DNA of 28,499 nt from a virus (IMGVR_UViG_3300034107_000967:1-28499); one strand, 5' to 3'. Numbered from the stretch's first letter, positions 1-28,499 are shown. Made by a program: numbers and translations. Notes: a model not told the origin generated them from the letters alone.

Positions 1-1
1 A

Positions 2-787
2 TTGACTGGCGAGTTATTGCCATTTAAAAATTATGAAGAATATTTCGAAAAGGACTTTTCACAATCTCATCAATTAAAACAATGGTGTGATACCGCACCA
101 TTTGGCGCTGTAAAAAGCTACATAATTGAACTTCTTAAAAAAAGAATAAAGAGCAAAAATTTAAAGTCAGCATTAAGTTCTGTTGAACTTTGGACTATTG
201 GCTTGCCTGATATTGATGTTTATAAAAAATATTTTGGCAGCTACACGGATGCATGTAAAGAGTGTTTGGTTGAACCTATGTTTAATTCAAAACTGCCAAA
301 AGAATTCTGGAATGATTATTCAAATATAAATGTTTTAATAGATACGAGGGAGCAGCAGCCACTAAAGTTTAAAAAATCTAGTATTTTAAAATTAGATATA
401 GGAGACTACGCAGTGGGTGGTGATAATTATAATTATACTCATGTCGATAGAAAATCATTTGCTGATTTTTGTGCAACTGTAACTAATTCATATAATAGAT
501 TCGCAAAAGAATTAGAAAGATGTAGAAGTTTGGGTTGTTATCTATTTATTGTTATAGAAGCTCCGCTACATTCGATGGATGATTATAACAAACAAAGCTA
601 TAAGAAATTTAATCTTAAATATGTCTTTCATAATATGAGGGAATTGCAAAGAGAGTATGGGGACTGCTGCCAATTCGTATTTAGTGGATCTAGAGATCTA
701 AGCGTAGAGCTTATCCCTAAATTATTAGTGTTAGGCAGGTCGTTATGGAAAACAGATATCCAATATTTTTGGTCAAAGAAATTATAA
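2..787 (+). CDS. ERCC4-type nuclease with homing-endonuclease-like repeat (5' partial)
   Basis: The reading frame is open to the left edge, so the true start is probably upstream; the TTG at position 2 is only the first possible start in the window. The C-terminal half has the ERCC4/XPF-Mus81 nuclease signature: LIDTREQQPL near residue 112, then DIGDYAV, then VDRKSFADF, and RFAKELER further on. These match the family pattern D-x-RE ... GDY ... ERKS ... R-x-x-ELER, with the usual ERK here reading DRK. Upstream, around residues 74-90, YKKYFGSYTDACKECLV resembles the short repeat found beside homing endonucleases (F-G-S-[WY]-x-x-A-L). It would cut branched or structured DNA, perhaps in recombination or resolution of packaging substrates; that role is inference. 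It ends 3 nt before the large terminase start and is probably cotranscribed with it. No small terminase is visible here. Confidence 0.72.
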   Translation: MTGELLPFKNYEEYFEKDFSQSHQLKQWCDTAPFGAVKSYIIELLKKRIKSKNLKSALSSVELWTIGLPDIDVYKKYFGSYTDACKECLVEPMFNSKLPKEFWNDYSNINVLIDTREQQPLKFKKSSILKLDIGDYAVGGDNYNYTHVDRKSFADFCATVTNSYNRFAKELERCRSLGCYLFIVIEAPLHSMDDYNKQSYKKFNLKYVFHNMRELQREYGDCCQFVFSGSRDLSVELIPKLLVLGRSLWKTDIQYFWSKKL

Positions 788-790
788 GTT

Positions 791-2650
791 ATGGCTTGGG
801 AACACGGAATACAAAAAAGAAGAAAAACTTTTCCTGATATTAATAAAGAAATATTAGAAAAAGAAGGTTATATCGAAGAACACGAAGCTAAGATATTATT
901 TTATAAATTTTTAAGAGAAAACCCATCGTTTGCCTCTGAATTATTAACTGGAGTTAAATTATTTCCGTTTCAACACATGTCGATTAAAGCCATGATGGAA
1001 ACAGATTACTTTTTAGGCATTTGGAGCCGAGGAATGAGTAAATCTTTCTCAACAGCCGTTTATGCCATCTTGGATGCAACTCTTCATCAAGGAGTTCATA
1101 TCGGTTTAATTAGTAAATCCTTTCGTCAGGCGAAAATGATTTTCAATAAAATGGAAGAAATCAGTCTTAGCCCAAAAGCAGAATTATTTGCTCAAGCTAT
1201 TACCAGAATTTCAAAAAGTAATGACCAATGGACTATGGAAATTGGCAGAAGCAAAATAACAGCACTCCCACTTGGGGATGGAGAAAAACTTCGTGGTTTC
1301 CGTTTTCAAAGAATGATTATTGATGAGCTTTTGTTAATGCCAGAAAAAGTCTTGAATGAAGTTATTATGCCATTCCTTTCTGTCGTTGAAAATCCAACAG
1401 AACGCCAAGAAATATATGATTTAGAAACTAAATTAATAGATAATGGTAAAATGAAAGAAGAAGATAGGAAGCAGTGGCCAAATAACAAAATTATTGGTTT
1501 ATCTTCTGCGTCTTATCGGTTTGAATATCTATTCAAACTATACTCTCAGTATGAGTCACTGATATTGAATAAAAACGATCAGGATGGCGCTCATAGGACT
1601 ATTATGCATTTTAGCTATGACTGCGCTCCTGATCAATTATATGACCAGAATCTGATCAATCAGGCAAAGGCTACGATGAGCGAAGCTCAGTTTAGTAGAG
1701 AATTCGGTGCTGTATTCACGGATGATAGCTCTGGATACTTTAAAGTAAGTAAAATGATGGAATGTACTATTCCCGATGGCGAAGGTCAAAGCGTCGAAGT
1801 CGTAGGTAATCCTGATGATGAATATATTTTATCAATTGACCCATCTTGGTCAGAAAGCGAAAGCTCTGATGATTTTGCAATGGTATTGATTAAAAGAGAT
1901 AAAAATAAACCAAGGGGAACCATAGTTCATAGTTATGCTATGTCTGGAACAAACTTAAAGAGTCATATTGTTTATTTATCTTATTTATTAAATTATTTTA
2001 ATATTGTCTCAATCGTAGCCGACTATAATGGAGGAGTTCAATTTATTAATTCATGTAATGAAAGTGAAATATTTAAACAACTTGGTATTAAATTGGATGT
2101 TATTGATGCTAATTTTGATGACTTACAAGAATATGAATCTGGATTGCGAGACGCAAGAAATCAATACAACTTGCAAACCAAAAAAATTGTTTATTTAAGG
2201 AAGCCAAGTTCTCAATGGATTAGATACGCAAATGAATCTCTACAATCGGCTTTTGATCATAAGAATATATACTTTGCTGGTTCAGCTATGGACGACGATT
2301 ATAATATGCAAAGAAAAAGCTCTATACCAATCAAAGATTTAAAGTTTATCAAAAATTTTGATGACAATCAACCTGATGGCGCAAAAATGATCGATTTCGT
2401 TGAGCATCAAAAAGATATGTTGGATTTAATAAAAGTAGAATGTGCTTTGATTCAAGTATCGACAAGCACACAAGGTACGCAGAGTTTTGATTTGCCGTAT
2501 AATTTAAAAAAACAAAGAGGCGCTGATAAAGCAAGAAAAGACTCTTACTCTGCTTTAGTTTTAGGCAATTGGATGATATCTATTCATTTTGATATGATGA
2601 ATCAAAAGGTGCAAAACATACAAAGTACGTTTACTCCAATTCTTATTTAA
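791..2650 (+). CDS. terL: Terminase large subunit
   Basis: This is the ATPase-nuclease that pumps DNA into the prohead and cuts it. The N-terminal ATPase has a Walker A-like loop WSRGMSKSF (residues 78-86), where SRG-x-SKS replaces the textbook GKS/T as in other phage terminases. Walker B is RMIIDELLLMP (174-184), with D178 and E179 as the acidic pair, and a coupling motif GLSSAS lies at 236-241. The C-terminal RNase H-like nuclease shows LSIDPSW (D350), IVADYNGG (D411) and ARKDSYSAL (D584), fitting the three metal-binding acids. The length of 619 residues is normal for the family. The ATG lies 3 nt after the nuclease gene in an A/T-rich leader without a Shine-Dalgarno. I see no intein or frameshift. 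The subfamily (cos, pac or T4-like headful) cannot be settled from the sequence alone. Confidence 0.93.
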   Translation: MAWEHGIQKRRKTFPDINKEILEKEGYIEEHEAKILFYKFLRENPSFASELLTGVKLFPFQHMSIKAMMETDYFLGIWSRGMSKSFSTAVYAILDATLHQGVHIGLISKSFRQAKMIFNKMEEISLSPKAELFAQAITRISKSNDQWTMEIGRSKITALPLGDGEKLRGFRFQRMIIDELLLMPEKVLNEVIMPFLSVVENPTERQEIYDLETKLIDNGKMKEEDRKQWPNNKIIGLSSASYRFEYLFKLYSQYESLILNKNDQDGAHRTIMHFSYDCAPDQLYDQNLINQAKATMSEAQFSREFGAVFTDDSSGYFKVSKMMECTIPDGEGQSVEVVGNPDDEYILSIDPSWSESESSDDFAMVLIKRDKNKPRGTIVHSYAMSGTNLKSHIVYLSYLLNYFNIVSIVADYNGGVQFINSCNESEIFKQLGIKLDVIDANFDDLQEYESGLRDARNQYNLQTKKIVYLRKPSSQWIRYANESLQSAFDHKNIYFAGSAMDDDYNMQRKSSIPIKDLKFIKNFDDNQPDGAKMIDFVEHQKDMLDLIKVECALIQVSTSTQGTQSFDLPYNLKKQRGADKARKDSYSALVLGNWMISIHFDMMNQKVQNIQSTFTPILI

Positions 2651-2675
2651 AGTTCAAAGTCAACTTTAATACTTT

Positions 2676-2690
2676 AAGGTGTAACTTATA
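2676..2690 (+). promoter_or_regulatory. GTGTAA element upstream of the portal gene (candidate late promoter core)
   Basis: GGTGTAAC lies in the 47-nt gap between terminase and portal, with GTGTAA at 2679-2684, 13 nt before the portal ATG. The same hexamer occurs directly before other unit-leading genes in this window on both strands. Calling it a promoter is inference. Confidence 0.4.
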
Positions 2691-2697
2691 ATAAGTT

Positions 2698-4713
2698 ATG
2701 GCAAAGAGAAATTATAATAAAAAATCTGAGTATTGGGATAAGTTTGGTAATCCTAATAATGTATCTATAGCGCAAGAATCTCAAGTCTTTTCTCCAGAAT
2801 TATGTGGAGATCCATTTTATGTTTCAGACGCTTCGTATGTTTCAGAGTCAAGAGCTTCTGCATCAAGAACCAGTTCTGGTGGAATGCAAACTAAGACTCG
2901 CATCAATAGAGCCGCTGTTTCTGAAACTATAGATCGCTTCAGTAGCATCCGAAGAGGTATGCTTCCTTATCATTACGCCTCAGACGGTGTTCATGTCAGA
3001 GATGCAATTGAACTTTGCCAAAAAGCATATGCAAATGTTGCTGTCTTTAGAAACGCAATTGATATTATGTCTGAATTTGCCAATACAGATATTTTTCTAG
3101 AAGGTGGGACATCTAAAAGTAGAGAATTTTTTGAAGATTGGTTTAAAAAAATTAATATTTGGAATTTAAAAGACCAGTATTTTAGAGAATACTATAGAAG
3201 CGGAAATGTTTTCTTGTATCGCGTTGATGGTAAATTTACTATTAATGATTTTATGAAATTATCTTCTTCTGGCACTCCAGAAAGCAAAATTATTAATCAA
3301 ATACCAGTAAGATATATTTTATTGAACCCTTTCGATGTTGTCGCCAAAAGAACTTCGACTTTTGCTGTCGGGGCATTTGAAAAAATTCTTTCAGAATATG
3401 AAATGGCTAGATTACAAAATCCAGTAACCGAAGAGGATAGAGACATATTTAACGGCTTAGATAAAGATGTTCAAGAAGCCATTAAAAAAGGAACTTATTA
3501 TAAAGATGGATTAAAAATTAAAATTGATCCCAAAAAACTTTCATATTCGTTTTATAAAAAGCAAGATTATGAGCCATTTGCAATTCCATTTGGTTATCCA
3601 GTCTTAGAGGATATTAATGCAAAGCTTGAGCTTAAGAAGATGGATCAAGCTATCACAAGAACTGTGGAGAATGTGGTTCTATTGATTACTATGGGTGCGG
3701 AGCCAGATAAAGGTGGAATTAATCCACAAAATTTAAACGCTATGCAAACTTTATTCAAAAATGAAAGCGTTGGCAGAGTTCTTATCTCAGACTATACAAC
3801 CAAAGCGGACTTTATTATTCCCGATCTTAATAAAGTATTAGGAAAAGAAAAATATGCAATTTTAAATGAAGATATTAAGCAAGGACTTCAGAATATTGTT
3901 GTTGGCGAAGAGAAATATAGTGCCACAGAAGTAAAAGCTCAAATCTTTACTGATAGACTAAAAGAATCTAGATATGCATTTTTAAATGATTTCCTACAAA
4001 AAGAAATAAAAAGAATTTCTATTGATTTAGGATTCAGATCATATCCAACAGCCACATTTAAGGATCTTGATATGAGGGATGAAACTCAATTAATGAGAGC
4101 GGCTACGAGATTAATTGAACTTGGCGTATTAACTCCACAACAGGGTATTGAGATGTTCCATAATGGAAAATTTCCAACAGCAGACGAACTTACCCCCGCT
4201 CAAGAGACTTATATTGAAGAGAGAAAGAAAGGTTACTATAACCCCATTGTTGGAGGAGTTCCAGTTATTCCAGCACCTGCTCCTAAATTACCGAAAGGTG
4301 GGGGTATTGGCGTTCCAGCTCCAGCCATCAATAAAACAGCAAAGGTGGCTGGTCGTCCACCAGGAACTACTGGCATCCCTATCACAAAAGCGTCTTATTC
4401 TAGAAAAGGAATTCAAAATATCGTTTATGAAATTGAAAAAGTGAGATCTTCTGCAAAACAATTATTGAAAGATTCATTAAATATTAAAAAATTCAATAAG
4501 CTGCAAGAACAGATGCTGGATAAATTATGCGAAGCCGTAGTATGTTCTGCTGATTTAGAAAATTGGAACGAACAATTAATTTCTTGTGTAAACAATTTTG
4601 AAAATATTGAATCGTTGGGCATAATGGATGATATTTTAGATATTTCCAGTGATCATCAATTAGATAATTATTCATCAGCAATCTTATACCATAGTAAATC
4701 AAATGAAAATTGA
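2698..4713 (+). CDS. Portal protein
   Basis: This is the dodecameric ring at the capsid vertex through which DNA passes and to which the neck attaches. The assignment rests on position directly after the large terminase, size (671 residues) and portal-like sequence: a helical segment around residues 100-125 (KAYANVAVFRNAIDIMSEFA), followed by REFFEDWFKK and YFREYYRSGNVFLYRVDG, typical of the wing/stem of siphovirus portals. After the core, near residues 515-560, comes a Pro/Gly-rich linker (VPVIPAPAPKLPKGGG and onward). A helical tail of about 110 residues follows that has no obvious counterpart in a minimal portal; it may reach into the head or contact the scaffold. The start follows a 47-nt gap with a GTGTAA element and no clear Shine-Dalgarno. 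The 3' end overlaps the next gene by 11 nt. Confidence 0.85.
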   Translation: MAKRNYNKKSEYWDKFGNPNNVSIAQESQVFSPELCGDPFYVSDASYVSESRASASRTSSGGMQTKTRINRAAVSETIDRFSSIRRGMLPYHYASDGVHVRDAIELCQKAYANVAVFRNAIDIMSEFANTDIFLEGGTSKSREFFEDWFKKINIWNLKDQYFREYYRSGNVFLYRVDGKFTINDFMKLSSSGTPESKIINQIPVRYILLNPFDVVAKRTSTFAVGAFEKILSEYEMARLQNPVTEEDRDIFNGLDKDVQEAIKKGTYYKDGLKIKIDPKKLSYSFYKKQDYEPFAIPFGYPVLEDINAKLELKKMDQAITRTVENVVLLITMGAEPDKGGINPQNLNAMQTLFKNESVGRVLISDYTTKADFIIPDLNKVLGKEKYAILNEDIKQGLQNIVVGEEKYSATEVKAQIFTDRLKESRYAFLNDFLQKEIKRISIDLGFRSYPTATFKDLDMRDETQLMRAATRLIELGVLTPQQGIEMFHNGKFPTADELTPAQETYIEERKKGYYNPIVGGVPVIPAPAPKLPKGGGIGVPAPAINKTAKVAGRPPGTTGIPITKASYSRKGIQNIVYEIEKVRSSAKQLLKDSLNIKKFNKLQEQMLDKLCEAVVCSADLENWNEQLISCVNNFENIESLGIMDDILDISSDHQLDNYSSAILYHSKSNEN

Positions 4714-5032
4714 ACCAAACGAAATCGTATTACCATTAGTTAAAACTGTTATTATTAATAACGGAGAAACGGAAATCTCACTCTCATCAATGGATGAAAA
4801 AGAATCTGGAGTCTATAAATCTTATATGAGTTCCTGCGCTATGGATGACGACATGTTCGTCAATACTGCTGGAATGGACAAGAAGCAAACCATGACTACC
4901 TGTGCTGGCAACTATCCTAAAATGCAGAAAATGCTAGCCGAGGAATCTCCTTCTGGTGGACTCACTCCAGCCCAAAAGAAATTGCCACCAGCTTTACAGG
5001 AAGCTATTTTGAAAAAGATGGGAAAAAAGTAA
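4703..5032 (+). CDS. Small protein of unknown function between portal and protease
   Basis: I do not recognise this 109-residue protein. It starts inside the last codons of the portal gene (11-nt overlap) and ends 6 nt before the protease, so it is translationally coupled in the head operon. The N-terminal half is a mixed polar segment (MKIEPNEIVLPLVKTVIINN). The middle has two cysteines about 22 residues apart (SSCAMDDD and TTCAGNYPKM), too few for a classical zinc site in one chain. The C-terminus is a Lys-rich helix LPPALQEAILKKMGKK that could bind nucleic acid or a partner protein. There is no signal peptide or membrane segment. A minor head or assembly factor is plausible from position only. 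Confidence 0.65.
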   Translation: MKIEPNEIVLPLVKTVIINNGETEISLSSMDEKESGVYKSYMSSCAMDDDMFVNTAGMDKKQTMTTCAGNYPKMQKMLAEESPSGGLTPAQKKLPPALQEAILKKMGKK

Positions 5033-5038
5033 TTTAAA

Positions 5039-6577
5039 ATGGATTACAAATATACCACTACTTTTGAGGCTTTTATTAATCCTTGCGAAATAAATGAAAA
5101 TTCATTTATCTCAAACGCATCGTTAGATAACCTTGAATCTTTAATTCCGCAGGGAATAGATTATAAACAAAATATTGATTTAATTGGCGTATCTTTTAAT
5201 GCGGCAGTTGTTAATATGTTTAATAAAAATGGAGATGGAATGGATACAGAAACAGCTTTGGCTTTTACCAAAAATTTCTTACATAAACCAACCAATATTG
5301 AACATAATAAACAAAAGATAGTTGGGCATATTGCAAGTGCTGGATTTAGCGATTATTCCACTAATGAAATATTAGATGCGGAAAATTTAAAAGGAGAAAC
5401 GCAGCCATTTAATATAGCTTTGGGAGCTGTTGTTTATCGTTCCGCCAATAAAGATTTTGTTGATTTAATTGAAAGATCAGCTGACCCCAATGATGCATAT
5501 TACCAAAAAATATCCACAAGTTGGGAAGTTGGATTTACTGATTACGATATCGCATTAGGCAGCACAAATTTAAACGATGCCAAAATAATTTCCGACCCAA
5601 AACAAATAGAGGAGCTTAAAACCTGCTTAAAAGTTTATGGGGGAACTGGCAAAACAAAAGATGGGCTTGATATTTTTAGATTAATCAAAGGAAAAATTTA
5701 TCCGTTAGGTATTGGCTTTACTGCAAGTCCAGCTGCGAATGTAAAAGGTATCTATATGAAAGATAGCGAACCCACAAACGTTACAATTGTAGATAAAAGA
5801 GATAAAGAATTAAAAAAAGTTTCACAAAGTGGAATTATTGATGTAACAAATAAAAAGAAAATTACTATGGAATTAGAAAACGTTATTTCCGAATTGAAGA
5901 CTCTTCTTATTGAAAAGAAATTTTCAGAAGAAGCCGTAGCATCTATGACCAGCACATTTGCTGAAGCAATCAAGCAGAAGGATGAAGAGTATCGCAATGA
6001 TATCGAATCAGCCAGATCAGAAAAAGAAGCTATTGCAAGAGAACATGCCGAACTCAAGGATTCGGTTGATTCCGTCAAATCACAATTAGTTGAAGCTCTA
6101 GATAAAATTCAATCTTTTGAAGCAAATCAAAAAGCCCAAGAAGCTATTGCATCATTTAATGAGCGCATGGACGTTATCGATCAAAAGTATGCTCTTGAAG
6201 ATTCTGATCGTGAATTTCTTGCGTCAGAACTTAAAGATCTTGAATTAACAGAAGAAGCTTTCGCTTCATTCCAAAATAAATTATCCGTTCTTTGGAAATC
6301 AAAAGATAAAGAAATCAAAGCAGCCTTCGAAGCTGAAATCCAAGCTCGCATCAATGCTGAAGTTGAAAAAAGAATTCAAAAAATCTCAACAGCTTCCTCA
6401 GAAAAAGAGCCAGACGAAAATGAAGAAGAAGCTCCTTCTACAGAAGAAATTCTTGATAACGTCGAATCTTCGGAAGCAGGAATCTCCTCTTCCAACGAAC
6501 AATCTTCCCGCGAAACACAATCGCTCCGTGAAAAGTTTTCTGGAGCATTTAAGCGTGAAAATATCACAATCTCATAA
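5039..6577 (+). CDS. Prohead protease fused to scaffold domain
   Basis: Residues 45-240 look like a prohead maturation serine protease: a core strand IDLIGVSFN, a histidine segment NIEHNKQKIVGHI (H89 the likely catalytic His) and KISTSWEVGF (S159 or S161 the likely nucleophile), in the His...Ser order of phage proteases. LGIGFTASPAAN follows at about 224-234. From residue 277 the protein becomes a long charged, Glu/Lys/Ala-rich coiled coil (about 280-455), then an acidic Ser/Glu tail, which is the composition of a scaffold core. A single protease-scaffold polypeptide that processes itself is known in several phages. Met277 (window 5867) starts the scaffold part and could be an internal start giving free scaffold. 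It lies directly before the decoration and capsid genes. The exact peptidase family is uncertain. Confidence 0.8.
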   Translation: MDYKYTTTFEAFINPCEINENSFISNASLDNLESLIPQGIDYKQNIDLIGVSFNAAVVNMFNKNGDGMDTETALAFTKNFLHKPTNIEHNKQKIVGHIASAGFSDYSTNEILDAENLKGETQPFNIALGAVVYRSANKDFVDLIERSADPNDAYYQKISTSWEVGFTDYDIALGSTNLNDAKIISDPKQIEELKTCLKVYGGTGKTKDGLDIFRLIKGKIYPLGIGFTASPAANVKGIYMKDSEPTNVTIVDKRDKELKKVSQSGIIDVTNKKKITMELENVISELKTLLIEKKFSEEAVASMTSTFAEAIKQKDEEYRNDIESARSEKEAIAREHAELKDSVDSVKSQLVEALDKIQSFEANQKAQEAIASFNERMDVIDQKYALEDSDREFLASELKDLELTEEAFASFQNKLSVLWKSKDKEIKAAFEAEIQARINAEVEKRIQKISTASSEKEPDENEEEAPSTEEILDNVESSEAGISSSNEQSSRETQSLREKFSGAFKRENITIS

Positions 6578-6606
6578 AATCTAAAACAATCTAAAACAAT
6601 AAAATT
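6578..6606 (+). promoter_or_regulatory. G-free A/C-rich leader of the decoration gene
   Basis: The leader has two tandem copies of AATCTAAAAC and then AATAAAATT before the ATG. It contains no G and so no Shine-Dalgarno. Similar G-free leaders precede the capsid and tube genes. Confidence 0.45.
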
Positions 6607-7227
6607 ATGGCACTTCGTATTTTACCATTCAGACAATATGATGACAATGATGTCATCAACATGTTCGCCCTTCAAAGCGCATATGTCAATTCATCGACAA
6701 CAGTATCATCTTTTGGTGATGCTGGTGTGTTCGTTACCACAGCCGTGGGAGACTTTAATGCAGATCCTATCACATTTACAGATACCGTAAATGGGTATCT
6801 CGGCAAAACTGATTATCCATTCGTTGGAGGGAATTCATATCCAAGTGTTTCCTTGAAGATCAAGCCAGCCACTAGTGGTGACGGACTTCTTGGCATCACT
6901 CTTCGTCAAACCGCTCAAACAGACGAAAATGGAGAAAAGCTTCTCTATTACCCACAAAAGGCTGAAGAGCTTCAGTGCGTTCTTCCTGGACAATCAGTTC
7001 CAGTTGCAACTAGAGGTGTTTTCACACTTACTTCTGGCGCATTTAATGGCACATTAACAGTTGGTGGCGGCGTTAAGCTTGCTTCTGGTGTTAGTGGAAC
7101 TGTTACAGGTTGCGCTATTTCCGATGCAGCCCGTGTCGGACTTGTCGTCGGCACTGGATCACGTTCGTCGGGTACAACCACAGACCAATTTGCTGGCACA
7201 TATGCTGTCATCGCTCTTGGACTTTAA
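6607..7227 (+). CDS. Putative capsid decoration / head-stabilising protein
   Basis: The protein has 206 residues and lies between the protease-scaffold and the major capsid gene, the usual place for a decoration protein. The sequence is rich in Gly, Ser, Thr and Val with predicted beta structure, for example YPSVSLKIKPATSGDGLLGI in the middle and TLTVGGGVKLASGVSGTVTG towards the C-terminus, fitting a small beta-barrel or beta-tulip that binds capsid symmetry axes. There is no signal peptide or coiled coil. Codon choice has more C-ending codons and CGY arginine than the tape measure, as in the capsid gene, suggesting high expression. The leader is A/C-rich with no Shine-Dalgarno. No family-defining residue is visible, so the call rests on position, size and composition. 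Confidence 0.6.
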   Translation: MALRILPFRQYDDNDVINMFALQSAYVNSSTTVSSFGDAGVFVTTAVGDFNADPITFTDTVNGYLGKTDYPFVGGNSYPSVSLKIKPATSGDGLLGITLRQTAQTDENGEKLLYYPQKAEELQCVLPGQSVPVATRGVFTLTSGAFNGTLTVGGGVKLASGVSGTVTGCAISDAARVGLVVGTGSRSSGTTTDQFAGTYAVIALGL

Positions 7228-7249
7228 TCTTAACAATCAACAATAATTT
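7228..7249 (+). promoter_or_regulatory. G-free A/C-rich leader of the major capsid gene
   Basis: This 22-nt gap (TCTTAACAATCAACAATAAT then TT) has no G and no Shine-Dalgarno, and carries the AACAAT words seen before the decoration and tube genes. Confidence 0.45.
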
Positions 7250-8374
7250 ATGAAAATTACTTTAAAAAGAACTCCTGAACAAGTCGAGCTTATCAAAGCT
7301 ATGGCATCTAAGAATCGCGCAGTTGCTTATGAAGCTCAAGTTGCATTGGCCGAATTTATCGGTCCCGTGTTAGCTGAAGTTATTAACAATGCTCCTAGCC
7401 TTAGCAATCTCTTCACTACTCTTCAATTCAATGCCGATGATAATCCAAGCATCCCGCTTGATCTTTATTATGACATCTCTGATGAAGATTATATCACAGT
7501 CTACAGCCAATCGGTTGCTGGCGGTCTTCCACAAAACCAAGTCTTGCCAACAGCTTCAGAAATGAAGATTGCAACTTACTCTCTCGATTCTGCTCTCAGC
7601 TTCGATAGACGTTATGCTGCAAAGAGCCGCATGGACGTTGTTAGCAAAACCTTCACTCGTATGGCTCAAGAAATTCTCTTGAAGCAAGAGAAGACTTCCG
7701 CTAACCTTATCCTTACAGCTCTTGCTGGAGCAAAAACAAATAACAAGCAACACATTCTTACCGCTGGTACTAATGGTCGTTTCTTACTTGACGATTTAAA
7801 TAGGCTTTTCACTCTTGCTAAGAGAATTAATACTTCTTTCAGCGGTGGAACTCCTACCAATCGTGCAAGCCGTGGTATCACAGATCTTCTTGTTTCGCCA
7901 GAGCTTGTCCAAGAGCTTCGCGCTATGGCATATAATCCAATCAATACTAAGGGATCACCTGCTGGTGGTACAACTTCGGATGGTATTGCCGCACCCGAAT
8001 CAATGAGAACAGACATCTATAATTCCGCAGGTATTCCTGAGTTTTATGGTGTTTCGATCATGGAAATGAATGAGCTTGGTGCTGGACAAAAGTTCAATAC
8101 TGTTTTCAACGGTGTTAAAGCTACTGGACCAAATACTTATACATTTGATGCCGCAGTTCAAGAAATCATCATTGGTATTGATCGTTCACGCGAATCACTT
8201 ATCCGTGCAGTTGCTACTGATTCAGATAGTGGTAGTGAGTTCACTCTTACCGCTGATGACCAATATAGCATTCGCCAAAACAAGATCGGCTATTTCGGCT
8301 CTCTTGAAGAAGGCCGTATGGTCCTTGACAACCGCGCCCTTGTTGGTGTGATTGCTTCAGGCATCTCTGCTTAA
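7250..8374 (+). CDS. Major capsid protein (probable HK97 fold)
   Basis: The protein has 374 residues, a normal size for an HK97-fold subunit, and is followed by a strong terminator. It starts with a Lys-rich helix (MKITLKRTPEQVELIKAMAS), then AVAYEAQVALAEFIGPVLAE, which may act as an N-arm or built-in delta-like segment. A central helix (VVSKTFTRMAQEILLKQEKT) resembles the long spine helix, and the C-terminal part has the beta-rich pattern (ESMRTDIYNSAGIPEFYGVS, then EEGRMVLDNRALVGVIASG) typical of the P- and A-domains. Codon use is biased to CGY arginine and to ATC, AAG and CTT, unlike most of the window, consistent with the most abundant virion protein. Neighbours (protease-scaffold and decoration upstream) support the call. 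The fold itself was not modelled. Confidence 0.88.
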   Translation: MKITLKRTPEQVELIKAMASKNRAVAYEAQVALAEFIGPVLAEVINNAPSLSNLFTTLQFNADDNPSIPLDLYYDISDEDYITVYSQSVAGGLPQNQVLPTASEMKIATYSLDSALSFDRRYAAKSRMDVVSKTFTRMAQEILLKQEKTSANLILTALAGAKTNNKQHILTAGTNGRFLLDDLNRLFTLAKRINTSFSGGTPTNRASRGITDLLVSPELVQELRAMAYNPINTKGSPAGGTTSDGIAAPESMRTDIYNSAGIPEFYGVSIMEMNELGAGQKFNTVFNGVKATGPNTYTFDAAVQEIIIGIDRSRESLIRAVATDSDSGSEFTLTADDQYSIRQNKIGYFGSLEEGRMVLDNRALVGVIASGISA

Positions 8375-8390
8375 TATATAGTTTAAATTA

Positions 8391-8420
8391 GGGCTACTCC
8401 TTCGGGGGTAGCCCTTTTTT
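8391..8420 (+). terminator. Rho-independent terminator after the capsid gene
   Basis: The 10-bp stem GGGCTACTCC / GGGGTAGCCC (one G-T wobble) closes a TTCG tetraloop and is followed by six T. It lies 16 nt after the capsid stop and ends the head operon. Confidence 0.93.
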
Positions 8421-8442
8421 ATTGTAATTATTAATTTTTTAT

Positions 8443-8450
8443 AGTATAAT
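8443..8450 (+). promoter_or_regulatory. AGTATAAT element before the 8456 gene (candidate promoter core)
   Basis: This is a variant of the GTGTAA element and also a perfect TATAAT -10 hexamer. It ends 5 nt before the ATG and follows the head-operon terminator. If it is a promoter, the transcript would be nearly leaderless. Confidence 0.45.
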
Positions 8451-8455
8451 ATAGT

Positions 8456-8896
8456 ATGGCTAAAATTAAAGCAAAAACTATGAACACATCTATTGGTCAA
8501 ATTATTGAACCACAAATAGAAAAAACCATTCTTCAACAAATTGAAGAAATGAAAGCATCTGGGCAAACAAATACTCAAGAATTTAAACAAAAAACAAAAG
8601 AATTAGAGGTGATGCTTGGTATCGACACTATCAATCCATTTGGAACTAATGAACTAGATATTTTTGAAGATCATCTGCGCGAAATTACTTATGCAGATAT
8701 GAAGAAGCTGGCACAAAGAGTTGGTATTAATCCTAATTATGATAGATCATCATTAAAGACTATTTTAATTAAAGAATTTAAATCAGTAAACAAGAACAAT
8801 AGAAGAAACATTATTCCGAATACCGTTCAAAGTGTTATACTCGATCCTAAGAATCCAGATCATGCTGCATTGCTTAAAATCTTAGGCGAATTTTAA
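8456..8896 (+). CDS. Small protein with SAP/HeH-like helix pair, function unknown
   Basis: This 146-residue protein stands alone after the capsid terminator. The N-terminal 55 residues are a polar, Gln/Lys/Glu-rich helix (IEKTILQQIEEMKASGQTNT). The central part, ITYADMKKLAQRVGINPNYD followed by RSSLKTILIKEF, has the helix-turn-helix spacing of SAP, LEM or HeH-type modules (x-ELKxLAKxxGI ... KxxLIxxI), which often bind DNA. The C-terminus is short and mixed. By position it could be a head-completion or DNA-associated head protein, but I see nothing decisive. Its start lies 6 nt after a GTATAA element and has no Shine-Dalgarno. Confidence 0.65.
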   Translation: MAKIKAKTMNTSIGQIIEPQIEKTILQQIEEMKASGQTNTQEFKQKTKELEVMLGIDTINPFGTNELDIFEDHLREITYADMKKLAQRVGINPNYDRSSLKTILIKEFKSVNKNNRRNIIPNTVQSVILDPKNPDHAALLKILGEF

Positions 8897-8901
8897 TTTT
8901 T

Positions 8902-8912
8902 AGTGTAAAATA
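8902..8912 (+). promoter_or_regulatory. AGTGTAAAATA element before the 8917 gene (candidate late promoter core)
   Basis: GTGTAA at 8903-8908 lies 8 nt before the ATG, in the 20-nt gap after the 8456 gene. It matches the element before the portal, fibre, tape measure and stopper genes. Confidence 0.42.
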
Positions 8913-8916
8913 AAGC

Positions 8917-9417
8917 ATGAATACCTTTGGTACTATGGCTTCTGAAATATACTCTTTCGAATTCGATGGAGATTCGACAATAACTAGTATTTCGGCTGTC
9001 AGTGGCTGGCTTCAGGCTAATTTAGGAAAATTAAATACAGTTGTTTATTCTAATTTTACTGGAGATGGTTCGGATATTCCCATAGAAGCTCAATCTATTC
9101 ACAAGGAGCTTTATTTGTATAGTTATTATACAAAACAGGCTAGAAATGCGTTAAGAGGAATTATTAATGCGGGGAGTTCATCAGATGGGTCTAATATATT
9201 ATCAGTTAAAGATTCAGATAGTGCAGTTACTTTTGTTAATAAAAATGAAGTATCAAAAGTATATAGAGGATTAGCTTCTGATTCGAAAATAACTTTAGAT
9301 AAATTGGTTGCTCAGTATAATATATATGCAGCGGAACCAAGGCAGCTTGCAGGGATAGAGAGTTCATACTCTGGAGTATATACATCTAATACATATCCTG
9401 GATCTGTTTATCTTTGA
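8917..9417 (+). CDS. Putative head-tail adaptor (head-completion) protein
   Basis: This 166-residue protein lies between the capsid gene and the neck block, where the first head-tail connector usually sits. The N-terminal half contains AVSGWLQANLGKLNTVVYSN and an acidic/Tyr-rich helix (HKELYLYSYYTKQARNALRG). The C-terminal half has NKNEVSKVYRGLASDSKITL, then KLVAQYNIYAAEPRQLAG. Alternating helices of this size suit the adaptor ring that docks onto the portal, but I cannot identify a family by residues. An alternative start is the ATGGCT at 8935, which would remove six residues; I keep 8917 because of its distance from the GTGTAA element. It ends 35 nt before the stem of a bidirectional terminator. 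Confidence 0.5.
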   Translation: MNTFGTMASEIYSFEFDGDSTITSISAVSGWLQANLGKLNTVVYSNFTGDGSDIPIEAQSIHKELYLYSYYTKQARNALRGIINAGSSSDGSNILSVKDSDSAVTFVNKNEVSKVYRGLASDSKITLDKLVAQYNIYAAEPRQLAGIESSYSGVYTSNTYPGSVYL

Positions 9418-9445
9418 TTTTTTTGTGTTGTTGTTATGTGTATAC

Positions 9446-9475
9446 AAAAAAACCCCACCGAAAGGTGGGGTTTTT
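9446..9475. terminator. Bidirectional rho-independent terminator
   Basis: The stem CCCCACC / GGTGGGG closes a GAAA tetraloop and is flanked by seven A on the left and five T on the right, so it can terminate both the rightward adaptor gene and the leftward tube gene, which converge here. Confidence 0.92.
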
Positions 9476-9487
9476 AAGTTTTATGGA

Positions 9488-10594
9488 TTAATTAAACACT
9501 GCTGTGGAATTTGATCCACTAACAAAAACTCCATTTATTAAATCATTAGGTCCACCGATTTGAGTAGAGAAACTCAATTCAACGGATTTATTTGATCCAA
9601 TGCTAGAAGAGAATGATTCACTATCAAGTGTGCATCCTTTTAAAGTCCAGATCATGCGATTAGTTGCTCCATCTGGACCTTTAAGTGTCAGGGTAATTGC
9701 TTTCCTAGATGAATCATTAATGATGTTAGCTAAATCAACAGCAGAAGTTTCATTTAAAATAGCTGAAACAGAAAGAGTTGCTTTAACTGGAAAGTCAACT
9801 GCTCTTGCATATGCAAATTTTGTTCCGAGTCTTTGAAGAGATGTTCTCGAAAGAGGAATGGCTAATGAAGCACTTTGAATATGTATTGCTTCGGACGATC
9901 CAGAAAGATCAGAAATTACACCACTATCAAAAGCAGCAATATCGATAGTAATATCGCCAGGTCTAAGAGCTGAGATAGCTGAAGCTCCAGTATTTGCTGG
10001 CTTCAAGAATCCTGTAAGTCCAAGCGATAATCCATCAGTTGGATTGATTGCTGGACTAGCAAAACCGCTAATTCCTCCACTAATAGTGGAAAATGCGGTA
10101 TCAGAATTAATATTAGAAGCTTCCATTGATACAGAAACAGTAGGAAGAGCGCCGACAGCAAGTTCCAACGAGTAATTACTCAAGAAAGCATTACCAACAC
10201 CAATAGCAGAAGATAAACTAGTAGCTCCAGTAGCATCTAAACCTTCAGCAACAGTTGTAATATAGAAATTTTGACCAGATTGATTTATCATGTGTCCAGA
10301 AGGGAAATTACCCTGTGCTGTGGCTCCAGTTTGGACATAAAAACCTAAAGCTCTCTCATTAAATCCATCAGTAAGATAATAAGTAAAATCAAGACCAACC
10401 GTAGGTGGTTCTAAGACAATAGAATCAATACGAGATAATTGACCATATTGGTTAATATCTTGACGATTGATTGTGAAATTATAGTTTGCGCTTTGAACTC
10501 TTTCAAGTTGCGCGTGTTGCCCAGATGCAGTAGAGGAAATTCCGCTGCTAACATAAAGTGCTTCCGATTGATAAATTACTCTGTTTCTTGCCAT
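9488..10594 (-). CDS. Major tail tube protein
   Basis: The protein has 368 residues and is beta-rich with almost no charged helices. It likely forms the hexameric rings of the tail tube. It is the last gene of the leftward block, where tube genes sit in siphovirus order. It shares a scaffold of motifs with two other genes in the window (23794-24615 and 25637-26875). These are an N-terminal ANYNFTINRQ segment, a YYLTDGFNERALGF-like strand, YSLELAVGALPTVSVSMEAS (residues 141-160), a middle segment SLAIPLSRTSLQRLGTKFA, and a C-terminal hydrophobic strand pair ending SVELSFSTQI. Ser/Thr/Ala/Gly-rich repeats around 170-230 may form an outward Ig-like or loop domain. The leader is A/C-rich and G-free next to the start. 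The tube call comes from position, size and fold style, not from a search. Confidence 0.72.
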   Translation of the reverse strand: MARNRVIYQSEALYVSSGISSTASGQHAQLERVQSANYNFTINRQDINQYGQLSRIDSIVLEPPTVGLDFTYYLTDGFNERALGFYVQTGATAQGNFPSGHMINQSGQNFYITTVAEGLDATGATSLSSAIGVGNAFLSNYSLELAVGALPTVSVSMEASNINSDTAFSTISGGISGFASPAINPTDGLSLGLTGFLKPANTGASAISALRPGDITIDIAAFDSGVISDLSGSSEAIHIQSASLAIPLSRTSLQRLGTKFAYARAVDFPVKATLSVSAILNETSAVDLANIINDSSRKAITLTLKGPDGATNRMIWTLKGCTLDSESFSSSIGSNKSVELSFSTQIGGPNDLINGVFVSGSNSTAVFN

Positions 10595-10622
10595 AATGGT
10601 GATTGTTTGTTTTGTTTACAGT
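10595..10622 (-). promoter_or_regulatory. CTGTAA element and A/C-rich leader of the tail tube gene
   Basis: On the minus strand CTGTAA (10616-10621) is followed by a G-free leader of AACAAAACAAACAATC type reaching the ATG at 10594. There is no Shine-Dalgarno. The element is a one-base variant of GTGTAA. Confidence 0.35.
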
Positions 10623-10647
10623 TATTTGTTTATTTTGTGAAAAATTA

Positions 10648-11493
10648 TTAATTTCTATATCTATGCTGTTGAATTTCAAAATCTATAAATCCGACATAAA
10701 TATCGTTAGCTAAAGATTTTCTTACTTTGTCAGTTAATTTTGAAGTGATTGCATTATTAATATAAAAATTAGTATTAATAGAAACTTGATTTTTTAAATC
10801 TGCATAAGAATAATAGCCAGATTTTAAATCGCCAAATTCATTAGTAGGATGATTCGACATAGGAATCATTGGAAATACTTCATTTCTAGAATCAGCGAAT
10901 ATTGATAAAACTCCATCTAGCTGATAATTATTTTCTGATAAAATTACGGCTTTTGCCGAAATGGTAGTTTCTTCCATCCCCCCTAATGCAAACCCCTTAT
11001 TAGATGCTCCGTCAAGTGATAGGAAAATGGCTGGTATTACTTGGTCGTATGGCGTGATATAATTTTCATCATTAAGGATGATGCGGGAATTTATATTATA
11101 TTTATTTTCAACAATGAGATCTTCTTCTGTTTCATTGGAAAAATATACATTAAAATCTTTAACCGCAAAACTTCCAGTTATTGGAGTTTGAGTAGATAAA
11201 CTTTTTGATAAAACTCTACCATTTTCAAAATCTAAAATTAAATTAGAATTTCTGCCAGAAAATACATTATTAGCGTAAATACCAGATGGGATTGTCGCGC
11301 CAGCAATTGAGCTATCATTTACCCATTGTTTATATGCGCTACCAAAAACTTTATATGTAGGATCAAATCTTTCATCATTATAATTAAAAAATGTTCCAGT
11401 AGTATTTGTGTATGCTTGACCTTTGGTTAATAAGTAATTATCAAACCATAGAAAAAAAGAATTAGTAAATTTATGATGAAATTGTTCGATCAT
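10648..11493 (-). CDS. Putative tail terminator / tail-completion protein
   Basis: This 281-residue protein is third in the leftward block. Its ATG overlaps the stop of the preceding 11490-12068 gene by 4 nt (ATGA), so the two are translationally coupled, and a 53-nt gap separates it from the tube gene. The N-terminus is aromatic-rich (FHHKFTNSFFLWFDNYLLTK) and may bury in a neck ring. The C-terminal part (ISINTNFYINNAITS-like segment, then KSLANDIYVGFIDFEIQQHR) is a plausible helix-strand unit of a ring-forming terminator. Function is deduced from gene order (stopper, completion, terminator, tube), since no signature residue is visible. A dedicated tail-tip or minor structural role is the main alternative. 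Confidence 0.45.
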   Translation of the reverse strand: MIEQFHHKFTNSFFLWFDNYLLTKGQAYTNTTGTFFNYNDERFDPTYKVFGSAYKQWVNDSSIAGATIPSGIYANNVFSGRNSNLILDFENGRVLSKSLSTQTPITGSFAVKDFNVYFSNETEEDLIVENKYNINSRIILNDENYITPYDQVIPAIFLSLDGASNKGFALGGMEETTISAKAVILSENNYQLDGVLSIFADSRNEVFPMIPMSNHPTNEFGDLKSGYYSYADLKNQVSINTNFYINNAITSKLTDKVRKSLANDIYVGFIDFEIQQHRYRN

Positions 11494-12068
11494 TTTAATT
11501 GAGAGAATTTTTTAGAATATTTATTTATAAGAGCAGATACGTATTGGGTGTTTTTGAAAGATCCACCCCTTATTTTTACACTAGATTGTATAGCTTCGCC
11601 CGATCTACTTTTAGATGATTTTCTTCTTAAAAGATAACCTAATCCAGAAATACCTTTTTCTACACCTTGCGCCCAACTTCTTCCAGAAGCCCACGGCATA
11701 GGTGTAACTGCAAAAATATCTTGTGGTGTTGGCATATTTATACTAAACTTACAGCCCATTGGAATTTCACCAACAAAAGTGACCTCAATAGATTGAAGTA
11801 TATTAATAATTGGGGCTATTGGATCATCTCCATCTTCAAATCCAATAAAAGCGAAAAGATTAGATACGCCATTTAAAGTGCCGCTTATATTGCTTGCAGT
11901 GGGGCCATTTTTAATTTCTTTAGTTACTGGATGATTTAAGAATTCATTTATTAGTTGAATCTTTATCAAAGCAAAATCTTGTTTGACTTTCTTTTCAAAA
12001 TCAATTCTTACGGCTTTTCCAACTTGTCTATTTAAAGCTTGCTGGACATCTAAAGGAAGGCTGGCCAT
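11490..12068 (-). CDS. Putative neck / tail-completion protein
   Basis: This 192-residue protein is second in the leftward block. It shares one base with the preceding stop (TAATG) and overlaps the next gene by 4 nt. The N-terminus is a long basic/amphipathic helix (ALNRQVGKAVRIDFEKKVKQ, then LIKIQLINEFLNHPVTKEI), followed by a Ser/Gly-rich loop NGPTASNISGTLNGVSNLFA. The middle has beta structure (LQSIEVTFVGEIPMGCKFSI), and a Pro/Trp segment MPWASGRSWAQGVEKGISGL precedes a basic tail (LRRKSSKSRSG). The length and helix-strand layout fit a HK97 gp10-like or neck completion protein between stopper and terminator. The specific family is not confirmed. Confidence 0.45.
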   Translation of the reverse strand: MASLPLDVQQALNRQVGKAVRIDFEKKVKQDFALIKIQLINEFLNHPVTKEIKNGPTASNISGTLNGVSNLFAFIGFEDGDDPIAPIINILQSIEVTFVGEIPMGCKFSINMPTPQDIFAVTPMPWASGRSWAQGVEKGISGLGYLLRRKSSKSRSGEAIQSSVKIRGGSFKNTQYVSALINKYSKKFSQLK

Positions 12069-12532
12069 TATTCATCAATGGGAGTTAAGTGGAAATGATA
12101 TAATTTGTTGCTTAAAAAGCCAGAATCAGTGCCTGGGCTTTTGATTGCAAAAATTCTTCCATCGATTCCTATTCTTTTCGCTTCTTTTATTGCGTTATAT
12201 GCGTCAGCAGTAACAACTATCCTAACAGATCCTTTCGGTAAAATAATTTTATTTTGAGAAGAATCTTGAGATCCTTCCTTAGCTAAGTATTCTTGATCTT
12301 CTTGAATATAATAAATTCTAGCATAATACTCTTCAACTACCATTTCATAATTAATATTTCCCCTGCTTCCAGAATTTGTTTTTCCATAAATTGAATTGTA
12401 ATTTGAGCTAGTAGAGATGACCGTTTTCTCTGCTTGTTTGTATACATAAATCTTTTTAGAGAATGTATCGTGCATTCTAGCGAAAGAACTTGAGATTCCA
12501 CTTAAAATATTTTCATTTAAATAGCTTGACAT
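12068..12532 (-). CDS. Putative head-closure (stopper) protein
   Basis: This 154-residue protein is the first gene of the leftward block, directly behind a GTGTAA element in the divergent intergenic region. The N-terminal part reads SFARMHDTFSKKIYVYKQAE, the pattern of small phage head-tail joining/stopper proteins in which a short helix leads into a beta-barrel that seals the portal channel. Later strands (NYEMVVEEYYARIYYIQEDQ, KIILPKGSVRIVVTADAYNA) and FAIKSPGTDSGFLSNKLYHF fit the barrel. Sequence support is moderate, and position strengthens it: adaptor before the block, then stopper, completion, terminator and tube inside it. The only comparable alternative is another small connector ring. 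Confidence 0.52.
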   Translation of the reverse strand: MSSYLNENILSGISSSFARMHDTFSKKIYVYKQAEKTVISTSSNYNSIYGKTNSGSRGNINYEMVVEEYYARIYYIQEDQEYLAKEGSQDSSQNKIILPKGSVRIVVTADAYNAIKEAKRIGIDGRIFAIKSPGTDSGFLSNKLYHFHLTPIDE

Positions 12533-12540
12533 ATTGATTT

Positions 12541-12548
12541 TTACACTT
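12541..12548 (-). promoter_or_regulatory. AAGTGTAA element before the leftward block (candidate late promoter core)
   Basis: On the minus strand GTGTAA (12541-12546) lies 8 nt before the stopper ATG. It has the same distance and flanks as at 8903, but on the opposite strand, which argues for a signal rather than a coincidence. Confidence 0.45.
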
Positions 12549-12578
12549 ATTTACATATTATTAGATAGGGGTAAAGGT

Positions 12579-12866
12579 ATGGATGCTAAAAAAAGTTTAA
12601 CTAAAGGTTCAAATGAAGAAGTTTCTTCTTTATTTAAAATGATGTTATTGTTAGTCGAAGATATGAAGCAAGATCATGATTTTCATTATCAAAAGCTTTA
12701 TGATAATATTCCCGAACAGTATCATCCAGTCATTAATACCGCAAACCATTTTACAGAAGAAAAAACTTCTTGGATTCGTAAAAGAATTTTAGATTATGGA
12801 AATGAATCTATTAGAAATTTACAATCTAAAATGGATAATTATAGCGTAAGTTTTATTTTTAAATAA
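12579..12866 (+). CDS. Small helical protein of unknown function
   Basis: I do not recognise this 95-residue protein. I start it at the ATG at 12579, behind an A/G-rich stretch (GATAGGGGTAAAGGT), rather than at an upstream TTG (12534) that would overlap the divergent regulatory region. The protein is mostly helical and charged (NEEVSSLFKMMLLLVEDMKQ, then NHFTEEKTSWIRKRILDYGN) with a His-rich stretch DHDFHYQKLYDNIPEQYHPV in the middle, and no membrane or signal segment. It opens the rightward tail operon just before the chaperone-position genes, so a small assembly factor is possible, but this is position-based inference only. Confidence 0.6.
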   Translation: MDAKKSLTKGSNEEVSSLFKMMLLLVEDMKQDHDFHYQKLYDNIPEQYHPVINTANHFTEEKTSWIRKRILDYGNESIRNLQSKMDNYSVSFIFK

Positions 12867-12884
12867 CAAAAAAAAAAAAAAAAA

Positions 12885-12893
12885 GGAAAAAGG
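12885..12893 (+). promoter_or_regulatory. Purine-rich ribosome binding site after a 17-base A tract
   Basis: A run of 17 A (12868-12884) leads into GGAAAAAGG and then AAATG. The AAGG lies 2-5 nt before the ATG at 12896. It is a clear, if close, Shine-Dalgarno in a window where most genes lack one. Confidence 0.6.
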
Positions 12894-12895
12894 AA

Positions 12896-13651
12896 ATGAG
12901 TTTTAAAAAATTATATCAATTCACAATCGACAAAGAAGTCGAAAAAATCGAAGAAACTTCTAAGAAGGATCGCAAGACAGGAGAAGAAGTAACCACCAAG
13001 AAAACGGTAAAGGTTAAGGAACCTATTGAGTTCTTTATTAAAAGACCATCAAGGCGCGAACTTGAAGAGGCTGAATTAGAGTATTCAGTCGAAATGAGCA
13101 GATGCGTTAAAAGGGGAATTCTAACAAAAGCCATGCTTGCTAAAAAGTATAGCGATACTGGTGGAATTTTCAGCGAAGATGAGTCTAAAAACTATTCAGA
13201 TCTTTATAAGCAAGTTCTTGAGCTTCAAAATGAATATATTCGTTTAGATTCAGCTGACCAAAAAGATGCCAAACAAAAGAAGCGTTTTGAAACCGTCAAG
13301 TCTGGTTTGGGCGATGTCAAAAGAAAGATTGTGGAAATTGAATCTAATTTTCAATCCTTTTTTGATCATACGGCTGATATTAAAGCACAGAATAGGCTTT
13401 TACTTTGGTATGTTATTAATCTTACATACATTCAATACGAGAATGATGATAAGCCAAAGCCATATTTTGAAGGTTCTGATTTTGAGTCAAAAATCGAAGA
13501 CTACTACGAAAAAGAAGAGTCTAATGATCAATTTTATTTTGCTGTAATTAAAAAAGCCTCCACAATCTTAGCTTTCTGGTTCTTCAATCAAGCGTCTGAG
13601 CCGAAAGAGTTCGATGAGTTAATTGAGAAAATGGAAAAAGGAACGCTTTGA
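12896..13651 (+). CDS. Putative tail assembly chaperone, first protein
   Basis: This 251-residue protein lies immediately upstream of the second chaperone-position gene and the tape measure, the fixed place of tail assembly chaperones (lambda G-like). It begins with beta segments around a charged loop (LYQFTIDKEVEKIEETSKKD, then KEPIEFFIKRPSRRELEEAE). Helices follow around VEMSRCVKRGILTKAMLAKK and LNEYIRLDSAD-type stretches, and a hydrophobic C-terminal helix (NRLLLWYVINLTYIQYEN, later FYFAVIKKASTILAFWFFNQ). The stop codon overlaps the next gene's TTG start (TTGA), with that gene in the -1 frame. The function is inferred from position and layout, since chaperone sequences diverge widely. Confidence 0.62.
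   Translation: MSFKKLYQFTIDKEVEKIEETSKKDRKTGEEVTTKKTVKVKEPIEFFIKRPSRRELEEAELEYSVEMSRCVKRGILTKAMLAKKYSDTGGIFSEDESKNYSDLYKQVLELQNEYIRLDSADQKDAKQKKRFETVKSGLGDVKRKIVEIESNFQSFFDHTADIKAQNRLLLWYVINLTYIQYENDDKPKPYFEGSDFESKIEDYYEKEESNDQFYFAVIKKASTILAFWFFNQASEPKEFDELIEKMEKGTL
13638..13643 (+). promoter_or_regulatory. AAGGAA ribosome binding site for the TTG start at 13648
   Basis: AAGGAA ends 4 nt before TTG at 13648 and lies inside the 3' end of the upstream gene. It supports termination-reinitiation at the TTGA overlap. Confidence 0.5.
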
Positions 13652-14619
13652 ACGAAGAGTTATATATCTCTATAATTGGTGAGGTGTTTGATGGTTATAC
13701 GGAGATCTTCTTTAATGGAGATCCCGTATACATCAAGCACTACAATATTAGAGATCAACGCTATATTCAAAAGTATTATGAAAAGCATAAAAATGTAGCG
13801 ATAAAAAAAGGACTAGAAACCGAGGAAGAGAGATTTATTGAAATCAAAAAAGATGGGATTTGGTTGGATGATGATGATTTGAAAATCAGTAATTTGGAGT
13901 TGGAAATTAATAATTTATCAGCTACTCAAAAAAAGATATTTCTTCCATCTCAAAAAGACTCGATGTCAAAAGATATAGAGTCTAAAAAAATAGAAATCTA
14001 TATACTTAAGAATAAAAAAAGAGAACTTATTGGCAAGACGGCTGAAGAATATGCTTCATCAAGATCGAATGAAGAAATGCTTCGATACTTTTTATTTAAG
14101 GATCGAGATTTAACAGAAAACCTTTTCACTGAAGATGAGTTTTCGGAATTAGATGATACTGAGTTATTATTTTTTATGAATGAACAGGCGAAAGTCAATA
14201 CTCGTTTGTCCGAATTGAATATTCAAAAAGCCGTTCTTCGTCCATTCTTTAGTATGTATCTTTCTCAGTGCGAGAACATTAAAGACTTTTATGATAAAGC
14301 AATAGTTCTTCTTTCTGTTTATCAATTGAAAACAGCGCTTTTTGCTAGAATGTTTTTTAATATATTCCAACATGTTGAGGATATTCCAGATCATATCAAA
14401 GATGATCCAGAAAAACTACTAGCTTATTCCGATAGTAAAAGAAATAACAATTCTGGAGGAATAGATGAAAATTCTGATGCATCTGCTGTTTTCGGAGCGA
14501 CAAAAGAAGATATGAAAGTTATTAGCGGTAATACAAAACAGATATCTTTAAAGGATGAGCTTGATAAAAATGGCGGAAAATTAAATATGGAACAAATGAT
14601 GAAGCTTGCTGGTCATTGA
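13648..14619 (+). CDS. Putative tail assembly chaperone, second protein (-1 frame, TTG start)
   Basis: This 323-residue protein is in the -1 frame relative to the upstream gene and overlaps its stop as TTGA. The -1 frame has an in-frame TGA at 13624-13626, so any ribosomal frameshift would have to occur between 13627 and 13651. The zero-frame codons there are AAA ATG GAA AAA GGA ACG CTT TGA, with no canonical X-XXY-YYZ heptamer, so re-initiation at the AAGGAA-TTG site is simpler. The protein has an N-terminal beta unit (YISIIGEVFDGYTEIFFNGD), then long charged helices with Glu/Asp-rich stretches (SNEEMLRYFLFKDRDLTENL and FTEDEFSELDDTELLFFMNE), then a polar C-terminal tail. Position directly before the tape measure suggests a chaperone T-domain-like role. 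Its size is larger than usual. Confidence 0.58.
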   Translation: MNEELYISIIGEVFDGYTEIFFNGDPVYIKHYNIRDQRYIQKYYEKHKNVAIKKGLETEEERFIEIKKDGIWLDDDDLKISNLELEINNLSATQKKIFLPSQKDSMSKDIESKKIEIYILKNKKRELIGKTAEEYASSRSNEEMLRYFLFKDRDLTENLFTEDEFSELDDTELLFFMNEQAKVNTRLSELNIQKAVLRPFFSMYLSQCENIKDFYDKAIVLLSVYQLKTALFARMFFNIFQHVEDIPDHIKDDPEKLLAYSDSKRNNNSGGIDENSDASAVFGATKEDMKVISGNTKQISLKDELDKNGGKLNMEQMMKLAGH

Positions 14620-14629
14620 TTAATTATTT

Positions 14630-14637
14630 TGTGTAAG
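14630..14637 (+). promoter_or_regulatory. TGTGTAAG element before the tape measure gene (candidate late promoter core)
   Basis: GTGTAA at 14631-14636 lies in the gap after the chaperone-position genes, 21 nt before the ATG at 14658, with a Shine-Dalgarno in between. Confidence 0.4.
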
Positions 14638-14641
14638 TATT

Positions 14642-14648
14642 GGAGAGG
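14642..14648 (+). promoter_or_regulatory. GGAGAGG Shine-Dalgarno that decides the tape measure start
   Basis: GGAGAGG lies 9 nt before the ATG at 14658, a normal spacing. The TTG at 14640-14642 overlaps this site and is therefore an unlikely start. Confidence 0.7.
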
Positions 14649-14657
14649 TTTAAGGAC

Positions 14658-17600
14658 ATGCCAATTCAATTACCAACAGTACAGACAGGATTCGAAGCAA
14701 GTGTTGATGCCGCCAGACGAAAAATTGGCGCAATCAAGCTCGATGTATCACTTGACTCAAAACCAATTATAGATTTATCTCGCCCACTTGGTAAGCTTAC
14801 TGGGCAGGCAGACCAATTTACTCAGTCTATGGGAGCGGCAAATGCCCGTGTTCTTGCTTTCGGAGCTTCTGTCGGTGTTTTATCTGCTGTAACCGCAGGT
14901 TTCAATCAAATAATCACAACAACTATCAAAGTTGAAAAAAGTTTAGCTGATATTAATTCTGTTCTTCAGACAAATTCAGCAAATTTAAATAAATTTAAAA
15001 ATGATATCTTTAGTGTCGCAAAGGAAACTGGGAATTCATTTGATACTGTTTCTCAAGCTGCTCTTGAATTAAGTCGTCAAGGTCTTAAATCTGATGAGGT
15101 TTTAAGAAGACTCAAAGATTCTATGATTTTATCAAGATTATCTGGTCTTGATGCTGCATCTGCCGTTGAGGGCTTGACTGCTGCTGTTAACTCCTTTTCT
15201 AAAGAAGGTGTAACAACTTCAGACGTTTTAAATAAAATATCTAAAACAGCTGCTGCGTTTTCAGTTTCAGAAAGAGACCTTATAGAAGGCTTTAAGCGTT
15301 CGGCTTCAGTCGCACAACAAGCTGGAGTTAGTCTTGATGAACTAGGAGGTATTATTACTGCCGTTCAACAAAAAACCGCTCGCGGTGGGGCTGTTATTGG
15401 AAACGCTTTTAAAACTATTTTCACAAGAATTCAAAGACCAGATAGTTTAAGAGCTTTGCGAGATATTGGAGCAGAAATTACTGATGCTCAAGGAGGAATT
15501 CTACCAGCTACAAAATTAATTGAAAATCTTGCGGGAAAAATAAAAGGCTTAAATGATGTTGAAGTTGCGAGTATTACTGAAAAAATTGGTGGCGGCTTCC
15601 AAGTCGGCCCTTTAATCGCCGCTTTGGATGACCTTACTAGTAAGACATCTACTTTTAAAGGAGCTACTGAAGCTATGGCAACAGCTAGCAATGAAGCATA
15701 TAAAAGAAATACAGCATTAAATATTACACTTGAAAGCGCGATTAACAATACAACTGTAAGTTTACAGGAACTTGCTAATACTCTTGGAGAAATAGGAGTT
15801 ACAGATAGTTTAAAGAATATCTTATCGTTTTTTAATAGTTTTACCGCAAATGTTAAAGATGTTCTTCAAGGAGAGGGTCTTGGTTCTGATTTTGCGAAAG
15901 GACTTGTGAAAGGCATTAGTGCTGTGTTATCAGGACCAGGATTACTTTTATTTGGAGTAATTATTGGTAAGTTGGTGCTTAATTTTGTTCAATTTGGAGC
16001 TTCGGCAGTAAAAACGTTTTTTAATATTGGTTCTGCGGCAAAACAAATCAAAGAGATTGAATCGGGTATAGTTTCTACGTTATTAAATAACAAATCAATT
16101 CAAACTCAAATCCTCGCCTTAGAGGGTAATAGAGTAGCGCAATCGCAATTATTTTCCACCTCTTTGAATACTCAATTGGCGACGATGGAAAAAATGAAAG
16201 GCATTGCTGCATCAATTGCTCCTGATGTATTTATGGCCACAACTGGCAGTAAGAAAAGAAAGTCAGGAAACGCTGGTGGTTACATACCAAGTTCAGCTGG
16301 TGGATATATGCCGACAGTGATGGCTGAAGCTAATGATATTAGTAAAGGTGTTGGTGGGGCAAGACCGTCTGATAGGCCAGTTGTTATTCCTAATTTTGCT
16401 TTTGGTGGTGGCAAGACAGGAACAATGGTTGCTCATACTGGCGAACATATTGTTCCAAATTATAATGGAGGCAGCGGATCTGCTATCTTTAATAGAGATA
16501 TGGTTGGAAGAATGGGTCTTCCTAGTGGCGCACAAAAGATTCGTGGTGCTGGAGGATTTATTCCAAATTTTGCAGGAGTAAGAGGTGAAAGTAAAAAAGA
16601 TTTTAGAGAATCTTTAATTCTTACTCCAGAAGAAAAAAAATTAGTAGAGTTATTGGGAACTAGAATCGATCTTAGAGATCGAGATGAATTATTAAAAAAT
16701 CGTGTATTTAAGGATTACGGCACAGACAATTCAGGCAGACCCACTGAGTCAGGCACAAAAATTAAAACACTTTTACTTAATAAAATATCAAGTAAACAAG
16801 GAATAATAAAAGAAAAAAAAGAATCTAGTACTTTATTTATTGATGCAGATGCTAATTTAGGCGGTATCGGCGTAGTTTCTATAGTTGGTCCCAATAAAGC
16901 AACCGTTACTGAGAATATTACAGGGGGTAGTTTCGTGGGAAAGGCGAAAAATTTCGTAGATGATACTTATGGCGAAGACGAATATTCATCTATTCAAATG
17001 TCAAATATTAAATTACGCAATCTTAACAATTTAAAACCAGAAGAAGGTAAAAAAGATTTCAGAGCCAAAGTAAAAGAAAGATTTGCGACTCCTTTATATC
17101 AATTAGCTGGAGATATTTTACCCAATGTATTTAATGGGAAAAAAGCCGCCGATTACTCAGCTCAATTAAAAGCAGATCCTGCTTTGTTTTCTGATTCTGT
17201 GCTTGGAGGTATTTTTGAATCTGCTGTTAGAATGTCAACGACAGCGGTTGCAAACATGCAATCATTTAATGACAGTGATGATCAAGCACCATTTGACTTT
17301 GAAGGTGACGCAAATAGTGAAGCATTTAAAAAAGCATTCGGCTTTGAAGGAAATCTTTTTAGGGCCGATGCCAAACAAACAGCAACAGAAGGAACAGGGA
17401 AGAATATATCTAGCGTTATTAGTAAAGCTTTAAGAAATCCTGGAACTCAAGGAAAAATTATAGCAGCAAAATTAGGAACAGCAAGACCTGCGGCATCAGG
17501 ATATATTCCTAATTTTGTTGATCAAAAATACGTAATGGAAACACTCGGCAGAATAAAATCTGGCACAAGCGGATTCTCAAAACAAGAACAAGAAACATTC

Positions 17601-20600
17601 TTGAAAAAGTTCGGCGCAACTGGTGGAACTGGAAAAGGTATATCTTTAAAACAAGTATTTGATGACTTAGATTCTGACCCTTCTGTTTCTCCATTCATCA
17701 ATAAGGCGTATGGTGCTGCTGGAGCAACCGCATCAACATCGCAAGTATTTAAAGAGTTCGAAAGACAGACAAAAGCCAATCCAACACAATTAAGAAATGT
17801 AGTAAAAGGTAAAGGATTTATTCCTAATTTTGTTTCTAAATCAAGAGAGCTTGGGAGAGGAATACAAGGCGTATTTTATAAATTAGGGGAAAAAGATGGA
17901 ACTCAAGTTGGCGTTAAGAAATTTTATAAAGATGGTCCCAGTAAAGCGATAGAAGCGGAATGGCTTGTTGCTGAATTTATAAGCAAATATGCAAAAATTC
18001 CAAGTGTTTTTGGACCCAAAAATTTATCAACGCTTGAAGATTCAAAAAGAAAATTATCTATTAGAAAAGAAATAGTTTCTGATTCGTTAGCTAAAACTGT
18101 ATTAGGATCACAAGTTTCTAATGCATTTGGAAGTAGTGTTTTGTTTAATGCTCTTGGAGCTAGAGGTTTATCTATAGGAGATTTACATGGTTCAAACTAT
18201 ACAGTAAATAAAAATGCAGAAAATGCAATTAATGAATTAAAAAATTATCCTCAAAATCCTACTGGAGCATTTTCTACCTTAAGAAGCATGGCTTCATCTG
18301 GAGCAAAAATTGGTATTCTTGATCCTGGAGATGCTAAAGTTTCTGGCATAGCAAGAGATATAATAGGAAAAATCATTGCTGCACAACCAAAACAAAAAAA
18401 TGCTGCTGGAGGTTATATCCCTAATTTTGCTGATTCTGGAAACCAAGGACAAAGAATAACTCCAGCTCAAATAGCAAAAGGATTAGGAGCTGCCTTAGTT
18501 AAGATTTTAGTGGATCAGTATTTAGGGGACGGTGTTCTAGATGCGATAGAAGCTAGTGGATTAAAATCTTTGAAGGGTTCAGATATAAAAGCATTCGCTG
18601 GCGAACTACAGAAGCCAACTAAAAGTAAACATAAAAGAGCATTCGAAAGAGCTTTGATGTCTGACGCTGGAATGCAAAGACAATTTCCTCAATATTATAG
18701 TAGATTATTATCTGAATCATCTGATAGCGCAAGCGGTGGATTTATTCCCAACTTTGCCAATCCATTAAATGAAGCGATCTCAAGAGAGATCGGCGCAGGA
18801 GTTAATCCAAGTCAAGTATATATAGACCAAAGCAATTCCTTAAAAGGCCCAATGAATCCTTCTGGATTGATGGTTGCTAATCGCCGTGATGAGCCATCAG
18901 GAGGATGGCAGGGCATCAATAGGGCTAGAAAAGAAGGGGCCAATGCTAAAACTTATGGTGCGGCTAATGGGTTTATTCCTAATTATGCTGCTCAAATAGG
19001 ACAAGTCACAAGATCCGACTTGGGCAAAACTCAAATTAATGATCAAGCTGTAGTTGGTTTTAATAATTCTTTGAAAGCAATCTCAGATCAATTAAGAAAA
19101 GGAGCAATTTCTTTTACTGAAGCCAATTCACAAGTCAATCAGTTAGCTACTGTCACTGGCAAGACAAAAGCTCAAATAAACAAGCTTCAAGCTTCTGGAC
19201 AAAATTTAATAACAGGATACGACAACGAGCTTCAAGCAAGAAATCAAAAAGCAAAAGAGCTAAGATCTCAAAGATCTGAATCTAGAACGGCAAGATCAAT
19301 GGCTGAATTATCAGGGACTGCTAATTCAGCAGCATCTGGTCCTGATCCATTAGAAAAACCTAAAAGAGATTTTCTTGGAACTATCTTTGCTGTCCAAGCT
19401 GGATTAACTTTGTTAAGTGGGGCGACTGAGGGAGCAACAAATTCATTGGAAAAATATACAAATATTATTTCAGGCGGAATAGGCACTGCTACATCGACAT
19501 TATTTGCTTTCCAAGGATTGAGTTCACTATTACCAAAATTTGCTGGATTTTTGGGTCCAGCTGGAGTAGCAGTAAGTACATTGACTGCCGCATGGCAAGT
19601 CGGAACAGCAATTTATAACGAACAAGCAGGAGTAAATAAAATAGTAGCGCAATCTTTATCGAATGTTGCAGATGCGGCATCTAAAGCTAGTATTAATTTA
19701 GCTTCATTATCCAAGGGCGAACAATCAGATATCAAAAAGAAAGCAGAAGCCTCTGTCATGCAAGCTTTGGAAACTAGTGAAATGGTTAATGCTTCTCAAT
19801 CCAATGATTTTTGGACTAGGTTTGCAGCAACAGTATCTTCTGGTGGATCACTAACTGGATCAAGAGGTACTTTGCCGTCAGAAACGCAAGTCAAGCAAAC
19901 CGCAAGATTTGATACGGATGTTACTGGGGCATTAAAACAAAATTTATTTGATCTCCAAGCTGAAGCTTTAGGCGCTGGTGTTCCATTAGAAAAATTACAA
20001 GGAAAAATTAAAGAATTTGCTGGTGATTCAGTAATAACACAATTTGAAATATTAATGTTATCTCAATCATTTAGTAGTTTTATAGATGAAATTAAAAAAA
20101 CAGATAAAGCATTAAAAGAACTAAACTTGAATCCTCTTAATGGCATTGGTGCTAGTATTGCAGGAATGACAATAGAAGATGTCAAAAAATTTATCGATCC
20201 TCAAAAGAATATGACTGTTGAGGAAAGAGCATTAATGGCTGGATATAGCAAAGGGCCACAACAGCAAACTCAATATAAAACAGGACAAGACGGTAAGGCA
20301 TATGCTTTTACTCCAAAAGCACTAGAAGCGTATAATAAAAATCCATTAAAAATAGTAAAAGATGAATTAAAAAAGACAATGGGCGAAGGTCCACCTTTAG
20401 ATAAAAAATTACTTGAAGAAGCAACAAAATTAATTAATCTTCTCGCGGTAAAAACAGATGAAGCGGCTGACCAAGTTATAGCGATAAATCAGGAATATGC
20501 AACATTATTACTAAATTTAAAAGCCCAGCAAGCTTTTAAAGATAAAATACTGGAGTTGGATGATTCTTCTCTTAATTCTCAAATAGTATTGCAGCAAAGA

Positions 20601-23600
20601 ATTACTGGAATAATGAATGATCAATCGTTATCCGAAGAAGATAGACTTAAAGCGATTAAAAGGCTTGAGCTTTCTAATAAAGAAACATTATCCGATCTTA
20701 AACTTCAAGAACAAAAACTAATTGATATTCAAACTTTGGTGAATGATCTTTCAAAAAGTGACCTGTTTGAGTTTGATATTTCTACTAACCCACTTATGGC
20801 AGAAAATTTAAAATCTTCTTTTGCCAATGCGACTAAATATTTATCTCCAGAAAAAATAGAAAATTTAACTGACTTGACTTTATTAGCAAGACAATCATTA
20901 ACAAGCGCAGGCATAAAACAAGAAAGCCAAGGTTTTGATGCTAAAGTTGGTCAAGCTGCAATTTTTTTGAAGCAGACTCTCGATACTCAAGTTCAACTAA
21001 ATAGAGAAAAAGAAAAAGAAAATAAATTAAATAGATCAAATCTTACTGAAGAAGAAAAAAGATTAGAAAACACTAAATCTTTAGAAAAAGCATTTTTAAA
21101 AGTAAAAAATGCGGCAGATATTAAAAATCTTAGCACAAGTTTGACAAATATTGGACTACAAGGACAATCTGCTAGAGTTGATATTGAAAAACAAATGGAA
21201 TTGGCAAATCCTAAGACATTTGCTGGAGTCACAGATCCAAGAGAGTATTTAGCTATTCAGCAAAAAATAGAATTTGATGCGTTTGAAAGAAAAAGAAAAC
21301 TTGATTTGGAAATTCAAGTTAATCAAATTAAAATGGAAGCCGAAAGAGAGGCGACTACTATCGAAAATATCACAGCTCTTGGCCAAAATACAGAAGCTAT
21401 TAATAATTGGATTGATTCTCAATTAACAGCGCAAGCTAATGCGGCTGCGCTTGCGCCACTAGACAATGCTACTGGCGGTGGATCAATTAATGATATTATT
21501 GCCAAACAAGTCAAAGAGCAAGGTTTAACTAGCAAATTCACCAATAAAGAACAAAATTTAAAATATTTAGGATCGGAAACGGCGACAGATGAAAATGTAA
21601 TACAATTTCTAAAGAACTTGGCTTATAAAGAAAGTAGTTTTAATCCATCAACCACTTACCAAGAAAATTTTAATGATAGTTCGGGACAACCAGTTATTTC
21701 AACAGGTTTATTTGGGATTTCAAAAGAATCAGCTCATGGATATGGCAATTACGCTGCGACCAATGAAAATTTAAAAAATCCAGAATATAACACCAAAGTG
21801 GCAGTTGATATTATGGGCGAATTGCTTACTGAATCAAAGGGAATTATAGCTCAAAAAACTCAAAATGGATATGCTGGTGCATCAGCATATTGGGGTCCAC
21901 TCAGAAAAGGCGCATCAGATACCACTTCAATAGATTTATCAGGGCAAACCGAACAATTAAGATCCGAAGTATCAAAACAGGTAGAAGCTATTTCTAAATT
22001 AGATCCAAAACAAATGCAAGCTGCTGCCGAAAAATTTGCTATAGGTTTATATGGAGCAGGAGATCAAGCCAGCAAGTTTGCTGGAATGATTTCATCAAAA
22101 GCTGGTCAGATTAAAGAAGCTTCTGCGTCTTCTCAACAAAATAGAGAAACAGAAAGGCAAAAGTTACAAGCCGAGAGACAAGCACAAGCCCCAAAAACAT
22201 TTTCCCAAGGAATGGATGCGGCGTTTTTAAATATTAACGGACAATTATTAAATTTTAGCTATGAAATGGGTGAGAGAATACCTCAATCATTTGCTGATAA
22301 TATGGCTTCAGCTATGGAGGGCGTAATAATGCAGGGCGAAAGTTTGGGGGATTCACTTAGAAGTGCAGCTACTAGTTTCTTGAATGAAATCACAAAAGCA
22401 AATATTAAAAATTTCGCTAGCACACTCACTAGTGGAATTGGCGGCGGAATTGGAACTTTATTTAGAGCTAACGGAGGACCAATTACTGGAGGTTCTGGAA
22501 GTAAAGATGATGTTCCCGCCATGTTAATGGGCGGCGAATATGTCATGAATAAAAAAGCAGTCTCTAAATATGGAACGACATTCATGGAGGCATTAAATAA
22601 TGGTTCTGTTTCTGGATTTGCTGATGGCGGTTCTGTTATTAGATCAAGAGGGCTTGCTACTGATGTTATTAATAGTTCAAACGTTGGAGATCAAACTGGC
22701 GAAGGTGGATTCCAAATGCCTGGATATTATGGATCAGGAGCAATTACTGGAAAAAAAGATTTATTAGGCTACGCTTCTCAAGCGTATACTTCTGGGGCTG
22801 GAGATATTATTGGAGGAGGAAATGATTCTGCTTATATAGATCTTACTCCAGAAAGCGTTAGACTTACTAACTTTGGAAGAAATCAAGGGCCAATGGCTGC
22901 TGCTGTTAGAGAATCAAAAGAGCAATCTCTTGATTTATATTTTCAACAACTTGCTGCCGAAAAACAAGCGAAAGAAGAAGAAAAAGCCCAAAAGAAAGCA
23001 TTCAAAAAAGCCATAATAAATGCTCTAATTACATCAGCGGTAGGATCTGTTGTGGGCGCTGGAGCAGCTGGATTTAAAGCTGGAGTAATGGGAGCTGGAA
23101 AGGATGCTAATTTCGGACAAACGCTGATGGCTGGAGGAAAAGGTATAGTTACTGGTGGAGATATTGGTGGTGGGGTTATGGCTGGAGGCTTAAAGAATTT
23201 ATTTAGTGGGAATTATCAATTATCTCAGACTTCAGATTTAAAAGGATACCAACAATATTTAACTTCAAATCCAAAAGAATTAGAAAAATTTTTAGGTGGA
23301 TCAGCTTCAAGAAGCATAACTGGACCCAACGGAGGAGTTTTAAACGCTTGGTCACATGCGGGTACAGCTAACAGCGCATTAAAATATATACCTACGAGAG
23401 CTACTGGCGGCTCAATTCCTCAAACCTCTGGAATAGATACAGTGCCAGCTATGTTATCTGGCGGTGAATTTATCATGAATGCTGGAGCAACCCAAAGAAT
23501 TGGAGCCAGTAATCTTAATGCAATGAATTCTGGAGCTTCTACAGAAACTAGTTCTTCAGCCATTAATGATCAGCTTATCAATAAGATCGATGAGTTGATA

Positions 23601-23792
23601 AGAGTTACCAAAGAATCAAGCAAGCCCGTCACAGTCAATGTATCTTCGCAACAAGGACAATCTGGTGGAGATAATCAAGGAGAAGAAAACAAATCCGAAA
23701 AAGATCAAAATCTTTCTAGAAAAATTAAAGCAGCAGTTGTTCAAGTTCTTCAAGAAGAAAAAAGACTTGGAGGGGTTTTAAGAAGAAGTTAA
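14658..23792 (+). CDS. Giant tape measure protein with embedded enzyme-like modules
   Basis: The protein has 3044 residues from the ATG at 14658. It sets tail length and probably carries functions into the host. Domains in order: an N-terminal helical TP901-type tape measure core (about 20-320; for example SLADINSVLQTNSANLNKFK and FSVSERDLIEGFKRSASVAQ); hydrophobic helices near 425-450; and a motif-punctuated segment (543-1440) with copies of G-[FY]-I-P-N-[FY]-[AV], which includes a nuclease-like domain (about 640-945) and a kinase-like domain (about 1060-1250). A hydrophobic region follows (about 1575-1660), then long coiled coils (about 1880-2250), a lytic-transglycosylase-like domain (about 2310-2420), and Gly-rich C-terminal parts with two VPAML-x-GGE-[YF]-[VI]-MN motifs near 2615 and 2930. 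By the usual 0.15 nm per residue, the helical parts would span several hundred nanometres, though the inserted modules should not count. The stop lies 1 nt before the next start. Confidence 0.92.
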   Translation: MPIQLPTVQTGFEASVDAARRKIGAIKLDVSLDSKPIIDLSRPLGKLTGQADQFTQSMGAANARVLAFGASVGVLSAVTAGFNQIITTTIKVEKSLADINSVLQTNSANLNKFKNDIFSVAKETGNSFDTVSQAALELSRQGLKSDEVLRRLKDSMILSRLSGLDAASAVEGLTAAVNSFSKEGVTTSDVLNKISKTAAAFSVSERDLIEGFKRSASVAQQAGVSLDELGGIITAVQQKTARGGAVIGNAFKTIFTRIQRPDSLRALRDIGAEITDAQGGILPATKLIENLAGKIKGLNDVEVASITEKIGGGFQVGPLIAALDDLTSKTSTFKGATEAMATASNEAYKRNTALNITLESAINNTTVSLQELANTLGEIGVTDSLKNILSFFNSFTANVKDVLQGEGLGSDFAKGLVKGISAVLSGPGLLLFGVIIGKLVLNFVQFGASAVKTFFNIGSAAKQIKEIESGIVSTLLNNKSIQTQILALEGNRVAQSQLFSTSLNTQLATMEKMKGIAASIAPDVFMATTGSKKRKSGNAGGYIPSSAGGYMPTVMAEANDISKGVGGARPSDRPVVIPNFAFGGGKTGTMVAHTGEHIVPNYNGGSGSAIFNRDMVGRMGLPSGAQKIRGAGGFIPNFAGVRGESKKDFRESLILTPEEKKLVELLGTRIDLRDRDELLKNRVFKDYGTDNSGRPTESGTKIKTLLLNKISSKQGIIKEKKESSTLFIDADANLGGIGVVSIVGPNKATVTENITGGSFVGKAKNFVDDTYGEDEYSSIQMSNIKLRNLNNLKPEEGKKDFRAKVKERFATPLYQLAGDILPNVFNGKKAADYSAQLKADPALFSDSVLGGIFESAVRMSTTAVANMQSFNDSDDQAPFDFEGDANSEAFKKAFGFEGNLFRADAKQTATEGTGKNISSVISKALRNPGTQGKIIAAKLGTARPAASGYIPNFVDQKYVMETLGRIKSGTSGFSKQEQETFLKKFGATGGTGKGISLKQVFDDLDSDPSVSPFINKAYGAAGATASTSQVFKEFERQTKANPTQLRNVVKGKGFIPNFVSKSRELGRGIQGVFYKLGEKDGTQVGVKKFYKDGPSKAIEAEWLVAEFISKYAKIPSVFGPKNLSTLEDSKRKLSIRKEIVSDSLAKTVLGSQVSNAFGSSVLFNALGARGLSIGDLHGSNYTVNKNAENAINELKNYPQNPTGAFSTLRSMASSGAKIGILDPGDAKVSGIARDIIGKIIAAQPKQKNAAGGYIPNFADSGNQGQRITPAQIAKGLGAALVKILVDQYLGDGVLDAIEASGLKSLKGSDIKAFAGELQKPTKSKHKRAFERALMSDAGMQRQFPQYYSRLLSESSDSASGGFIPNFANPLNEAISREIGAGVNPSQVYIDQSNSLKGPMNPSGLMVANRRDEPSGGWQGINRARKEGANAKTYGAANGFIPNYAAQIGQVTRSDLGKTQINDQAVVGFNNSLKAISDQLRKGAISFTEANSQVNQLATVTGKTKAQINKLQASGQNLITGYDNELQARNQKAKELRSQRSESRTARSMAELSGTANSAASGPDPLEKPKRDFLGTIFAVQAGLTLLSGATEGATNSLEKYTNIISGGIGTATSTLFAFQGLSSLLPKFAGFLGPAGVAVSTLTAAWQVGTAIYNEQAGVNKIVAQSLSNVADAASKASINLASLSKGEQSDIKKKAEASVMQALETSEMVNASQSNDFWTRFAATVSSGGSLTGSRGTLPSETQVKQTARFDTDVTGALKQNLFDLQAEALGAGVPLEKLQGKIKEFAGDSVITQFEILMLSQSFSSFIDEIKKTDKALKELNLNPLNGIGASIAGMTIEDVKKFIDPQKNMTVEERALMAGYSKGPQQQTQYKTGQDGKAYAFTPKALEAYNKNPLKIVKDELKKTMGEGPPLDKKLLEEATKLINLLAVKTDEAADQVIAINQEYATLLLNLKAQQAFKDKILELDDSSLNSQIVLQQRITGIMNDQSLSEEDRLKAIKRLELSNKETLSDLKLQEQKLIDIQTLVNDLSKSDLFEFDISTNPLMAENLKSSFANATKYLSPEKIENLTDLTLLARQSLTSAGIKQESQGFDAKVGQAAIFLKQTLDTQVQLNREKEKENKLNRSNLTEEEKRLENTKSLEKAFLKVKNAADIKNLSTSLTNIGLQGQSARVDIEKQMELANPKTFAGVTDPREYLAIQQKIEFDAFERKRKLDLEIQVNQIKMEAEREATTIENITALGQNTEAINNWIDSQLTAQANAAALAPLDNATGGGSINDIIAKQVKEQGLTSKFTNKEQNLKYLGSETATDENVIQFLKNLAYKESSFNPSTTYQENFNDSSGQPVISTGLFGISKESAHGYGNYAATNENLKNPEYNTKVAVDIMGELLTESKGIIAQKTQNGYAGASAYWGPLRKGASDTTSIDLSGQTEQLRSEVSKQVEAISKLDPKQMQAAAEKFAIGLYGAGDQASKFAGMISSKAGQIKEASASSQQNRETERQKLQAERQAQAPKTFSQGMDAAFLNINGQLLNFSYEMGERIPQSFADNMASAMEGVIMQGESLGDSLRSAATSFLNEITKANIKNFASTLTSGIGGGIGTLFRANGGPITGGSGSKDDVPAMLMGGEYVMNKKAVSKYGTTFMEALNNGSVSGFADGGSVIRSRGLATDVINSSNVGDQTGEGGFQMPGYYGSGAITGKKDLLGYASQAYTSGAGDIIGGGNDSAYIDLTPESVRLTNFGRNQGPMAAAVRESKEQSLDLYFQQLAAEKQAKEEEKAQKKAFKKAIINALITSAVGSVVGAGAAGFKAGVMGAGKDANFGQTLMAGGKGIVTGGDIGGGVMAGGLKNLFSGNYQLSQTSDLKGYQQYLTSNPKELEKFLGGSASRSITGPNGGVLNAWSHAGTANSALKYIPTRATGGSIPQTSGIDTVPAMLSGGEFIMNAGATQRIGASNLNAMNSGASTETSSSAINDQLINKIDELIRVTKESSKPVTVNVSSQQGQSGGDNQGEENKSEKDQNLSRKIKAAVVQVLQEEKRLGGVLRRS
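16575..17498 (+). other. PD-(D/E)xK nuclease-like module inside the tape measure
   Basis: This is the 315-residue stretch between the IPNF motifs at 635 and 950. Near its C-terminal half it has a helix with E854 (LGGIFESAVRM), then APFDFEG with D880, then LFRADAKQT with D904 and K906. The order Glu(helix)...Asp...Asp-x-Lys and the 20-30-residue spacing fit the PD-(D/E)xK nuclease core. The N-terminal half (GTRIDLRDRDELL onward and IKTLLLNKISS) is a separate alpha/beta segment. The nuclease assignment is a residue-pattern reading, not a search result. Confidence 0.5.
17835..18400 (+). other. Protein-kinase-like module inside the tape measure
   Basis: This is the roughly 195-residue stretch between the IPNF motifs at 1055 and 1254. 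It shows kinase landmarks in order: a Gly-rich loop LGRGIQG (1065-1071), VGVKKFY with K1087 as the ATP lysine, EAEWLVAEFI as the alpha-C Glu helix, a catalytic loop IGDLHGSNY with D1175 and N1180, and ILDPGDAKV with D1222 in place of DFG. The GDLHxxN form is typical of aminoglycoside-kinase/RIO/HipA-like families. The domain is smaller than a full eukaryotic-type kinase. Confidence 0.6.
21585..21920 (+). other. Lytic-transglycosylase-like (SLT) domain in the tape measure
   Basis: The segment has YKESSFNPSTT with catalytic-type E2325, then STGLFGISKES, then NPEYNTKVAVDIM and YAGASAYWGPL. This is the Glu-Ser...G-L-[FM]-[GQ]-[IV]...N-P...N spacing of goose-lysozyme/SLT enzymes. It would cut peptidoglycan during DNA entry. 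Confidence 0.75.
22470..23520 (+). repeat. Two VPAML-GGE-[YF]-[VI]-MN motifs at the tape measure C-terminus
   Basis: The copy near 22470-22580 reads GGPITGGSGSKDDVPAMLMG then GEYVMNKKAV. The copy near 23403-23510 reads TGGSIPQTSGIDTVPAMLSG then GEFIMNAGAT. A more distant third form (MVAHTGEHIVPNY) occurs near 16430-16463. Similar GG...DDVPAML...GEYVM stretches are common in large phage tape measures. Confidence 0.7.
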
Positions 23793-23793
23793 T

Positions 23794-24615
23794 ATGTTCG
23801 GCGCAAAATTAAATGATGAATCCGCTCTGTGGATAGATGGGTATCAAATGACTGGAGTATCAGTCGCTGATACCTCCTATTCACATAGTTCGTCCACAGC
23901 AAATCCACTAGGATATTCAAATGGAGTAACCATATCTAATTCAGATTCTACAAAAAATATTTCAATAACTAGAGATTTACTGCTTACTAAAAAAACAATC
24001 TCAAGCGATTGGGAAGATTTCTTATTGCAGTATACTGGACTTACTGGAATCATGGGGGCCAGCATAAATTATGAAGGTGGCTCATACGGTTTTAATAGTG
24101 GATACATGACAGAATATATGTTGAATTTTGCGATTGGATCTATCCCAAAAGTCACAACAAATTTTACAATTTTTGATTCAATAATCAGCGGAAATGATTC
24201 ATCAAGCGCATATCCAGCTTTTTATGATTATTTATTACCTTATCAATCGGCCTGTAAGATTACATGTGATAACGCGACTTCTAATAGGGTAGTTGGTTTT
24301 GATTATTCTGTAAAAATAAATAGAAAACCCATATACTCTATAGGGTCTTCTTTGGCTGCTACAGTAGAATCTATTCCTCCGTTAGAGTATTCGGCATCTG
24401 TTCAAATCGAAATTGACGATGCGTTTCTGCAAAATTCACAAAATTTCCTAACAAATAAAGAAAATAAAAATGTAAGTCTGTCTATAGACTCAGATGTTAT
24501 TGGCGTTCCAGCAATAACATTTAATGTTCCAAAAGCAAGTCTTGTATCAGAACAACTATCTGCATCTGCTGATGGACTATTAAAATTAACCTTAAATTAT
24601 GTTGGACATTTATGA
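23794..24615 (+). CDS. Tail-tube-like protein (paralogue of the tube gene), probable distal tail
   Basis: This 273-residue protein starts 1 nt after the tape measure stop and overlaps the next gene by 4 nt (ATGA). It has the key landmarks of the tube gene at 9488-10594. These are YMLNFAIGSIPKVTTNFTIF (residues 108-127), matching YSLELAVGALPTVSVSMEAS in the tube; VVGFDYSVKINRKPIYSIGS, matching SLAIPLSRTSLQRLG; and a C-terminal KASLVSEQLSASADGLLKLT strand pair, matching the tube's last 30 residues. It lacks the tube's insert and is shorter. Directly after the tape measure, a tube-like ring would suit a distal tail hub or the last tube ring. Homology was judged by eye only. Confidence 0.55.
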   Translation: MFGAKLNDESALWIDGYQMTGVSVADTSYSHSSSTANPLGYSNGVTISNSDSTKNISITRDLLLTKKTISSDWEDFLLQYTGLTGIMGASINYEGGSYGFNSGYMTEYMLNFAIGSIPKVTTNFTIFDSIISGNDSSSAYPAFYDYLLPYQSACKITCDNATSNRVVGFDYSVKINRKPIYSIGSSLAATVESIPPLEYSASVQIEIDDAFLQNSQNFLTNKENKNVSLSIDSDVIGVPAITFNVPKASLVSEQLSASADGLLKLTLNYVGHL

Positions 24616-25637
24616 GTGAAGATCTTTTTTACAATAGAGATAGAAATATTTCTGGAATAACTGCTCCAGAAAACTTTTCTGATTTATCTTTAACTCCAGT
24701 ATATGGATCTAGAGTAGAGTATACATCAAAAATATTATCATACGAAACAGATGATTCATATAGTAATATTATCCCAGCTTCATTAAATAATTTATCAGTA
24801 TCTTATAAAGTTAGGTACGATGTAAATGAAGATAATTGCGCCAAATTAATAAATTTCTTTGAAAGCAAAGAGGGCCATCAAAGTTTTGTTTTTAATCCAG
24901 ACAATAGTGGAATTTACAAAAGCAATCAATCTTTCTGCGAAAATTATGCAGTTAATTATATTAATAATAATCATTATGAATTTGCCGTTGATGTATCAGT
25001 AGATCAGGCTCCTTCGTTTTTTAATTGGAAGTCTTCTTATTTTTTAAATTTTGATAGACCGACAGAAGGAATCCCGTGGAATTCTATTTATGTGAAATGG
25101 AAAGATTATAATACTGGTTGGTCAAATTTAAAAGTTTGGGCAACTGGAAATTCATATAAAAAATATGATATATTATATAATGACATCAATACAAATAAAT
25201 TAAATAATTTCTTCTATTGTAGCGGCGATCATTATAGCTCTAATTCTAATTCTCCAACTGGAGCTAGTTCTGCATGGAGTCAAGATTTCTTTTTTAGTCC
25301 AGATATAGGATTTCAAAATGATGTAAAAATACAAGTGTCTAAAGTTGATTTTAAAAACTCTTTCCCTCTAAGAATAAAAACAAAAAACAATACAGCAAAA
25401 TTTGATATAAATTACAAATTTAGTAATATAAGCAATAAGCAATTATTATGTATGCTCCACTTTTTAGAAAACAAAGCTGGGTATAGAAAATTTAGGCATC
25501 AAATACCAGCAGTATATAACAGGCCAAAAGTATACTATTGTCCGCAATGGACGCACACTTGGAAATATATAGATCATAACGATTTAGATGTGACTTTTAT
25601 TGAAGACCCATTAGGCATCATACCAACAGATACATAA
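24612..25637 (+). CDS. Distal/minor tail protein: two gpM-like domains around a carbohydrate-binding-like insert
   Basis: The protein has 341 residues. Domain one (about 60-131) runs LSVSYKVRYD ... KLINFFESKEGHQSFVFNP ... HYEFAVDVSVDQAP. Domain two (about 262-332) runs AKFDINYKFS ... LHFLENKAGYRKFRHQIP ... VYYCPQWTHTWKYIDHNDLD ... DVTFIED. Both have the lambda gpM/minor-tail pattern: strand, helix with FLxxKxG, short F-x-[HW] segment, then Y-C-x-x-W-x-x-x-W and a final strand, so the gene appears duplicated in tandem. Between them, residues 174-227 (LKVWATGNSYKKYDILY ... FYCSGDHYSSNSNSPTG ... SAWSQDF) resemble a CBM5/12-type module (W ... Y-x-x-x-D-I-V ... Y-x-C/A ... P ... W). It overlaps its neighbours as ATGA (4 nt) and TAATG (1 nt). 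Confidence 0.66.
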   Translation: MSEDLFYNRDRNISGITAPENFSDLSLTPVYGSRVEYTSKILSYETDDSYSNIIPASLNNLSVSYKVRYDVNEDNCAKLINFFESKEGHQSFVFNPDNSGIYKSNQSFCENYAVNYINNNHYEFAVDVSVDQAPSFFNWKSSYFLNFDRPTEGIPWNSIYVKWKDYNTGWSNLKVWATGNSYKKYDILYNDINTNKLNNFFYCSGDHYSSNSNSPTGASSAWSQDFFFSPDIGFQNDVKIQVSKVDFKNSFPLRIKTKNNTAKFDINYKFSNISNKQLLCMLHFLENKAGYRKFRHQIPAVYNRPKVYYCPQWTHTWKYIDHNDLDVTFIEDPLGIIPTDT

Positions 25638-26875
25638 TGAAAAAAAATATACTAAAAAGTAATTCATCATTTGTTGTAATAGGCAAATCGCCAGCATGGC
25701 TTCAAAATAATTTTGAAAGTGGCAGAATTTTTTCGTTAGCTCAAGCGGTGAATTTTGATTTTTCGTCTAATAGACAGGCTAGTAAACAATTAGGATATCA
25801 AAATTATTCAAGTAATATTGATTATAGAACTCCAGAAGTTAATTTATCAATAGATTATTATTTTTCTCCATCTTTAAATAATGAGTTGTTAATGGGTTTT
25901 AAAGAGTCGTCTGGATCTAATGCGACAAGTTTTAGCGGTTTTAAAAACAACAATTATAATTTTTATTTTTTCTCAAATGAAAACGAGTCTGCTGATGGAT
26001 TTGATGAAGTAAAAAAACCAGCAAACCTACAAAACTGGTCAGAGGGAGAAGTTATATCTTTTGGCAACTGTTATTTAACAAATTATTCATTATCTCTTGG
26101 GTTGGGGCAAGTTCCAGTTATTTCTACAAAATTTAAATCATCTAATATCGCAGCGGAAACATTAAATTCTGGAGGATCTACAAAAACTTATGTTCAAATT
26201 CCATCATTAGATCCATATAGTGGTAAATTAGCAAATGTAAATTATAATTATACTGGATTAGAATTTACTGGAGGAAATATTATTTATGATTGGGAGGCGA
26301 GGAGTGATTTAAATCCACCAATAGCTTTACCATATAAAAGTTCTGTTTCTATAATTAATCAAAGTGTCGATGATTCTCAATTGACTCCATTGAAAAATTT
26401 TTCAAATTTAATACTTCAGTCTTGTAATCTGAGTTTCGATTTCAATAGAGTTGATTTATATAAATTTGGAAATGATTCTGTATGTGATAGAAAATTACAA
26501 TTTCCAATAAATGCTAATATACAGATTGAATCTTTGGTTTCTGGATTTAATGCTAATGAATCGAATACTCAAAATAAATTAGGATCGGCAACATTAAATA
26601 ATAAAGAAAATATTTATGATATTGAATTTATTTTTAAAAACGATATAGAAACATCTACTGGTGTATATAATTTTCAAGGAGCGAAATTAACAAGTTTAAA
26701 CTATTCTACTCAAATAAATAATATCTATAAAATGTCAGCATCTTTTTCTGTAGAAATAACAGAAAATAAAGGATTCATAATGACTTCTAATGCATTTATA
26801 AAAGAGCCACTTCTTTATTTTGATACGAATTATAATTTATGGCAATCAGAACCATCGAACTGGAATTTTTCTTAA
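25637..26875 (+). CDS. Second tail-tube-like paralogue, probable distal tail / tip protein
   Basis: The protein has 412 residues and starts inside the previous stop (TAATG). It follows the tube gene's landmarks closely: AVNFDFSSNR (tube ANYNFTINR), an IDYYFSPSLNNELLMGF segment (tube FTYYLTDGFNERALGF), YSLSLGLGQVPVISTKFKSS (residues 150-169; tube YSLELAVGALPTVSVSMEAS), LSFDFNRVDLYKFGNDSVCD (tube SLAIPLSRTSLQRLGTKFA) and a closing TSLNYSTQINNIYKMSASFS pair. Longer loops account for the extra length. It is rich in Asn and Ser and very AT-rich, unlike the tube gene. Position before the fibre suggests a tail-tip or adaptor ring evolved from the tube protein. Confidence 0.6.
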   Translation: MKKNILKSNSSFVVIGKSPAWLQNNFESGRIFSLAQAVNFDFSSNRQASKQLGYQNYSSNIDYRTPEVNLSIDYYFSPSLNNELLMGFKESSGSNATSFSGFKNNNYNFYFFSNENESADGFDEVKKPANLQNWSEGEVISFGNCYLTNYSLSLGLGQVPVISTKFKSSNIAAETLNSGGSTKTYVQIPSLDPYSGKLANVNYNYTGLEFTGGNIIYDWEARSDLNPPIALPYKSSVSIINQSVDDSQLTPLKNFSNLILQSCNLSFDFNRVDLYKFGNDSVCDRKLQFPINANIQIESLVSGFNANESNTQNKLGSATLNNKENIYDIEFIFKNDIETSTGVYNFQGAKLTSLNYSTQINNIYKMSASFSVEITENKGFIMTSNAFIKEPLLYFDTNYNLWQSEPSNWNFS

Positions 26876-26878
26876 TAA

Positions 26879-26890
26879 TAGTGTAAATAA
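26879..26890 (+). promoter_or_regulatory. TAGTGTAAATAA element before the fibre gene (candidate late promoter core)
   Basis: GTGTAA at 26881-26886 lies 9 nt before the fibre ATG and directly after the stop of the preceding gene. There is no Shine-Dalgarno. It closely resembles the 8903 element. Confidence 0.45.
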
Positions 26891-26895
26891 ATGAA

Positions 26896-28499
26896 ATGAA
26901 TTTAGGCCCGACAAAAATTAGTGGAACTTATGTGTATGTTTTGAATCAAAGCGGGGCTAATGCTATTACATTAGGTAATGGTGCGTCAGTTGATTGGAAT
27001 GCTGGGGGAGTCGTTGATTTAGCTAGCGCACAAACTATTAATGGGATAAAAACTTTTAGCTCTACAATTGTTGGCAGTATTAATGGAAGCGCTGGAAGCG
27101 CTGGAACCGTAACTAATGGGGTTTATACAATTGGCGATCAAACGATTGGAGGATTAAAAACATTTACCAATGGATTAATTTCCAGCGTTGGGATTACAGG
27201 GACGAATTTAGTATATAATACTGGAGCACAAACAATCGGCGGATTAAAAACGTTTTCGAATGGATTGATCTCCAGCGTTGGGATTACAGGGACGAATTTA
27301 GTATATAATACTGGAGCACAAACAATCGGCGGATTAAAAACGTTTTCGAATGGATTGATCTCCAGCGTTGGGATTACAGGGACGAATTTAGTATATAATA
27401 CTGGAGATCAGTCTATTAATGGGGTCAAAGCTTTCGCTTTAAGACCCACTGTTAATGGAACTGGAGTTTTATTATCTGGAGAAGGTGGCGGATCATTGCC
27501 AACCACAATTGTTTATACGACTGGCGCACAAACGATTGGTGGCTCGAAGACGTTCAGCTCAACAGTAAACGCAAACATAACAGGTAACGCTGGAAGCGTT
27601 ACGGATGGCGTTTACATCACTGGAGCACAAACGATTACTGCATTAAAAACGTTTTCGAATGGATTGATCTCCAGCGTTGGGATTACAGGGACGAATTTGG
27701 TGTATAATACTGGAGATCAGTCTATTAGTGGAGTAAAAACATTTACCACTGGCATAATTTTACAGGCAGGAAATAATCAATTAAAATTTAGAACTGGTTT
27801 AGCAGGAAACACGATCAATATTACCGCTCCAACGATTACTAATAATGCGACATATACAATACCAGATTTTGGGCAGAGCGCAGCTTTTGTAATAACTACT
27901 GGGACGCAAACTGTTGGAGGAACCAAAAATTTCACAACAAGACCAACAGTTAATGGAACTGGAGTTTTATTATCTGGAGAAGGTGGCGGATCATTGCCAA
28001 CTACGGTTGTTTATACGACTGGAGATCAGAAAATAAGTGGAGTAAAAACGTTTGGTCAAAATAGCAATATTTATAATTCAACTAATTCTCAAATATTGGG
28101 CGGAATAAATAATACAATTTCTGGAGTTACTGGGGCCATAATAGTTGGTGGGTCTGGAAATTCAGCAAGAGGGAATTATTCTTTTGTCGGCGGTGGATTT
28201 ACTAATACAGCGAATAGAGATACTTGCTTTGTAGGTGGTGGGTTTAATAATGCAGCGAATGGATATCATTCTTTTGTTGGCGGTGGAGAAAGTAATGAAG
28301 CAATCAGCCTTGTTTCTTTTGTCGGTGGTGGATATAATAATACAGCGAGTGGACAGTCTGCTTCTGTCATTGGGGGAGATAGTAACTCAGCGAATGGAGA
28401 GTCTTCTTTTGTCGGCGGGGGCAATGGTAATATAGCAAATGGAACTTATTCTTTTGTCGGCGGGGGGATTAGTAATATAGCGAATGTAGATTATTCTTT
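26896..28499 (+). CDS. Tail fibre / receptor-binding protein with trimeric-fibre repeats (3' partial)
   Basis: The frame is open from ATG 26896 to the window edge (534 complete codons), so this gene continues beyond the window. It has two repeat types. First, about ten copies of a fibre repeat [ADT]-Q-[TSK]-[IV]-x-[GA]-x-K-x-F (for example GAQTIGGLKTFSNGLI), found in many phage tail fibres. Second, from about 28093, tandem 15-residue units of YadA-head/Hep_Hag type (FVGGGxxNxAxGxxS), which build left-handed trimeric beta-rolls. A Gly/Ser-rich junction LLSGEGGGSLPTT occurs twice. Such fibres end in a receptor-binding tip or a chaperone domain, which would lie beyond the window. The ATG is preceded by a GTGTAA element. 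Confidence 0.82.
   Translation, partial: MNLGPTKISGTYVYVLNQSGANAITLGNGASVDWNAGGVVDLASAQTINGIKTFSSTIVGSINGSAGSAGTVTNGVYTIGDQTIGGLKTFTNGLISSVGITGTNLVYNTGAQTIGGLKTFSNGLISSVGITGTNLVYNTGAQTIGGLKTFSNGLISSVGITGTNLVYNTGDQSINGVKAFALRPTVNGTGVLLSGEGGGSLPTTIVYTTGAQTIGGSKTFSSTVNANITGNAGSVTDGVYITGAQTITALKTFSNGLISSVGITGTNLVYNTGDQSISGVKTFTTGIILQAGNNQLKFRTGLAGNTINITAPTITNNATYTIPDFGQSAAFVITTGTQTVGGTKNFTTRPTVNGTGVLLSGEGGGSLPTTVVYTTGDQKISGVKTFGQNSNIYNSTNSQILGGINNTISGVTGAIIVGGSGNSARGNYSFVGGGFTNTANRDTCFVGGGFNNAANGYHSFVGGGESNEAISLVSFVGGGYNNTASGQSASVIGGDSNSANGESSFVGGGNGNIANGTYSFVGGGISNIANVDYS
27181..27406 (+). repeat. 90-bp tandem direct repeats in the fibre gene
   Basis: Units of 90 bp (30 residues) begin at 27181, 27271 and 27361. 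The first two are complete and identical, and the third is identical for its first 46 nt. A further near-copy of that 46-nt part occurs at 27670. All keep the reading frame. Confidence 0.9.
27451..28001 (+). repeat. 53-bp dispersed direct repeat in the fibre gene
   Basis: An identical 53-nt stretch at 27451-27503 and 27949-28001 encodes VNGTGVLLSGEGGGSLPT in the same frame. Together with the 90-bp repeats it makes this gene prone to in-frame recombination. Confidence 0.88.
28093..28499 (+). repeat. 15-residue YadA-head-like repeats (FVGGG-x-x-N-x-A)
   Basis: There are about nine successive units of 45 nt, each with GG and N-x-A/S near the start and S-F/A at the end, for example FVGGGFNNAANGYHS and FVGGGNGNIANGTYS. 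They are divergent at the DNA level, so this is an old repeat kept by selection on the fold. They run to the window edge. Confidence 0.85.

Follow-up and report, generated by a model that had tools for sequence, protein, structure and literature searches.

Why should the middle of a tail tape measure protein (TMP) be divided, by copies of one short peptide motif, into modules of unlike and often enzyme-like character? The question is raised by IMGVR_UViG_3300034107_000967, a 28.5-kb virus record with a G+C content of 34.7% and genes for head, tail, and fiber proteins. The record is probably a genome fragment, and all of it (28,499 nucleotides) forms the window analyzed here. The open reading frame (ORF) that hosts the array is a TMP by profile: it matches PF10145 above the Pfam cutoff (E = 1e-28) and the PHROG family for tail length tape measure proteins (phrog_4211; E = 2e-47), and it carries an SLT domain (Pfam; E = 2.5e-6). 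The features of this protein are collected in Table 1.

Table 1. Features of the tape measure protein and its module array in the window
Feature	Coordinates	Strand	Basis or remark
Tail tape measure protein (TMP), 3050 aa, array host	14640..23792	+	Pfam, PHROG
PhageMin_Tail domain, residues 127-318, within conserved N-terminal backbone	15018..15593	+	Pfam; query region of motif-blind search
Constant region ahead of array, with weak copies VVIPNFA (16380-16400) and IVPNY (16449-16463)	16317..16553	+	
Motif copy 1, GFIPNFA	16554..16574	+	
Cargo 1, PD-(D/E)XK-like nuclease module	16575..17498	+	E215, D241, D265-x-K267
Motif copy 2, GYIPNFV	17499..17519	+	
Cargo 2, short helical module, common to L005 only (96% identity)	17520..17813	+	
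Motif copy 3, GFIPNFV	17814..17834	+	Left half of L005 hybrid junction
Cargo 3, kinase-like module (VGVKKFY, GDLHGSNY, LDPGDA)	17835..18410	+	Sequence motifs
Motif copy 4, GYIPNFA	18411..18431	+	
Cargo 4, short helical module, no relative found	18432..18737	+	
Motif copy 5, GFIPNFA	18738..18758	+	Right half of L005 hybrid junction
C-cap, conserved polar module closing many arrays	18759..18968	+	AF2 model, pLDDT ~90
Motif copy 6, GFIPNYA	18969..18989	+	
Transglycosylase SLT domain, residues 2315-2417, C-terminal of cargo	21582..21890	+	Pfam

Six copies in the window TMP match the pattern G-[FY]-I-P-N-[FY]-[AV] exactly. The initial annotation had counted seven clear copies and two weaker ones. 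The six exact copies were confirmed, together with VVIPNFA as a seventh, off-pattern copy and a weak HIVPNY/IVPNY copy at the array entrance (about 16446-16466); a seventh exact copy was not. A VPAML-GGE-MN pattern, which occurs twice in the C-terminal part of the TMP, looks like a distant relative of the IPNF motif, as does the IVPNY at the entrance. Taken over 698 distinct contexts, the consensus is A-[AS]-x-G-[FY]-[IV]-P-N-[FY]-A, 10 residues long, with flanks that show no conservation. Synonymous codons differ among the window copies, as had been observed at the outset, and the same holds over a larger set: across 701 copies, most first and second codon positions have a base entropy of ~0, and the third position in codons for G, I, P, and A has one of 1.5 to 1.8 bits. 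With third positions free and first and second positions nearly fixed, selection therefore acts on the motif peptide, and the motif is maintained at the protein level.

The occurrence of the motif was surveyed by a pattern search of IMG/VR with three variants (GFIPNFA, GYIPNFA, and GFVPNFA) and with the reversed motif as a control. Each variant was present in at least 119 to 120 stretches, mostly clustered in TMP ORFs, compared with a total of 22 stretches for the reversed motif; motif abundance is far above chance. An ORF with at least two copies was found in 238 of the 308 viral loci examined, a set selected by the motif. Nearly all matches in cellular genomes were isolated single copies, and the single clear multi-copy array there (L146) belongs to a bacterial bin, in which it lies on a short contig. 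Since the motif itself had defined these sets, a motif-blind search was run whose only query was an alignment of the TMP N-terminal domain. Among the best 80 of at least 528 loci by score, a sample that more distant TMPs fall outside, all 59 relatives with enough sequence contained at least one copy and 56 contained at least two. Arrays are thus the rule in this TMP clade. In a set of isolated phages (50,697 records), tblastn with seven array or module queries gave no match, and the TMP N-terminal domain and the terminase gave distant matches. As to the host, searches of 344 and 374 genomes surrounding two bins with phage contigs gave no further match.

Within the clade, the array is the part of the protein that varies. 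In 55 complete TMPs, it starts at residue 531 to 650, extends over 217 to 996 residues, and is followed by a C-terminal part of 939 to 1912 amino acids; its length has a CV of 0.44, compared with 0.06 for the N-terminal part and 0.14 for the C-terminal part. Motif spacing is irregular, ranging from <40 to >1000 residues. The usual layout runs from an N-cap through cargo modules to a C-cap. Among 172 multi-module arrays, the C-cap stands last in 104 (mean of 37.6 and maximum of 56 in 2000 shuffles) and the N-cap stands first in 54 (mean of 22.1 and maximum of 35 in 2000 shuffles).

The initial annotation proposed to examine whether the domains between conserved motif sites differ from phage to phage, and they do, with DNA breakpoints at the motif. 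Otherwise near-identical TMPs vary in which modules they carry, how many, and in what order. Cargo differs in 24 of the 29 TMP pairs whose N-terminal parts share at least 90% identity, a comparison in which near-identical records are counted repeatedly and some arrays are cut or only partly read. Relative to L005, L006, and L010, the window is mostly 80 to 100% identical upstream of motif 1; after that motif, the cargo is different or missing, and the C-cap is again 80 to 100% identical. Breakpoints were defined as the internal ends of blastn alignments in the array region, which were made without reference to the motif. Such DNA breakpoints lay at most 9 nucleotides from a motif in 118 of 146 cases, compared with 8.5% of random positions, a descriptive number given that the pairs are partly related. 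One junction can be followed at the nucleotide level. Copy 3 of the window has the sequence AAAGGTAAAGGATTTATTCCTAATTTTGTT and copy 5 has GCAAGCGGTGGATTTATTCCCAACTTTGCC, and L005 has AAAGGTAAAGGATTTATTCCCAACTTTGCC at the corresponding site. The L005 junction combines the left part of copy 3 with the right part of copy 5, and the exchange point therefore lies inside the motif. In these comparisons, DNA similarity begins and ends at or within the motif.

The module order proposed for the window (nuclease-like, helical, kinase-like, helical, and polar) proved correct, with the kinase label read from sequence motifs only. Cargo 1 fits a PD-(D/E)XK nuclease by its conserved E, D, and (D/E)xK. Its residues E215, D241, D265, and K267 (TMP residues 860, 886, 910, and 912) are present in 96%, 99%, 66%, and 100%, respectively, of the members that have these columns, and E215, D241, and K267 are invariant in 23 close members of the nuclease module. 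Cargo 3 is kinase-like in that a lysine, a catalytic loop, and a metal-binding D motif are present; VKKF, DLHGxNY, and DPG are invariant in 4 homologs, and the module has a dN/dS of 0.16. Profile searches with cargo 3 gave no Pfam or PDB-sequence match, and modeled alone in AF2, it reached a pLDDT of 35.6, which is not usable. Searches of the window's own modules against Pfam and PHROGs returned nothing useful, and PDB sequence searches with the window nuclease and kinase profiles and one kinase-like module from a relative returned no match. The window nuclease (16575-17498) has a dN/dS of 0.49 to 0.66 against its nearest relatives, compared with a median of 0.15 for other modules; this faster evolution might be that expected in an arms race.

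An AF2 model of residues 560 to 1470 (41 alignment rows; mean pLDDT of 60) places all motif copies in or at the edge of segments with a pLDDT of <50. Between motifs lie the cargo 1 nuclease, with a pLDDT mostly of 80 to 95 over most of the domain, and the C-cap (~90). Copies 3 and 4 border the poorly modeled kinase-like region, where low pLDDT is weak evidence. The model thus places the motif copies outside confident domains and not within single folded domains, the outcome that would have refuted the initial annotation. Foldseek and VIA-align searches with the whole-array model gave nothing meaningful (best Z score of 3.2).

From 240 array-bearing ORFs, 512 distinct modules were cut, and single-linkage clustering yielded ~98 clusters, of which 34 have at least two members and the majority have no assigned type. 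The largest cluster is mixed, with nuclease columns in ~86% of its members and a P-loop pattern in 23. Matches above the Pfam cutoffs include a GNAT domain (4e-7), an SNase domain (2e-9), and a HIGH-nucleotidyltransferase-associated domain (3e-8); an HSP90-type ATPase (GHKL-like) module scored 5e-5, which is under the cutoff and suggestive. HAD-like (DWDGT), ART-like (YRG...S-x-[ST]), HExxH, and several kinase-like modules are more tentative assignments, as they were read from motifs only. PADLOC returned three weak single matches for the module representatives. In 147 module pairs (cargo and some N-cap pairs), dN/dS had a median of 0.15 and a maximum of 0.48; purifying selection acts on the cargo and on its catalytic residues. 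In one relative (L057:4886-6145), a single cargo module combines a P-loop segment with a cytidyltransferase-like domain (HIGH_NTase1_ass; 3e-8), which suggests nucleotide- or NAD-related chemistry in the cargo.

Our preferred reading, to which we assign a probability of roughly 0.7, is that the TMP bears an exchangeable enzyme array that is probably delivered at infection, with the motif acting as both connector and exchange point. TMP residues ~640 to 1450 would hold independent, often enzyme-like modules, preceded by a constant N-terminal domain and followed by a long C-terminal part that contains a putative peptidoglycan lytic domain. The C-terminal end of a TMP is located at the tail tip. 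When the TMP exits the tail at infection, as we propose, the wall would be opened first by the C-terminal lytic SLT part and the cargo would enter the cell afterwards, because the SLT domain is C-terminal and the cargo lies nearer the N terminus. Inside the cell, nucleases and host- or signal-modifying enzymes would act on defenses or host functions. The motif may serve as a connector that interrupts helices and has a fixed partner or a fixed local conformation, and such a Gly/Pro/Asn connector would let each unit thread through the tube and refold independently. Since every module ends in an identical connector, arrays could recombine in frame at the motif, and microhomology may aid exchange there. 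Docking to a tail protein or cleavage is a possible role of the motif. A nuclease produced in active form late in infection should put the DNA of the phage itself at risk, unless its activity is kept in check.

The case for delivery to the cell comes solely from the biology of TMPs, which occupy the tail channel and exit it at infection. The lambda TMP was labeled close to an inner-membrane protein while the genome was being injected (PMC13190303), and for a gene transfer agent, ejection of the TMP together with the DNA has been proposed (PMC7296036). A more far-reaching version is that, in an uncultivated phage clade, the TMP is a general multi-enzyme vehicle whose 10-residue universal connector is recognized by a tail or host component. 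We hold this version tentatively, with the odds somewhat against it; if it is true, a protein inserted between two copies would be carried and delivered.

Could the motif instead be a protease site, with the TMP a polyprotein that is cleaved at every copy, either as the virion assembles or once it has entered the cell, to release its enzymes? To our knowledge, the motif is unlike any known phage processing site, and an array-linked protease was not identified. On the other side, the site is short and strongly conserved, lies in apparent linkers between folded units, and has no conservation outside it, and P1 DdrB and DarA are packaged multidomain phage proteins that can be processed (PMC5512222). 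We judge cleavage at each copy to be rather unlikely. The concentration of breakpoints at the motif and the one junction inside it would also fit a motif that is mainly a DNA-level recombination site, that is, a cassette boundary with an incidental peptide. However, a DNA site would conserve bases, whereas here third codon positions vary freely and amino acids are fixed; this codon variation already mostly refutes the idea, and we consider it improbable.

Two further readings deny the modules an active role or a separate existence. If they were structural tail parts, such as lumen fillers or ruler spacers, their enzyme folds would be inactive relics, and the array is indeed the most length-variable section of the protein. 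In TM4 Tmp, removal of an embedded domain of 114 residues shortened the tail by ~20 nm (PMC1796659); embedded domains can therefore belong to the ruler, presumably extended in the tube. Yet catalytic residues are kept at 96 to 100%, and the presence of unrelated enzyme classes in one slot is needless for length tuning, so that a purely structural role appears distinctly improbable. The remaining reading is that an ordinary TMP repeat has been misread and that the modules lie within one fold. Short repeats are frequent in TMPs, and VPNF/VPAML-type patterns occur elsewhere in the window TMP. We give this reading very little credence, as spacing is irregular, inter-motif content is unrelated across relatives, and the motif lies outside confident AF2 domains.

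The idea of a delivered, exchangeable array is already known in parts, from polyvalent proteins, TM4-type embedded domains, and polymorphic toxins. The polyvalent proteins of phages and of conjugative elements (Iyer et al. 2017, PMC5512222) likewise combine many unrelated catalytic domains in one large polypeptide, which is thought to be coinjected with DNA, and ART and GNAT domains have been reported in them (PMC7824862), as GNAT and ART-like modules occur in the present arrays. Similarly disparate activities are predicted here, with nuclease and kinase-like modules in the window and GNAT, SNase, and NTase modules in relatives. The present arrays differ in having a TMP as scaffold, an internal position of the cargo, and a single peptide motif between all modules; neither "linker" nor "PNF" occurs in the text of Iyer et al. 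The mt3 domain of TM4 Tmp (Piuri and Hatfull 2006, PMC1796659) is also a TMP-embedded catalytic domain, dispensable for viability and aiding infection, but it is one wall-degrading domain, and the parts of that paper cited here do not describe a motif-bounded array or exchange among many classes.

Polymorphic toxins, including the MuF family of temperate phages (PMC3482391, PMC5576092), also join a constant delivery part to exchangeable enzyme modules. Their variable part is C-terminal and paired with an immunity protein, whereas the present array is internal in the 55 complete TMPs and multiple, usually ends in a C-cap, and has >900 TMP residues after it. The TMP-related effectors of contractile injection systems (PMC11126660, PMC13277306) are alike in that a TMP-like protein is a carried effector, but they belong to a bacterial nanomachine and are not an exchangeable enzyme array of a phage. 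"Tape measure" together with GFIPNF was absent from the open-access literature searched, which mostly leaves out subscription journals and bioRxiv. Within that literature, there appears to be no description of a TMP with an exchangeable enzyme array punctuated by a motif. Searching with one motif can bring to light a large hidden set of probable early-infection effectors, and any sequence between two motif copies is a candidate anti-defense or takeover protein. Because related phages differ by single enzyme modules, the fate of TMPs after ejection becomes directly testable.

Other features of the window lie outside the TMP. Four minus-strand genes (9488-12532), probably tail or neck genes, interrupt the otherwise plus-strand structural region. 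The TMP region is flanked by paralogous proteins encoded at 9488-10594 (minus strand) and 25637-26872 (plus strand), with 25% identity over 350 residues (E = 2e-20); 23794-24612 shows similarity to this pair over 31 residues only. A probable tail-fiber gene contains a nearly perfect 90-bp tandem repeat in 3 copies (27139-27406) and, at 28175-28499, ~7 copies of a 45-bp SFVGGG-type repeat that runs off the end of the record.
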